DNA of 64,000 bases from Lachnospiraceae bacterium (lineage in GTDB: Bacteria > Bacillota > Clostridia > Lachnospirales > Lachnospiraceae). Below the pieces are notes generated by a model. It did no database searches and was not told where the DNA came from. It worked only from the letters and a program-made list of their open reading frames with translations. The stretch spans positions 1 to 64,000 of the forward strand of contig JAEEVK010000005.1 of assembly GCA_016287095.1 (NCBI GenBank), given 5' to 3'. This document shows, piece after piece, positions 1 to 64,000 of this stretch (position 1 is its first letter; the number at the start of each line of letters is the position of its first letter). The position numbers were made by a program, and so were the translations under genes.

Positions 1-435
1 CCAGGCTGACAGATCTGCGATCAGGAAATAACCTGTCTGAATAGCAGCCTGTAACAGTTCAACCAGATATATGACTAAGCTTGGTATCATCATAATGATA
101 AAGCCCAACATAAACCGGGTGGCAAACATACTCATTCTGCTCATGGGCAGAAAATCATAGAAATGATGCTTTTTCTTACTGCTTAGATAACTAAACACAT
201 ATATACCAACAATCAGGCCAAGTATAGGTGATATATATCCGGATACAGGGAGCATAAAATTTCGTACCAGATTACCGGCAATCCTGTCTTTGTCAGCATC
301 CATATAGGACATTAAACTAAACAGTCCGGTAACTAAAAGCAGATAAAAGCATGAAGTAATTACCCATATCGGCCAGGAGCGCAATATATCTCGTTTAATC
401 ATCTTCCAATTAAAGGATAATTTCTTTGATTCCAT
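1..435 (-). CDS. ABC transporter permease (partial, C-terminus beyond window)
   Basis: Reading the minus strand from ATG at 433-435 gives MESKKLSFNWKMIKRDILRSWPIWV..., clearly paralogous to the 1766-3370 protein (MDGKKFSLDFKTIKRDVFRHWPIWV...). GGAGGTGA RBS upstream. Confidence 0.8.
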   Translation of the reverse strand, partial: MESKKLSFNWKMIKRDILRSWPIWVITSCFYLLLVTGLFSLMSYMDADKDRIAGNLVRNFMLPVSGYISPILGLIVGIYVFSYLSSKKKHHFYDFLPMSRMSMFATRFMLGFIIMMIPSLVIYLVELLQAAIQTGYFLIADLSAW

Positions 436-1325
436 ATTGTTCACCTCCAAGCTCGTGGATGAATATTTCTTCGAGTGTCAGCGGTACAGTATCAAGCAAC
501 AAAGGCTCATACTTAGACATTTTAGCTTTAATCTCTTCCTCGGAGCACTTAACTATCAAGGTAAATACACTGCCATTCTTGGTATTGCTGAGCAGTTTAA
601 CACCATCTATAGATTCCTCTGTAATCTCAGGACTGTTATTATCCTTAAATGCAACCTGGAGCTTAGTGATACCCTCCTGCATAGAAAACAGTGATTTTTC
701 AAGCAGCATCTTGCCCTTGTTCATGATACCTACAGTATCACAAACATCCTCAAGTTCTCTTAAGTTATGTGATGAAACAAGAACAGTTACCTGACGCTCG
801 GTCACATCCTGCATGAGCAGGCTCCATATCTGACGACGCATAACAGGATCCAAACCATCCACAGGCTCATCAAGTATCATGACATCGCTCATCTGGCACA
901 TAGCAAGTACAAAAGCAGCCTGCTTCTGCATACCCTTTGACATCTTACGGATGGTCTTCTTTCTGTCAATAGTTGTTATAACTGACAGGAGCTTGTTGTA
1001 TCTGTCCATATTGTAGTCTTTATATATGCCCTGGTAAAACTTAGCCATATCATCCATGTCAGAGTTAAGGAAGAAATACAGGTCATCGGGTATATAGGCT
1101 ATTCTCTTCTTTATATCAGCATTATCGAATACTTCCTGACCATCTATAGTCACCTTACCTGAGTCCTGTCTGTATATACCGGTCAAATGCCTGATAATTG
1201 TAGATTTTCCTGCACCGTTAGGTCCTACGAGACCATATACAGAGCCCTTTTCCACATGTAAATTAAGTCCATCTAAAGCTTTAAAACCATCAAAGGTCTT
1301 TATAACATTCTCTACTTTAATCACG
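410..1325 (-). CDS. ABC transporter ATP-binding protein (YtrB-like)
   Basis: Walker A GPNGAGKST, LDEPVDGLDP Walker B, SSHNLRELED H-loop. GTG start after GAAAGGAGAG preferred over the longer ORF. Confidence 0.88.
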
Positions 1326-1378
1326 AGATTCTCTCCTTTCGTATCCTCATATACTATCAATTACTTCTAAGATTCATC

Positions 1379-1750
1379 TTATGCCTTCTCAATATTTCCC
1401 TCATGTAAAACATAATCTGCAATATTCTTCCTTGATTCTCCTGCCACATCAAAATCCGAAAGAATCATGTCAAGTCTCTCGTAAATCTCTGCTAAATGCT
1501 TATCTGAAACCTCTTTTACATCCACAACAAACGACCCCTTTCCCGGTACAGAATAAATGTATCCCTGACTCTCTAAATCTCTGTATGCACGTTGAATAGT
1601 ATTTGGATTTATTGCATACTGTGATGCAAGTTCCCTGACCGATGGCATCTTTTCATCTTTTTTAATCAGTCCGGCAATAATCAGTTTTTTATAGCCGTCC
1701 ACAACCTGCTCATACACAGGTCTCGGATCTCTGTAATTTATGTTAATCAA
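1379..1750 (-). CDS. GntR/YtrA-family transcriptional regulator
   Basis: Winged-helix GntR signature (DPRPVYEQVVDGYKKLI...MPSVRELASQYAINPNTIQRAYRDLESQGYIYSVPGKGSFV), adjacent to ABC genes. Confidence 0.92.
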   Translation of the reverse strand: MININYRDPRPVYEQVVDGYKKLIIAGLIKKDEKMPSVRELASQYAINPNTIQRAYRDLESQGYIYSVPGKGSFVVDVKEVSDKHLAEIYERLDMILSDFDVAGESRKNIADYVLHEGNIEKA

Positions 1751-1765
1751 TCTAAGCTCCCCCTT

Positions 1766-3370
1766 TCAGTAATCTAACGATATTTCTTCAGTTTTATTTT
1801 TATCTTCAAGCTTATTGTTAAATAATTCTCTGTTCTTATCCAGGAAAGCTTGAATCTTTATATCAATTGCACTATTTACATAAATCAGATAAGTTCTTGA
1901 CAATTTATCACCGTTTTTAAAGTCATACGAAATATTTACATTATAATGATCATGGTTTTTAGTTTCTCTAAGGTCAACAAGGCTGGTTGATATAAAGCCA
2001 TTACTTGAACCATAACCGTTATTAGAACTTATTCCTCCGTTATAACCTTCTAACAGATCATCCATATCGTCTAAAATAAGTTCATGCAGCTCAATAATCT
2101 TATCTTTTACTTCACCATCAGTGATCTCCAGGTAATTTTTCTTACCGGGGAATAATTTATCATTGTTATTAATATTAACTTTATTTACTTTACTTGCCTT
2201 TGGAACATAACCTTCAATATTAAATACGTCATGCATATAACCAATGCCAACCAGACCAAGTACAACAGTAAATATCAATGTTTTAAGCATATTTTTCGAA
2301 TTAAACACTTTGAATTTCTTCTCTACGATCATTATGGATCCAATAAACAATATGAATCCAACAATGCAAAGAATGATCAGCGTTCCTATTCTGTCTGAAA
2401 CCCTGTGAGCCATAACGTCGTCTGTATAAATGATCATAACGATAAGGATTAAAGCCAGAACAACTGATGTAACAAAAGTCAGAGCATAACAGAAAACCGT
2501 CTTCATCCAGGAGAAAACAAATGTATCTCCTGTTTTTTCTGATCTTCTCTTCTTGAAAAGCATTAAAGAAGCACAGGCTAAAGCAATACCAACACAAAGA
2601 ATGATCATCAGTTTGCCAATAGTATCAGAACTGATCATATGCCATTCAGGAAAAGCATAATCTGATAAATTGCCTACAGAATCTAACCCAATACTAAATG
2701 TATAATCAAGTGGTGAAAGAATACCAAAAACAGAATACCCTAATCCGGTACCGGAATTAACACCAACAAAGTATAACATATTAGTAATCTCAAGTATCAG
2801 TGAAATGACAAGACCAGCGAAAGTAAAACCAAAGTAACAGAACCCTGCCATCACTATCCTGCCACACATAACCAGGAATATTACCGCAAATGCATACCAG
2901 AACAGATAAATACAAACAGCAGTAAACAACCACTCAAAAACTATATATAGATGAGCACCTCTACCCTGTATCAAAACCTGCAAAACTTCAACAACAGTAA
3001 TAAAGAAACAGGGAATCATACATAATATAAAACCAAATATGAACCTGTTAAAAAACAAACTCAACTTATTAAAAGGAAGAGTCTCAAAGAAAAAATCCTT
3101 TTTCTTAGAAGTCAGGAACCCAAACGCAGCAATCGCAGCAACCAGCCCCATGATAAAAGCAAGGAAATCTGTAGTCAGAACCAATGAAACACCTACATCA
3201 TAACCTATGGCTTCCCTAACACTAACACTCCTAACAGAGGATCTTTCAATAATATGGGTAAAACAAACACTCAAGAGATAAACCACACTAGCCGACACCC
3301 ATATAGGCCAATGTCTAAAAACATCCCGCTTAATAGTCTTAAAATCAAGCGAAAACTTTTTCCCGTCCAT
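1766..3370 (-). CDS. ABC transporter permease, multi-TM
   Basis: Multiple hydrophobic segments; paralog of the 1-435 permease; in the same GntR-ABC cluster. Confidence 0.75.
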   Translation of the reverse strand: MDGKKFSLDFKTIKRDVFRHWPIWVSASVVYLLSVCFTHIIERSSVRSVSVREAIGYDVGVSLVLTTDFLAFIMGLVAAIAAFGFLTSKKKDFFFETLPFNKLSLFFNRFIFGFILCMIPCFFITVVEVLQVLIQGRGAHLYIVFEWLFTAVCIYLFWYAFAVIFLVMCGRIVMAGFCYFGFTFAGLVISLILEITNMLYFVGVNSGTGLGYSVFGILSPLDYTFSIGLDSVGNLSDYAFPEWHMISSDTIGKLMIILCVGIALACASLMLFKKRRSEKTGDTFVFSWMKTVFCYALTFVTSVVLALILIVMIIYTDDVMAHRVSDRIGTLIILCIVGFILFIGSIMIVEKKFKVFNSKNMLKTLIFTVVLGLVGIGYMHDVFNIEGYVPKASKVNKVNINNNDKLFPGKKNYLEITDGEVKDKIIELHELILDDMDDLLEGYNGGISSNNGYGSSNGFISTSLVDLRETKNHDHYNVNISYDFKNGDKLSRTYLIYVNSAIDIKIQAFLDKNRELFNNKLEDKNKTEEISLDY

Positions 3371-3504
3371 TGAATAAATCACTCCTTTCTCTTTTTTTGT
3401 TTGTACTGTATTATTTATGTTAGTACAGTTATACATCAATTAATTTCATTTGTCAATAACTAATTAAAAAAAATACTCTTCCTTAAAGTATTTTACCGAA
3501 TCAA

Positions 3505-3755
3505 ATACAATAGGAGCTATGCCATATTGGATAAAAACCTTTAGTTGAGCAACCGGATATGTATTGCTCACAGACATATATCTACGAGGCAAAAATCGCT
3601 TTACCAAAGCGATTTTTGAACGCCGCCTAAGTATGCCCAATATCAATTGGGCATACGATTGCAAGTGTCCGAAGTAGATATATAGGATGTGAGCATATAC
3701 ATATCCTTGCGAAACGATCATGGTTTTATACAATGTGGCATAGCTCCTATTGTAT
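3505..3755. repeat. Large imperfect palindrome (~251 bp) with two internal perfect hairpins
   Basis: 3505-3524 atacaataggagctatgcca is the exact reverse complement of 3736-3755. Arms keep pairing imperfectly inward. Internal hairpins aaaaatcgcttt-acc-aaagcgattttt (3591-3617) and gtatgcccaat-atca-attgggcatac (3631-3656). Confidence 0.9.
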
Positions 3756-3780
3756 AGGATACCAACCCAGCCCACAAAAA

Positions 3781-3826
3781 AAGAGCGCTTCCGACAACTT
3801 TTAGGATCGGCCTGCGCTCTTCTTTA
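3781..3826. terminator. Terminator-like hairpin
   Basis: aagagcgc (3781-3788) pairs with gcgctctt (3814-3821), flanked by A-rich and T-rich tracts. Confidence 0.5.
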
Positions 3827-4031
3827 TGTTACGCGTTTCTTTTTTGTACATTTTGAGGATACTCTCCCCGTGTGTCATAAATTCGTAATATTTGTGTCAT
3901 TTTTGTAACTTTTGATCTACCCTTTCACTTGTCACATATCATCATGTATCCAATTGCAGCAATTGTAACATATTGTTTAAAAAACTTGCCCAAAACCCCA
4001 AATTTTTCTACTTTCAAAGTGCAAAAAAAAC

Positions 4032-4060
4032 TTGATATATATAAGTAAAGTTGCTAAAAT
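4032..4060 (+). promoter_or_regulatory. Putative sigma-A promoter of the purF-like gene
   Basis: TTGATA (4032-4037), 17 nt spacer, TAAAAT (4055-4060). Confidence 0.5.
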
Positions 4061-4114
4061 ATATGTTTGTGATGTAACTGATGTCAATCATATTTATAAT
4101 AAGGAGTTTTGGGT

Positions 4115-5530
4115 ATGGGCGGATTTTTCGGAGTTGTATCAACAAAAAAAGAAGATTGTATGTTTGACTTGTTTTTCGGCACAGACTACCATTCACACCT
4201 GGGAACAAGGCGTGGAGGACTTGCTGTATATGGCGACGGAGGCTTCAACCGCTCTATCCATAACATAGAAAACTCACCTTTCAGGACCAAATTTGATAAG
4301 GACTTCCATGAGATGTCCGGTTATATGGGCATAGGCTGTGTATCTGACTATGAGCCCCAGCCCCTTATAGTACGTTCTCATCACGGTACTTATGCTATCA
4401 CTACCGTCAGCTGTATCAGAAACACTGCTGACCTGGTAAAGAAGGTCTTTGAAAACGGTACTTCACACTTCTTAGAGATGAGCGGCGGAGATATCAATGC
4501 TACCGAGCTTGTCGCAGCTCTTATAAATCAGAAAGAAAACCTTATAGAAGGTATCAAATATGCACTTGACTCTGTAGAAGGTTCACTTTCTCTCCTGCTC
4601 CTTACCGATAAAGGTATTTATGCCGGCAGAGACAAGCTTGGCAGAACACCTATCGTTATAGGTAGAAAAGATGATGCTTACTGCCTCGCATTTGAGGATT
4701 TCTCATACAGAAACCTCGGATATAATGACTTAAAGCAGTTAGGTCCCGGGGAAATCGATGTAGTAACACCTGAGGGTATCAAGATACTGATGCCTGCAGG
4801 AGACAAGATGAAGATCTGTACCTTCCTCTGGGTATACTACGGATATCCTTCAAGCTCATACGAAGGAATCAGCGTGGAAAAAATGCGTTACAACTGTGGT
4901 GCCGCACTTGCAAAACGTGATGATGTAAAGCCCGACATAGTAGCTGGCGTACCTGACTCAGGTACTGCCCATGCGGTTGGTTATTCAAATGCTTCAGGCA
5001 TACCTTTCTCAAGGCCCTTCATCAAGTACACTCCTACCTGGCCCCGTTCATTTATGCCCACTATCCAGAGCAAACGTGACCTGATAGCAAAGATGAAGCT
5101 TCTTCCTGTACATGACCTCATCAAGGGCAAGAAGCTCTTACTTATAGATGACTCCATAGTACGTGGTACACAGCTTAGAGAAACTACTGAATTCTTATAT
5201 AACAACGGAGCTGAAGAGGTACATATCCGTCCTGCATGTCCTCCACTTGTATATGGCTGTAAATACCTCAACTTCTCCAGATCCAAATCTGAGATGGATC
5301 TGATCACCCGCAGGGTTATCGCAAAACTCGAAGGTACAGAAAATCCTTCAGCAGAAGTACTTAAGCAGTATACCGATCCAGACTCTGAGAAGTATGCTCA
5401 GATGGTTGAAGAGATAAGAAAGCAGTTAAAGTTTACAACACTCAGATTCAATAGACTAGATGACATGCTTGAAGCAGTAGGCATTCCTACAGATAAGCTC
5501 TGTACATACTGCTGGAACGGCGAAGAATAA
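4115..5530 (+). CDS. PurF-like amidophosphoribosyltransferase paralog lacking the N-terminal catalytic Cys
   Basis: PRPP-binding motif LLLIDDSIVRGTQ; conserved VAGVPDSGTAHA; C-terminal LCTYCWNGEE resembles the Fe-S Cys ligands of Bacillus PurF. AAGGAG RBS before ATG at 4115; N-terminus is MGGFFGV rather than MCGIFG. Confidence 0.85.
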   Translation: MGGFFGVVSTKKEDCMFDLFFGTDYHSHLGTRRGGLAVYGDGGFNRSIHNIENSPFRTKFDKDFHEMSGYMGIGCVSDYEPQPLIVRSHHGTYAITTVSCIRNTADLVKKVFENGTSHFLEMSGGDINATELVAALINQKENLIEGIKYALDSVEGSLSLLLLTDKGIYAGRDKLGRTPIVIGRKDDAYCLAFEDFSYRNLGYNDLKQLGPGEIDVVTPEGIKILMPAGDKMKICTFLWVYYGYPSSSYEGISVEKMRYNCGAALAKRDDVKPDIVAGVPDSGTAHAVGYSNASGIPFSRPFIKYTPTWPRSFMPTIQSKRDLIAKMKLLPVHDLIKGKKLLLIDDSIVRGTQLRETTEFLYNNGAEEVHIRPACPPLVYGCKYLNFSRSKSEMDLITRRVIAKLEGTENPSAEVLKQYTDPDSEKYAQMVEEIRKQLKFTTLRFNRLDDMLEAVGIPTDKLCTYCWNGEE

Positions 5531-5536
5531 AAAATT

Positions 5537-5562
5537 ACCCGGTCATTCGACCGGGTTTTTTA
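5537..5562 (+). terminator. Rho-independent terminator after the purF-like gene
   Basis: acccggtcattcgaccgggtttttt stem-loop plus T tract. Confidence 0.85.
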
Positions 5563-5565
5563 GTA

Positions 5566-6513
5566 CTATCTCATCCCCTTATCATAAGGTATGCCTTCCG
5601 CCTTAGGTGCCCTGGAATGTCTTGATGTAAAGGCGAGTATTATCAGACATATGATATACGGCATCATATTGTATACCTGACTCGGCATATTTAAGTTCTT
5701 CAAGAAATCAAATCCGCTGTATACATTTGACAATGCCTTAAAAAACCCGAAGAGTAAAGCTGCGATCGCTATCCTCTGGGGCTTCCACTGTCCGAATATC
5801 ATAACAGCCAAAGCCAGGAAGCCGAAACCTGCAACGCCAACCTCAAATTTCCATGAACTTACCCCGGCAGTTATATAACATATACCGCCTATACCACCCA
5901 AAGCACCGGATATAAGTACTCCGGCCCATCTCATCTTATATACATTGATACCTACGGAGTCAGCAGCCTGAGGATGCTCACCGCAAGCCATAAGCCTTAA
6001 ACCGAACCTTGTCTTATATAAAACTATATACCCTGCAATCAAAGCAATAACAGCTATTATCATAAACCAGTTAAATTCATACCCGTCAATAAATGTAAAC
6101 GCTTTTTTACCTGAAATATAAGTTATCTCAGATGAAGGATTAGTCGGATCTTCTGCCAGGTTAATCGATTTAACAATAACCGTGGCAGCTGCGGTACCCA
6201 GCATATTCATGGCTATACCAACCAGCGTCTGATCCGCCTTCAGCTTTATGGCCGCAATACCCAGCAGACAGGAAAACAGTACTCCTGACAATATACTTAC
6301 AAGCAATACCATGATAACTATAACAAATAACGATGTATTAGTTCCAAGATATTTAAAGGTTAAAGCTCCGCCTAAAGCACCGATAACCATTATACCTTCA
6401 AGTCCGAGATTTACAACTCCGGAATGCTCGGAAAAACATCCACCCAAAGCTACCAAAGAAAGTACTGCTGCAAAAAGCAGGGTATATTGCATCAATATTT
6501 CAAACATATTCAT
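5566..6513 (-). CDS. BMP-type nucleoside ABC transporter permease (NupQ/YufQ-like)
   Basis: [29 protein letters not shown] motif and TM pattern typical of the family; operon with ATPase and BMP lipoprotein. Confidence 0.88.
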   Translation of the reverse strand: [315 protein letters not shown]

Positions 6514-6515
6514 AC

Positions 6516-7604
6516 TCACACACCTCCCTTTCTGCGCTTTAAAAGATATCTGATAAGTCCGGTAAAGCTGCACAGATAAATAATTATCGAAGATATCATA
6601 TCCGATATTTGAGAAGTATACATTGAAAGATCGACATAGGACCCGCCATCCGTGATATGCTGAATGAAATATGATGAAAAAATGGCACCTATAGGATGAA
6701 GTCCTCCTAAAAACGCTGCGGCAATACCGTTAAATCCCATAGCCGGTACCGATGTCTGATTTATATCCCATTGCGTAAAGTCTGTTAAAAACAGCAGTGA
6801 CGCACCAAGTCCTGCAATCAGGCCGCCTAATCCTAAAGTAAGGATAATATTCCTCTTCTCTGCCATACCGGCATATTTTGCAGCATTCTTATTATAACCT
6901 GTAGCTTTTAACTCAAACCCAAGCTTGGTCTTCGACATTATTATCCATATGGCTACAGCAAAAACTATGGCAATAACCAAGCCCAATCCGACATACTTAT
7001 TACCGTTAAATAAATTGTTCAGTCCGATATTGGGCAGCAATGCTTTTTGATATTCAACTGTACTGTGTAACTCAGGTGTATCCTTTGCTCCCGTAGCAAC
7101 ATATTTTCCGAGTATCATATTAGCGGAATACAGAGAAATCCAGTTTAGCATGATGCCGGATATAACTTCGTTTACATTACAGAATGTCTTAAGTAATCCC
7201 GGGATAATACCGTATATCATACCTGCTACACAGGCAAGTAATACACATCCAATCCAGTTCAGATTAAATCCGAATACACCAACCAGCGCTGCACATGCCC
7301 CAACTACATACTGACCTGCAACACCTATGTTAAAAAGTCCAACCTTATAACAGAAAAGGATGGATAAAGAACACATAAGCAAAGGAGCTGTTTTTACCAG
7401 TGTGATACCGAAATTTTCCAATTTCAGATCACCTCTGTTCCACTTAAAGAAGTTACCTATAATACGGAACATAGCCTGAGGTGCACCTTTAGGATTAATT
7501 ATAAGTAATGCAATAAATCCTAACAGTAATCCTATCAGGATACATATGATTGAAGCTATTACGGATTGAACGCCTTCTCTTTCAAAGAATTTTTTGTCCT
7601 TCAT
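6516..7604 (-). CDS. BMP-type nucleoside ABC transporter permease (NupP/YufP-like)
   Basis: KTAPLLMCSLSILFCYKVGLFNIGVAGQYVVGA motif; overlaps ATPase gene end by 4 nt. Confidence 0.88.
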   Translation of the reverse strand: MKDKKFFEREGVQSVIASIICILIGLLLGFIALLIINPKGAPQAMFRIIGNFFKWNRGDLKLENFGITLVKTAPLLMCSLSILFCYKVGLFNIGVAGQYVVGACAALVGVFGFNLNWIGCVLLACVAGMIYGIIPGLLKTFCNVNEVISGIMLNWISLYSANMILGKYVATGAKDTPELHSTVEYQKALLPNIGLNNLFNGNKYVGLGLVIAIVFAVAIWIIMSKTKLGFELKATGYNKNAAKYAGMAEKRNIILTLGLGGLIAGLGASLLFLTDFTQWDINQTSVPAMGFNGIAAAFLGGLHPIGAIFSSYFIQHITDGGSYVDLSMYTSQISDMISSIIIYLCSFTGLIRYLLKRRKGGV

Positions 7605-9154
7605 ACGGCAGCCTCCTCGTTTATGGGCTTATTTTTCTTAGCCCCGGCCATATAAAGACCAAGTTCCTCCTGAGTGGTCTTCTTAGGGTCAAACTCTCCC
7701 ACTATTTCTCCGTCATGCATTACAAGTATCCTGTCAGGCAGATCCATAACTTCATCCAGCTCCAGAGATACAAGTAATACAGCTTTTCCAGCATCCCTTT
7801 CAGCTACCAGCTGCTTGTGTATGCCTTCTATGGCGCCTACATCAAGACCTCTGGTCGGCTGTACTGCTATAATAAGATCATGCTTTCTGTCCACCTCACG
7901 GGCTATGATCGCCTTTTGCTGATTTCCTCCCGACATACTCCTGACTATGGTCTTTGTTCCATTTCCTGATCTTACATCATATTGCTCTGACAGTTTTTCA
8001 GCATATTCACTTATGTTATTCCGCTTTAAAAAGCCAACTTTATTTGTAAAATCCGGTTCAAAGTATCTCTGGAGTACTATATTATCCTCTAACGAATATT
8101 CCAGAACAAGTCCGTGCTTATGCCTGTCCTCAGGTATATGGCTTAAACCCGATATATTTCTTTTTCTGATAGAATACTTTGTTATATCATTACCGTTAAG
8201 CAATATATGACCTGCAGATATCGGTTCTAATCCTGTGATACCTTGTATAAGCTGAGTCTGACCGTTTCCGTCAATACCTGCTATACAGACTATTTCACCG
8301 GCTCTTACCTTAAAAGAAACGTTGTTAACAGCATTTTTCCCGTGAGTTTTAGAAGATACACTGAGATTTTTAATCTCCAGTACTACATTACCGGGGTTAG
8401 CTTCTTTTTTCTCTACATGAAAATTGACATTTCTTCCCACCATCATAGAAGAAAGCTCCTGTGCATTGGTTTTTGCAATATCTACTGTTCCTATGTATTT
8501 GCCTTTCCTTATGATGGTACATCTGTCAGCAACTTCCATTATCTCCTGTAATTTATGAGATATAAACAGAATACTCTTTCCCTCTTTTGCCAGATTCTTC
8601 ATAATCTGTAAAAGTTCTTTAATCTCCTGCGGTGTAAGTACAGCGGTAGGTTCATCAAATATAAGTATATCATTATCCCTAAAAAGCATCTTAAGTATTT
8701 CCGTACGTTGCTGCATACCCACTGTAATATCTTCTGTTTTTGCATCCGGATCTATGTTAAGACCGTATTTTTCAGACAGTTTAATTACTTTTTCCCTTGC
8801 TTCTTTTCTTTTAATAAAACCTTTATCTGTGGGTTCTACACCTAAAATGATATTCTCCAATACCGTAAAGCATTCAACGAGTTTAAAATGCTGGTGAACC
8901 ATACCTATACCTAAGGCATTTGCAACATTAGGATCATTTATGGTGACTTTTTGACCATCTTTTTTAATATAACCTTCATCCGGCTGATAGAGTCCGAAAA
9001 GTATACTCATAAGAGTCGATTTTCCTGCACCGTTTTCGCCCAAAAGTGCATGGATTTCTCCCTTTTTAAGGGTCAGTGTTATATTATCATTAGCAGTAAA
9101 CCCATTAAATCTTTTTGTAATGTTTACCATCTCTATAGCATATTGAGTATCCAT
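7601..9154 (-). CDS. Nucleoside ABC transporter ATP-binding protein (NupO-like, two ATPase domains)
   Basis: Two ABC domains; GENGAGKSTLMSILFGLYQPD, FDEPTAVLTPQE, SGGNQQKAIIAREV. Confidence 0.93.
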   Translation of the reverse strand: MDTQYAIEMVNITKRFNGFTANDNITLTLKKGEIHALLGENGAGKSTLMSILFGLYQPDEGYIKKDGQKVTINDPNVANALGIGMVHQHFKLVECFTVLENIILGVEPTDKGFIKRKEAREKVIKLSEKYGLNIDPDAKTEDITVGMQQRTEILKMLFRDNDILIFDEPTAVLTPQEIKELLQIMKNLAKEGKSILFISHKLQEIMEVADRCTIIRKGKYIGTVDIAKTNAQELSSMMVGRNVNFHVEKKEANPGNVVLEIKNLSVSSKTHGKNAVNNVSFKVRAGEIVCIAGIDGNGQTQLIQGITGLEPISAGHILLNGNDITKYSIRKRNISGLSHIPEDRHKHGLVLEYSLEDNIVLQRYFEPDFTNKVGFLKRNNISEYAEKLSEQYDVRSGNGTKTIVRSMSGGNQQKAIIAREVDRKHDLIIAVQPTRGLDVGAIEGIHKQLVAERDAGKAVLLVSLELDEVMDLPDRILVMHDGEIVGEFDPKKTTQEELGLYMAGAKKNKPINEEAAV

Positions 9155-9163
9155 GTGTTTACC

Positions 9164-10357
9164 TCACTTTATACTTCCGAGCCATTCAACATTAACATTG
9201 CTTGTAACCGGTTCATGACTTATATCATCAGATATAACTATATTCCCTAAATATATATTATTAACCAATTCTCTGTAATCCTGTTCAGTGAAATCATCAT
9301 TCCACATCGTAGAATTTATCGGAAGCGACAGATAATTAGCATCAGGATCGGTACCGCTTATCAAGCCCAAGGATAATATTTTTCCTCTGTAATCATCCCA
9401 TTTACCGTTATTAATTATGTCGTCTAGTGCATCATAAGTCGCAGGATACAGGCCTTTTAAAGCTGATGTTATGGTAATGCCTTCACCATACATACCGTCA
9501 ATAAGATTTTTCTGGTCGGTATCAACTCCTATTACCTTACCGCCATGTTTTGAAGCTGCCTCACTTACGGAAACAAATATTCCACCGCCGCAGGAAAAGA
9601 CCACTTCTGTACCATTAGCATACCAGGTCTCCATCGCTGCTGATATTTCAGCATCACCGTTAAAAGTATTTGCATATGCATATTTCATATTAACAGTAAT
9701 GCCTTTTTCTTTTGCCGCTTCATTTATTCCCTGAACATAACCGTATCCGAACCTTAAAACTCCGGGCACAGCCATGCCTCCCAGAAATCCCAGATCGTTG
9801 TATCCAAGCATCACCGCTGTATAACCTGCAAGATAGCCGCTGATCTCCTCTTTAAAAAGTGCGTCATATACATTTTCATAGTGATAATAATCCATTACAT
9901 TCCAGTTAGAAGGATTATAATCATAGGCTTCACCTTTTCTTGGAACACCTGCTGACAAAAGATCGCCATCAGAAACATCAAGAACTATAAATTTAATATC
10001 AGGATATTTCTCAGATACTTCGATCAATGTACCCGTAAAAGAAAATCCGGGCATAACGATAACGTTATACCCTTCATCAATAGCACTTTCAACAGCTATA
10101 ACACGAGAAGCGGTATTATCCCCTGAAGGCTTTTTATATGTAAACATGATATTATTATCATCACAAAAAGCCTTGCAGGCTTGATAAGTAGACTGATTGA
10201 AGCCCTGATCGGTTATATCACCCATATCCGAGATCATAGAGACCCTGTAATCAGTCCTTTTACCTTCTTCTTTGCATATTTCTTCAACATTATAACTGCA
10301 AGAGCATAATATAAGTGAAACCAAACAAAGTATAATTACTATATTTTTTCTTTTCAT
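9164..10357 (-). CDS. BMP family lipoprotein (substrate-binding, nucleoside/purine)
   Basis: Lipobox (LILCSC); VSMISDMGDITDQGFNQSTYQACKAF; C-terminal end of transporter operon in sequence order. Confidence 0.9.
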   Translation of the reverse strand: MKRKNIVIILCLVSLILCSCSYNVEEICKEEGKRTDYRVSMISDMGDITDQGFNQSTYQACKAFCDDNNIMFTYKKPSGDNTASRVIAVESAIDEGYNVIVMPGFSFTGTLIEVSEKYPDIKFIVLDVSDGDLLSAGVPRKGEAYDYNPSNWNVMDYYHYENVYDALFKEEISGYLAGYTAVMLGYNDLGFLGGMAVPGVLRFGYGYVQGINEAAKEKGITVNMKYAYANTFNGDAEISAAMETWYANGTEVVFSCGGGIFVSVSEAASKHGGKVIGVDTDQKNLIDGMYGEGITITSALKGLYPATYDALDDIINNGKWDDYRGKILSLGLISGTDPDANYLSLPINSTMWNDDFTEQDYRELVNNIYLGNIVISDDISHEPVTSNVNVEWLGSIK

Positions 10358-10368
10358 ATAGTCACGCT

Positions 10369-10776
10369 TTATAGTTTTTTACTGATACTAAGGATATTCT
10401 GACCATCCTTATACTCATATTTCATCTCATCTGTACCCTTTTTTGCCATATATATACCGAGACCGCCTATCTGTCTCTCCTGGGCAGATAAAGTAACGTC
10501 GGGATCCGCCTTGGCTGTCGGATCAAAAGGAATGCCACTGTCCTTAAATGTAATAGTTACATTAAGAGGATCCTGTGTAATATCGATACTTACTGTAGCC
10601 TCACCTGTACCGGGAGCATAAGCATAATGTGCGATATTTACATACAACTCCTCCACTGCTACATCCAGCTGCATCTGTACCTTCATGGGACAATCCACCG
10701 ATTCCAGTTCAGCATCTATAAAAGCAAGCACTTCATCGAGGCTCTCAACTGTGGCTGTTAGTTTTAATTCCTTCAT
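10369..10776 (-). CDS. RsbW-like anti-sigma factor / HATPase_c domain protein
   Basis: N-box VAVEELYVNIAHYAY, DSGIPFDP, GGLGIYMAKKGTDEMKYEYKDGQN. Confidence 0.88.
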   Translation of the reverse strand: MKELKLTATVESLDEVLAFIDAELESVDCPMKVQMQLDVAVEELYVNIAHYAYAPGTGEATVSIDITQDPLNVTITFKDSGIPFDPTAKADPDVTLSAQERQIGGLGIYMAKKGTDEMKYEYKDGQNILSISKKL

Positions 10777-10851
10777 GAATTTTGTCTCCTTAAACTTCTG
10801 TTATAATAACTCTATAAGATTCTTCGTCGTTTAAATTCTCAGAATGAATAT

Positions 10852-13035
10852 TTAAACATTTCCAAAATACTCGAAACACAGCATCGTGATATCATCAAAT
10901 TGCGGTGCATCTTCTACAAAGTCCTCAATGCCTGCGGCCATGTTCTCAACCAGTTTCTTTGCATTAGCATCGGGTTCACGGTTAAGTACATTTATCATCC
11001 TTTCAGGGCCGAACAGTTCATTCTTTGCATCGGTAGCCTCAGCCACACCGTCGGTATATACAAAGAATACGTCTCCCGGTTTAAGTTCAAACTCATGCTG
11101 TCTGAAAGGTATACCGGGCATAACTGCAAGAGCCGGTGAATGTTTGTAAGTTATTAACTCAAACTGACCATCTTTATGCTTTAATGCCGGATGCTCGTGG
11201 CCTGCATTTGCAGCCCAGCCCTTACCGGTAGATATCTCGATGACAGCAAACCAGCAGGTTACAAAGAGCTCTGCTTCATTGCCTTCACATAACTGATCGT
11301 TTACATCTGCAAGTATCTGTGAAGGAGTTCCTCCCATCTGAGCCCTGTTCTTAATAAGAGTCTTTGCAATAACCATAAACAGTGCTGCAGGTACGCCCTT
11401 ACCTGATACATCGGCCATAACCAGTGCTATATGGTCATCATCAATAAGGAAGTAATCATAAAAGTCACCGCCGACCTCTTTAGCCGGATTCATAGATGCA
11501 AATAGGTCAAACTCTTTTCTGTCAGGGAAAGGTGGGAATATACGAGGCAGCATATCTGCCTGTATCTGTGTAGCAACATTGAGCTCTGCACCGATCCTCT
11601 CTTTTTCTGCAGTAACTTTCTTTACCTGATCTATATAATTCAGTGTCTTTAGAGATAATGCCTCGAAGTTCTCGGCCAATACCTCTATTTCATCTCCGGT
11701 ACGATAAGTATCTTCCATTTTGAATGCCAGATCATCACCGCCGAGTGAAGTAACCCTTTCTGCCATCGCATTTAAAGGCTTAACAATCTTTTTGGCAAGG
11801 AATAAAGAATTTGTAATACCGATCAAAAATAGTACGATCAATATGATGATCAATAATTTCTTAGTATGACCGATGTTATTTTCATACTCGACTCTGGATT
11901 CATTTAATATTTTATTATTACCTTCAACCAGCATATTAGCAGGCTGTTCGGTAATTTCTTTATCAAACATTGAAACAAGTGCCCAGCCCACTGTGCCCAT
12001 ATTGGAGCCGCACATATAATACTGTTTCCCCTCGACAGTGACATTTTTTACATCAGTATTACCGTTAAGTGCATCGGTAATAAAACCAGCGAGTTCTTTA
12101 TCCTCATCCTCTCTTAAGTCTTTTGCATCATCTGAAGCATATGCCTTAAATTTACCATATTTGTCAGGCGAAAATACTACATGACCTTTGTTATTTACTA
12201 TAAATGTCATGCCGCCATCCTTAGATACAGATTCAATACCTGTTTCAAAGGCATCCAGGAATATCTCACATCCTATGACAGCCTCAACTTTGCCGTTAAC
12301 ATATATAGGAATGGTACAAAGCATTTCTTTTTTCAGAGTAAACTTATCATATTCGATCTCTGAAAAGAATATCCCGCCGGCTTCAACAGCACCTTTATAC
12401 CAGGCTCTTTCAGTACCGTTAAATACTATGGGAGTACCATCATCATTGTATTTTGAGGCGGATCTGGTATCTGCTATAAAGCTGAATCCTTCAGGTACAG
12501 AAAGGAAACACCCGCTGACATCCGAGCTGGATACCAGTGAACACATCATATCAGAAATAGCAGCCAGTCGGTTATATTTTTCTGCAACAGCATTTGAAGT
12601 TAATTCTTTATTATCTGCCCAAAATAATTGAGTAATAAGTTTTCCGTCATTTGATTTATCGGGAGTTTTTATTTTTCTTAAGGCAAATGCAGTTTCATCG
12701 GCGATCTCTTTATCATTCAGGAGCTTGGTCGCATATTCTCCAAGCATCTCAACCTGAGTTTTAAGCTCTGAAAAAACATCGTCAGCTATATATGCCTCCA
12801 TAACTGTGGTCTGCTGCATTGTATTATTAACCACTGCATCCATAGTCTGATCGGTCATGCTGCGCATTGATTCTTCCTGTTTTTCGTTAGCTTCGGAAAC
12901 AAGCTTGGTCAGATCATTGGATGAATGGATCAAAACAACAGTATATGCTATAACGATGAAAACAATATTGACCAAAACCAGATTGAATATTTTGTTTTGA
13001 ATACCACCTATTATAAATTTCCCGAGTTTATGCAT
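10852..13035 (-). CDS. Membrane sensor PP2C (SpoIIE/RsbU-like) phosphatase with Cache-like sensor and HAMP
   Basis: N-terminal TM, extracytoplasmic domain, second TM + HAMP, then AKEVGGDFYDYFLIDDDHIALVMADVSGKGVPAALFM. Confidence 0.92.
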   Translation of the reverse strand: MHKLGKFIIGGIQNKIFNLVLVNIVFIVIAYTVVLIHSSNDLTKLVSEANEKQEESMRSMTDQTMDAVVNNTMQQTTVMEAYIADDVFSELKTQVEMLGEYATKLLNDKEIADETAFALRKIKTPDKSNDGKLITQLFWADNKELTSNAVAEKYNRLAAISDMMCSLVSSSDVSGCFLSVPEGFSFIADTRSASKYNDDGTPIVFNGTERAWYKGAVEAGGIFFSEIEYDKFTLKKEMLCTIPIYVNGKVEAVIGCEIFLDAFETGIESVSKDGGMTFIVNNKGHVVFSPDKYGKFKAYASDDAKDLREDEDKELAGFITDALNGNTDVKNVTVEGKQYYMCGSNMGTVGWALVSMFDKEITEQPANMLVEGNNKILNESRVEYENNIGHTKKLLIIILIVLFLIGITNSLFLAKKIVKPLNAMAERVTSLGGDDLAFKMEDTYRTGDEIEVLAENFEALSLKTLNYIDQVKKVTAEKERIGAELNVATQIQADMLPRIFPPFPDRKEFDLFASMNPAKEVGGDFYDYFLIDDDHIALVMADVSGKGVPAALFMVIAKTLIKNRAQMGGTPSQILADVNDQLCEGNEAELFVTCWFAVIEISTGKGWAANAGHEHPALKHKDGQFELITYKHSPALAVMPGIPFRQHEFELKPGDVFFVYTDGVAEATDAKNELFGPERMINVLNREPDANAKKLVENMAAGIEDFVEDAPQFDDITMLCFEYFGNV

Positions 13036-13050
13036 GTATTACCCCTTTAT

Positions 13051-13080
13051 TAATAAAAATCCGGCACAAGGCAATGTGCC
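13051..13080. other. Intergenic hairpin between PP2C gene and 13099-13740 gene
   Basis: tccggcacaaggcaatgtgccgga inverted repeat. Confidence 0.5.
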
Positions 13081-13098
13081 GGATAAACAAAATAATCC

Positions 13099-13740
13099 TT
13101 AAAACTTTTTCTTCTCTATTACAAGCTCAACTGTATTTCCGCTGACACCGACTTTTACATCATCGGCTATACTGGCAATGATCGATTTCTCCAATTCATC
13201 CCAGGCTTCCTTTGCTGCCTCATCCTTATCGATGGAGCTTTCTACAGAACCCTTATAGGTATCGAGTGACCACATATAGTTTGCTGTACCCATAGCTGAA
13301 ACAGGATCTGTCTCATACATACCCATGGAACCATACATCAGAGGCATACCGCCATACTCAGCACTAAGTGTACCAACTTCATCAACGCTGTACATAGCGT
13401 TTTCGATGACCTGACGGATCTTGCCCATGATACCACGGGCAGCAGCATTCTTTTTATCTGATGAAGCAGCTATAAGTTCCTTGCGCTTAGCAAAGTCCAT
13501 ATCAGTCTTTGCTTTAAGATAAAGGCGTACAGCACAGTCCTTATCACTCTCTATTCTGTATTCAGCATTAAAGTCACCTGCGATAGCCTCTATCAGTCCA
13601 AGAGCTTCTTCAGTCATAAGCCTTACTCTCATGGCTGCTTTTTTATCAAGTCCTACATAAGAAGCAAACTTTCCCGCCTCTTCTAAAGCCTGATCCCAGC
13701 CGGTACCGTTAGCAGAAACCAAGATTTTATCTGTCTGCAT
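13099..13740 (-). CDS. Hypothetical protein with degenerate RsbW-like domain; homologous to C-terminus of the HD-GYP protein
   Basis: Shares RLxxEE...AGDxNAEY...and DELEKSIxAxIADDVxVxVxGNxVExV with the 24442-27441 C-terminus. Confidence 0.8.
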   Translation of the reverse strand: MQTDKILVSANGTGWDQALEEAGKFASYVGLDKKAAMRVRLMTEEALGLIEAIAGDFNAEYRIESDKDCAVRLYLKAKTDMDFAKRKELIAASSDKKNAAARGIMGKIRQVIENAMYSVDEVGTLSAEYGGMPLMYGSMGMYETDPVSAMGTANYMWSLDTYKGSVESSIDKDEAAKEAWDELEKSIIASIADDVKVGVSGNTVELVIEKKKF

Positions 13741-13755
13741 ATAAACCTCCGAAGA

Positions 13756-14055
13756 TTACTGAATAGTAAGGATATCTGAGAAGCCAGTAACTTCAAAGAT
13801 CTCATTAACTTCCTCTGATACGTTCTTAACTACCATGCTGCCCTGCTTGCTCATGATCTTCTGGGTTGAAAGAAGAACTCTGAGTCCTGCTGAAGAGATG
13901 TACTCTAACTTAGCAGCGTCGATGGTAAGATCTGTAACACCGTCGATAGCTTCCTTAATCTCTTTCTCAAGCTGAGGAGCTGTAACTGTATCAAGTCTGC
14001 CCTCAAGAGCAACTGTAAGCTTTGAACCAACACCTAAACGATCAATCTTTAACAT
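13756..14055 (-). CDS. STAS-domain anti-sigma factor antagonist
   Basis: DLTIDAAKLEYISSAGLRVLLSTQKIMSKQGSMVV is the SpoIIAA/RsbV signature. GGAGG RBS before ATG at 14055. Confidence 0.93.
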   Translation of the reverse strand: MLKIDRLGVGSKLTVALEGRLDTVTAPQLEKEIKEAIDGVTDLTIDAAKLEYISSAGLRVLLSTQKIMSKQGSMVVKNVSEEVNEIFEVTGFSDILTIQ

Positions 14056-14226
14056 TTTTTTATCCTCCATGTGTAATTTTCTTAGTTTACAAGCCATATA
14101 ATGAATTTATATAGCCTCTGACAATAGTATATCATACATCATTTATAAATTTCAATAGATAAAATTATAAAATGTTTGTAAAATTTTGTATTTTATTGAT
14201 TTAATCTGAAATTTCTGACTGTTTTC

Positions 14227-15633
14227 TTACTTGTGAGATACGCCCTCACCGTAGATGGTCTTCCAGTCATTCTTCATGGATACGGGTATCCAGTCAAACT
14301 GCTCACATAATGCGAACATCTTGTTAGCCTTCTCGACATTACCGTTCTCACGCTCTGTATCGTCACAGCAAAGCATAAATGCGAGGCTCGGATATTCATT
14401 ATTGGTAGTAACATACTCTGCCATACTGGAGTCACCGGTACTGTTACCGAATGAAAGCACGGGCTGTACTCCGATTTCCTGAGCTATAACGGTTACCTTG
14501 TTCATCTTAAGGTTCTTTACGATAAACTCTCCACCGAAAACAACCGTATCATTGTCACCATATACATAGTTAAGACCGTCAACATCTTCCTGGTGGGTAG
14601 CAACAAGAGTTACATCAGATCCGATGATCTGTCTGTTAGGCAGCTTAAGCTTTGAATCCTTAACCAGGCCTCTAACAATAAATCTGTCTGTGCCGCTTAC
14701 TACATATACGGTAAAGTCATTAGCCTTTAAGAACTCAACGATCTGGATCATGGGCTCATAGAATGCCTCTCCGAGAGTCATGCCATCATAACTGTTCATA
14801 GGGGTCTTCTTAAACTCAGCTATATAATCATAAAACTCATCGGGAGTTAAGCCCTTAAATGAAGAAGCAACAGCTGTACCATGTCTTACTGACATATTTT
14901 CAGGCTCTTTACCTGTTTCATTCATATACAAAACATCATTTGCCACTTCTTTCTCAAAATCAGAAGCCTTATCCTTGTAGTTTTCATCTACAAGCACATG
15001 ATATGCCAAAAGAAGGTGGTCAAAATAGTTAGGATCTGTCTCACAGTAAAGGGTACCGTCAAGATCGAATACAGCAATACGTCTGTCTACGGGGATATAA
15101 TCCTTACCGCCTTCTGTTGTGATAGCCTGCATATATGCTACTATAGCCTGCTTTGCAGGAGCATCATCCTCCCAATCTGAAAGGAGCTCTGCATGTACAT
15201 CGTTTTTAGATGCAGCCTCGATTACAGCCTTCTTTGTCTTACTGTATGCAGAAACAACTACACCGTTATATGCCTTAACTCTGATATAATAGGTGCCGGC
15301 AGCCAAACCTTCAACTTTATATGTTCTCTTTTTACTACCGTCTTCATCAAGCTGTCCTATCAGCTGATATCTGTCATAGCCTTTTGTCTTAACATATACA
15401 AGATAGCCTTCGGCATCTGCATTCTTCTTGATTGTCAATGTTGCAGAATCACCATCTACCTTAACTGAAATCTTAGGTTTTGAAATTTGTGTTTTTGTAA
15501 CTTTTCCGGTTACTGAATATTCAGGCAAAACAACCTCTTCGTCAGCCTTGATATTTACATTCTCAAAGCCTGACATAGTGATGATCATCACTAAAACAAG
15601 TAATAAAGCATTAATCTTTTTCATATCATTCAT
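14227..15633 (-). CDS. Secreted HAD-superfamily hydrolase with N-terminal fibronectin-III-like segment
   Basis: Signal peptide; FN3-like segment (GYLVYVKTKGYDRYQLIG...TYYIRVKAYN); HAD motif IAVFDLDGTL, VVSGTD, FGNSTGDSSM. Confidence 0.85.
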   Translation of the reverse strand: MNDMKKINALLLVLVMIITMSGFENVNIKADEEVVLPEYSVTGKVTKTQISKPKISVKVDGDSATLTIKKNADAEGYLVYVKTKGYDRYQLIGQLDEDGSKKRTYKVEGLAAGTYYIRVKAYNGVVVSAYSKTKKAVIEAASKNDVHAELLSDWEDDAPAKQAIVAYMQAITTEGGKDYIPVDRRIAVFDLDGTLYCETDPNYFDHLLLAYHVLVDENYKDKASDFEKEVANDVLYMNETGKEPENMSVRHGTAVASSFKGLTPDEFYDYIAEFKKTPMNSYDGMTLGEAFYEPMIQIVEFLKANDFTVYVVSGTDRFIVRGLVKDSKLKLPNRQIIGSDVTLVATHQEDVDGLNYVYGDNDTVVFGGEFIVKNLKMNKVTVIAQEIGVQPVLSFGNSTGDSSMAEYVTTNNEYPSLAFMLCCDDTERENGNVEKANKMFALCEQFDWIPVSMKNDWKTIYGEGVSHK

Positions 15634-17008
15634 TCCCTTCCTTTATTTGTTCTTTTTTCTTTTCTTTTGCTGATTTATAGAAAGCAACTTCCTTCATAGC
15701 TCCGTTCTTAACTTCATAAAGACAGGTATCGGCACGTTTGAACAATGTCTCCAGATCAATACCGTTTTCTCCGAATGCTACTCCGCAACTGACCTTTACA
15801 GTAGGATCATCATCCTGTTTAATACTAAGCATTTTATTGATTTTCTTTATCTTTGTATCAAGCAGAGAAGCAAGTGATGAGTCACTGTGTACCATAATAA
15901 CTGCCATCTCATCGCCGCCTATACGGCAAACATAATCCTGTGACCTGAAGTTTTCATAAATGGCATTACCGACTCTGGTCAGTATCCTGTCTCCCACATC
16001 ATGACCGTAAGTATCATTGATTGCCTTGAACCTGTCTATATCAAAAAGTAATAAAGCAGATGTCTCTAAGTCGAGGTTTTCCATTAGGAAATCATATCCT
16101 CTTCTGTTATATAGACCTGTCAGCTTATCATGAGTAGCCTCATATGAGAGTTTTTCCTTACTCTGCATATTGGTATGATGTATAAGGTTATATGTTTTTG
16201 CAAGGAAACGTATTTCATATGCACCTTTAATAGGTAAGTCCTCTTCTTCGCGGATAAGATCAACGGAGTTTTTAAGCGGCAGGATAACCAGTCTGTATGT
16301 AAGAATTACAATACCCAGCAGCATTACTATTATCAATATAGTAAGAATATGCTCAAATACTACCTGCTTACGTAGTTTTTCAGCATATTTTGCCTGCTCT
16401 TCCTTCATTTCTTCATCAAGCAGATTAAGACAGTTCTCCATATGTGAAGAGATAACCTCTTTTCTCTTACGATACTCGTCACCATGCATCATAAGCATCG
16501 CCATCTCTTTCATCTGTTCACTGGACATATCGGTATCCGGAGACATAAGCTTTACATTCTGTATTTCTTCGGGATATTCGGACACATCATATCCATATGC
16601 CAAGACCGTCAGCCTTGCTGCGTAATACTCACGCTCCATAAGGCTTAAAGACTCATCCATAGCGGCACTCAGATCCCTGTAGGCAGCAGATCTTGCATGA
16701 TCCTGTCCCAATACTTTTAATGCATTTTCACGCCTCTTTGTTACTTTTGCCTCTGTAAAGTAATTATCCAGATACTCCCTATCACCTGTTACGGTGAAAT
16801 CCTGCATCATCTCTGTAAGATAATCTGATGCTCTCTGAAGATCATATGAACTGCTTCTCCACTCTATAAACTTTTGAGTGTACTCATGTGTCTCCTCATT
16901 AATGTTGGTTGTCATGTTCATTGCCACGATCAGTCCTATCGAAAGCAAGACAGAAACTGCCAACATTAAGATGTTAACTCTGCGTAAAGATATTCCACGC
17001 TTAAACAT
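15626..17008 (-). CDS. Membrane diguanylate cyclase (GGDEM variant)
   Basis: Two TM segments flanking an extracytoplasmic helical region; DKLTGLYNRRGYD; RSQDYVCRIGGDEMAVI with RxxD I-site. Confidence 0.9.
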   Translation of the reverse strand: MFKRGISLRRVNILMLAVSVLLSIGLIVAMNMTTNINEETHEYTQKFIEWRSSSYDLQRASDYLTEMMQDFTVTGDREYLDNYFTEAKVTKRRENALKVLGQDHARSAAYRDLSAAMDESLSLMEREYYAARLTVLAYGYDVSEYPEEIQNVKLMSPDTDMSSEQMKEMAMLMMHGDEYRKRKEVISSHMENCLNLLDEEMKEEQAKYAEKLRKQVVFEHILTILIIVMLLGIVILTYRLVILPLKNSVDLIREEEDLPIKGAYEIRFLAKTYNLIHHTNMQSKEKLSYEATHDKLTGLYNRRGYDFLMENLDLETSALLLFDIDRFKAINDTYGHDVGDRILTRVGNAIYENFRSQDYVCRIGGDEMAVIMVHSDSSLASLLDTKIKKINKMLSIKQDDDPTVKVSCGVAFGENGIDLETLFKRADTCLYEVKNGAMKEVAFYKSAKEKKKEQIKEGNE

Positions 17009-17057
17009 AAGAACCTTTACTTCCTTTCTTTTAATACAATTTCAAATATTATATATT

Positions 17058-17438
17058 TCACCATGTGAAATGAAACATAGTCCTCATTCTGCCACGAATC
17101 AGATCCACATCGAACGGTTTACAAATAAAATCCTTAATGTTATATGGAAGTGTTTTTAACAGATTCTGTTCTGTACTTTCTGCTGTAATGATTATAACAG
17201 GTATATCTGTTATTTTATTTTCCTTCATAAGCTCCAACACGTGGAAGCCATCAAGCACAGGCATATGCAGGTCAAGCAGTATACCGTCTATCCTACGCCT
17301 GTTTTCTAGTAGAGTCTCCATACCCTTAAAACCGTTTTCAGCTTCTAAAATGTGAAAGTCAATCTCGAGTATTTTCTTTAGTATGCTTCTGTCGACTTCA
17401 GAGTCATCGATTATCAAAAGACGTTTATAATCATTCAT
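17058..17438 (-). CDS. Single-domain response regulator (REC)
   Basis: LLIIDDSEVDRS, DGILLDLHMPVLDG, ITAEST, DFICKPF; no output domain. Confidence 0.93.
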   Translation of the reverse strand: MNDYKRLLIIDDSEVDRSILKKILEIDFHILEAENGFKGMETLLENRRRIDGILLDLHMPVLDGFHVLELMKENKITDIPVIIITAESTEQNLLKTLPYNIKDFICKPFDVDLIRGRMRTMFHFTW

Positions 17439-17456
17439 AAAAAACCTCACTAGATT

Positions 17457-19304
17457 TTAAAAAGTTACCGCATAAGTTATCTTGTCAAATAATGTTAATC
17501 CGCTCTTTCCGATACCGATGGATGTTAGTACACATGAATTAAAATATGTAACACCGTTGTCATCTCTTGCTGAATCTGTGGTATTATGGATTATATAAGG
17601 TATACCGTTATACTCACCGAGGTACATCATAACATGTCCGGGCATATACAGTATACTACCCATGGGCAGATCTGTAATGGTATCAAGCTTTTCCGTCAAG
17701 CTCATTTCTGAAAGATTTACTATATTCGCACTGAGTTTTATCTGCTGAGATGAATTTCTGGGGATGATAATACCGAAGCATTTAAACAATCCCTGAAGTG
17801 TTGAAGAACAGTCCATACCGTTTTCATCACTGTCTCCCCATGAATATGGAGTGCCAAGTGCTTCATTTGCCCTGTAAAGAAGATTATTCTTTGTGAATTT
17901 CTGTACAGGTAAAATATAATCAGCTATAAAACTGTCATTTACCATACTTGTATAGATTCTTTCGAGGCTCATAAACTCAGCTTCGCCTTTTTCATTTCTG
18001 AATACCCAGGTAAACTTTCCGTCTTTATAGGGTATCTGAGTGCCCATTCTGAAGGTTACAAGAAGGTTTTCGATATCAGCAATATTGTCAGCGTTAGCAT
18101 CTTCGGGCTCAACATATTCTTCAAGTGCAAACATAGTACCTGTTGTATTGATATCAAGGAAAAATCTACCGGTCTTATTAAATACCTGATAGTCACCGTT
18201 CTTTATATCTGTAACCAAACTGTCAAACTTTTCCTTACTGCACAGACCGAATGAGTCTTTTCTCATCCATCCGTTATAATCATATGTCTGTACAAAACTC
18301 CATTCACCGTCTTTAGAATCCCAAAGGACTATCAGCGGCTCATAGTAATTTACACCGGTTTCCTGCATATAATCATATTTTCCTACAGTGTTTGTCAGGA
18401 ATATATCTGTAGGGAATGCCCTGATGCTTGCATTTTGAGTTGTTATAGCGTATCTGATATTTAAATCAAGATCATCCTTAATATTTTCAGTAGATGCACT
18501 ATCATCCCTTACCTCAGGTAAATTACGATTTAAGAGTATTTCCGCTTTTTCTTCCTCTGTGATCTTTCTGCCATTAACATATTCCTTCGAAGGGAATGAA
18601 TAATCATTTATCATATCAATGATCTTTTCAGTTGTCAGATCATTTTCAAAAGCAGTTAAGTCCACAAGTCCGCATCCATTATTGAAATTTGCTTTATTAA
18701 ATGAAGCTATCTCCTCATCAGTAAGTATTACACTGTCATCTGCATAATTTTCAATCCACCAGCTTAAGTTATATATTTTCTCGTTTCCGGCAAGACTTTC
18801 ATTCATAGGTGATACAAAATCCACGGGATAATTTGAAACTACATTTACAGGTATCTCACTTATGATCCTGCAGTCTTTGCAAAGTACATTAACTGTAACC
18901 TTGGCATTTGAACTGCCCTTAACGGTAAGAGTAGTCTTCTTTTTAAGATTTACGGTGATATCAGTACCGGCTAATGCTTCAAGAATAACGGAAGAATTCT
19001 TTTTATTACAGTACAGGTTCTTAATCAGGACATTTGCTCCTGCATAAACCTCAGCATTTTTAACAAGAACACTCAGCTTATTAACAGTAATTCCATTCTT
19101 TAAATAAGCCTTTGAGATACTTCCCTTAAGATTAACCTTTTTTGCTGACTTTGTTTTAGTTATCGTATCATTTACCGCTATAACTTCAGCCGGTTCATCA
19201 GCTTTCACTGAAAAATCCGGTATCAAGCATAACAAGAAAGAAATATTTAACAGTATAGCCAAAAACCTTATTTCAAATTTTAATTTGGTTTTAGAAATCA
19301 TCAT
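17457..19304 (-). CDS. Secreted NlpC/P60-family cell-wall hydrolase with SH3-like region
   Basis: Signal peptide; C-terminal ALGTPYSWGDSDENGMDCSSTLQGLFKCFG ... MPGHVMMYLGEYNG. Confidence 0.87.
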   Translation of the reverse strand: MMISKTKLKFEIRFLAILLNISFLLCLIPDFSVKADEPAEVIAVNDTITKTKSAKKVNLKGSISKAYLKNGITVNKLSVLVKNAEVYAGANVLIKNLYCNKKNSSVILEALAGTDITVNLKKKTTLTVKGSSNAKVTVNVLCKDCRIISEIPVNVVSNYPVDFVSPMNESLAGNEKIYNLSWWIENYADDSVILTDEEIASFNKANFNNGCGLVDLTAFENDLTTEKIIDMINDYSFPSKEYVNGRKITEEEKAEILLNRNLPEVRDDSASTENIKDDLDLNIRYAITTQNASIRAFPTDIFLTNTVGKYDYMQETGVNYYEPLIVLWDSKDGEWSFVQTYDYNGWMRKDSFGLCSKEKFDSLVTDIKNGDYQVFNKTGRFFLDINTTGTMFALEEYVEPEDANADNIADIENLLVTFRMGTQIPYKDGKFTWVFRNEKGEAEFMSLERIYTSMVNDSFIADYILPVQKFTKNNLLYRANEALGTPYSWGDSDENGMDCSSTLQGLFKCFGIIIPRNSSQQIKLSANIVNLSEMSLTEKLDTITDLPMGSILYMPGHVMMYLGEYNGIPYIIHNTTDSARDDNGVTYFNSCVLTSIGIGKSGLTLFDKITYAVTF

Positions 19305-19327
19305 TAAAACCCTCCGTTAAAGATCAA

Positions 19328-20821
19328 TTACTTTTTAATTCTTTTCTTTCTCGGTGAAATCGCATTTTCCGGACAAACCAGAATGCACAGATGGCATCCG
19401 ACACATTTGCTGCCGTCAAGCTTAGGCTTACGGTTTATCATCTTGATAGCCTGATGTCCTCCGTCATTACAGGATATCTCACATCTGCCGCATCCGATAC
19501 ACTTAGACTTATTGAACTTAGGGAACAATACAGTGTTACGGTCTAAAACGTCTGTAGTATCACTGATATAATCAAGTCCTGCACCGATGATATCCTTAAC
19601 ACTGCTAATGCCCATCTGGTTCAGATAATAATTGAGTCCAGCCTTTAAGTCATCAATGATCCTGTAACCGTACTGCATAACAGCTGTTGTTATCTGTATG
19701 GACCCCGATCCCATAAGTATAAACTCCAGAGCATCTCTCCAGGTCTCAATACCGCCCATACCTGTGATATGCAATCCATTTAAGTTTTTATTCTGGCCAA
19801 GCTCTGCAATAAATCTGAGTGCTATGGGCTTAACGGCATTACCGCTGTATCCGCCTATCGCAGATTTTCCTCTTACAGCAGGCGCTGAAACGAATGTCAA
19901 AGGATCAACACCTATAACACTCTTTATCGTATTGATAGCAGCTATACCGTCCGCACCGCCACGCATTGCTGCTTCAGCGGCAGGACTCATGGTAGCGACA
20001 TTGGGAGTAAGCTTAGCTATAACAGGTATCTTTGTACCTCTCTTGGCAGCTCTTGTAAATCTTTCTACAAGCTCCGGTACCTGTCCTATATCACTGCCAA
20101 GTCCATCCTCCTGCATATTGGGGCAAGAGAAATTAAGCTCTATAGCATCAGCGCCGTTCTTTTCACACAATCGTGACAGCTCTTCCCATTCAGCCTCATC
20201 CTTGCCCATGATGGATGCAAGGATAAACTTTGTAGGATAGTTTTTCTTTAACTTTCTGAATATCGCCATATTCTCGGCTACGGTATGATCTGAAAGCTGT
20301 TCAATATTCTTAAAACCGGCAATACTTCCGTTATCTCCTATGATAGCTGAAAATCTGGGCGATGCCTCGTGTATGTCAAGTGAACAAACAGTCTTAAAGC
20401 ATATACCTGCCCAGCCGGCTTCAAATGCTCTTGCGCACATATCGTAAGTTGATGCAACTACTGAAGATGAAAGCAGGAACGGATTCTCAATAGGTATACC
20501 GCAGATATCGCATTTAAGTCTTTCTTCATCCTTAGGTATATCTATTTCGCAATCGGTACGAACATCCTCAATCAGAGTAGACATAAGCTCCTTTATCGGT
20601 ACCTGACCGTTTTTAACACAGCCCACTTCACACGGAGCATGACATTTAATACAAGGGTTTTCTTCCGGCAGCCTTAATGCAGCAATATCCTCGTTATCAA
20701 ACCAGATACTCCTTAAAGCATCTCCGGGTTTCAAATTGGGACATACTTTATTGCATGGTGCATCCCCACAAAGCACACATGCTATCATGTCCTGTCGTCT
20801 GATTTTTTTCGTAATCCTCAT
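19328..20821 (-). CDS. Dihydropyrimidine dehydrogenase (PreA)-like Fe-S flavoprotein
   Basis: Cys-rich N-terminus; ELNFSCPNMQEDGLGSDIGQ; ITGMGGIETWRDALEFILMGSGSIQITTAVM; two C-terminal 4Fe-4S motifs. Confidence 0.85.
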   Translation of the reverse strand: MRITKKIRRQDMIACVLCGDAPCNKVCPNLKPGDALRSIWFDNEDIAALRLPEENPCIKCHAPCEVGCVKNGQVPIKELMSTLIEDVRTDCEIDIPKDEERLKCDICGIPIENPFLLSSSVVASTYDMCARAFEAGWAGICFKTVCSLDIHEASPRFSAIIGDNGSIAGFKNIEQLSDHTVAENMAIFRKLKKNYPTKFILASIMGKDEAEWEELSRLCEKNGADAIELNFSCPNMQEDGLGSDIGQVPELVERFTRAAKRGTKIPVIAKLTPNVATMSPAAEAAMRGGADGIAAINTIKSVIGVDPLTFVSAPAVRGKSAIGGYSGNAVKPIALRFIAELGQNKNLNGLHITGMGGIETWRDALEFILMGSGSIQITTAVMQYGYRIIDDLKAGLNYYLNQMGISSVKDIIGAGLDYISDTTDVLDRNTVLFPKFNKSKCIGCGRCEISCNDGGHQAIKMINRKPKLDGSKCVGCHLCILVCPENAISPRKKRIKK

Positions 20822-20837
20822 ACATTAAACCTCCTAT

Positions 20838-21935
20838 CTATTTGAATATGATCTTTATGTTGTTCATTCCATCTTTATAAGAATACTTCACATCATTTGT
20901 CAGTTTCCTGATCAGAGTTGCAGACAACTCGTCCCCCTCATTAAACGGATTATACCTTGTACAGGAATAGTTTATTTCCATCTTTAAGCTTTCATCGGCA
21001 TCCGAATACTCTATCATCACATCAATCGGATAAAGATCATTATATACCTCTCCGTAAGGTACGAGATTCTGAGTCACGATCTCTTCAAAAGCAAGCTGTA
21101 CATTTCTCATAAGCTTGTCAGGCAGCATATTGTTTCTTCCAAACTGTTCGATTTCTGATGTAAATCCAATAAAATCGTAGTTTTCATCTTTAACTTCCAG
21201 GAATAACTGTTTTAACCTCTTGATAAAGACTCTGGTTTTTTCTTTCTTCGGATGATTAAATATCTGATCGGGTGTACCGTCCTCGCATATACCGCCTTCA
21301 TCCATATAGAATATACGATTTGAAACATCACGTGCAAACTTCATCTCATGAGTAACTATCATCATAGTCATGCCTTCGTTTGCAAGCTTTCTGATAACCG
21401 AAAGTACTTCACCTACCATCGTAGGGTCAAGTGCTGATGTAGGCTCATCAAACAGGATCAGCTCCGGTTTCATGGCTATTGCTCTTGCGATAGCTACACG
21501 CTGTTTCTGACCTCCTGAAAGCTCTGAGGGCAGATTAAATGCCTTTTCAGCAAGTCCGACTCTCTTTAACAGCTTCATTCCCTCATCATATGCTTCCTGC
21601 TTAGGCATATTTAACAGCTTCATGGGAGCAACCATTATATTTTCAATAATGTTCAGGTTATCAAACAGATTAAATGACTGGAATACCATACCCATTTTCT
21701 GTCTAACGAGGTTCATTTTACATTTGGGATCGGTGATTTCTTCATCGTTAAAGAAAACCTTTCCGGATGTAGGCTGTTCCAGCTGGTTCAGACATCTTAA
21801 AAGTGTTGATTTACCGGTACCTGAGGGTCCAATGATCGATATGACATCACCCTTATTGATCTCTACCGTAACATCCTTTAAAGGGGTAACATTTGAATAT
21901 TCTTTTCTTAAATGCTCTATTCTTAATAAACTCAA
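20838..21935 (-). CDS. Polar amino-acid ABC transporter ATPase fused to degenerate RsbW-like C-terminal domain
   Basis: GPSGTGKSTLLRCLNQLEQPTSG, LSGGQKQRVAIARAIAMKPELILFDEPTSALDP; then FTSEIEQFGRNNMLPDKLMRNVQLAFEEIVTQN...TNDVKYSYKDGMNNIKIIFK. Confidence 0.88.
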   Translation of the reverse strand: MSLLRIEHLRKEYSNVTPLKDVTVEINKGDVISIIGPSGTGKSTLLRCLNQLEQPTSGKVFFNDEEITDPKCKMNLVRQKMGMVFQSFNLFDNLNIIENIMVAPMKLLNMPKQEAYDEGMKLLKRVGLAEKAFNLPSELSGGQKQRVAIARAIAMKPELILFDEPTSALDPTMVGEVLSVIRKLANEGMTMMIVTHEMKFARDVSNRIFYMDEGGICEDGTPDQIFNHPKKEKTRVFIKRLKQLFLEVKDENYDFIGFTSEIEQFGRNNMLPDKLMRNVQLAFEEIVTQNLVPYGEVYNDLYPIDVMIEYSDADESLKMEINYSCTRYNPFNEGDELSATLIRKLTNDVKYSYKDGMNNIKIIFK

Positions 21936-24310
21936 TTCATTGTCACTCCCTTCACAGTTTTCTTTTTCTGCTTAGGATCCACACATTTCAATATCTTTTT
22001 CAATATGACAGAGATTACCCATGCAAGTATAAAATATATTACTGCAGAAGCAAGAAGAGGGAAAAATGCCTCAAAGGTACGACTTCTGATAATATCACTT
22101 ACTTTTGTCAGATCGTTTATCGCTATATAACCCACTATTGAAGTGTTCTTAAGAAGCGAAATGATCTCCTGCTTATATACGGGCAGGAATCTCACAGCGG
22201 CCTGAGGGAAAATAAACTTAAAAAATGCTTTATTTTCAGTAAAGCCCAGAGCTAAGGCTGCTTCTCTCTGTCCTTTATCTATACTCTCTATACCGGATTT
22301 CATAATCTCAGAACCATATGCTCCGAAATTAAGTGAAAATGCAATTACCGCAACCCATAAACCTTCAATACCCGATTTTCCGAATACGATATAATACAGT
22401 ATCATCAAAAGGACAAGTACAGGCGTACCCTGTAACAGTTTGACATACAGATTACATATTCCACCGGCTATTACACTGTCCACTCTGCGTAGCATGCATA
22501 TAAGGAATGCAAGTACCGATCCGAACAAAACTGATAAAACTGTGATAAGGCAGGTTATCCCGACACCCTTTAGTATCAACTGCCATCTGTTTTCCTGTGT
22601 AAAATTACGCTTAAAGCTGTCTACAAATTTATCCCAGAAATTCTTTTCTGTTTTACCGTTATTTGAACTTTTACTTTCATTACTATCTGCAAAGCTTGTA
22701 ATATTTGAGCCTGAAACATCTTCATTTCTTACAACCAGTACCATTCCGCCTTTATATATGGTATCTGAGAAAGAAAGACTCTTTTTGCGTTCTTCAGTTA
22801 TTGAAAAGTTTGAAGCACCTATATCATTTTTCCCACTGGTAATACCGGCTATAATAGATGCAGCTTTAGCCTCTTCATATTCTATCTTATATCCGTATTT
22901 TACGGCAAATAAAGTACATAATTCAATACTGTATCCGGTAAGTTTATTATTGTAATAATATGCAAAAGGTGGAATATCGGCTAATATCACAACACTTATT
23001 TCACCATTTTCTCCGGTTAAACCCGTATCATCAATAGTACGCTCTTCTTCAGGTCCTATGGTCCATTTATTTATCAGCCTGTCAATTTCTCCGGAAGTCC
23101 ATAGCTCATTTAACATCTCATTAAACTGCTTCATGAGATTTTTAGCACGTTCCGAATCCTTTTTAAAAGCAAAAGAATAATTATCAATTACCAACGGTTC
23201 AGTAAAATACGCTAATTCCTTATTACTCCTACACATCAGTTTTGCCACCGGTTCATCATCTATAAAACCGTCGATCTTACCTTCCTGTAAAGCCAGCATC
23301 AAATCTGTACCAGTGTCGAAATATTTATATTCACTGTTAGGGAATTTTTCGAAAGTTACAGGTTCAGTTGCAGATCCTGTCTTTATGCCTATTATCCTGC
23401 CGTTAAAATCCGAAACCCTGCTGTTTTCGTTATCACTGTCATTACTTCTAACCAGAGAACCGTTAACACTCGATGCTCTGGTAACGAACATCATACCGCC
23501 ATGATATATTACATCTGAAAAATCAATACTCTTTGATCTTTCTTCAGTCATTGTCATAGCCGAGGCAGCAATATCATATTTACCGGTAGACAAACCAACG
23601 ATCATTGAAGAGATCTTTGAACCTTCAAACCTGATGCTGTATCCATATTCTTTACCGAATATTAAACTAAGTTCAACCAGATATCCGACAAGTTTATTGT
23701 CTTTATAGTAGGTAAAAGGTGGATGATCAGGCTGTATGGCAATGATCAGTTCTCCATTTGACCCGGATAAGTTATAATCATCAAGTACTTTTTGCTCTTC
23801 AGGACCATCTATCCATTTATAAATTAATCTGTCAATTTCGCCGTTATTCCATAGTTTTTTCAGGAGTTCATTAAACTGTTTCTTTACTACTTCTGATTTA
23901 GCATCATCTTTAGGAAAACCAAGATGATAATCCTCTTTGTTAATAGGGTTAACAAAATATGCAAGCTCAGAATTTTCCATACACATCAGCCTTACAACAG
24001 GCTCATCTTCTATAAAACCGTCAATCTTACCTGATTGTAAAGCAAGTAACAGATCACTGTCGGTATCGAGATAATCATACTCACTGTTAGGAAAATTTTC
24101 CATCGTAGGCTGCTCAAAGCTGGATCCAACCTTAATTCCGAGTCTATGTCCGTCAAAATCACTTATTTTTGTTGCGATATTTTCAGTTCCAGTACCCTGA
24201 TTTTCATCAGTATCATTTCCTAAAATATTAACAAAGACGATAAGGCCGACTATAATTACCAATACAAATATAATTATATAGTCAGCTTTTTTCAGTTTCT
24301 TCATTTCCAC
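21932..24310 (-). CDS. Amino-acid ABC transporter: substrate-binding lobes (C-N-C-N order) fused to permease
   Basis: N-terminal TM anchor; repeated SBP_bac_3-like halves; C-terminal HisM/GlnP-type permease (KLLQGTPVLVLLMILYYIVFG...REAALALGFT). Confidence 0.88.
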   Translation of the reverse strand: MEMKKLKKADYIIIFVLVIIVGLIVFVNILGNDTDENQGTGTENIATKISDFDGHRLGIKVGSSFEQPTMENFPNSEYDYLDTDSDLLLALQSGKIDGFIEDEPVVRLMCMENSELAYFVNPINKEDYHLGFPKDDAKSEVVKKQFNELLKKLWNNGEIDRLIYKWIDGPEEQKVLDDYNLSGSNGELIIAIQPDHPPFTYYKDNKLVGYLVELSLIFGKEYGYSIRFEGSKISSMIVGLSTGKYDIAASAMTMTEERSKSIDFSDVIYHGGMMFVTRASSVNGSLVRSNDSDNENSRVSDFNGRIIGIKTGSATEPVTFEKFPNSEYKYFDTGTDLMLALQEGKIDGFIDDEPVAKLMCRSNKELAYFTEPLVIDNYSFAFKKDSERAKNLMKQFNEMLNELWTSGEIDRLINKWTIGPEEERTIDDTGLTGENGEISVVILADIPPFAYYYNNKLTGYSIELCTLFAVKYGYKIEYEEAKAASIIAGITSGKNDIGASNFSITEERKKSLSFSDTIYKGGMVLVVRNEDVSGSNITSFADSNESKSSNNGKTEKNFWDKFVDSFKRNFTQENRWQLILKGVGITCLITVLSVLFGSVLAFLICMLRRVDSVIAGGICNLYVKLLQGTPVLVLLMILYYIVFGKSGIEGLWVAVIAFSLNFGAYGSEIMKSGIESIDKGQREAALALGFTENKAFFKFIFPQAAVRFLPVYKQEIISLLKNTSIVGYIAINDLTKVSDIIRSRTFEAFFPLLASAVIYFILAWVISVILKKILKCVDPKQKKKTVKGVTMN

Positions 24311-24441
24311 ATACTCCTAATATACAAGAGATTTTCTATAAGATGATGTAAAAAAATATATCTTTTAAAAACGGCTAAAAGACGGTCGCTCTATCACCGG
24401 ATACTCCCGAAAGGAGCAATTTATCCCGGAATGACAATTTT

Positions 24442-27441
24442 TTAGAATTTACGATAAACTACGATCTCAACATTATTTCCGTTAACCTTAACGCTTACAT
24501 CATCCGCAATGTTAGCAAGGATTGATTTTTCAAGTTCGTCACAAGCATTTGCAGACTTCTTATCATTCTGATCCATCCTGCGTTTAACTTCTGTCCTGTA
24601 TTCTTCCATATTCCATGAAAATTCATTTTCATTTTTGGAAACAAGCACTGAAGCTATCATGCCTCTTAACCTGCTCATAAATCCCTTGGAATCAGAATTA
24701 TCCCTGGACTTTTTAGCAGTTAACTGTTCCTTCATTTCCGGAGTAATTTCAATTTCGGAGTTCAAATGAAGTTCATAATCCCTGCCAGAAACCTCAAGAT
24801 AATACTCGGCATTTACATCGCCTGCAACAGTCTTTACCATACCCATAAGCTCTTCTGCAAGCAATCTAAGGTGAAGCTTAGCCTTCTTTTCCAGACCGCT
24901 TGTAGCAGACAGTCTCTCTGTCATGGCAAGAGCCTCGTCTTCACCCTTTCCGTTTCTGTATACCTTAACTATTGAGGATCTGACCTTTTCTATGGCATTT
25001 TCATGTATTTCATTTATATTTTCACCGGCCATCATTCGTTCAAACAACTCTGCACCGGTAAGTTTTATATTGGTTATGGCTACCTGATCGCCGGTCAGTG
25101 CCATATATATTATATCGGCTTTTCCGTTTACTTTCGTAATATTTTTAATAAAAATTCCGTCATTATCGGTATAAGTAGTAACCGTACTTTCCTTTTTTTC
25201 AAATCTGACGGTTGAATCAAAGCCGTTTCTGTTAAACGCTCTCCATTCATCCCATCCGCTGAACGCCTCTGCCTTGTTAACTATTATCTTATTCTCGGCA
25301 AATCCACCGGTTTCCCAATTTTCCCCGTCAAGCCTGATAAGAGCAAATTCCCTGTAGTTTACACCGTTAACCTTTCCATCATCGGCATAGAATAATACGA
25401 TAAACGGTGTATGCCATACCAGCCTTGCTGTAGGCAGGCTCATGCCATGAAAAGCTACACACATGCCGTCGTTGATAGGTATACCGATAGTAGATGCAGT
25501 TCTGTATCCGTCTACCTGAACATTGGGTACATCACCTTCCGGTCCGTTGATAAAGCTTACCTTTTCAGCAATACGTGTTATATAGTCCTCACTTACAGCC
25601 TTATCATCCTTATTGATCACAACATCGCTTATATCACAGTATTCACCTGTTAGACCCACATAACAGTATCTGGTGCTGTCAGGCAAAGCCACCGTGATCT
25701 CTGTTGTATGCTCAGGACTCATGATCCTGATTAAAACATGATCGGAAATCTTAACTCCTTCGATGATATAGCCTTTCTCATTAGGTTTGTTAAGCAGTTT
25801 GCCCACATCTGCATTTTCCTTTTCTTCTACCTTCATCTTGCGGGCAGCATCAAGCACTGTCTTTCCATCGAAACGTATCTCCCCGTATTCGGTGTAGTTC
25901 ATATCCTTCTTCATCTTCTCATCGGTATATACGCGACCGTCAAGCGAATCAAACAATACTATCGAAGGCATTCCTACCACACCTGTCTCACTAACCTTGG
26001 GTGAACTGTTAAGATGTATGGTTGTAATGTTTTCAAGAAGTAAGATACCTTCTGATATCTCGCTTCTGTATTCCTTACATATAAGTTCTCTTCTGCCTGA
26101 AAGTTCTTTTATTTCTTCCTTTTCCTGCATCTCGTATTCTTCATCGAGATCGATCAGGTGTATCATGATCTTTGCAAACTTAGGATCGAACTGAGTACCT
26201 GAGCCCTTTACAAATTCCTCACGTATCTTCTGCTGAGGTATGGGATCCCTGTAGCTTCTCTTTGATGACATAGCATCATAAGCATCGGCTACAGCCACAA
26301 TCCTGGCTATCTCAGGGATATCCTCACCTTTAAGCTTTTCCGGATAACCCTTACCGTCATATCTTTCATGATGGTAGTTTGCACCTATACTTAAATATTG
26401 GAACTCACTGATACCTGAAAGTATGCCCTGACCTATCTCGGGATGCCTCTTTATCTGTTCATATTCATTATCATCCAGACGTCCGACTTTATTTATAATA
26501 GAATCCTTTATACCGATCTTTCCAACATCATGAAGAAGAGCTGCATAATATACTTCATAGCATTCCTTCTCACTCTTGCCGCTCATCTCTGCAATCTTTC
26601 TGGAATACTCAGCCACTCGTGATGAATGTCCGTGTGTATACTTATCCTTTGCATCGATCGAGTTTACAAGGGCTGTAGCCGTCTGTTCAAACAGACGCTG
26701 CGTACTCTTTTGGGAGTTTTTCAGATACTGTATCTCTTTTTCATTGGCACGGCTAACTGTCTCATTAAGATCCATTAGTGCAAATAAGAACAGTACAATA
26801 GCCAGAACAGCTACAAAAATCGAAGTAATCGATAATCCGTATACAAAAAGCTGGATAAGTGAAGCTATTACCGGGCCTACAATAAAAAGAATCAGTGAAA
26901 AGCAGATCTTTTTAGATATCTTTTTCCTGTTTTTAATTATGACTATCAGTTCAATAATAATAGTCAGTAACGGGAAAATATAACTGATGAAATATACGGA
27001 CGATCTATAGTAATTATTTGATTCATCAAAATAATAATACAAATCTGTAAATTGAGAAATAATAAGCAAACCAATACCCACAGCAACAAGAATATCGGTT
27101 AACAGCAGGAGTTTTGATGTCTTTCCGTCTTCTTCATTAATATAGAATAAGTCTTTCAGATATAAGTTGAATACACCCAATACAAAGATGGTTGTGAAAA
27201 ATAATACAAAGTTACTGATACGTATCATATAGTAACCCAATTCACTTGAATCACCCATAAATATATAGTTGTACCGGTCAAAAACGAGCATGAATACAAC
27301 AGTCAGTTCGATCAGGACAAGAGAAATCTTTCTCCTTTTTGAGAGCGTAGTAGTCACGCATACGCAGAAAGCTGAAAATCCGCATATGCATATCAGCGCA
27401 AACATTATATCAAGTTGGTAATCTATGATAAATTGTAACAT
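24442..27441 (-). CDS. Multi-TM HD-GYP domain protein with uncharacterised middle region and RsbW-like C-terminal domain
   Basis: N-terminal hydrophobic segments; HGHSSRVAEYS, LLHDVGKIGI, HHERYDGKGYPEKLKGEDIPEIARIVAVADAYDAM; C-terminus homologous to 13099-13740 product. Confidence 0.9.
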   Translation of the reverse strand: MLQFIIDYQLDIMFALICICGFSAFCVCVTTTLSKRRKISLVLIELTVVFMLVFDRYNYIFMGDSSELGYYMIRISNFVLFFTTIFVLGVFNLYLKDLFYINEEDGKTSKLLLLTDILVAVGIGLLIISQFTDLYYYFDESNNYYRSSVYFISYIFPLLTIIIELIVIIKNRKKISKKICFSLILFIVGPVIASLIQLFVYGLSITSIFVAVLAIVLFLFALMDLNETVSRANEKEIQYLKNSQKSTQRLFEQTATALVNSIDAKDKYTHGHSSRVAEYSRKIAEMSGKSEKECYEVYYAALLHDVGKIGIKDSIINKVGRLDDNEYEQIKRHPEIGQGILSGISEFQYLSIGANYHHERYDGKGYPEKLKGEDIPEIARIVAVADAYDAMSSKRSYRDPIPQQKIREEFVKGSGTQFDPKFAKIMIHLIDLDEEYEMQEKEEIKELSGRRELICKEYRSEISEGILLLENITTIHLNSSPKVSETGVVGMPSIVLFDSLDGRVYTDEKMKKDMNYTEYGEIRFDGKTVLDAARKMKVEEKENADVGKLLNKPNEKGYIIEGVKISDHVLIRIMSPEHTTEITVALPDSTRYCYVGLTGEYCDISDVVINKDDKAVSEDYITRIAEKVSFINGPEGDVPNVQVDGYRTASTIGIPINDGMCVAFHGMSLPTARLVWHTPFIVLFYADDGKVNGVNYREFALIRLDGENWETGGFAENKIIVNKAEAFSGWDEWRAFNRNGFDSTVRFEKKESTVTTYTDNDGIFIKNITKVNGKADIIYMALTGDQVAITNIKLTGAELFERMMAGENINEIHENAIEKVRSSIVKVYRNGKGEDEALAMTERLSATSGLEKKAKLHLRLLAEELMGMVKTVAGDVNAEYYLEVSGRDYELHLNSEIEITPEMKEQLTAKKSRDNSDSKGFMSRLRGMIASVLVSKNENEFSWNMEEYRTEVKRRMDQNDKKSANACDELEKSILANIADDVSVKVNGNNVEIVVYRKF

Positions 27442-27481
27442 AAATCGCCCTCCAAAACTTTATGTCTTTCTAAACACAGTT

Positions 27482-28888
27482 TTAGCTGCGCTTAAGCTGC
27501 ACAACAGTTTCAACATGTACTGTCCAGGGGAACATATCACAACATTTAGCCTTTACTACCCTATAGCCGTTAGCGTTAAGCATTTCCAGATCTCGGGCAA
27601 GACTTGTGGGCTTACACGATACATAAACAATGGTATCAACACCATAGTTTATGATCTTTGTGAGAGCTTTGGGATGTATGCCTTCTCTCGGAGGATCGAG
27701 CACTATCAGATCAGGCTTGGTTTTGAGATCATCGAGTACCTTTAACACATCTCCGCAGATAAACTCACAGTTTGAAAGCAGGTTAAGCGCAGCATTCATC
27801 TTGGCCGACTCCACTGCCTCCGGTACTATCTCAACTCCTGTAACGCTTTTGGCAACAGGTGCAAGTATCTGTGCTATGGTACCCGTACCGGAATACAGGT
27901 CAAACACATCCTTATCCTTTGTATCACCGACAAAGTCACGAACTATCTTGTAAAGTACTTCAGCACCAAAAGAGTTTGTCTGGAAAAAGCTGAAGGTTGT
28001 AATCTTAAATATCTGTCCGAGTATCTCTTCAAAAAAGAAATCCTTGCCATGTAAAATAAGGGTTTTATCTGCTTTTACTGCATCAGCAGGATCATCGTTT
28101 ATACTGTGAAGTATACCAACGATACTGCCGTTAAGATTGAGTGCAAGCAGTCCGTCCGTGTATTCTTTAAGGAAATGCTCCTCATCATCAAGTATCTCTT
28201 TTGTTTTTGATGCCCACTGGGAAGTAGTTACTATGTTTACAAGTATTTCCCCTGTCGTAGCAGCCCTTCTTATGAGCAAATGCCTGAGATAACCTTCATG
28301 GGACATCTTATGACAATATGTTAGTCCCCATTCCCTGCAAAGCTCTATAGTGAATCTGACTATGATGTTATAATCATCGTTTGTTATCTTACAGTCAGTG
28401 ATCTGAAGTATATCATAGAAGCTGCCGGCTTTATGCAGTCCAAGGGTAAGCTCTCCGTCCTTACACGAATCTCCGAAGGAAAACTCCATCTTGTTTCGAT
28501 ATGCTTTTTCGTTGGGACTGGCAGCTATACCCATAAATTCATAGTCATACTGTCCGTTTATTGCTTCATCCAGTATGGTTTTTACCTGATCTGCTTTCAT
28601 ATTCAACAGATCTTCATATGATAAGCGCTGATATGTACAGCCTCCGCAGAATTCGAAATGCGGACAAAAAGGCTCCTGTGTCTCTATTGGGGATCTTTCG
28701 ATGACATCAATGAGTTTTCCTTCATGTCTTCCGTTTCTTACTTTAGAAAGTCTGAAAGAAACCTTCTGTCCCTCCAAAACATTCTTTACTGCTATCTTTT
28801 CACCCTCACATTCGACTATACCTTTGTTCGGATAAATTGATTTTATTACCTTGCCCTCATAATCCAGGCCTTTTTTTAAAGTTGACAT
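27482..28888 (-). CDS. rlmD: 23S rRNA (uracil-5-)-methyltransferase (RumA/RlmD family)
   Basis: N-terminal TRAM-like region, Fe-S CPHFEFCGGCTYQ, DLYSGTGTIAQILA, VLDPPREGIHPKAL. Confidence 0.9.
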   Translation of the reverse strand: MSTLKKGLDYEGKVIKSIYPNKGIVECEGEKIAVKNVLEGQKVSFRLSKVRNGRHEGKLIDVIERSPIETQEPFCPHFEFCGGCTYQRLSYEDLLNMKADQVKTILDEAINGQYDYEFMGIAASPNEKAYRNKMEFSFGDSCKDGELTLGLHKAGSFYDILQITDCKITNDDYNIIVRFTIELCREWGLTYCHKMSHEGYLRHLLIRRAATTGEILVNIVTTSQWASKTKEILDDEEHFLKEYTDGLLALNLNGSIVGILHSINDDPADAVKADKTLILHGKDFFFEEILGQIFKITTFSFFQTNSFGAEVLYKIVRDFVGDTKDKDVFDLYSGTGTIAQILAPVAKSVTGVEIVPEAVESAKMNAALNLLSNCEFICGDVLKVLDDLKTKPDLIVLDPPREGIHPKALTKIINYGVDTIVYVSCKPTSLARDLEMLNANGYRVVKAKCCDMFPWTVHVETVVQLKRS

Positions 28889-28914
28889 ATCTGATTCCTT
28901 TATTAAAAAAATAG

Positions 28915-28943
28915 TTGACTTTACTTATTTAAAGTGATAAAAT
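28915..28943 (+). promoter_or_regulatory. Putative sigma-A promoter
   Basis: TTGACT (28915-28920), 17 nt spacer, TAAAAT (28938-28943), upstream of the TrpR-like gene. Confidence 0.6.
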
Positions 28944-28986
28944 TGTATAGTGTAAAAAAATTAAAATTTTAAAGGATGAAATTAAT

Positions 28987-29289
28987 ATGAATAACAAATT
29001 ACATACCGACGCTGTTGATTACCTGTTTGATGGTATCCTTACCCTTAAGTCCAAGGAAGAATGCTACACATTCTTTGAGGATGTCTGCACCATTAATGAG
29101 ATCCTTTCACTTTCCCAGCGCTTTGAAGTAGCTAAGATGCTCCGCTCCGGCAAAACCTATCTTGAGATTGCTGAAAAGACCGGTGCTTCTACCGCTACCA
29201 TCAGCCGTGTAAACCGTTCCCTCAACTATGGTAACGACGGATACGACATGGTATTCAACCGTCTTGAAGGAACTTCTGAGGAGTCTTAA
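28987..29289 (+). CDS. TrpR/YerC/YecD-family transcriptional regulator
   Basis: TLKSKEECYTFFEDVCTINEILSLSQRFEVAKMLRSGKTYLEIAEKTGASTATISRVNRSL. Confidence 0.93.
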   Translation: MNNKLHTDAVDYLFDGILTLKSKEECYTFFEDVCTINEILSLSQRFEVAKMLRSGKTYLEIAEKTGASTATISRVNRSLNYGNDGYDMVFNRLEGTSEES

Positions 29290-32200
29290 TTATACGAGAA
29301 GATATCTTCGAGCTCTTCCTTGGTCAATGTATCGATAAACACTCCGTTTGCGGTAATGACTGAGTCGAGGAGCTCTTTTTTCTTTTGCTGTAATTTGTAA
29401 ATCTTTTCCTCAATGGTACCGCGGGTGAGCAGTTTCAATACATATACATCGTTGGTCTGACCTATACGGTATGCTCTGTCTGTAGCCTGCTCCTCTACAG
29501 CCGGGTTCCACCAGGGATCATAATGTATGACGGTATCCGCACCGATCAGGTTAAGACCTGTACCGCCGGCTTTCAGTGATATAAGGAATACCTGACCTTT
29601 TCCGTCATTAAATTCCTTCGCCATCTCAAGTCTCTCTTTGGGAGGAGTAGCACCATCCAGATAGAAGAACTCTATCTCTTTTGCTTCAAACTCCTGCTTT
29701 ATGATATCCAGCATACCGGTAAACTGCGAGAATACGATGGTTCTGTGTCCGTTTGCTATAGCATTGGTTATCTGCTGCAGGAGCAGATCAAGCTTACCGC
29801 TTCCACCCTTATAGTTAGATAAAAATGTAGAGGGATGACAGCATATCTGACGCAGCCTGGTAAGTGCCGCAAGTATCTTGATCCTGCTTTTCTCTAAACC
29901 GTTCTCCTGGATCTCTCCAAATATATCAGTCTTAAGTTCGTTCATATACGCAAGGTATACCTTACGCTGCTCGTCCGTCATATCTGTCAGCATCTTTTCC
30001 TCGAGCTTATCAGGTAAGTCGTTAAGCACATCCTTCTTCATCCTTCGAAGGATGAAAGGTCTGATACGTGAATTAAGATCGGATATGGCCTTTTCATCAC
30101 CGTTGATGATGGGCTTTTCATATCTTACGGTAAACCTTGAGTGAGTCATAAGGAAGTTTGGCATAATATAATCAAACAATGACCAAAGCTCCGATAATGA
30201 GTTTTCTATAGGAGTACCTGTAAGCGCAAATCTATGGTCAGCCTTAAGCTGTTTTACACATTGAGCATTCAAGGATGCGGCATTTTTGATAAACTGAGCC
30301 TCATCCAGGAATATGGTATTAAATATTATCTTCTTGTAATACTGAACATCACGTCTGATCAGCGGATACGAAGTGATAAGTATATCGTACTCACCGCTGT
30401 TTTCTATCATATGATATCTTTCGTTGGGATTACCGGCTACAACCTGGCATTTAAGGTCAGGAGCAAAGTTGTTAATCTCATCCATCCAGTTATATATGAT
30501 GGAGCTCGGACATACTATCAGGAACTGGTTGTGCTCCTCTTCCTGTCTCTGCTTCTTGCCTGTTATATAGCATATAGCCTGCAGAGTCTTACCAAGACCC
30601 ATATCATCGGCAAGTATTCCGCCCAGACTGTTTGCAGCCAGAGTCATCATCCACTTATAGCCCGTAGTCTGGTAGCCTCGTAAAGTCGCATTTATACCCT
30701 GAGGCAGATCATAATCCGTCTCAGTTGCCTTGGTTATCCTCTCGATGAGTTCCTTAAACTCTTTGTTTTTATTTACCTTAAAACCGCTCTTTTCAAGCGC
30801 ATCGTCAAGATAAAATGCATTGCTCTTAGGCAGCAGGATACCGGTGTCATCGATATTCTTCGAGGTAACACCCAGATTATCCAATATATCGGAGAGCCTC
30901 TCCATATCCCCATCTTCAAGGTTTATGAAGCTGCCGTCATACATTCTGTAATATTTCTTACGTACCTTAAGAGCTCTGAAAAGAGCTTTAAGCTCGTCAT
31001 TAGACATATTCTCGAAATCGAAGTTCATCTCGAGCAGGTCCATCTTACTGCTGACTCTGAGGCCTATATTAAAGTTGCCGCCTGTACGAACCTTAAGTTT
31101 CTTAAAGTCCTCTGAATAGTATACTTCAGCCTGCTCTAGCAGGTCTGTCTTTTCACTGAGCAGGAAATCATATATAGCCGACTCAGACTTTAACAGATAG
31201 AAATTACTCCTGGGCTCAAAACCGTAGTTTTCAAGTATATTGCGGAGCTTGTCTTCCTTATCCTTCTGTCTGATAATGATATAATAGTCGGAATCAGGAT
31301 TCTCAAAGCTTGAAAATTCAAATTTGTCATATATGAAATGCAGATCTGCCTTAATACCGTTGTTATACCTGTCAAAGTATACAGACGCATGTAATTCGGG
31401 ACTGATATATCTGTCCTGAAGCTCCTCGGGGATATCTATATCCATGCTGTCACCGATCTTAGGCAGTACTTCTTCAAGAAAACGCTGCTTGTTTTCACCT
31501 CTAAAGAGCAATGCAGGCTTATCTGCACCCAGAGCATTAAAAAACGGAGCATAATTACGCTTAAACTGAGGTGTGGGCATAAAAACAGCACCATTATAGT
31601 AGATCAGATCACCGTTTTTAGAAAGAGGGAGCACAGCTTCCTTGTCACGGTAGTCAAACATAATGGTATCTTCAACTATATCAAGATCATATTTAATATT
31701 GGGATTTTCCTTAAACACTCTTACGTTTTCATATACTTTTCCGTACAGATTGAGCGTAAAGGTGTTTCTGCCGAGTATCAGCAGCAGTTTCTTAAGTAAT
31801 GTCTGATTGATGGTAAGTGTTGATTTATAGAAGAACTTTTTACTGTCCAGGCTCTCATCCATACCGAATATCTGGTACATCTCAAGTATGAAATCAAGTA
31901 TATTCTGGGAAGACCTGTCAAATTCGCACTCTCTGAAAACGAAAGAAAAATCCTTTCCGAGAGTAATATCGGTCTGCTTTACGTAATCAAAGATAAACTT
32001 CTTTAAAGTCTGTACCTTATATAGCTTTTCACGGCCTGCCTTAATCGACAGATAGGCATTTGAATCAGCCTTGCTCATGATCTCTGGTACCGTAATTATA
32101 GGCTCGATATGAAATACATTTTTAGCAAAATCAAGGTCTTCCTGTGCCTGGAAAAAGTCAAGAACTGAGCAGGCACGCCTGTCTTCGGGTGTGGGCTGCT

Positions 32201-32531
32201 TCATCAGTTTTTCTTTTTCCTGTGTCTTTAAAATAGCAAAAAGGCCGGCTATAACATGTTTGCAGGCCCCACTTTCTTTATCCTTGAGCGACGAAGCGCA
32301 GTTACAGCTATACGAAAATCTGATAACTGCATCGTCATCCTCATTATCTTTTTCTTTGTCATCTATTATCACTGTATAGTCAAACACATCATTAACAACG
32401 ATACGCATCTGACCGGTTTTAAGGCATGTAATACTCTTTACCTGTCCATTTCTGTACAGATAAATACCTCTTGAATATGTCAGTTCATCTGCTGCTAAAT
32501 TTTTCAGTATCAACCTTGATAATTGCTGCAT
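29286..32531 (-). CDS. SNF2-family DEAD/DEAH helicase with SWIM zinc finger
   Basis: SWIM CxCx..CxH (CNCASSLKDKESGACKH); LADDMGLGKTLQ, LDEAQFIKN, AGGTGLNLIGADTVIHYDPWWNPAVEEQATDRAYRIGQ. Confidence 0.95.
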   Translation of the reverse strand: MQQLSRLILKNLAADELTYSRGIYLYRNGQVKSITCLKTGQMRIVVNDVFDYTVIIDDKEKDNEDDDAVIRFSYSCNCASSLKDKESGACKHVIAGLFAILKTQEKEKLMKQPTPEDRRACSVLDFFQAQEDLDFAKNVFHIEPIITVPEIMSKADSNAYLSIKAGREKLYKVQTLKKFIFDYVKQTDITLGKDFSFVFRECEFDRSSQNILDFILEMYQIFGMDESLDSKKFFYKSTLTINQTLLKKLLLILGRNTFTLNLYGKVYENVRVFKENPNIKYDLDIVEDTIMFDYRDKEAVLPLSKNGDLIYYNGAVFMPTPQFKRNYAPFFNALGADKPALLFRGENKQRFLEEVLPKIGDSMDIDIPEELQDRYISPELHASVYFDRYNNGIKADLHFIYDKFEFSSFENPDSDYYIIIRQKDKEDKLRNILENYGFEPRSNFYLLKSESAIYDFLLSEKTDLLEQAEVYYSEDFKKLKVRTGGNFNIGLRVSSKMDLLEMNFDFENMSNDELKALFRALKVRKKYYRMYDGSFINLEDGDMERLSDILDNLGVTSKNIDDTGILLPKSNAFYLDDALEKSGFKVNKNKEFKELIERITKATETDYDLPQGINATLRGYQTTGYKWMMTLAANSLGGILADDMGLGKTLQAICYITGKKQRQEEEHNQFLIVCPSSIIYNWMDEINNFAPDLKCQVVAGNPNERYHMIENSGEYDILITSYPLIRRDVQYYKKIIFNTIFLDEAQFIKNAASLNAQCVKQLKADHRFALTGTPIENSLSELWSLFDYIMPNFLMTHSRFTVRYEKPIINGDEKAISDLNSRIRPFILRRMKKDVLNDLPDKLEEKMLTDMTDEQRKVYLAYMNELKTDIFGEIQENGLEKSRIKILAALTRLRQICCHPSTFLSNYKGGSGKLDLLLQQITNAIANGHRTIVFSQFTGMLDIIKQEFEAKEIEFFYLDGATPPKERLEMAKEFNDGKGQVFLISLKAGGTGLNLIGADTVIHYDPWWNPAVEEQATDRAYRIGQTNDVYVLKLLTRGTIEEKIYKLQQKKKELLDSVITANGVFIDTLTKEELEDIFSYN

Positions 32532-32548
32532 CTACAATACCTCTTATA

Positions 32549-32574
32549 TGTGTCAATAGTTACCGTTTGACACA
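32549..32574. repeat. Short TIR-bounded repeat (TGTGTCA...TGACACA)
   Basis: tgtgtcaatagttaccgtttgacaca between SNF2 and U32 genes; same terminal inverted repeat as the elements in mtaB. Confidence 0.65.
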
Positions 32575-32578
32575 TTTT

Positions 32579-33829
32579 TTACATAATGGGTCCTCGTCTA
32601 AGTAAATCTCCTGGTTCCGCTTCTATATCCAGATAAACAAATATCCTTTGTGAAGCGTGCGGACAGCTCTCCATATCATTGCCATCACTGTCAGTGATCT
32701 TAAGTACTTTGCATGTCTTTATATCAAGACTGCCGGGTGATAAAAGTTCTATCTCATCACCTACACAGAATTTGTTTTTTTGTATCAGTTCACATTTTGT
32801 GCTTATATCAAGGGAATGTTCAGTCTGTACATTTATCAGTGTCCCCAGATACACGAAATCCTTTACATAAGTGCTTTCACCGTATACCATGGACTCAGCG
32901 GTAGGTTTACCGAAATAAAAGCCTGTGGTAAACATCCTGTTGGTACACTTAGCGATCTCTTCAAGATACGTGGGGACATTTGCTTTATACTCTTCAGGAT
33001 TCTCAAAATATGTATCTATCGCATTTCTGTATGCTCTCGCTATGGTTGCAACATAGAGAGCTGTCTTCATCCTGCCTTCGATCTTTAAAGAATCTATACC
33101 GGCATCCACTATCTCAGGGATATGGTCTATCATGCAGAGGTCCTTGGAATTAAAAATATATGTACCTCTCTCATTTTCTTCTATCGGGAAATACTCACCC
33201 GGTCTGGTTTCTTCACTGATATAATATTTCCATCTGCACGGATGAGTGCATTCACCGAGGTTAGCATCCCTGCCTGTCAGATAATTACTGAGCAAGCATC
33301 TGCCGGAGTAAGAAATACACATCGCACCATGGATAAAGCTCTCTATCTCACAGTCATCCGGAATGTTTTGCCTTATCTCTTTAATTTCAGCAAGTGTCAG
33401 CTCCCTAGCAGAAACGATGCGCTTTGCACCCTGGTTATACCAGAACTTAAAGGTCTGGTAGTTTACGTTATTGGCCTGTGTACTTATATGCCTCTCTACA
33501 TCGGGAGCGTATTCCTTTGCCAGTTCAAATACACCGGGATCACTTATGATAAAACCATCGGGTTTTATCATTCCAAGAAATGCCAGATAATCCTTAAGAC
33601 CATCAAGATCATTATTATGAGCCGTGATGTTAACAGTCACATATATTTTTTTATTTATACTATGTGCGTATTCAACAGCTTCCTTTAACTCATCATCCGA
33701 GAAGTTATGAGCCTTTGCCCTCAGAGAAAACATATCTCCTCCGACATAAACAGCATCGGCACCGAATCTAAAAGCTGTTTTCAAAACATCCAGGCTCCCC
33801 GCCGGCATAAGTAATTCAGGCTTTCTCAA
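32579..33829 (-). CDS. U32-family peptidase
   Basis: KPELLMPAGSLDVLKTAFRFGADAVYVGG; ESFIHGAMCISYSGRCLLSNYLTGRDANLGECTHPCRWKY. Confidence 0.95.
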   Translation of the reverse strand: MRKPELLMPAGSLDVLKTAFRFGADAVYVGGDMFSLRAKAHNFSDDELKEAVEYAHSINKKIYVTVNITAHNNDLDGLKDYLAFLGMIKPDGFIISDPGVFELAKEYAPDVERHISTQANNVNYQTFKFWYNQGAKRIVSARELTLAEIKEIRQNIPDDCEIESFIHGAMCISYSGRCLLSNYLTGRDANLGECTHPCRWKYYISEETRPGEYFPIEENERGTYIFNSKDLCMIDHIPEIVDAGIDSLKIEGRMKTALYVATIARAYRNAIDTYFENPEEYKANVPTYLEEIAKCTNRMFTTGFYFGKPTAESMVYGESTYVKDFVYLGTLINVQTEHSLDISTKCELIQKNKFCVGDEIELLSPGSLDIKTCKVLKITDSDGNDMESCPHASQRIFVYLDIEAEPGDLLRRGPIM

Positions 33830-33830
33830 A

Positions 33831-34481
33831 CTATTTCTCCTTATTTATTGAAACTGCAACACCGTCCCCAACAGGTAATATCACTGTCTCAAAATCATCC
33901 GAATGAGTAAGTTCATATAAGTACTCCCTCATCCTCTTATGTATCGTCCGGTCACGTCTCTCTATGGAAAACTTGGACTCTGCGATACTGCCCTCAAGAA
34001 GTACATTATCCGTAACCAGCATCCCGCCGGGATTAAGCAATGTCTTTATGGGCTTTAAGAACTCAGGATACTGACCCTTAGCAGCATCTAAAAAAATAAA
34101 ATCATATCTTTCGGTATGATTCAGAACCATATTATCAAGTACCGTTAAAGCATCGCCTTCGATCAACCTTATCCGATCGTGACCGGCAAGGTTTTTTCTG
34201 GCATCTTTTAGTCTCATTTCGACTTTTTCTATAGTTGTTATCTCTGTTTCAGGCCTGGAAAAACGCTCCAAAAACAAAGTTGAAAACCCAATGGCAGTGC
34301 CAATCTCAAGGATTTTCAATGGATTCCTTTCCAACAAAATCACTTTAAGAAACTGCTGCATGGATTTTCTTATTATGGGCACCCCGTTTGCGAGTGCCCA
34401 CTCTTCTAAATCTCTTAAATCATCCGGCAAATCCGGTATCAAAGAATCTATATATCCTTCAATATGTTCATTAACAATCAT
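33831..34481 (-). CDS. O-methyltransferase (class I SAM-dependent)
   Basis: LKILEIGTAIGFSTLFLERF, YDFIFLDAAKGQY, LVTDNVLLEGSI. Confidence 0.92.
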   Translation of the reverse strand: MIVNEHIEGYIDSLIPDLPDDLRDLEEWALANGVPIIRKSMQQFLKVILLERNPLKILEIGTAIGFSTLFLERFSRPETEITTIEKVEMRLKDARKNLAGHDRIRLIEGDALTVLDNMVLNHTERYDFIFLDAAKGQYPEFLKPIKTLLNPGGMLVTDNVLLEGSIAESKFSIERRDRTIHKRMREYLYELTHSDDFETVILPVGDGVAVSINKEK

Positions 34482-34975
34482 GGTGAAGCCTCAGCATCTT
34501 CTACGGTAACTTCTCCCTCTATCGAATTCTTGGCATCACATATCATGGCCAGGATCTCATCGTAGTTCATCGAAGTGTTCAATACATAGGTACCACCCTT
34601 TATATCGTACTTTTTCTTTGAACTGTTTTCATCCTTACTACCCGATGCCAGATTTCCAAGCTGAACCTTGATGAAGAAAGAATACTTATCGGAAACCAAC
34701 TTATTGGTCTCAAGCTTTGTGGCAATGTTCATAGTGGACTCACCCTTAAGTATCTGGATCTTCACATCCCTGCCGGGAGCCTCCTCTACGGCAACATCAC
34801 CAAAAATCCTATATGCGTAATCATATGATATATTAACAGCCTTGATCAAAAAGTAAATCAGGACTACATATATCACAACATTGAGACAGACGGACAAAAA
34901 ACCGCCGGTCATACGAAGAAGTACTCTGGTACCTGAGGACCTGCCGGTACCCTTCGCATTTACATATCTGCTCAT
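34478..34975 (-). CDS. Small membrane protein resembling the N-terminal region of MltG/YceG
   Basis: TM segment then KIQILKGESTMNIATKLETNKLVSDKYSFFI...KGGTYVLNTSMNYDEILAMI; no catalytic YceG domain. Confidence 0.6.
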   Translation of the reverse strand: MSRYVNAKGTGRSSGTRVLLRMTGGFLSVCLNVVIYVVLIYFLIKAVNISYDYAYRIFGDVAVEEAPGRDVKIQILKGESTMNIATKLETNKLVSDKYSFFIKVQLGNLASGSKDENSSKKKYDIKGGTYVLNTSMNYDEILAMICDAKNSIEGEVTVEDAEASP

Positions 34976-34976
34976 T

Positions 34977-36665
34977 TTAGACCTCCATAAATACCGGAAG
35001 GATGATAGGTCTTCTCTTCATCCTCTTCCACAGGAAATCAGCAAGATCGTCCCTGATCAGTGATTTCATCTTATTTTGATCGGTTATCTCCCTGGATCTG
35101 ATAAGATCCAAAGTAGCTATAACCTCACCCTCAAGAGCCTCTATAAGTTCCTCGGCCTCCTTGACATATACAAAACCTCTTGAAGAAATATCGGGACCGG
35201 CCAGTACCTCACCGGTAGCGGAATCAAATGTAAGAGATACTACAATAAGTCCGCTCTCAGACAACTGCTGTCTGTCACGAAGTACGATATTTCCTACATC
35301 TCCGACACCAAGACCGTCTACCATAACGGCACCGACCTTAACCTTGTCGGTCAGGACACCTTTTTCTTCATTAAGCTCCAAAACATCGCCCGATGAGAGG
35401 ATAAATACATTATCCTTCTCAACACCCATATTTACAGCCAACTCCTTATGTGCGGTGAGGAATCTGTACTCACCGTGAACAGGTATGGCATACTTGGGCT
35501 TAACCAGTGAGTAAATAAGCTTTATCTCCTCCTGGCAGGCATGTCCGGATACATGAGCATCCTGGAATATAACCTTTGCTCCGATCATGCTCAGTTCGTT
35601 GATAACCTTGAAAATATTCTTTTCATTACCGGGGATGGCTGAAGAACTGAATATTACTACATCTCCGGGCTTGATGGTCACCTTTTTATGAATATTGGCC
35701 GCCATCCTGGAAAGAGCTGCCATGGCTTCTCCCTGGCTGCCTGTAGTGATCAGTACAGTCTTTTCATCCTTATAGCTCTTCATCTGCTCTATAGGAATGA
35801 TAGTACCCTCTTTAACAGTAATATATCCAAGCTCGCAGGCAGTAGAGATAACGTTTACCATGCTCCTGCCTTCAACTACCACTTTTCTGCCGTATTTCTC
35901 AGCCGAATTAATGATCTGCTGTACACGGTCGACATTGGTCGAGAAGGTAGCCACTATGATCCTGCGGTCACTGTTCTCCATGAATATGGTATCAAATGTC
36001 TTGCCCACTGTCTTTTCAGACATCGTATATCCGGGACGAAGTACATTGGTACTGTCGCACATAAGAGCAAGAACGCCCTTTTTCCCGAGCTCTGCTAGAC
36101 GGGGCAGATCTATGGTCTCTCCGTATACCGGAGTATAATCCACTTTAAAGTCACCTGTATGAACTATAACACCTGCAGGTGAAAAGATAGCCAGTGCTGC
36201 TGCATCAGCTATACTGTGATTGGTCCTGATAAATTCAACCCTGAAATCACCGGCATTAACGCTCTGACCGTATTTCACGGTCTTTATCTTAACTTTCTTG
36301 GGCATCTCATGCTCTCTGAGCTTATTTTCTATAAGCGCAGTAGTAAGACATGTAGCATATACGGGTACACATATATCCTTAAGTACATAAGGCAGTGCAC
36401 CAATATGATCCTCATGTCCGTGAGTTATGAAAAAGCCCTTTACTTTATCTATATTATCCTTCAGATACGATACATCCGGGATGACCAGGTCTATACCCAG
36501 CATATCATCCTCAGGAAATGCAATACCACAGTCCACTACTATGATGGAATCATCATATTCAAAGGCTGTGATATTCATACCTATCTGCTCCAGACCGCCT
36601 AAAGGTATAACCTTGACTGAAGGGAGCTCCGGCTCTTCTATTATTTCTGTTTCTTTCTTACTCAA
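34977..36665 (-). CDS. rnj: Ribonuclease J
   Basis: HGHEDHIGALPYVL, VHTGDFKVDYTPV, HVSGHACQEE, PVHGEYRFL. Confidence 0.95.
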   Translation of the reverse strand: MSKKETEIIEEPELPSVKVIPLGGLEQIGMNITAFEYDDSIIVVDCGIAFPEDDMLGIDLVIPDVSYLKDNIDKVKGFFITHGHEDHIGALPYVLKDICVPVYATCLTTALIENKLREHEMPKKVKIKTVKYGQSVNAGDFRVEFIRTNHSIADAAALAIFSPAGVIVHTGDFKVDYTPVYGETIDLPRLAELGKKGVLALMCDSTNVLRPGYTMSEKTVGKTFDTIFMENSDRRIIVATFSTNVDRVQQIINSAEKYGRKVVVEGRSMVNVISTACELGYITVKEGTIIPIEQMKSYKDEKTVLITTGSQGEAMAALSRMAANIHKKVTIKPGDVVIFSSSAIPGNEKNIFKVINELSMIGAKVIFQDAHVSGHACQEEIKLIYSLVKPKYAIPVHGEYRFLTAHKELAVNMGVEKDNVFILSSGDVLELNEEKGVLTDKVKVGAVMVDGLGVGDVGNIVLRDRQQLSESGLIVVSLTFDSATGEVLAGPDISSRGFVYVKEAEELIEALEGEVIATLDLIRSREITDQNKMKSLIRDDLADFLWKRMKRRPIILPVFMEV

Positions 36666-36681
36666 AATCTATTCTCCACGA

Positions 36682-36975
36682 TTATTTAGTTTCATCGACA
36701 TCATCGACAATATCAACATCATCAAGCAGCTCGTTAAAGATTTCACCGACTGCATCAAGTTCTTTCTTGTCATCTACCAGTGCATAAGCTACTTCTTTGT
36801 TATCCGAAGCCAGCTCCTTTAATATATAGGCATTAGCCTCCATATCGTCTTCGCTGTCTGTCACCAGTATATAGTTTTTGCCGTTAAGCTTAGTATCAGC
36901 TATAGCATAAAGATTGATGACGTTTCCATCATCGGTCGTAAACTTTATAAGTTTAGCATCCTTATTATCTTCCAT
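36682..36975 (-). CDS. DUF1292 family protein
   Basis: Small acidic protein between rnj and ruvX; IKFTTDDGNVINLYAIADTKLNGKNYILVTD. Confidence 0.85.
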   Translation of the reverse strand: MEDNKDAKLIKFTTDDGNVINLYAIADTKLNGKNYILVTDSEDDMEANAYILKELASDNKEVAYALVDDKKELDAVGEIFNELLDDVDIVDDVDETK

Positions 36976-37001
36976 CTTATGATCCTATCCTGTATATCCG
37001 G

Positions 37002-37433
37002 TTATTTTGTATTAGACAAATAGTTAAGATAGCTCTGCAGTATGATGACTGCAGCGAGCTTGTCTATAACTTCGCCTTTTTTAACATAACCGTATCCTAC
37101 ATCGTCCAAAACACGGGATGCCTCTACAGTTGTAAGTCTTTCATCCCATAAAATCACAGAGAGTCCTGTCCTTCTCTCAAGAGCAGCCGCAAACTCCCTG
37201 CATTTTTCTGCTCTTTCTCCCTCGGTGTTATCCAGCTTTTTGGGGAGGCCGAGCACTATTTTATCAACTCCGTACTCAGCTATCAGCTCTTCGATACGAG
37301 CCAGAGTCTTTCTAAGTTTGGTCTCATGAGTCCTTCTGATGGTCTCTTTGGGCTGTGCAGTGATCAAAAGCTCATCACTGATAGCCACGCCACAGGTCAT
37401 GGCACCAAAATCAAGTCCAATTATCCTACTCAT
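37002..37433 (-). CDS. ruvX: Holliday junction resolvase-like protein RuvX/YqgF
   Basis: [51 protein letters not shown]. Confidence 0.95.
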
Positions 37434-37443
37434 ATATATCCTA

Positions 37444-37704
37444 TTACCTGAAATTGATATCGATGTACTCCTTTAAGAGCTCCTCGATGATCTCATCACG
37501 CTCAACACGCATAATCTGGCTCCTGGCACCGTTATGGCTGGTGATATAGGTAGGATCACCCGACATGATGTAACCAACGATCTGGCTTACAGGGTTGTAG
37601 CCCTTCTGAGTAAGCGCGGTATATACATCCTCAATAGTGTCCTTAACGAGATTAGCGCTGTCATTGACCGGTCTGAAGTACTGTGTATCTCCTCTTTGTT
37701 CCAT
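37444..37704 (-). CDS. IreB family regulatory phosphoprotein (DUF965)
   Basis: [41 protein letters not shown]; internal ATG at 37704 preferred start. Confidence 0.93.
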
Positions 37705-37793
37705 TTGTAAAAACCCCATTTCTGCGCATCTTTTACAGGCGTGCACGTGCCTTTTTTTGTATCACTTCATTATAACCTAGAATCCTAAGTATT

Positions 37794-39347
37794 TCAAGTG
37801 TTTTTTTGTACTTTTCCCAAAAGAATGCCATCTTTTAATATACTTTCAATCCTGACGGAGAGAATCTGGTTAATATATTGGTTTACATTGGGACATTCCA
37901 CTCGGTGTGTCACTATGGACGGTTCTCTTTGACACATCTCAGGTGTGTCATTGGGGACGTTTCTCTTTGACACACTCAGAGCCCCAATCGAACATTTCAC
38001 CTGAACATACCTCTCTGTGAGGCCTAAAGCATAGATTTCACTGCTTTCTTCGACGATTTCCTCCACCAGTATCTTTACTGTCTCACCTATAAATGATCCG
38101 TTATAGGTATCTCTCATTGCATCATCGAGTTGCTGAAGGCTAACACTTCGTTCATGCTTTACCTTTTCGGTGAGCTGTCCGGGCATCCTGTCAGCTACCG
38201 TTCCGCGTCGTCTTGAGTATTTAAAGATATGCATCTTGGCAAATGCTGCCTCTTTGCACTTATCATAAGATTCTTTAAACTCTTCCTCCGTCTCTCCGGG
38301 GAAACCGACTATAACATCGGTAGTAATAGCCGGTCTGTCGAATACTTCACGCAGGATGGTACATTTATCAAGAAATTCCTGCATAGTATAATGGCGGTTC
38401 ATCCTCTTAAGCACCGTATCGCAGCCGCTTTGGAGTGACAGATGAAAATGCGGACAAACCGAAGGTATTTCCTTTAGTGCTAAAGCAAACTCCTTTGTGA
38501 TGATCCTGGGCTCCAGTGAACCAAGTCTTATCCTTTCTATGCCCTTAACTTCAGATATTTTCTTAATTAAACTAAGCAAAGGTGCACTGTTAAATTCTAT
38601 GATAGACACATTCTTCATGAATTTTTCGTAGTTATCCAAGCCGTAAGATGATATATGTATTCCTGTAAGCACTACTTCTTTAAAGCCTTTTCCTGCCAGG
38701 GCTCTTACTTCGTCAAGTATATCCGCTTCATCTCTTGAACGTACTCTGCCTCTTGCATATGGTATTATGCAGTACGAGCAAAACTGATTACATCCGTCCT
38801 CAATCCTTACAAATGCACGGCTTCTTTCCGGATAATCGTTGATAGAGAAGCTTTCAACCTGCTTTTCACAAGCTATATCTTCCAGATATTTTTCATTACC
38901 GATAACATTGTCATTTTCAATATCAGAATCAGTATTTGTATTATCCGTTACTTTATTAGCAGATACATCAGTAAAAAACTGTAATATTGCATCAGCTATC
39001 TCACCCTTATGATTGTTTCCGATCAGGATGTCTGCCACCTCGTTCAGCTTATCCTTATCCTTTTCGGTCTGAACATAACAGCCCGTAGCAACAATAACAG
39101 CTTCAGGATTCAGACTTTTTGCCCTGTGCAGCATCTGTCTGGATTTTCTGTCAGCTATATTGGTGACAGAACATGTATTTATGATATATACATCTGCTAT
39201 TTCATCAAAATCAACTATTTCAAAGCCTTTTTCAACTAAATCTTCTCTTATTCGCTCAGTCTCATAGGAGTTAACTTTACATCCCAAAGACAATAGAGCC
39301 GCTTTATGAGTCATAAAACCTCCATTTTTACTGCTAAATGTATTCAT
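37794..39347 (-). CDS. mtaB: MtaB-like tRNA methylthiotransferase, C-terminal region carries repeat-derived insertion
   Basis: KAALLSLGCKVNSYETE, radical-SAM CSYCIIPYARGRVRSR; TRAM region interrupted by VPNDTPEMCQREPSIVTHRVECPN encoded by two repeats. Confidence 0.93.
   Translation of the reverse strand: MNTFSSKNGGFMTHKAALLSLGCKVNSYETERIREDLVEKGFEIVDFDEIADVYIINTCSVTNIADRKSRQMLHRAKSLNPEAVIVATGCYVQTEKDKDKLNEVADILIGNNHKGEIADAILQFFTDVSANKVTDNTNTDSDIENDNVIGNEKYLEDIACEKQVESFSINDYPERSRAFVRIEDGCNQFCSYCIIPYARGRVRSRDEADILDEVRALAGKGFKEVVLTGIHISSYGLDNYEKFMKNVSIIEFNSAPLLSLIKKISEVKGIERIRLGSLEPRIITKEFALALKEIPSVCPHFHLSLQSGCDTVLKRMNRHYTMQEFLDKCTILREVFDRPAITTDVIVGFPGETEEEFKESYDKCKEAAFAKMHIFKYSRRRGTVADRMPGQLTEKVKHERSVSLQQLDDAMRDTYNGSFIGETVKILVEEIVEESSEIYALGLTERYVQVKCSIGALSVSKRNVPNDTPEMCQREPSIVTHRVECPNVNQYINQILSVRIESILKDGILLGKVQKNT
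37906..37936. repeat. TIR-bounded GGACGGTTCTCT repeat, unit 1
   Basis: tgtgtcactatggacggttctctttgacaca; 27/31 identical to unit 2. Confidence 0.85.
37944..37974. repeat. TIR-bounded GGACGGTTCTCT repeat, unit 2
   Basis: tgtgtcattggggacgtttctctttgacaca. Confidence 0.85.
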
Positions 39348-39482
39348 ATTGAACGAGAAAATTATATTTTATGCCCCTAATTGTATAAAATGCACAAAAG
39401 ATTTTTCTGCTCATTCATCATAAAACTAAATAATTGATAAGACATCTCCTAAAAAAACCTTAAATTTTGGCAAATCTAAGTG

Positions 39483-39511
39483 TTGACATTAGCACAAAGT
39501 CAAGTTATACT
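39483..39511 (+). promoter_or_regulatory. Putative strong sigma-A promoter of the HPr-like gene
   Basis: TTGACA (39483-39488), 17 nt spacer, TATACT (39506-39511). Confidence 0.7.
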
Positions 39512-39562
39512 ATAGCACAGAAGGAAACAAAAACAGGGTTTCCTAAAGAAAGGAGAATGAAA

Positions 39563-39796
39563 ATGAAATCAGTTAAAATCAGTTTAAGTTCAATCGATGC
39601 AGTTAAGTCATTTGTAAACACAGTTTCAAAGTACGAGTCTGATTTCGATCTTGTTTCAGGAAGATATGTAATTGATGCTAAGTCTATCATGGGTATCTTC
39701 TCACTTGATCTTTCAAAGCCTATAGAACTCAATATACATTCAGAGGATCAGTTCGACGAGATCATCGAGAGCTTAAAGCCTTACATCGTGGCTTAA
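39563..39796 (+). CDS. HPr-like protein without the His15 phosphorylation site
   Basis: KSVKISLSSIDAVKSFVNTVSKYESDFDLVSGRYVIDAKSIMGIFSLDLSKPIELNI; Ser46-region AKSIMGIFSL kept, LHARPA missing; AGGAG RBS. Confidence 0.85.
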   Translation: MKSVKISLSSIDAVKSFVNTVSKYESDFDLVSGRYVIDAKSIMGIFSLDLSKPIELNIHSEDQFDEIIESLKPYIVA

Positions 39797-39820
39797 CAAT
39801 TGAATTAAACAAAAAAGTCT

Positions 39821-39847
39821 ACGGCAGCACTAAGCTGCCGTTTTCTT
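39821..39847 (+). terminator. Rho-independent terminator after HPr-like gene
   Basis: acggcagc-actaa-gctgccgttttcttt. Confidence 0.85.
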
Positions 39848-39853
39848 TTATGA

Positions 39854-41038
39854 TCATTCACTTACTTCAATAATCTCAGTCTCGTTTATAGCCTTTTCAA
39901 CCAATGCTTCTATCGTACCGGTCAGTTTCTTCTCAGATCTCTCAATAATATTCAGATACGGCTTTGTTACGGGATGTTTAGCCACGAAAATGGTACAACA
40001 GTCCTCATAAGGCTGTATCGAAGTCTCATAAGTATTGATTTTTTCAGCTATATCCACAATATCCTGCTTGTCAAATGCTATAAGAGGCCTGTAAACAGGC
40101 AAAGTACATACCGCATTTGTAGCAATCAGGCTCTGAGGAGTCTGGCTTGCCACCTGACCTATGGATTCGCCTGTGATAAGAGCCTGGCATTTCTTTTCAT
40201 ATGCAAAATGTTCGGCTATACGCATCATATAACGTCTCATAATGATCGTCAGCTCATCTCTGGGACATTTATCAATAATGGCAAGCTGTATATCAGTAAA
40301 GTTTACTACATGAAGTCTTATGGGACCGGTATATACGCTGATCAGCCTGGCAAGGTCCACTACCTTCTGCTTTGCCCTCTCAGAAGTATAAGGCGGAGCA
40401 TGGAAATATACAGCGTCGATGGTAACACCGCGCTTTGATACCATATATCCAGCTACAGGACTGTCAATACCGCCTGACAGAAGCAGCATGGCATGTCCGT
40501 TTGCACCGACAGGCATACCGCCCAAACCTTTTACTTTATCCGAATATACATAAGCATAGTTTCTGATCTCAACATATAAAAGTATCTCGGGATTATGTAC
40601 ATTAACCTTAAATTCAGAGAAATTATTTAAGATATACTCTCCCATATCTGCACATATCTGGGGTGAAGTTATGGGATATGATTTATCGGATCTGCGGGCT
40701 TCAACCTTAAATGTATGAGGTGTATTTCGATATCTTTCTCCTACATACTCACCAACACCCTTGGTCAGGCTGTCCCAGGATGCATCCTCTATAACATACG
40801 CCGGACATATCTCATAGACACCAAAAACCTTTTTCATCTGTTCGATGGCTTCGTCATAATCATAAACATCGGGACAGTTTACTTTAAGTCTTCCCTGTTC
40901 ACGTACTACTTCGAAACCGTCTGCAACCTTAGCAAGTTTTTCTGCTACACGGTCACATAAAGCATCTTCAAAGACATATCTGTTTTTGCCTTTGATACCT
41001 ATTTCCGCATATTTTATCAAAAATGCCTTGTATTTCAT
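39854..41038 (-). CDS. thiI: tRNA 4-thiouridine synthase ThiI
   Basis: LLLSGGIDSPVAGYMVSKRG; LITGESIGQVASQTPQSL; PYEDCCTIF. Confidence 0.95.
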   Translation of the reverse strand: MKYKAFLIKYAEIGIKGKNRYVFEDALCDRVAEKLAKVADGFEVVREQGRLKVNCPDVYDYDEAIEQMKKVFGVYEICPAYVIEDASWDSLTKGVGEYVGERYRNTPHTFKVEARRSDKSYPITSPQICADMGEYILNNFSEFKVNVHNPEILLYVEIRNYAYVYSDKVKGLGGMPVGANGHAMLLLSGGIDSPVAGYMVSKRGVTIDAVYFHAPPYTSERAKQKVVDLARLISVYTGPIRLHVVNFTDIQLAIIDKCPRDELTIIMRRYMMRIAEHFAYEKKCQALITGESIGQVASQTPQSLIATNAVCTLPVYRPLIAFDKQDIVDIAEKINTYETSIQPYEDCCTIFVAKHPVTKPYLNIIERSEKKLTGTIEALVEKAINETEIIEVSE

Positions 41039-41086
41039 TTATAAACTCCTTATTTCTTATAACGTTTTTAAGCATTGAAAATATCA

Positions 41087-41113
41087 AGATCCTTCGCGCT
41101 GTTTAGGATGACA
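41087..41113. repeat. REP-like repeat (TGTCATCCT...GAAGGATCT family)
   Basis: Minus strand tgtcatcctaaacagcgcgaaggatct. Confidence 0.55.
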
Positions 41114-41120
41114 ATATATA

Positions 41121-42308
41121 TTACTTCCTTGTATATTTTGAATAAATAGGAACAAGCTCTTTCAAAACATCAATGCAATAATCAATCTCATCCATAGTGG
41201 TATATCTTGAAAAACTGAATCTCAATGTTGAATCAAGCAATTCTTTCTTTACTCCAATAGCCTGTAAAGTACTGCTGATACCCGGATGATTTGATGAACA
41301 TGCTGAACCTGATGAAACGTATACACCCTTTTCCTCCAGAGCATGTAAAAGTACTTCGGCTTTTATCTTATCAAAGCTCACACTTACAATATGTGGTGCT
41401 GTTGCATTTATATCCAAATCACAACTGTTTCCATTTACTGTTTTAGGTATAGCATTTAAATGTGTTCCCTGAACCTCATTTATTCTTTCAGCAAAATGTT
41501 TTTTCAGACTGTAAATATGATCAATTTTCTGATCAAAATCTTCGTAAGCTTCTCTTGCAGCTTCACCAAGTCCTGCAATAGCAGGCACATTTTCAGTACC
41601 TGAACGACGGTTTTTCTGCTGTCCGCCGCCATATATTAACGGACGAAGCTTTATTTTCTCATCAGCATATAAAAAGCCGCTTCCCTTTGGTGCATGTATC
41701 TTATGGCCGCTGACAGAGAGCAGGTCGATACCTTCCTTTTTAGGATTTATCCTGTATTTTCCGTAGGCCTGTATAGCATCCACATGAAAAACGATATCAC
41801 TTTTCTTTGCCTTTACAGCCTTGGAAATCTCAGCTATATTCTGCACTGCACCTACTTCATTATTTACATACATGATAGAAACCAGAGTAGTTTGGTCATC
41901 TATCATGTTTAGCAGTTCATCAAGCTTTATATGCCCCATCTCATCCACGGGAGCAAATTCAACATTAAAATCAAAATCCTTTAACGAAATAAGCGGTGAA
42001 TACACAGATGCATGCTCAAAACATGATGAAATTATCTTGTTTCCGCTTCTTTTCATAGCTAATGCCGCACCACAGAGAGCCATATTGTTTGACTCTGTAC
42101 CACCCGAAGTAAATATGATTTCTTTAGGCTGGCACTTTAAAGTATTTGCTATGATCTCAGCTGATTTTTTTATATATTGTTCAGCTTCAAAACCTTTTAT
42201 ATGCTTTGACGAAGGATTACCATAGTCCTCCCTCATGATCTTCAAAGCTGTCTCTGATGCAGCCTCACTAACACGAGTGGTTGCTGCATTATCTAAATAT
42301 GCTTCCAT
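41121..42308 (-). CDS. Cysteine desulfurase (NifS/IscS family)
   Basis: YLDNAATTRVSE; VSGHKIHAPKGSGFLY; SSGSACSSNHPG. Confidence 0.95.
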   Translation of the reverse strand: MEAYLDNAATTRVSEAASETALKIMREDYGNPSSKHIKGFEAEQYIKKSAEIIANTLKCQPKEIIFTSGGTESNNMALCGAALAMKRSGNKIISSCFEHASVYSPLISLKDFDFNVEFAPVDEMGHIKLDELLNMIDDQTTLVSIMYVNNEVGAVQNIAEISKAVKAKKSDIVFHVDAIQAYGKYRINPKKEGIDLLSVSGHKIHAPKGSGFLYADEKIKLRPLIYGGGQQKNRRSGTENVPAIAGLGEAAREAYEDFDQKIDHIYSLKKHFAERINEVQGTHLNAIPKTVNGNSCDLDINATAPHIVSVSFDKIKAEVLLHALEEKGVYVSSGSACSSNHPGISSTLQAIGVKKELLDSTLRFSFSRYTTMDEIDYCIDVLKELVPIYSKYTRK

Positions 42309-42335
42309 TTTTACTAAATATCCAATTCTATTTTA

Positions 42336-43085
42336 TTACGAGTTTACAAAACCAATTACAGAAAGTAACATCATACCTGCAGTCTCGGTACGTAATATAC
42401 GTTTTCCGAGCGATATAGGCTTTGCTCCGAAACTTATTGCTTCTTCTACTTCGCCCGGTTCAAATCCGCCCTCAGGACCAATAAATACAGCCACATCACT
42501 ACCTGCAGGGATATTTTTTATCAAGTCAAATGATGCTTTCATACCTTCATGAGAATTATCCGCATTCTCATAAGGTATTAAGACAACATCCATATCTTGT
42601 GCTAGTTTTAGTGCCTCTTTATAGCTTAAGCATCCTGAAATATTGGGGATTAATCCTCTTCCAGACTGCTTTGCGGCACTTTCAGATATAGCCTGCCAAC
42701 GCTTTATTTTCGTTTCTTCTTTTTTCTTATCGTCAAGTTTAACTATCACACGCTTTGTCATGACCGGGATGATCTGATGTACTCCGAGTTCTACGGACTT
42801 TTGAATGATCATCTCCATTTTATCCTTTTTGGGTAATCCCTGGAACAGATGAACCCTAAAAGACATCTCAGCTTCAGAAATACCCGAACTAAGTATTTCT
42901 GCAATTACTTCATCTCTGTCCAAAGATTTGATCCTTGTATGATAGTCAGTACCTTCACTGTCACAGATGATTATTTCTTCACCTTCCTTCATACGAAGGA
43001 CATTTTTAATATGATTTACATCTTCACCTGTGATAATGATCGTATCTTCTGAAATATTACTTTTTTCTGTGTAAAAGTGATACAT
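42336..43085 (-). CDS. rsmE: 16S rRNA (uracil1498-N3)-methyltransferase RsmE
   Basis: MYHFYTEKS start; VFIGPEGGFEPGEVEEA, LGKRILRTETAGMMLLSVI. Confidence 0.93.
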   Translation of the reverse strand: MYHFYTEKSNISEDTIIITGEDVNHIKNVLRMKEGEEIIICDSEGTDYHTRIKSLDRDEVIAEILSSGISEAEMSFRVHLFQGLPKKDKMEMIIQKSVELGVHQIIPVMTKRVIVKLDDKKKEETKIKRWQAISESAAKQSGRGLIPNISGCLSYKEALKLAQDMDVVLIPYENADNSHEGMKASFDLIKNIPAGSDVAVFIGPEGGFEPGEVEEAISFGAKPISLGKRILRTETAGMMLLSVIGFVNS

Positions 43086-43093
43086 TATATGCA

Positions 43094-43174
43094 GCATGCC
43101 GCAGGCGTGCTGTCCCAAGGTTTGTGCGCCTGCGACACAAACCGCCGGGATGAAAAATCTTTGATTTTTCACCC
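43094..43174. repeat. Cluster of three consecutive hairpins between prmA and rsmE
   Basis: gcatgcc-gca-ggcgtgc (43094-43110), ggtttgtg-cgcctgcga-cacaaacc (43119-43143), gggatgaaaaatc-ttt-gatttttcaccc (43147-43174). Confidence 0.75.
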
Positions 43175-43186
43175 AATTTTCACCTA

Positions 43187-44212
43187 CTATATCCTCGCAA
43201 CAAACGCAACCCAATCATTCATATGTATTACTTCAAGTATTTCAAAATTATTTTCAAGCAACGCTTTTCTTACTGCTTCTTCTTTAGTATTTATTATACC
43301 GGAGCTGATGAATAATGCTCCTTTTCTCATATACTTTGACGTTACTGACGAAAGAGGTATAATTATATCCGCTAAAATATTTGCAACTACAACATCGAAT
43401 CTGTCAAAGCCGGTCATTTTGCAGATATTTTCATCTTCAAGCACATTGCCGGTATAATATTTTATACCACCATTTTTCAATGATATTAAGTTATTGATTG
43501 CTTTAGAACCGTCCCCATTGACACAAAAATACTCAGCATCAATACCATTGATCTCAGCATTTTCAACTGATGTTCTGGAAGCGTTATCATCCACATCTAT
43601 ACCAAGTGCTGCCTCTGCTCCCAGCTTCATACCAATGATGGATAAAATACCGCTTCCGCAGCCTACATCAAGGAGTTTCTCGCCGGGTTTAAGGTATTTA
43701 CTCAGAGCCTCTATGCACAATTTAGTAGTCTCGTGCGCACCTGTACCAAAGGCTGTACCCGGATCAAGTTCTATGATAGTATCATTATCCTTTATATCGG
43801 GCAACTCATCTGCAGAACACCATGTAGGTTTTATCACGATATTTTCAGAACATCTGAAGGGATGGAAAAACTCTTTCCAGTTGTTTATCCAGTCTTTATC
43901 TTCAGTTTCAGACACTTCAAACTTTAGTGAACCGAGATTGTACTCATCCTTATAAAATTCAAGGTTTTCCAGCAAATCTGACTTTAACTGTTCTGCATCT
44001 GTCTCAGGATCAACATAAAAGCTAAGTTCAGCCACACCGTCATCCGGAGGAAGCTCAGGTAGAATGTCTATAAACATCCTCTTTTTATCCTCATCCGAGA
44101 GCTGTATCTTATCTTCTATCTGCACTCCTTCAATACCCATTTCATCAAGTACTGCAGATATCAGGTCTTCGGCTTCTGTAGTTGTTTCAAGCGATATTTT
44201 TTTCCATTTCAT
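43187..44212 (-). CDS. prmA: Ribosomal protein L11 methyltransferase PrmA
   Basis: ELDPGTAFGTGAHETTKLC, LLDVGCGSGILSI, DVVVANILADIIIPL. Confidence 0.95.
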   Translation of the reverse strand: MKWKKISLETTTEAEDLISAVLDEMGIEGVQIEDKIQLSDEDKKRMFIDILPELPPDDGVAELSFYVDPETDAEQLKSDLLENLEFYKDEYNLGSLKFEVSETEDKDWINNWKEFFHPFRCSENIVIKPTWCSADELPDIKDNDTIIELDPGTAFGTGAHETTKLCIEALSKYLKPGEKLLDVGCGSGILSIIGMKLGAEAALGIDVDDNASRTSVENAEINGIDAEYFCVNGDGSKAINNLISLKNGGIKYYTGNVLEDENICKMTGFDRFDVVVANILADIIIPLSSVTSKYMRKGALFISSGIINTKEEAVRKALLENNFEILEVIHMNDWVAFVARI

Positions 44213-44269
44213 ATTTTGATTTTTTTGCCTTTCGTTTACAACTCATCCGGCACTTCGTGCCATGATATA

Positions 44270-46630
44270 CTATTCTATAATGGCAACTGCACCATACTCT
44301 TCAAATACAGACTTAATTTCTTCTGCTAATTCTTTTTCATCTGTCTGGAGTACTACCTTAGGACCGTTTGCTACATCATCAACCAGGTCTCTGGCATTAA
44401 TCAGGCCCATATGTGTATAATCCTGAACTATCTTGATAATTCTAGTTCTGTCATCACCAATACTCTCTAATACTACTTTATAAGCTGCCTCACCGTTTTC
44501 TGATACATTATCGGTATTATCTTTATTGTCGGTGTTGTTATTATCAGTATTATCGATATTATCGGTATTATCAGTATTATCGACAGTATCTGTATTATCA
44601 ATATTGTCAGTATTGTCAGTATTATCGGTTACATCTGTATTATCTGTATTCTTACCGCTCTCAGGATCTTCATCAATATTTCCTGTACCCTGGTTGTCTC
44701 CACCGTTCTTTGCAGGATTACTGGGTAATTCTATAACAGGTAATCCGGTTACGGTAAATGTGATCTCAAGAGTATCACTGAATGCAAAGCCCTTAGACCT
44801 TACAGCAGCTTTCTTTCCGGTGAGTTCCATTTCATCATCAAACAACCAGAAAATTGTATCCTCAGGTGAGAAACCAGCGCCCATATTTTCAGGTGTAAAT
44901 GTTACTTCTTTACCGTCACATACTACATGTACATCTGAAATATCAATATTGTTAATATCTATAAATGTATCTTTCTGGTTTAAATTGCTAAAGAATCTGA
45001 TAGCAAAATGAGATAATCCGTCAATGTTAGTCTGCTCGATACCAAAATCAGCAAGCTTAGCGGTTATAGTATATGTACCATCATGGTATACAGGAACGCT
45101 GCCCACATTTGTATAATCATTTCTGCCGATAAGTGTTGCACCATTTTTATCAGTTAATTCAAGACTTGCAAATACTCCCTGGAAATGATCGCCTTCTGTA
45201 GCATCAACATCATCATAGATAACATTTTCTTCGTTTCTTATATGATTATCTCTTAACTTTTCATATGTTTCGTAGCCAAGATAGAAATGAGTCCTGTCTT
45301 CTGTAGTAAATGCCTCGCCGGAGATCATATATGTGCTGACAGTATAATCCGATGAAGGATTGGTAGGCTCAGGAATATGTACCTTTCCGTCCTCATCCTT
45401 GGTGATACCGTCATATAAACTGTACCAGTAAACATACCTTGGCTCATCAAAGCTGCACTTAACATCGCATCTGTATATATTGTACATAGCTGTATGCTCT
45501 TCATACCAGGTGGTAGGTTTCTGATAAAGGATGACCGTGCCTAAATATTCGATATTAAGCAGTGAATCAGGCTCAACACTTCTCTCCTCGCCTTTTGCCC
45601 AATATGCCTTTATAGCATCGACATCTTCCATCTTTAACATATCGAAAAGGAATGGATCTGTATCTGCCATCTGAGCAGGATCACTGAACGGCTCAAGCAA
45701 TCCTTCAACAGTAAATTCTTTTGAAGTAACACTTAACTTCAGTCCTCTCGAGGCAGCAAACTCTTCTACACTGTCATAGCTGCCATAATCATTTATAACA
45801 TTAATTGTAACAATATCCCCGTTTGAAAGACCTTCCTGTTTATCAGGAACATATTCAAACATATAAATATAATCATTAACACTTGAATCCTTATCAAAAT
45901 CAACAGTACCTTCACCGTTGATCCCCTCGAAATTAACAGTAAGTCCATTAAATGGATCATACTGCTCTAATTCCTCAAGACCGGTAATAGTATAATAATA
46001 CTCCTTAGCTGCGGCTACTTTACCGATATCGCCAAGCTTTTTATCAAGATCTCCGCCATCATAATCGCTAACGGTAACCTTAACCTTCTCTCCATTTGAA
46101 AGCTTTTCTGTCTTCTCAAGTGTAAACTCTACAAACCAGTACTCCGAAGGCAGATTTGATGTATAAAACCATGCATATCCGTCAGTATCCTTACCGTCTA
46201 CCTTTATCTCAATATCTTTAAAAAGATCAACCTTTTCAAGCTCTTTTAAGCCTTCAACAGTTGATGCAAACTCACTGAAAGATACCTTTAATCCTGCCTC
46301 ATTAAGGAGTGCCTCTGTATCGATTTCTCCCCACTTTACAGTGATAGCTTCACCGTTTGAAAGACCTTCTGTCTTATTGGCAGTAACATCAACATTCCTA
46401 AGTAAACGAAGTGCTGCCATGGACTTCTTCTCACCTAACTGCTTTTCCTTATCTGTCAGAAGCTTATTGTAGTCAACGGAAAGTCTAACAGTACCACTGC
46501 CGTCATAGCCGTCATAATCAAAAGCTACATAGTTATTAAGGTCAACATCTGCCTGTCCTGTACATGCAGAAAGCAGTCCGATAACTAAAACCGTAAGTAA
46601 CAAATACTTGATTTTTGATAATACTTTCAT
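44270..46630 (-). CDS. Lipoprotein with repetitive beta-domains, TDN-rich linker and C-terminal L7/L12-like domain
   Basis: Lipobox LLSACTG; repeats SNGEAITVKWG/SNGEKVKVTVSDYDGG/SNGDIVTINV; NTDNTD linker; C-term YKVVLESIGDDRTRIIKIVQDYTHMGLINARDLVDDVANGPKVVLQTDEKELAEEIKSVFEEYGAVAIIE. Start at 46630. Confidence 0.85.
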   Translation of the reverse strand: MKVLSKIKYLLLTVLVIGLLSACTGQADVDLNNYVAFDYDGYDGSGTVRLSVDYNKLLTDKEKQLGEKKSMAALRLLRNVDVTANKTEGLSNGEAITVKWGEIDTEALLNEAGLKVSFSEFASTVEGLKELEKVDLFKDIEIKVDGKDTDGYAWFYTSNLPSEYWFVEFTLEKTEKLSNGEKVKVTVSDYDGGDLDKKLGDIGKVAAAKEYYYTITGLEELEQYDPFNGLTVNFEGINGEGTVDFDKDSSVNDYIYMFEYVPDKQEGLSNGDIVTINVINDYGSYDSVEEFAASRGLKLSVTSKEFTVEGLLEPFSDPAQMADTDPFLFDMLKMEDVDAIKAYWAKGEERSVEPDSLLNIEYLGTVILYQKPTTWYEEHTAMYNIYRCDVKCSFDEPRYVYWYSLYDGITKDEDGKVHIPEPTNPSSDYTVSTYMISGEAFTTEDRTHFYLGYETYEKLRDNHIRNEENVIYDDVDATEGDHFQGVFASLELTDKNGATLIGRNDYTNVGSVPVYHDGTYTITAKLADFGIEQTNIDGLSHFAIRFFSNLNQKDTFIDINNIDISDVHVVCDGKEVTFTPENMGAGFSPEDTIFWLFDDEMELTGKKAAVRSKGFAFSDTLEITFTVTGLPVIELPSNPAKNGGDNQGTGNIDEDPESGKNTDNTDVTDNTDNTDNIDNTDTVDNTDNTDNIDNTDNNNTDNKDNTDNVSENGEAAYKVVLESIGDDRTRIIKIVQDYTHMGLINARDLVDDVANGPKVVLQTDEKELAEEIKSVFEEYGAVAIIE
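44505..44655. repeat. Imperfect tandem (short unit) repeats encoding the TDN linker
   Basis: Runs of (t)attatc(g/a)gt units. Confidence 0.8.
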
Positions 46631-46650
46631 TACATCCTCCATATTTTATA

Positions 46651-46679
46651 ATATCCTTAGTTATTTTTTCAGGATGACA
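46651..46679. repeat. REP-like repeat (TGTCATCCTGA family)
   Basis: Minus strand tgtcatcctgaaaaaataactaaggatat. Confidence 0.5.
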
Positions 46680-46698
46680 ATAATTATATTAATATGTG

Positions 46699-48150
46699 TT
46701 AACATCTTTCAAGGATCATTAACAGCATTTTCCATACTCTTTCAACCGAAGCAATATCAAGTCTCTCATTCGGTGTGTGGATATCCAGGATATTGGGACC
46801 GAAAGATATAGCATCAAGTCCTTTAAGTTTGTCAACAAATATGCCACACTCAAGGCCTGCATGTATAGTATCCACTATCGGCTCTTTTCCATATGAATCC
46901 TTATATGCCTGTACACAGATATCTCTCAAGGTTGAATCAGGCTCAAACTTCCATCCGGGATAATTGCCGAATAACTTTATTTTTCCACCTAAAAGCTCAA
47001 TTAAAATCTTAATCTTATTTAATGCACTTTCCTTTTGACTCTCAATGGAAGACCTTACAAGGAAGCCCATCTTAAACAAATTATCCTCTAACTTTATCAC
47101 ACCGATATTCTGAGATGTCTGTACCATACCCTTAAGTTCCATGCTCATCTCTATAACACCCTGATATGATAATGTTATGGCATTTAATACCTTAAGTGTT
47201 GAGTCATTATCAAGTGCTTTAACATTTTCTGAGAAAGTATCCTTTACAGAAGTTTTCAGTATAACATCCGGATTAACACTTGAATACTCAATCTTTAAGA
47301 TTTTATCATAATTTGTCAAAAACTCTTTAGCTGTATCAATATCTTTTTCGTCAATTAAAACTGTGGCATTTGCTCTCTCACAGATTACATTATCGAACTT
47401 ACCGCCTGAAATATCACAGAGATTAAACTCAACCTTGTTGTATAATTCTCTTAAGATCCTGCCTATCTGATAATTGGCCGAAGCAGGCTGCTTATCGATC
47501 TCTATACCGGAATGACCGCCCTTTAAACCTGAAATCTCAACATCAAGTAAAACACCATTCTTTGTTTCAAATTCAACGGGTATTTCACTGTCAAGTCTGC
47601 ATCCTCCTGCACATCCGCAAGTAAATACACCCTCGACTTCACTGTCGATATTTAAAAGCTTACGACCGCTGATCAGTGCAGGATTGATGCCTGTGGCACC
47701 ATCCATACCTGTTTCTTCATCAATGGTAAATACACATTCCAAAGCAGGATGCTTAACATCATCAGAATCAAGCAGAGCCAGTGCATAAGCTATTGCTATA
47801 CCGTCATCACCGCCTAATGTGGTCCCGTCAGCAAAAACATATTTGTCATCATGATTAAGATCTATAGCTTCAGTAGCCATATCTTTAGTACAATCAGCAG
47901 TCTTGGCACAGACCATATCGAGATGACCCTGAATGATCACTGCCGGCTTGTTTTCGTACCCCGGTGTTGCAGGTTTATAAATAACCACATTATTAAATTT
48001 ATCCTTAAATGCAGTCAAGCTTCTCTCTTTAGCAAACTTCATGCACAGCTCACTGACTGCAGAAGTATTTCCCGATCCTCTCGGTACTGAGTTTATGTAT
48101 TCAAAGAATTCGAAAACTTTTTTAGGCTCAAGGCCTGATAATTTTGCCAT
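46699..48150 (-). CDS. M20 aminoacyl-histidine dipeptidase (PepD-like)
   Basis: VIIQGHLDMVCA; LGGDDGIAIAYALALLD; VFTIDEETGMDGA; HAGLECGIF. Start ATG at 48150. Confidence 0.93.
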   Translation of the reverse strand: MAKLSGLEPKKVFEFFEYINSVPRGSGNTSAVSELCMKFAKERSLTAFKDKFNNVVIYKPATPGYENKPAVIIQGHLDMVCAKTADCTKDMATEAIDLNHDDKYVFADGTTLGGDDGIAIAYALALLDSDDVKHPALECVFTIDEETGMDGATGINPALISGRKLLNIDSEVEGVFTCGCAGGCRLDSEIPVEFETKNGVLLDVEISGLKGGHSGIEIDKQPASANYQIGRILRELYNKVEFNLCDISGGKFDNVICERANATVLIDEKDIDTAKEFLTNYDKILKIEYSSVNPDVILKTSVKDTFSENVKALDNDSTLKVLNAITLSYQGVIEMSMELKGMVQTSQNIGVIKLEDNLFKMGFLVRSSIESQKESALNKIKILIELLGGKIKLFGNYPGWKFEPDSTLRDICVQAYKDSYGKEPIVDTIHAGLECGIFVDKLKGLDAISFGPNILDIHTPNERLDIASVERVWKMLLMILERC

Positions 48151-48187
48151 ATTTATTTCTCCATTAAATTTATATAGTATTCTATCT

Positions 48188-48213
48188 GCCATCCTGAATG
48201 AAGTGAAAGATCT
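48188..48213. repeat. REP-like repeat (CATCCTGA family)
   Basis: gccatcctgaatgaagtgaaagatct on plus strand. Confidence 0.5.
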
Positions 48214-48249
48214 TTTTTAAATAGGATTCTTCATAATAAAATGTGTTTA

Positions 48250-49728
48250 TTATGAAAACTTCCTAGTTTGTATAACCCTTACCTTACCTATAAAGTTCGC
48301 ACCCAGTTCTTCATTCCAGATATTTTCATCATCGTTTGCGAATCTGACCGGATAATCACCATAGCCTTCATCTATATCGGATTTGGTATATGCTATCTTT
48401 AAATATGCTTTATAATCTCCGGGCTTCATACCATTGGGCAGATTCATGAAAATCCTTACATAGTTTCTGGTATCTGAGTCCCATTTCAACGGATCTCCAT
48501 TTATTATATACTCTCCGGACTTTGCTTTATGTTCAGTAACAGGTATTGTATAATTATATTCCTCACCCTCCAAAACCAGATAAAGCTTCTTGGGTTTAAC
48601 CATATTAGCAAAGCCGACATTATCTATAGCTGCCTGTATAAGTATCTTATCATCCAGTGGAACTTCGCCTGTCATCTTAACATTTCTCAAAACAAATCTG
48701 TAACCAAGATGATTTCTTATATATACATGCCCTGTCTGTCCATGATAATATTTATCCCTGCTGTTGTATATTTCAGCCCTTAAGTTATCAAAGGCTATCG
48801 GAGAATATGAACCGTTAAGATACGAAGTATGAGTTATAAATGCTTCATCTTCAAGCTGTGACGAAACCGTTTGTCCATCCTCTTTAGCATATATCGCCAT
48901 CAGTTCACCGCCAAACAGAGTATGTCTGGCCTGGTTGTACAGCCATTTTATCTCCTCTGAACGGTTAGCATAAGTACCAAGATCCGAATCAGAACCGAAA
49001 TATCCGTCATCATACATACCCACACGGTACGAAATCTCTCCCGGTACTGTAACGTCCTCAGCTATATTTTCCCTGTCTATACCTTTCCACCAGCAGTAGT
49101 GCAGTGGTGTTCGCACTGAAACACATACTGACTCCGGAGTTACCTCAAGCCATTTATCTATAACAGCCAAAAGATTTTCTCTGTTACACATGTCAGTTCC
49201 GTGCAACTCACCCCATTTACCGAGCAATCCTGTTTCCAAGGTAGCAATTACATTTTTATGTTTTGAAAGGATAGGTCCCAGCTGTTCCTGATGCATTAGT
49301 ATAACATCAATCGGTGGCTCCTTAACACCTTCACCGTCAAAGTAACCGTCATAGGAAAACCTGATAACCGCACTACGTCCAAGACCTTCTATGTAGGAAA
49401 GCATATCGTCCAAACATTGCAGAGCATCGTCAGTCAACGGGATATCTTCACCGTTATATTGTGCACAGAATGCCGAAATATCAAGTCTTAACTGATGAAA
49501 GCGCCCGCCAAACTCAGGCGCAACATTTCCTTCAGGCTTAAACCTGTAAAATACGGCCCAGTACAAGCCGCACTCAGAATTAACTATCTCTTCATAGCTT
49601 TCTTTATAATTTATATCCCGGCTCTCTGTCATAGTCCTGATATCGCTTGTATCATTAACTATACTAAATTTCGGCTTGTTAACCGGTGCCAACATAAGAG
49701 CCAAAAGACATATCAAAGTATTTATCAT
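48250..49728 (-). CDS. DUF4832/DUF4874-type family protein (possible glycosidase-like)
   Basis: YESIVNSECGLYWAVFYRFKPEG; ATLETGLLGKWGELHGTDMC; LVLEGEEYNYTIPV. Confidence 0.65.
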   Translation of the reverse strand: MINTLICLLALMLAPVNKPKFSIVNDTSDIRTMTESRDINYKESYEEIVNSECGLYWAVFYRFKPEGNVAPEFGGRFHQLRLDISAFCAQYNGEDIPLTDDALQCLDDMLSYIEGLGRSAVIRFSYDGYFDGEGVKEPPIDVILMHQEQLGPILSKHKNVIATLETGLLGKWGELHGTDMCNRENLLAVIDKWLEVTPESVCVSVRTPLHYCWWKGIDRENIAEDVTVPGEISYRVGMYDDGYFGSDSDLGTYANRSEEIKWLYNQARHTLFGGELMAIYAKEDGQTVSSQLEDEAFITHTSYLNGSYSPIAFDNLRAEIYNSRDKYYHGQTGHVYIRNHLGYRFVLRNVKMTGEVPLDDKILIQAAIDNVGFANMVKPKKLYLVLEGEEYNYTIPVTEHKAKSGEYIINGDPLKWDSDTRNYVRIFMNLPNGMKPGDYKAYLKIAYTKSDIDEGYGDYPVRFANDDENIWNEELGANFIGKVRVIQTRKFS

Positions 49729-49851
49729 AAACGCCTTTCCTTATCAAAACATCAAATTTTATTTTAACATATATCCGAATATTAGTCAAGGATAACGGCA
49801 TGTTAAAATCATAAAGGAAGGCTATATATAGGCATTTAAAGAAAAATATAA

Positions 49852-49886
49852 CTCCGGAATATACCAAATACTGTAAATCCCGGAGT
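49852..49886 (-). terminator. Terminator-like hairpin downstream of pta
   Basis: actccgg (49852-49858) pairs with ccggagt (49880-49886). Confidence 0.5.
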
Positions 49887-49914
49887 CAGTCAAATAATTG
49901 ATTATATAATTTTA

Positions 49915-50910
49915 TTAGTTTGCAGCTGCCTGTACAGCGGTGATAGCTACAACACCTACGATATCCTCAGCGAAGCATCCACGTGAAAGGTCATTAACGG
50001 GAGCTGCAATACCCTGCATAACAGGACCATAAGCCTCAGCCTTTGCAAGACGCTGAACAAGCTTGTATCCGATGTTACCTGCATCAAGGTCAGGGAAGAT
50101 AAGAACGTTAGCCTTACCTGCAACCTTTGAATCGGGAGCCTTTGAAGCACCAACTGAAGGAACGATAGCTGCATCAAGCTGTAACTCACCGTCAAGCTCG
50201 ATATCAGGATAGGTCTCCTTAGCGATCCTTGTAGCCTCAACTACCTTTGTAACATCATCATGCTTTGCACTGCCCTTTGAAGAATGGCTGAGCATAGCAA
50301 CTCTTGCCTTCTTACCTGTAAGAAGCTCAAAGCTCTTTGCTGACTGAGAAGCGATCTCAGCAAGCTGCTCAGGATCGGGATTCTGGTTAAGACCACAGTC
50401 ACCAAATACGAATACACCATCCTCACCATACTCACAGTTAGGTACGATCATCAGGAAGAATGCTGATGCTGACTTGTTGCCGGGAGCAGTCTTAAGGATC
50501 TGTAAGCAAGGACGAAGTGTGTTTGCTGTTGAATGGCAAGCACCTGAAACAACACCGTCTGCATCACCCATCTTAACCATCATTACTGCGAATGTGGTAT
50601 AGTCTGTGGTAAGTGCCTGCTCAGCAAGCTCAGGTGTCATACCCTTCTTAGAACGAAGCTCTACTAACTTATCAATGTAAGCCTGGAGCTTATCACACTC
50701 CTTAGGATTTACAATAGTAGCACCTGAAAGATCAAGACCCTCACCTAACTTGTCGATGTCAGCCTTATTTCCGATAAGGATAATCTTTGCATTACCCTCT
50801 TTAAGAGTGGTAGCTGCAGCCTCAAGTACACGTCTGTCCTCAGCCTCAGGGAGAACGATGGTCTTGATATTCTTTCTTGCACGTGCTTTGATATCATCTA
50901 TAAAACTCAT
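49915..50910 (-). CDS. pta: Phosphate acetyltransferase
   Basis: KTIVLPEAEDRRVLEAA; DGVVSGACHSTANTLRP; VLIFPDLDAGNIGYKLVQRLAKAEAYGPVMQG. Confidence 0.96.
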   Translation of the reverse strand: MSFIDDIKARARKNIKTIVLPEAEDRRVLEAAATTLKEGNAKIILIGNKADIDKLGEGLDLSGATIVNPKECDKLQAYIDKLVELRSKKGMTPELAEQALTTDYTTFAVMMVKMGDADGVVSGACHSTANTLRPCLQILKTAPGNKSASAFFLMIVPNCEYGEDGVFVFGDCGLNQNPDPEQLAEIASQSAKSFELLTGKKARVAMLSHSSKGSAKHDDVTKVVEATRIAKETYPDIELDGELQLDAAIVPSVGASKAPDSKVAGKANVLIFPDLDAGNIGYKLVQRLAKAEAYGPVMQGIAAPVNDLSRGCFAEDIVGVVAITAVQAAAN

Positions 50911-50977
50911 GGTTTTTTCCTCCTATATTTTCACCTCACCAGTCAGTTTTGATGACTAATGAGGTGTTATTCTTTAA

Positions 50978-52192
50978 TTACTTTGAAACTACATCTCTTG
51001 TTTCTCTTGCGATTACAAGTTCTTCGTTTGTAGGGATAACAAGTACCTTAACCTTGCCGTTAGCACCGGTGATATCCTTTACAGGTACAGGACAAGAATC
51101 TGTGTTCTTAGCCTTATCAACCTCGATACCGTATACATCAAGACCCTCAAGTATGTCATTGATAATAAATCCGTTCCACTCAGAGATACCTGCAGTAAAT
51201 ACGATAGCATCAACTCTGCCGAGTACTGCCATGTATGCACCTACATACTTCTTGCAGTCATAAGCAAATTTCTTAAGTGCGAGCTCTGAACGCTTACCCT
51301 TATCTCCGCCTTCCTTAACATTTGCGGTAAGGTCTCTGAAGTCTGAATATCCGCCTGAAAGTCCCTTAAGACCACAGTCATGATTGAGATAGTAAGTGAT
51401 CTCGTAAATATCCATGTTCTTCTTCTTTGCTAAGAACTCAACTGCTGAAGCATCGATATCGCCTGAACGGGTACCCATACAAACACCTGCTAAAGGAGTG
51501 AAGCCCATAGAAGTATCTACGCACTTTCCACCTCTTACAGCACTGATTGATGAACCGTTTCCTAAGTGACATGTGATGATGTTAAGGTCCTTGATATCTT
51601 TTCCAAGATACTCAGCTGCAGCACCTGATACATACTTGTGGCTGGTACCGTGAGCACCGTAACGTCTTACATGGAAATCCTTGTAATCCTCGTACTTAAT
51701 GTTGTACATATATGCTTCCTCGGGCATGGTCAGATGGAAGCTTGTATCGAATACGAGTACCATAGGAGTATTAGGCATAACCTCGCGGCAAGCTACAACA
51801 CCTGTATATGCATGAGGATTGTGAAGAGGTCCGAGTTCGAATGTGAGCTTAAGTCTCTCAAGAGACTCATCGGTAACAAGAGTGGGCTCCTTGAAATACT
51901 CACCTGAAGCAACTACTCTGTGTCCTACAGCACCGATTTCGTCCATAGAACTGAGACAGCCCTGATCCTTATCAACTAAGAGCTCAAGGATGATCTTGAT
52001 AGCATCCTTGTGGTTCTTGATCTCACGGTCATCGATTATAACCTGTTCCTTATCTCCGCACTTATGCTTACAGAAAGGATTATCGATACCGATACGGTCA
52101 CAGTTACCTTTTGCGAGTACTTTCTCGTTCTCCATGTCGATAAGCTGGTACTTCAGAGAAGAACTACCTGCATTTAAAACTAAGATTTTCAT
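50978..52192 (-). CDS. ackA: Acetate kinase
   Basis: MKILVLNAGSSSLKYQLI; VFDTSFHLTMPEEAYMY; TCHLGNGSSISAV. Start at 52192. Confidence 0.97.
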   Translation of the reverse strand: MKILVLNAGSSSLKYQLIDMENEKVLAKGNCDRIGIDNPFCKHKCGDKEQVIIDDREIKNHKDAIKIILELLVDKDQGCLSSMDEIGAVGHRVVASGEYFKEPTLVTDESLERLKLTFELGPLHNPHAYTGVVACREVMPNTPMVLVFDTSFHLTMPEEAYMYNIKYEDYKDFHVRRYGAHGTSHKYVSGAAAEYLGKDIKDLNIITCHLGNGSSISAVRGGKCVDTSMGFTPLAGVCMGTRSGDIDASAVEFLAKKKNMDIYEITYYLNHDCGLKGLSGGYSDFRDLTANVKEGGDKGKRSELALKKFAYDCKKYVGAYMAVLGRVDAIVFTAGISEWNGFIINDILEGLDVYGIEVDKAKNTDSCPVPVKDITGANGKVKVLVIPTNEELVIARETRDVVSK

Positions 52193-52262
52193 TATATATA
52201 ACCTCCAAATATTTTTCCACAAATCATTATATCAGCATTTTGTAAATTTTCAAGTTATTTTT

Positions 52263-52315
52263 TCAATCATAGGGACGGTTCTATGATTGATCATTATCAA
52301 TAGCAGAACCGTCCC
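52263..52315. repeat. GGGACGGTTCT repeat element / hairpin upstream of ackA
   Basis: tcaatcata-gggacggttc-tatgattga (9 nt TIRs) and gggacggttct (52272-52282) pairing with agaaccgtccc (52305-52315). Confidence 0.8.
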
Positions 52316-52334
52316 AATATTATATTTATAAAAT

Positions 52335-53438
<1,104 letters not shown>

Positions 53439-53457
53439 TTATAAAAATTTTAATTAC

Positions 53458-54753
53458 TTACACACCTGCGACAGTTACATCCTCGAAGCACATAGCGTAA
53501 GGTCCTTCGAAGTTTGCTTCTCTCTGCATTTCTTTAGAGAAATACATATTTGTCTGGCAGTCAAGGATACTTCCGTTGATAGAACCGCCGGTAACAGGAG
53601 TCACCTTTTCACCGTCATAGAGGAATGCAAGTCGGATCTCACCTCCAAAATGACCTGTAAAGTCATCCATCTGGAAATCAGAGAAGTTAACAACCCAGAG
53701 ATAAGGCTTTTTCTTCATATCTTCAACTGACATGCTGCCTGCAGCCACTTCAACCTTGTTCAGGAAACCTGTAGGCTCTACGCCCAGATATCTTGAGAAA
53801 CGAACACCGCCATGGTATGTCTTAAGCACGCCTTCATCCATGAAATCAAGAGTGTTCTGCCATACACCTTCACCGCTTATAGGCTCGGTAGGTACAAGCT
53901 TAAGTGAGATCTTATCTCCCTTAATCTCAGCTGTCTCACCTTCATCATCAAGTGCCTGGATGTTCTGACCGATCTCGTAATCCGAATACTTCGCATAGAT
54001 ATATCCGACACCTGCTCTGGAGGTATAGTAGTCAAAAATATTGCTTACATAAGAATCACTGATTATAACTCTGTATTTACCAGCCTTGGGAGCTTCTTTA
54101 GCCATTGCCCTGTCCAATGTATACTCCAAGGTCTTCTTTACTTTATCTTTAAGAGCATCGGTATCAAGTGTATTATATCTGAAATCCTTATAGGTCTCTA
54201 CATCCTGAGGAGCCTTGCACTGTGCAACGAACTCACCGCTGATGTATCTCTTTGTATAACCCGAATCAATGCCTGTTGAAGTTATGATCTCTTCCTTAGT
54301 CTCGTAAGCAAATATCTCCGCAGAATTTATAAATACATCATTCCTGTTATCCTCCGAGAAAAGTGCAGCACTGGCCTTCTCACAGCAGTCTTCAAGGGAA
54401 TAGTTCATAAGATCCGACTCAATGGTGATAAAGTCATTTTTCTTACACTCCATAAGATCATAAGCAGGATTACAAACGAATGAAGCAGCAAGGTAAGCTC
54501 TCTTAAGTGCCTCATCTATCTCGTTATCATTCATACCGATATAAATATGTACTGAAGAGTTACCCTTCATCTCTTTACCGTTCTTTTCAAACTTTCTGTA
54601 AACATTTACATTGTAAGAAACAGTATTTTCAGCTCTTTTAGTATCAAGGCTCTTTTTGATGAAAAACATCTGGGCACTCTGATACTTTGTAATATTTATA
54701 ATATATTCTTCAATATTAAGCCTCTTAAGGGAGGCGAGAATTTTATCTTTCAT
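53458..54753 (-). CDS. TldD/PmbA family protein (TldE-like subunit)
   Basis: Adjacent TldD; GEGVWQNTLDFMDEGVLKTYHGGVRFSRYLG...VNFSDFQMDDFTGHFGGEIRLAFLYDGEKVTPVTGGSINGS. Confidence 0.85.
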   Translation of the reverse strand: MKDKILASLKRLNIEEYIINITKYQSAQMFFIKKSLDTKRAENTVSYNVNVYRKFEKNGKEMKGNSSVHIYIGMNDNEIDEALKRAYLAASFVCNPAYDLMECKKNDFITIESDLMNYSLEDCCEKASAALFSEDNRNDVFINSAEIFAYETKEEIITSTGIDSGYTKRYISGEFVAQCKAPQDVETYKDFRYNTLDTDALKDKVKKTLEYTLDRAMAKEAPKAGKYRVIISDSYVSNIFDYYTSRAGVGYIYAKYSDYEIGQNIQALDDEGETAEIKGDKISLKLVPTEPISGEGVWQNTLDFMDEGVLKTYHGGVRFSRYLGVEPTGFLNKVEVAAGSMSVEDMKKKPYLWVVNFSDFQMDDFTGHFGGEIRLAFLYDGEKVTPVTGGSINGSILDCQTNMYFSKEMQREANFEGPYAMCFEDVTVAGV

Positions 54754-54782
54754 ATTGTTGCCTTTCATTTTATTTAATTTCA

Positions 54783-56213
54783 TTATCCAAGACGAATCCT
54801 TGCCTTGATATAAGGGCCACCGTCCGAAACCTTAACCCATTCTTTGTAACCTTTGCCGCAGTATCCTGTGCCACCGGCCTCGATACTGTCGGAGATCATA
54901 GAGATTGATTTTAAAAGATCAGGCACATATCCTGTCATAACGATGGGTGAATAAATCTTACCGGTCAGTTTACCATCCTTAATCTCCCTGGCGATGTCAA
55001 CCATCAACTGGATACCCCAGTTCTTGGGATCCTCCATACCCGATGAAGCCTGGCAAAGTAAGAAACCATCCTTGATAGAGGCTATCATATCCTCTACCTT
55101 GCTGGTACCTGCCTCAAATATGGTATTGGTCATTCTGGTGTATGCTTTTCTGGTCATATCCTGACGACGGCCGTTACCTGTGGGCTTTACTCCCAGATGC
55201 TTAGCGGACTGATCGTCACATATACCTGTCTTTAATATACCCTTGTCAATGATAATGGTATCATGTGCAGGTACACCTTCATCATCAAAGAAGAAGGTTG
55301 CTACCTGAGGTATGGTACTTGCACCGTCATGCATGGTGATAAGCTCTGATGCGACCTGCTTACCGATAAACTCCTTGGCCTGAGCTCTGTCCTTAACGAA
55401 CATATCCATCTCAACACCGTGACCAAATGCCTCATGCACAATCATACCTGTTACATCGGGCTCGCAGATGCAGTCATATTCACCGGGAGTGATGGGCGCT
55501 GCTTTTAACAGATCGAGCGCTGTATTGCAGGCATCCTCGAGTTTCTCCTCAAGAGTATCAAGGACCTCTATACCGCCGAGCATGGATACAGGCTTATATC
55601 CGTTCTGAATCTCTTCGCCTTCCTTAGCCATAGTTACGATATAGCCGCATGACCACATAACATTCTGGGTGAGGTCTTTTTTCTTTGATAAAAACATCTT
55701 TGAATACTTCTGATAGTTGAAAGCAACGCTACAGTCAATGATTCTCTTATCATAAGCTCTGCCTTTTTCAGAAATACGTGTAAGCAGGTCGATGATGTTG
55801 TTATCGCCCTTTTCTTCAGGGTCAGAAGCATACTCGGTACTCTCATTAATGTAAAGCTCTTCCTCATCTATAGCGGTATACTTATAAGCATCTGTACCGT
55901 CGGGCAATGTATTTCCGAGATTCTCAACACTCTTAACTATCTCAAAGTATACAGCATCAACAGTATCATCCTCAATAGCGCTAAAGCTGTACTCTGCAGC
56001 CTTTCCGTTATCATAAATCTTAACTACAAAACCTCTCTCTGACAAAGTGCTGTCCTCAGAAATGTTTGTACCTGATTTATTTACACGATAATTTACGCTT
56101 TTAGAATCATTGGCAAGTATTGAAGCATACTCATACTTAGCCAGTAATTTTTCAAGCAGTTTCTTTAAAATAGGTTTCTTGATCTTTAAATATTCGCTTT
56201 CCTTTACTTTCAC
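54783..56213 (-). CDS. tldD: TldD family metalloprotease
   Basis: MIVHEAFGHGVEMD zinc motif HExxxH; VVSDGGPYIKARIRLG end; GTG start at 56213 after GAAGGG. Confidence 0.9.
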   Translation of the reverse strand: MKVKESEYLKIKKPILKKLLEKLLAKYEYASILANDSKSVNYRVNKSGTNISEDSTLSERGFVVKIYDNGKAAEYSFSAIEDDTVDAVYFEIVKSVENLGNTLPDGTDAYKYTAIDEEELYINESTEYASDPEEKGDNNIIDLLTRISEKGRAYDKRIIDCSVAFNYQKYSKMFLSKKKDLTQNVMWSCGYIVTMAKEGEEIQNGYKPVSMLGGIEVLDTLEEKLEDACNTALDLLKAAPITPGEYDCICEPDVTGMIVHEAFGHGVEMDMFVKDRAQAKEFIGKQVASELITMHDGASTIPQVATFFFDDEGVPAHDTIIIDKGILKTGICDDQSAKHLGVKPTGNGRRQDMTRKAYTRMTNTIFEAGTSKVEDMIASIKDGFLLCQASSGMEDPKNWGIQLMVDIAREIKDGKLTGKIYSPIVMTGYVPDLLKSISMISDSIEAGGTGYCGKGYKEWVKVSDGGPYIKARIRLG

Positions 56214-56232
56214 TCTATATCCCTTCTTTCTT

Positions 56233-57288
56233 TTATTCTTTGCGTAGTTTAACGATATCTCTAGCCCTAAGCTTTCTCTCCTCATCCAGTGCAGCATAAT
56301 GCTTTCTGGTAGTGTTTACATCCTTATGTCCCAAGACATCAGCCACAAGATAAATATCACCGGTTTCCTGATAAAGAGCTGTACCGTAAGTACTTCTCAG
56401 TTTATGCGGCGTTATCTTTTTAACTGTCGTTATGTAGCTCGAATATTCCTTTACCATGATCTCTATGCTTCTAACAGTTATCCTGCTCTTTCTTGATGAC
56501 AGAAAAAGCGCATCTTCATGTCCGGGCTTGATATCTTTTATGAGTTCACGCTCATCGACATACTTTTCCAGAGCCTCAGTTACTTCCTCACCAAAATAGA
56601 TATAAGCCTCATATCCGCCCTTTCGGGTTACTTTTACTCTGCCGTTTTCAAAGTCCAGGTCTCTTAAGTCTATACCCACAAGCTCAGATACTCGCATACC
56701 CGTGCCAAGAAGTAAAGTCATGATAGCCAGATCCCTGATCTTATTGTTTTCATGGAACTTTTTCTTACGGTCGGACATGTTTTGAGGTCCGTATTCTACC
56801 ACATCGAGAAACTTTGATACCTCGTCGATGTCAAGCCTCACGATTGCTTTGTCGTGGAGTTTTGGCATCTCGACCTGTATGGCAGCATTATTATCTATCA
56901 CCTGGTTTTTATACAGATAATTGAACAGGCTCCTGAGTGCAGACATCTTTCTCTTGATGGTAACCTCAGCGTTCACCGTCTCTATATCCGCATCATCTCT
57001 GAGCTTCAGATATTCCATATACTCTTCGATATCAAAAGCGGTCATATTTGAAAGAGCCTCAGCCGGTATGCTTTTTATCTTCTTATCAGCATACATGGGG
57101 TTTGACTTTTTGACCCACTCAAAGAACACTCTTATGTCATTGGCATAGGCAAGTCTCGACCTCGCCTGAGTACGCTGCTCTATGCCACGGAAATAGTTTG
57201 TGACATAGGTCGGCAGTTCAGCCAAAAACTCTCGGAGTTTCTTTGTATACTCGATATTCTTTTGTTGATGGTAACTTCTGTTTTCCAT
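56233..57288 (-). CDS. Tyrosine recombinase (XerS/XerD-like)
   Basis: LGTGMRVSELVGIDLRDLD; TPHKLRSTYGTALYQETGDIYLVADVLGHKDVNTTRKHYAAL with catalytic R, HxxR, H, Y. Confidence 0.92.
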   Translation of the reverse strand: MENRSYHQQKNIEYTKKLREFLAELPTYVTNYFRGIEQRTQARSRLAYANDIRVFFEWVKKSNPMYADKKIKSIPAEALSNMTAFDIEEYMEYLKLRDDADIETVNAEVTIKRKMSALRSLFNYLYKNQVIDNNAAIQVEMPKLHDKAIVRLDIDEVSKFLDVVEYGPQNMSDRKKKFHENNKIRDLAIMTLLLGTGMRVSELVGIDLRDLDFENGRVKVTRKGGYEAYIYFGEEVTEALEKYVDERELIKDIKPGHEDALFLSSRKSRITVRSIEIMVKEYSSYITTVKKITPHKLRSTYGTALYQETGDIYLVADVLGHKDVNTTRKHYAALDEERKLRARDIVKLRKE

Positions 57289-57397
57289 CCTTATAATTCC
57301 TATCTTCTAAATCTACAAACTTCTAAAAATCAGTAATTATTCTATAAGATCCTAAAGGCGACAACAAATACACAAAAATAAATTTATTACTATAAAA

Positions 57398-59701
57398 TCA
57401 CTCAGCTTCCTCATAAATCTCAAGAACGGTATCAACTATCGTCCTTGCAACCTTCTTAGAGAACTTGTCTTTTACCAGGCGGCTTAATTCATCACTGTTA
57501 GACATAAATCCGATTTCGAGCAATACCGCAGGAGCCTTTGAATCCCTGACTACTACGAAGTTTTTGTTTATAGCACCTTCACCAAATACCTTAGTATCAA
57601 GTGCTGCTGTCAGATTTTCCAGCATCCTCCAGGCCAGTTTTTCACTGGTAAGTCCGTTCAGTGATGTGGATGTATCCTTATCTCCCCAGTAAACGCTGGT
57701 GCCGGTTACTGTGTCGTACCATGACGAATTGTGATGTACAGCTATAAACATATCCGCACCAACAAGCTCTGCAAATGCGGCTCTGTCATACAGTGATAAG
57801 AATGTATCATCTATTCTTGTGTAGTAAACCTTGATATCTGTGTCCTTAAACAGTTCTCGGCAGTTAAGAACTATCTTAAGGTTAAGGTCGCTTTCATTAT
57901 ATCCCTGATGCTGAGCTCCGGGATCATGCCCGCCATGACCTGCATCCATTACGATAACCTTCTTATAGATATTCTTTACAAAGTCCATCCTGACATTGAT
58001 GAAATTATCATCTGCATCAGAAAGTCCACATCCAAGGACTACATCACTGAATATCTTAAAGATTGTCTCGTCAGTATTCGGATCATAGTAAACCTGGATC
58101 TGCAGAATAGCCTCTCCGGTATTATCAACTAAGGCATCAGTATAAAAATCGGAATAATCGCCCTTTAATACAAGCTCAGTAAGGCATCCTAAAAGCTCCT
58201 CATTCATCTCGAAATCACTTGCTAAAACGCCGTTAGGTACAGGAAGTTTAAGGGTCTGTGTACAGTTGTCACGGTCGATAAAGAACTTATAACCCTCATT
58301 TGGATTAAATACATTTATAAGCTTTCTGGGCAGGACAACTTTTTCTGTGTCATCCTCAATACTGCTTTCACCATCGTCTTCGGTATTTTCGCTAACGTCC
58401 GTTTCAGTATTAGTAATATCACTATCAGTTACCGTATCAACATCTAAAGCAGCATCTGATGTATTCTCTGAATTATAGTCGCTGTTTTCGGAATTAACAG
58501 CATTTTCATCTGCTGAACCATTATTTCCATCTCCCGATATAACACTATCAGAGTTTTCATTATTAGTATTATCAATCTCTGAAACGTTGTTATCTGAAGT
58601 ATTACTGTCAGAAGTATTATTATCCGTAGTACTAATCTCAGTATTGTTGTTATCAGTGTTGTTATCAGTATTACTATCAGCACCATTATCACCGGCACCT
58701 ACATTATCAGTACTTCCCTGATCATCCTCACCGGTAACATCCTCAGGCACTTTCAGTGAATCAATATACTCAAATGTCGATATCTCGGATGTACCTGTCT
58801 CGGAATTCCAATTATAATAGAAACCGAGGTTTTCCATAGTGAAACGCCCGGGAATATAAAGCACATCCTCTTCTACATCATACAGATAGAATATGGTCGG
58901 AGCCACAGCACAGCGGCTAAGCAATCCGTTAACATAAACGATACGACTGCCTACGCAGTAAAGCAGACTGTTTTCACCATAAGTCAGTGTAATCACTCCG
59001 GTCTCGTCATCATAAGCAAAATCAATACTGGTTGCATCAAACACATCTGTATCTGTACTGAGTAAAGCTGTATCAGAAATGATAAGCGAAGGCGTTTGGT
59101 ATATTTCAACATCCTCACCGTTAAATGTGATCTTGCCTTTTGTACCAACGTACTTGACAGTCTCATCATTTAACTCATAGTAAAAAGGAATATCTATAGT
59201 AACTATAGCATCAGACGAGTTCCACTCATAAGTCATGCCCAGAGTCTCAGCGACAAACCTGGTAGGTACAAGATTGGCAATCTGCTTGCTCTTCTTATAC
59301 TTTATCCTAAAAGGAGCACAGGGAGCCTCTATCTCCTCACCATCGAGATAAGCCACAGTAGAGCCGACATACATCTTAAGTACATGGCCCTTGTAGGTGA
59401 TGGTGATCATCTTCTTAGACTTGGTGTACTTAGTTTTAGCACCTAACACATCCCTGAAAAGTCCGTTTACACTGGCATAAGCTATGCCTCGCTCAGAGAT
59501 AATAGCAGGTTCCCTGGACAGGTCAGCGGTTATACCGTCTACTATATATGTAGGTACTGTTCCGTAATATGTTACAGTCTTTCCTAAAGCATAATCCTTG
59601 TACTTAAACTTAGTGGCTGCCTCTGCATTTCCGCTGGGAGCCAAAAACAGAGCTACCAGCAATATCAGTATAAGTCCGACAAATAGTTTTATTCTCTTCA
59701 T
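57398..59701 (-). CDS. N-acetylmuramoyl-L-alanine amidase with copper-amine-oxidase-like N-terminal domains and Asn/Asp/Ser-rich linker
   Basis: VIVMDAGHGGHDPGAQHQGYNESDLNLKIV; MFIAVHHNSS; VLLEIGFMSN; low-complexity linker. Start at 59701. Confidence 0.92.
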   Translation of the reverse strand: MKRIKLFVGLILILLVALFLAPSGNAEAATKFKYKDYALGKTVTYYGTVPTYIVDGITADLSREPAIISERGIAYASVNGLFRDVLGAKTKYTKSKKMITITYKGHVLKMYVGSTVAYLDGEEIEAPCAPFRIKYKKSKQIANLVPTRFVAETLGMTYEWNSSDAIVTIDIPFYYELNDETVKYVGTKGKITFNGEDVEIYQTPSLIISDTALLSTDTDVFDATSIDFAYDDETGVITLTYGENSLLYCVGSRIVYVNGLLSRCAVAPTIFYLYDVEEDVLYIPGRFTMENLGFYYNWNSETGTSEISTFEYIDSLKVPEDVTGEDDQGSTDNVGAGDNGADSNTDNNTDNNNTEISTTDNNTSDSNTSDNNVSEIDNTNNENSDSVISGDGNNGSADENAVNSENSDYNSENTSDAALDVDTVTDSDITNTETDVSENTEDDGESSIEDDTEKVVLPRKLINVFNPNEGYKFFIDRDNCTQTLKLPVPNGVLASDFEMNEELLGCLTELVLKGDYSDFYTDALVDNTGEAILQIQVYYDPNTDETIFKIFSDVVLGCGLSDADDNFINVRMDFVKNIYKKVIVMDAGHGGHDPGAQHQGYNESDLNLKIVLNCRELFKDTDIKVYYTRIDDTFLSLYDRAAFAELVGADMFIAVHHNSSWYDTVTGTSVYWGDKDTSTSLNGLTSEKLAWRMLENLTAALDTKVFGEGAINKNFVVVRDSKAPAVLLEIGFMSNSDELSRLVKDKFSKKVARTIVDTVLEIYEEAE

Positions 59702-59792
59702 ATAATCCTCTAAATTGTATATTTCTATATATAAGCGGCTGTTTAAACCCAATATATAGTTATACTACCACATTTTAAAGACATAGTCAAAT

Positions 59793-59830
59793 AAAAAGTG
59801 GCTAAATCCTTTCGGACAAAGCCACTTTTT
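59793..59830. terminator. Rho-independent terminator-like hairpin
   Basis: aaaaagtggc (59793-59802) / gccacttttt (59821-59830). Confidence 0.8.
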
Positions 59831-59850
59831 GAATTTAATAAGTTACTTTA

Positions 59851-62055
59851 TTACTCTTCAAATGAGATATTTCCTTCACCATCGATATTGAAGATTACAA
59901 AGTCAGAAATGAAGTAATCTCCATAAACATCCTCTACCAGGAAGCAGTAGTAATATGAAGCCTCAGGAAGTGATGAGTAGATGATACTGTCACCCTCCTC
60001 CCACTCATACTCACTTGCGGTATACTCAGAATCATCATCGAGATAGTACATAGGAGCTATTGTATCACCTGCACTGATCTTCTTGATCTCTCTTGCAGCA
60101 ATACCGTTTTCATCGATACCGTCCCATGCACCCTCAATGTAAACACCTTCGCTGTCCTGAACGATACGGAGATTTGTTCTCTTACCGTTGAGATATATAG
60201 GAGAAGTGTAAACGATGGAATCCTCTGAAGCATCAACCACATATGTAGCTAAAAGCTGTCCGTCAGGAAGTGCAAGCCATGATCCGTCAAAATTATCAAC
60301 AAAGAGACCATTTTCCCAATCTGACTGGATGTCAAAGGTCTCACCGAGCTCAACAACATTTTCCGCACCTACGTCCATGTATACAAAAGCTTCAACTGAT
60401 GATGCATATTCAAGTCCGCTAGCGTCTAACTGGAACCAGTAAGATCCTTCCTCTGATACTACGGGAGCCTGTTCGAATGTGATGAGCTTGCTGTCCTCAT
60501 CATCTTCTTCGTCGTCATCCTCGAAATAATCCTCGCTAATGTCCTCACACTGGCAGTTCTCGCTGGTCCATGATCCGTCATCAGAGAACAGACCGCTGTT
60601 GTCATAACCATCCTCAGAATATCCCTTAGCGATCATATCTACAAGTGAAAGATAGTAAGGGCTGGGGCAAACACCTGAGAAAATACCTAATTCGTTAGAA
60701 CCTTCAACCTTTAACGGGAAGTAAATCGAAAGTCCTGATGCATCGGAATGGTTGCTGCCGTTCTTGTTATAAACTATACACTCCTCAAGTGCGCTTAAAG
60801 CTGCACTGCCATCGGCATAATCACTGCAATTATTGATAATACCGCCGATATCAACCATATTGGTATAGCCTTCAGCCTTATTGTTTCCACCGAAATTATC
60901 AGCAGCGTTAATATTTCTTACGATACCTGCAAGATTTGAATCAGCAGACTCATATAACTCCTTCGAGAAATCGTTGAAAGCTACTGTAAAGTCATCAAGT
61001 TTTTCAAGATCAACGATAGTAAATGTGCATTCATTCTCCTGCTCAGCCTGAGCACATTCATCATAGAAGCTGTCTGTTATAACCTTTCCGAGCTCACCAC
61101 CGTCTGCACCGGTATTTTCTGCCAGGAAGTTTGCTATAGAAGTATAATCCCAGCCTGATCCGGGCTCAGTCTCCTGTGAACCATAGAAATATCTAGCATA
61201 GGTTGCAAGCATATTTGCAGTCTCAAGTGTACCCATAAGACAGCAGTCAAAACCGATAAACTCAAACTTGTCATCCATGTTTTCATAAACTGCTGAAAGA
61301 GCTGCGTTAATCTCTGCCAATGAAAGTGAATCGCTGTCATTAAGTTCATCGAAGCAAGCGCCGTTAATAGAGCCACTGCCATGATTCCAGAAAACAACAC
61401 CCATCTTCTCAGCAGGGAAGTTTTCAACACCCCAGCTTAAGAACTCATAAAGAGTATCGGGATCACCCATGTTTCCAAGCTCAACAGAATCAGCAAGCTG
61501 AACGTCATTGTTCTGAACAACCCAACGCTCTGCAACTGAAGCATCAAAAGCTTCATTCATCCATTCACTGGTACCGCCTGTCTGGAGTACGAATCTAACA
61601 TTGTCACTGCCTTCGCCTTCAAGCATCTGCTGTAAGTCACTTGTAGCTGAGCCCTGGCCGCTGCTCTCAAGATCAGTACCGCAAAGGTATACGAAAATAG
61701 TCCATGTACCTTCATCACCCATAGCGTTGCTCTTTTTCATAGCACGGCTGATTGAAAGCTTACCATCTGAATTGTTTACAGACATCTTGAATGCTGTAGG
61801 AGCCTTATCAGTATCCTCAGGAGCATCTGTAACCTCAGGTTCATCCTCTGTACCGGTTACTTCTTCAACAGATGTGGGTTCAGGAGTGGTCTCCTGCTTC
61901 GTTTCCTCTTTCTCAGCAGGCTTTGTCGCTTCTGCTGTAACCTCAGGTGTTGTAGTTACCTGATTGTCATCTTTCTTTTCAGACTCTTTGCCTGAACATG
62001 CGGTCATAGCCATAACCGCGATTGCAAGAATTACTGCAATAATTCTTTTTTTCAT
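59851..62055 (-). CDS. Clostripain-related (C11) cysteine peptidase lipoprotein
   Basis: Lipobox AMTACSG; TIFVYLCGTDLESSGQGSATSDLQQML; GVVFWNHGSGS; FEFIGFDCCLMGTLE. Confidence 0.92.
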   Translation of the reverse strand: MKKRIIAVILAIAVMAMTACSGKESEKKDDNQVTTTPEVTAEATKPAEKEETKQETTPEPTSVEEVTGTEDEPEVTDAPEDTDKAPTAFKMSVNNSDGKLSISRAMKKSNAMGDEGTWTIFVYLCGTDLESSGQGSATSDLQQMLEGEGSDNVRFVLQTGGTSEWMNEAFDASVAERWVVQNNDVQLADSVELGNMGDPDTLYEFLSWGVENFPAEKMGVVFWNHGSGSINGACFDELNDSDSLSLAEINAALSAVYENMDDKFEFIGFDCCLMGTLETANMLATYARYFYGSQETEPGSGWDYTSIANFLAENTGADGGELGKVITDSFYDECAQAEQENECTFTIVDLEKLDDFTVAFNDFSKELYESADSNLAGIVRNINAADNFGGNNKAEGYTNMVDIGGIINNCSDYADGSAALSALEECIVYNKNGSNHSDASGLSIYFPLKVEGSNELGIFSGVCPSPYYLSLVDMIAKGYSEDGYDNSGLFSDDGSWTSENCQCEDISEDYFEDDDEEDDEDSKLITFEQAPVVSEEGSYWFQLDASGLEYASSVEAFVYMDVGAENVVELGETFDIQSDWENGLFVDNFDGSWLALPDGQLLATYVVDASEDSIVYTSPIYLNGKRTNLRIVQDSEGVYIEGAWDGIDENGIAAREIKKISAGDTIAPMYYLDDDSEYTASEYEWEEGDSIIYSSLPEASYYYCFLVEDVYGDYFISDFVIFNIDGEGNISFEE

Positions 62056-62167
62056 AAAACTCTTTTTGCCTCCTAAAAACTATATTTTCTTAATATCATT
62101 AAGAAACCTTATGTATAATATAACAATTGTTTTAAAATTTCAACTAACTAAAAGTTAGTTTTTAAAA

Positions 62168-62195
62168 ACACCTACCATAAAATCATGGCAGGTGT
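62168..62195 (-). terminator. Terminator-like hairpin downstream of nucleotidyltransferase gene
   Basis: acacctaccat...atggcaggtgt. Confidence 0.6.
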
Positions 62196-62221
62196 TCCAG
62201 ATTATAATATATACTATATAG

Positions 62222-63397
62222 TTATTTTCCAACTTTCTTTAACATTTTGTATTCTTTTATCAGCAGCTTTCTCTTAGATGTGCATCCATTATAAAACCTT
62301 ATAGCAAAGCCAACCGGGTACATCCATGGCCTGTTCTTTACTATAGGAACCTTGTATGTCATGGTCTTCAAGTCAGGAAATACACGTTCCCTGAAATATG
62401 CCCATTTAGACTTCTTGCCGGCTTTACGGTAAACATTTTCTATCTTATGCCTGATGGAGTTGTCCTCATTACCGTAAGTACCGGAGAAATAATAGTAATC
62501 CAACAGCTTTCGTTCATCTTCTGTCAGTTTCGAATCAAGCCAATCTGTATTGAGAAACTTTACATCATCACTCTTGCCATTTGTAAATATCTTTAAAGCT
62601 AACTTTCTCCTCTTCCTTTCAAAACCGGCTATGCCAAGCTTCTTCATCTCGCCAGTAATATAAGTAAAATCAAGGCTTTCTTTCTTAGCTTTAAGATATA
62701 TATAGCAGTCCAGCAAGCTCCTGATACCCGTACCTCCGGCACTGAAATGCTTATACTCATGAGCGGTCAGATAAATATAGAAATCCTCATCTGATAAGTG
62801 GTATCCATACCCAGTACCATCATCCTTTATCAGTCTTTTATTAACATCCGCATAATACTCCTTCATCCTTTCATCACTAAAGGCTCCAAACAACTTCCTG
62901 TGGATCTCAAAGTTACAGACAGGCTCCTTGTAGTAGCAGTCATGATTACCTTCGCCAAAATGCTCGGACTTAAAACCCATGCCTTTGAGGATATCTCTAA
63001 CCTCTGCAGTCCTGGTCTCATCCATCAGGATATCATGGTCGGACATCTCCCTCATACCGAATGAAGGATAAAAGTCCTTAAGCACAGTACCCTTTAATGG
63101 CATATGCCATATGCCTAAGTCATCCATCCGGCTAAACAAAGCTGCCATCTCAGCATCCATCAGGCCCACTTTACGCATAGCCTTTGCCTTGGCCTGCGTA
63201 AAAGAAGGATCATATATACCGACAGATTCAAGTGCATATGCTGTAACAGCAGTCAGCTGGTGATGTTGTGCTGCTTTAAAAAGTAGATTTATATCAATAT
63301 CTTTTATATGCTCTGCATCCGGTTTAATTTTATTCACAGCGCAGTATGAAAGCCAAACCAGATCATCAAATATCTTTCTTATCTTTACTTTTTCCAA
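62222..63397 (-). CDS. Nucleotidyltransferase family protein (PF14907-like)
   Basis: MPLKGTVLKDFYPSFGMREMSDHDILMDETRTAEVRDILKGMGF; EIHRKLFG. Confidence 0.85.
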   Translation of the reverse strand: MEKVKIRKIFDDLVWLSYCAVNKIKPDAEHIKDIDINLLFKAAQHHQLTAVTAYALESVGIYDPSFTQAKAKAMRKVGLMDAEMAALFSRMDDLGIWHMPLKGTVLKDFYPSFGMREMSDHDILMDETRTAEVRDILKGMGFKSEHFGEGNHDCYYKEPVCNFEIHRKLFGAFSDERMKEYYADVNKRLIKDDGTGYGYHLSDEDFYIYLTAHEYKHFSAGGTGIRSLLDCYIYLKAKKESLDFTYITGEMKKLGIAGFERKRRKLALKIFTNGKSDDVKFLNTDWLDSKLTEDERKLLDYYYFSGTYGNEDNSIRHKIENVYRKAGKKSKWAYFRERVFPDLKTMTYKVPIVKNRPWMYPVGFAIRFYNGCTSKRKLLIKEYKMLKKVGK

Positions 63398-63407
63398 TTT
63401 CTTTTCC

Positions 63408-63878
63408 TTATGATTTTCTAAATATGCGTTTTAAAAAGGTTAATCCCCTAAGTATAAAGGCTCTGACAGGAAACAAGCTGCACCAGCAGAATACATATAG
63501 TGTATACCACCATCCACCAAGTTTCTTTTCCTTACCGTCCCTGATAATAGCTGTCAGCACTCCTAAAACATGCCTGTCGGTTATACCATATTCTCTGTTC
63601 CACCTGTTATCACCGCATATGACATATTCATTGTTCCTGACTTTCAGTACACGGTGCAGAACATAGTTCTTACCTCCATCCCGCTTATACAGGGCTATAT
63701 CATACTTGTTAAGCTTACTGGTCGTACTGTTCTTTGGCAGTTTATCCCAGACAGCAGGCTTTTCTATCACGAGCAGGTCCCTGCCCTGTTTGATCATAGG
63801 CATCATGGAATCACCGACATTGGAATATATCAGTCTGCCATCCCTGTTTAACAGTTCACTAAGACTCGTTTTATTCAT
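63408..63878 (-). CDS. S24/S26-family peptidase (signal peptidase-like)
   Basis: GDSMMPMIKQGRDLLVI; KYDIALYKRDGGKNYVLHRVLKV; YVICGDNRW. Confidence 0.85.
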   Translation of the reverse strand: MNKTSLSELLNRDGRLIYSNVGDSMMPMIKQGRDLLVIEKPAVWDKLPKNSTTSKLNKYDIALYKRDGGKNYVLHRVLKVRNNEYVICGDNRWNREYGITDRHVLGVLTAIIRDGKEKKLGGWWYTLYVFCWCSLFPVRAFILRGLTFLKRIFRKS

Positions 63879-64000
63879 CAAGTGCCCCTATTTTCCTAAG
63901 CTCATTAATGGCTTTTTTCACATCACGCTCTATGGTATCCTTTGGAGCATCAAACATCTGCCCCATAGCGTCTATGATAGCTTCCTCGGTAGTATCCTTC
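63871..64000 (-). CDS. PqqD-family peptide chaperone-like protein (partial)
   Basis: Minus-strand read from window edge: ...KDTTEEAIIDAMGQMFDAPKDTIERDVKKAINELRKIGALDE*, resembles PqqD C-terminus. Confidence 0.7.
   Translation of the reverse strand, partial: KDTTEEAIIDAMGQMFDAPKDTIERDVKKAINELRKIGALDE

Follow-up and report, generated by a model that had tools for sequence, protein, structure and literature searches.

Partner switching is known chiefly for the control of sigma factors, together with a few cases involving c-di-GMP. In crystals of RsbW with RsbV, RsbW Glu49 contacts RsbV Ser56, the serine that is phosphorylated, and hydrogen-bonds the STAS phosphoserine; RsbW Lys44 and Ser48 contact RsbV Tyr53, and R23 and D42 likewise contact RsbV (PMC7340262). 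Mycobacterium smegmatis RsbW3 is homologous to RsbW but serves its system neither as anti-sigma factor nor as STAS kinase (PMC7693655, PMC10950880), and is proposed to work by forming a heterodimer with RsbW1. In Pseudomonas aeruginosa, c-di-GMP enzymes are under the direct control of a partner-switch protein in HsbA-HsbD (PMC5085249) and, reportedly, in SiaC-SiaD (PMC8457831), the switch protein binding the diguanylate cyclase itself.

The locus analysed here lies in a 64,000-nucleotide stretch from a Lachnospiraceae bacterium (GCA_016287095.1, contig JAEEVK010000005.1, positions 1 to 64,000), referred to below as the window. A preliminary description of this DNA had noted an uncharacterised domain common to a stand-alone protein and the C-terminus of an HD-GYP protein, and this domain, here named DOM, was recovered from both regions. 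It resembles RsbW, SpoIIAB and UsfX in fold order, in its two N-terminal helices, N-box Glu and C-terminal helix with hairpin, and in its genomic pairing with a Ser-phosphorylatable STAS protein and a SpoIIE phosphatase. Unlike these kinases, it lacks the N-box Asn, the G1 box and the GxG lid, occurs as an added module on effectors, and in stand-alone form carries an insert of up to ~90 residues modelled with low to middling confidence. Like RsbW3, it is an RsbW homologue that would be neither anti-sigma factor nor STAS kinase in this system, but it is much more diverged, lies beside STAS genes and is fused to effectors. In contrast to HsbA-HsbD and SiaC-SiaD, the HD-GYP protein carries a dedicated RsbW-like domain.

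The stand-alone gene belongs to an operon (Table 1) with the order STAS, DOM, dCache-HAMP-SpoIIE phosphatase, RsbW-like kinase, BMP-type substrate-binding protein and ABC ATPase, separated by gaps of 15, 63, 75, 11 and 9 bp. This operon has the make-up of a partner-switching system: a STAS protein with a phospho-acceptor Ser, an RsbW-like kinase and a PP2C phosphatase. The HD-GYP gene is located ~10 kb away on the same strand. A GGDEF protein (15626-17008, minus strand) and a response regulator (17058-17450, minus strand) are encoded between the two, placing predicted genes for both making and breaking c-di-GMP near the switch.

Table 1. Features of the operon encoding stand-alone DOM and of the HD-GYP gene (positions in the window).
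Feature	Position	Strand	Evidence
Stand-alone DOM protein, 213 aa, predicted ATP-dead, RsbW/SpoIIAB-like	13099..13740	-	BLASTP, model, alignments
Codons of invariant Glu pair E44-E45, N-box Glu; E45 aligns with RsbW Glu49	13606..13611	-	
L49 codon, place of Mg-coordinating N-box Asn	13594..13596	-	
N98 codon, near-invariant, in low-confidence loop	13447..13449	-	
DELEKS (181-186) codons, start of C-terminal helix, where kinases have GxG	13183..13200	-	
STAS protein (anti-anti-sigma type), 113 aa	13756..14097	-	
STAS Ser69 codon, aligns with SpoIIAA phospho-Ser58	13891..13893	-	
Membrane sensor phosphatase: dCache, HAMP, SpoIIE/PP2C	10852..13035	-	
RsbW-like kinase, N-box Asn intact, HATPase_c_2 E=6e-22	10369..10776	-	
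BMP-family substrate-binding protein, next operon gene	9164..10357	-	
HD-GYP protein, 999 aa, HD and GYP motifs present	24442..27441	-	
DOM copy at HD-GYP C-terminus, residues 820-999	24445..24984	-	

Comparison of the two proteins by BLASTP aligned residues 8-211 of the stand-alone protein with 827-998 of the HD-GYP protein (32% identity, 55% positives, 103 bits, E=1e-29). The earlier statement that the two align along their length therefore holds, apart from a gap of ~30 residues made by an insert in the variable middle. Both genes are on the minus strand; a plus-strand reading of the same coordinates has stops throughout and is not coding. A third copy is present in the same genome (G000:C30:50961-51557, 42% identical).

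The similarity is far above chance, as a family profile built from 66 members detects DOM in 34 of the 388 genomes sampled from the class, the evidence in four being marginal matches only (E>0.001). The same profile detects it in 32 of 396 genomes of the family and, in a sample of 398 genomes from the whole phylum, in 4, two of which come from a single genus that is not in the class. Species genomes, when searched, yielded 91 relatives; the 80 that were retained come mainly from Lachnospiraceae of the rumen and from other Clostridia. DOM is covered by no family in Pfam or NCBIfam, searches with single members giving only weak or chance matches: the score against Pfam HATPase_c_2 (PF13581) is 12.1 bits, below the curated cut-off of 27.4, and only one of the 66 members matches that family at E<0.1. 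No description of the family was found in the full-text literature covered, which takes in few subscription papers and so does not prove novelty.

A sequence search of the PDB with the family profile gave no match, so structure comparison was needed. AlphaFold (AF2) models had a pLDDT of 79 and pTM of 0.75 for stand-alone DOM, with low confidence mainly in the insert, and of 90 and 0.84 for the HD-GYP copy. In both models the secondary-structure elements follow the Bergerat order b-a-a-b-b-...-a-b-b, as they do in SpoIIAB. SpoIIAB, UsfX and RsbW were the top Foldseek matches in the PDB for both (probability 1.00; best E 4.9e-3 for stand-alone DOM and 6.7e-5 for the HD-GYP copy), with a TM-score by target, the fairer number because the insert has no counterpart and makes the full-length rmsd large, of up to 0.66 and 0.73, respectively. 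After removal of the insert (residues 83-171), hhalign matched DOM to an alignment of 28 RsbW-like kinases end to end over 117 columns (probability 79, E 1.5e-5), scoring 35.5 against a maximum of 16.2 in 40 column-shuffled controls and 15.3 for a STAS alignment. In a profile search of 3952 ORFs, the best matches other than DOM were mostly RsbW-like kinases, of which there are just 43. The only significant match in a viral structure library was a phage HATPase-type protein, which adds nothing further. Two SDF sodium:dicarboxylate symporters (L129:2521-4107 and L130:1381-2952) have N-terminal extensions, perhaps RsbW-like, that are matched by the DOM profile (domain E of 7e-4 for L130; the L129 match is weak, E 1.6).

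The preliminary description had placed the motif RLMTEEALGLI (residues 40-50 of the stand-alone protein) where RsbW has its N-box, with the Mg-coordinating Asn absent, and both points were borne out. The motif aligns without gaps with the N-box helix (VEELYVNI) of the window's own RsbW-like kinase, E44-E45 lying opposite kinase E42-E43, and L49 opposite N47. Among 167 DOM copies, 166 have a residue at the Asn position; 158 carry Met or Leu there and none carries Asn. The two adjacent Glu residues occur in all 166. The Asp and Gly of the G1 box (DxG) are replaced, mainly by A/V and T, and the place of the GxG lid is taken by ELEKS. The predicted fold, the family and the missing motifs, established by computation, agree with the earlier suggestion of a pseudo-kinase, anti-sigma-like domain, rather than with an unrelated fold or a failure of the two regions to match each other. 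The loss of all classical ATP motifs supports the prediction that DOM is kinase-dead.

The residues that RsbW presents to its STAS partner were mapped through the kinase alignment onto the RsbW chain and then onto DOM. By this route Glu49, Ser48, Lys44, Tyr118, Arg23 and Asp42 of RsbW correspond to E45, E44, R40, S186, L19 and R/H38 of DOM. E44, E45 and S186 rank first, second and fifth in conservation within the family, and R40 is Arg or Lys in 143 of 167 copies. Three of the six mapped contacts are among the 15 most conserved positions (P=0.005), in a test that is small and sensitive to the cut-off (P from 0.005 to 0.07). The counterparts of RsbW R23 and D42 are Leu and Arg/His, indicating that the STAS interface would differ in part. 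Judged from these alignments, DOM appears to have lost its ATP-facing residues and to have kept the STAS-facing set in part, not whole. A candidate charge pairing of R/H38 with STAS E99, which is present in 100% of DOM-adjacent STAS proteins, was dropped, as other STAS domains share this Glu.

About ten polar or aromatic residues of DOM are near-invariant, including N98, W157, D181 and E184. These four lie outside the mapped STAS contacts, and within DELEKS only S186 is one. Possible roles for N98, W157 and DELEKS are the binding of a ligand, of a second partner or of the attached effector. Their near-invariance is the main reason to retain an alternative in which the nucleotide site has been rebuilt, with E44, E45, the S-S-S-G-K-N98 loop, W157 and DELEKS as the new residues that bind ATP or some other ligand, and DOM acts as an unusual STAS kinase or a ligand sensor. 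Such a site would account for more near-invariant residues than a plain docking face needs, and the consensus loop SSSGKN resembles a phosphate-binding loop. This loop, which precedes a short helix (KN...GIMGKIR), is modelled with low confidence, however, and K96 replaces its Gly in the window protein; together with the loss of every classical ATP motif, this makes a rebuilt site unlikely. The N98 loop and helix weakly resemble the C-terminal tail of L132:2147-3283 (a DnaJ by eye, domain E 0.003) and the N-terminal part of L133:1714-2067 (SecE-like by eye, domain E 0.02), resemblances that may reflect amphipathic-helix composition alone.

The genomic neighbourhood of DOM links it to STAS proteins. 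A stand-alone STAS gene adjoins 73 of 112 distinct non-HD-GYP DOM proteins, on the same strand and mostly within 50 bp, either upstream (39) or downstream (34). In all 73 of these STAS proteins the phospho-acceptor Ser is conserved, as is a Tyr three residues ahead of it that corresponds to RsbV Tyr53. At least 34 of the 112 genes have no adjacent STAS gene, and some of the genes outside the 73 come directly after a gene for a SpoIIE-kinase fusion. The STAS adjacency and the retained STAS-facing residues indirectly support competition of DOM for STAS.

Longer loci were surveyed for operon content (93 entries, loci with two DOM genes being counted twice). STAS and DOM occur together in 36 entries, with a kinase in a further 15, with kinase and phosphatase in 13 and with a phosphatase only in 4; DOM accompanies a kinase and/or phosphatase without STAS in 3, and has none of these in 22. 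The 36 entries without a recognised kinase or phosphatase, and the 4 with a phosphatase and no kinase, would suit a rebuilt, catalytically active DOM. Against this, a canonical kinase is also present in 14 of the 19 entries whose operons include a SpoIIE gene, one of the exceptions being at a contig end, which indicates that DOM usually adds to the kinase and does not replace it.

The survey also bears on the proposal that DOM targets the true kinase and not STAS, forming a heterodimer with the RsbW-like kinase that blocks or tunes it. RsbW dimerises through b1 and a1 (PMC7340262), both of which are kept in DOM, tandem DOM proteins could represent covalent dimers, and the proposed RsbW3-RsbW1 pair of M. 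smegmatis provides a precedent (PMC7693655). Kinase heterodimerisation is nevertheless quite improbable, given that the 36 entries with STAS and DOM have no kinase in the operon and that a decoy role leaves the effector fusions unexplained.

Several Butyrivibrio loci associate DOM with a sigma factor. At seven loci, three of them from one genome, an ECF sigma gene precedes a tandem DOM gene by 30-87 bp, with STAS next in order; at two more, a single DOM gene has the sigma gene about 4.4 kb upstream. The seven loci would fit a role for DOM as a plain anti-sigma factor for ECF-type sigma factors, in which STAS merely releases the sigma factor and the effector fusions are secondary. A sigma gene is absent, however, from the window operon and from most other DOM loci, and the closest own-genome relatives of the Butyrivibrio sigma factors are just 26-29% identical and on other contigs. 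It is therefore very doubtful that this role describes the family as a whole.

DOM is also attached to a range of effectors. It is found at the C-terminus of HD-GYP proteins (that of the window and two relatives) and of six MscS-family channels from six genomes, whereas two alpha/beta hydrolases and one glyoxalase-like protein carry it at the N-terminus. One operon (L218) has the order MscS-DOM, DOM, STAS. The full-text literature covered, with its few subscription papers, yielded no description of an RsbW-like domain on a mechanosensitive channel. Butyrivibrio proteins of ~400 aa, considered as longer single domains, proved to be two DOM copies in tandem, and an apparent natural STAS-DOM fusion (L178) was set aside as it appears frame-broken. 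HD-GYP proteins that share this architecture but lack DOM are widespread, and a pair of paralogues in the same genome end just where DOM would begin; DOM was thus most likely gained by a pre-existing HD-GYP protein. Residues ~441-797 of the HD-GYP protein are common to many HD-GYP proteins of ~700-800 aa in the family and have no convincing Pfam match. The earlier view of DOM as a stand-alone competitor for STAS is too narrow, since DOM is also a module on several effectors and is paired with an ECF sigma factor in Butyrivibrio.

Other RsbW-like fusions were observed at the same loci. Proteins of ~525-560 aa beside DOM-STAS genes (L025, L061, L072 and L091) have an N-terminal STAS domain, a middle region resembling aminoglycoside-phosphotransferase-type kinases by eye and a C-terminal RsbW-like kinase, and at L033, L043, L054 and L094 genes near DOM encode transporters that look MATE-like by eye and carry an RsbW-like ATPase domain at the C-terminus. 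The SpoIIE-HATPase, MATE-HATPase and STAS-kinase-HATPase fusions of these loci are, like DOM, modules in clostridial signalling proteins, but most keep the N-box Asn, which DOM never does. In the window, a polar amino-acid ABC transporter ATPase (20838-21935, minus strand) has an extra C-terminal domain of ~115 residues (20841-21200), which matches RsbW-like kinases by profile (best domain E of about 1e-6 or below) but looks degenerate. Relatives occur in 9 other of 200 family genomes, with a short stand-alone copy of 148 aa in the same genome, and this domain represents a second, different RsbW-like family, on a transporter.

Taken together, the results indicate that DOM probably serves as an ATP-dead receptor of RsbW type, coupling partner switching to effectors by docking STAS. 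In the operon, phosphorylation of STAS Ser69 would be set by the sensor phosphatase together with the true kinase. One form of STAS, presumably the dephosphorylated form by analogy, would bind DOM at the invariant Glu pair. Phosphorylation of Ser69 would alter this docking, which in turn would change the output attached to or associated with DOM. Stand-alone DOM may hold or buffer STAS, or act as an anti-sigma factor where a sigma gene is present, as in Butyrivibrio, and DOM on the HD-GYP protein would let the STAS signal set c-di-GMP breakdown. STAS binding by DOM, its dependence on phosphorylation, the direction of its effect and the pairing of each STAS with a given DOM are all inferred. 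The effect could have either sign: in Pseudomonas, phosphorylated HsbA binds its diguanylate cyclase and dephosphorylated HsbA binds FlgM (PMC5085249).

More tentatively, and with somewhat less than even confidence, DOM could be a general receiver for phospho-regulated STAS proteins across transcription, c-di-GMP breakdown, mechanosensitive channels and metabolic enzymes, making it a currency of clostridial signalling. Neither Pfam nor NCBIfam covers DOM, which occurs in Lachnospiraceae of rumen and gut and in other Clostridia. If the proposed role is correct, a dead-kinase domain travelling with STAS would make partner switching a general wiring system, in which one phosphorylation switch would drive many different outputs, including enzymes and channels.
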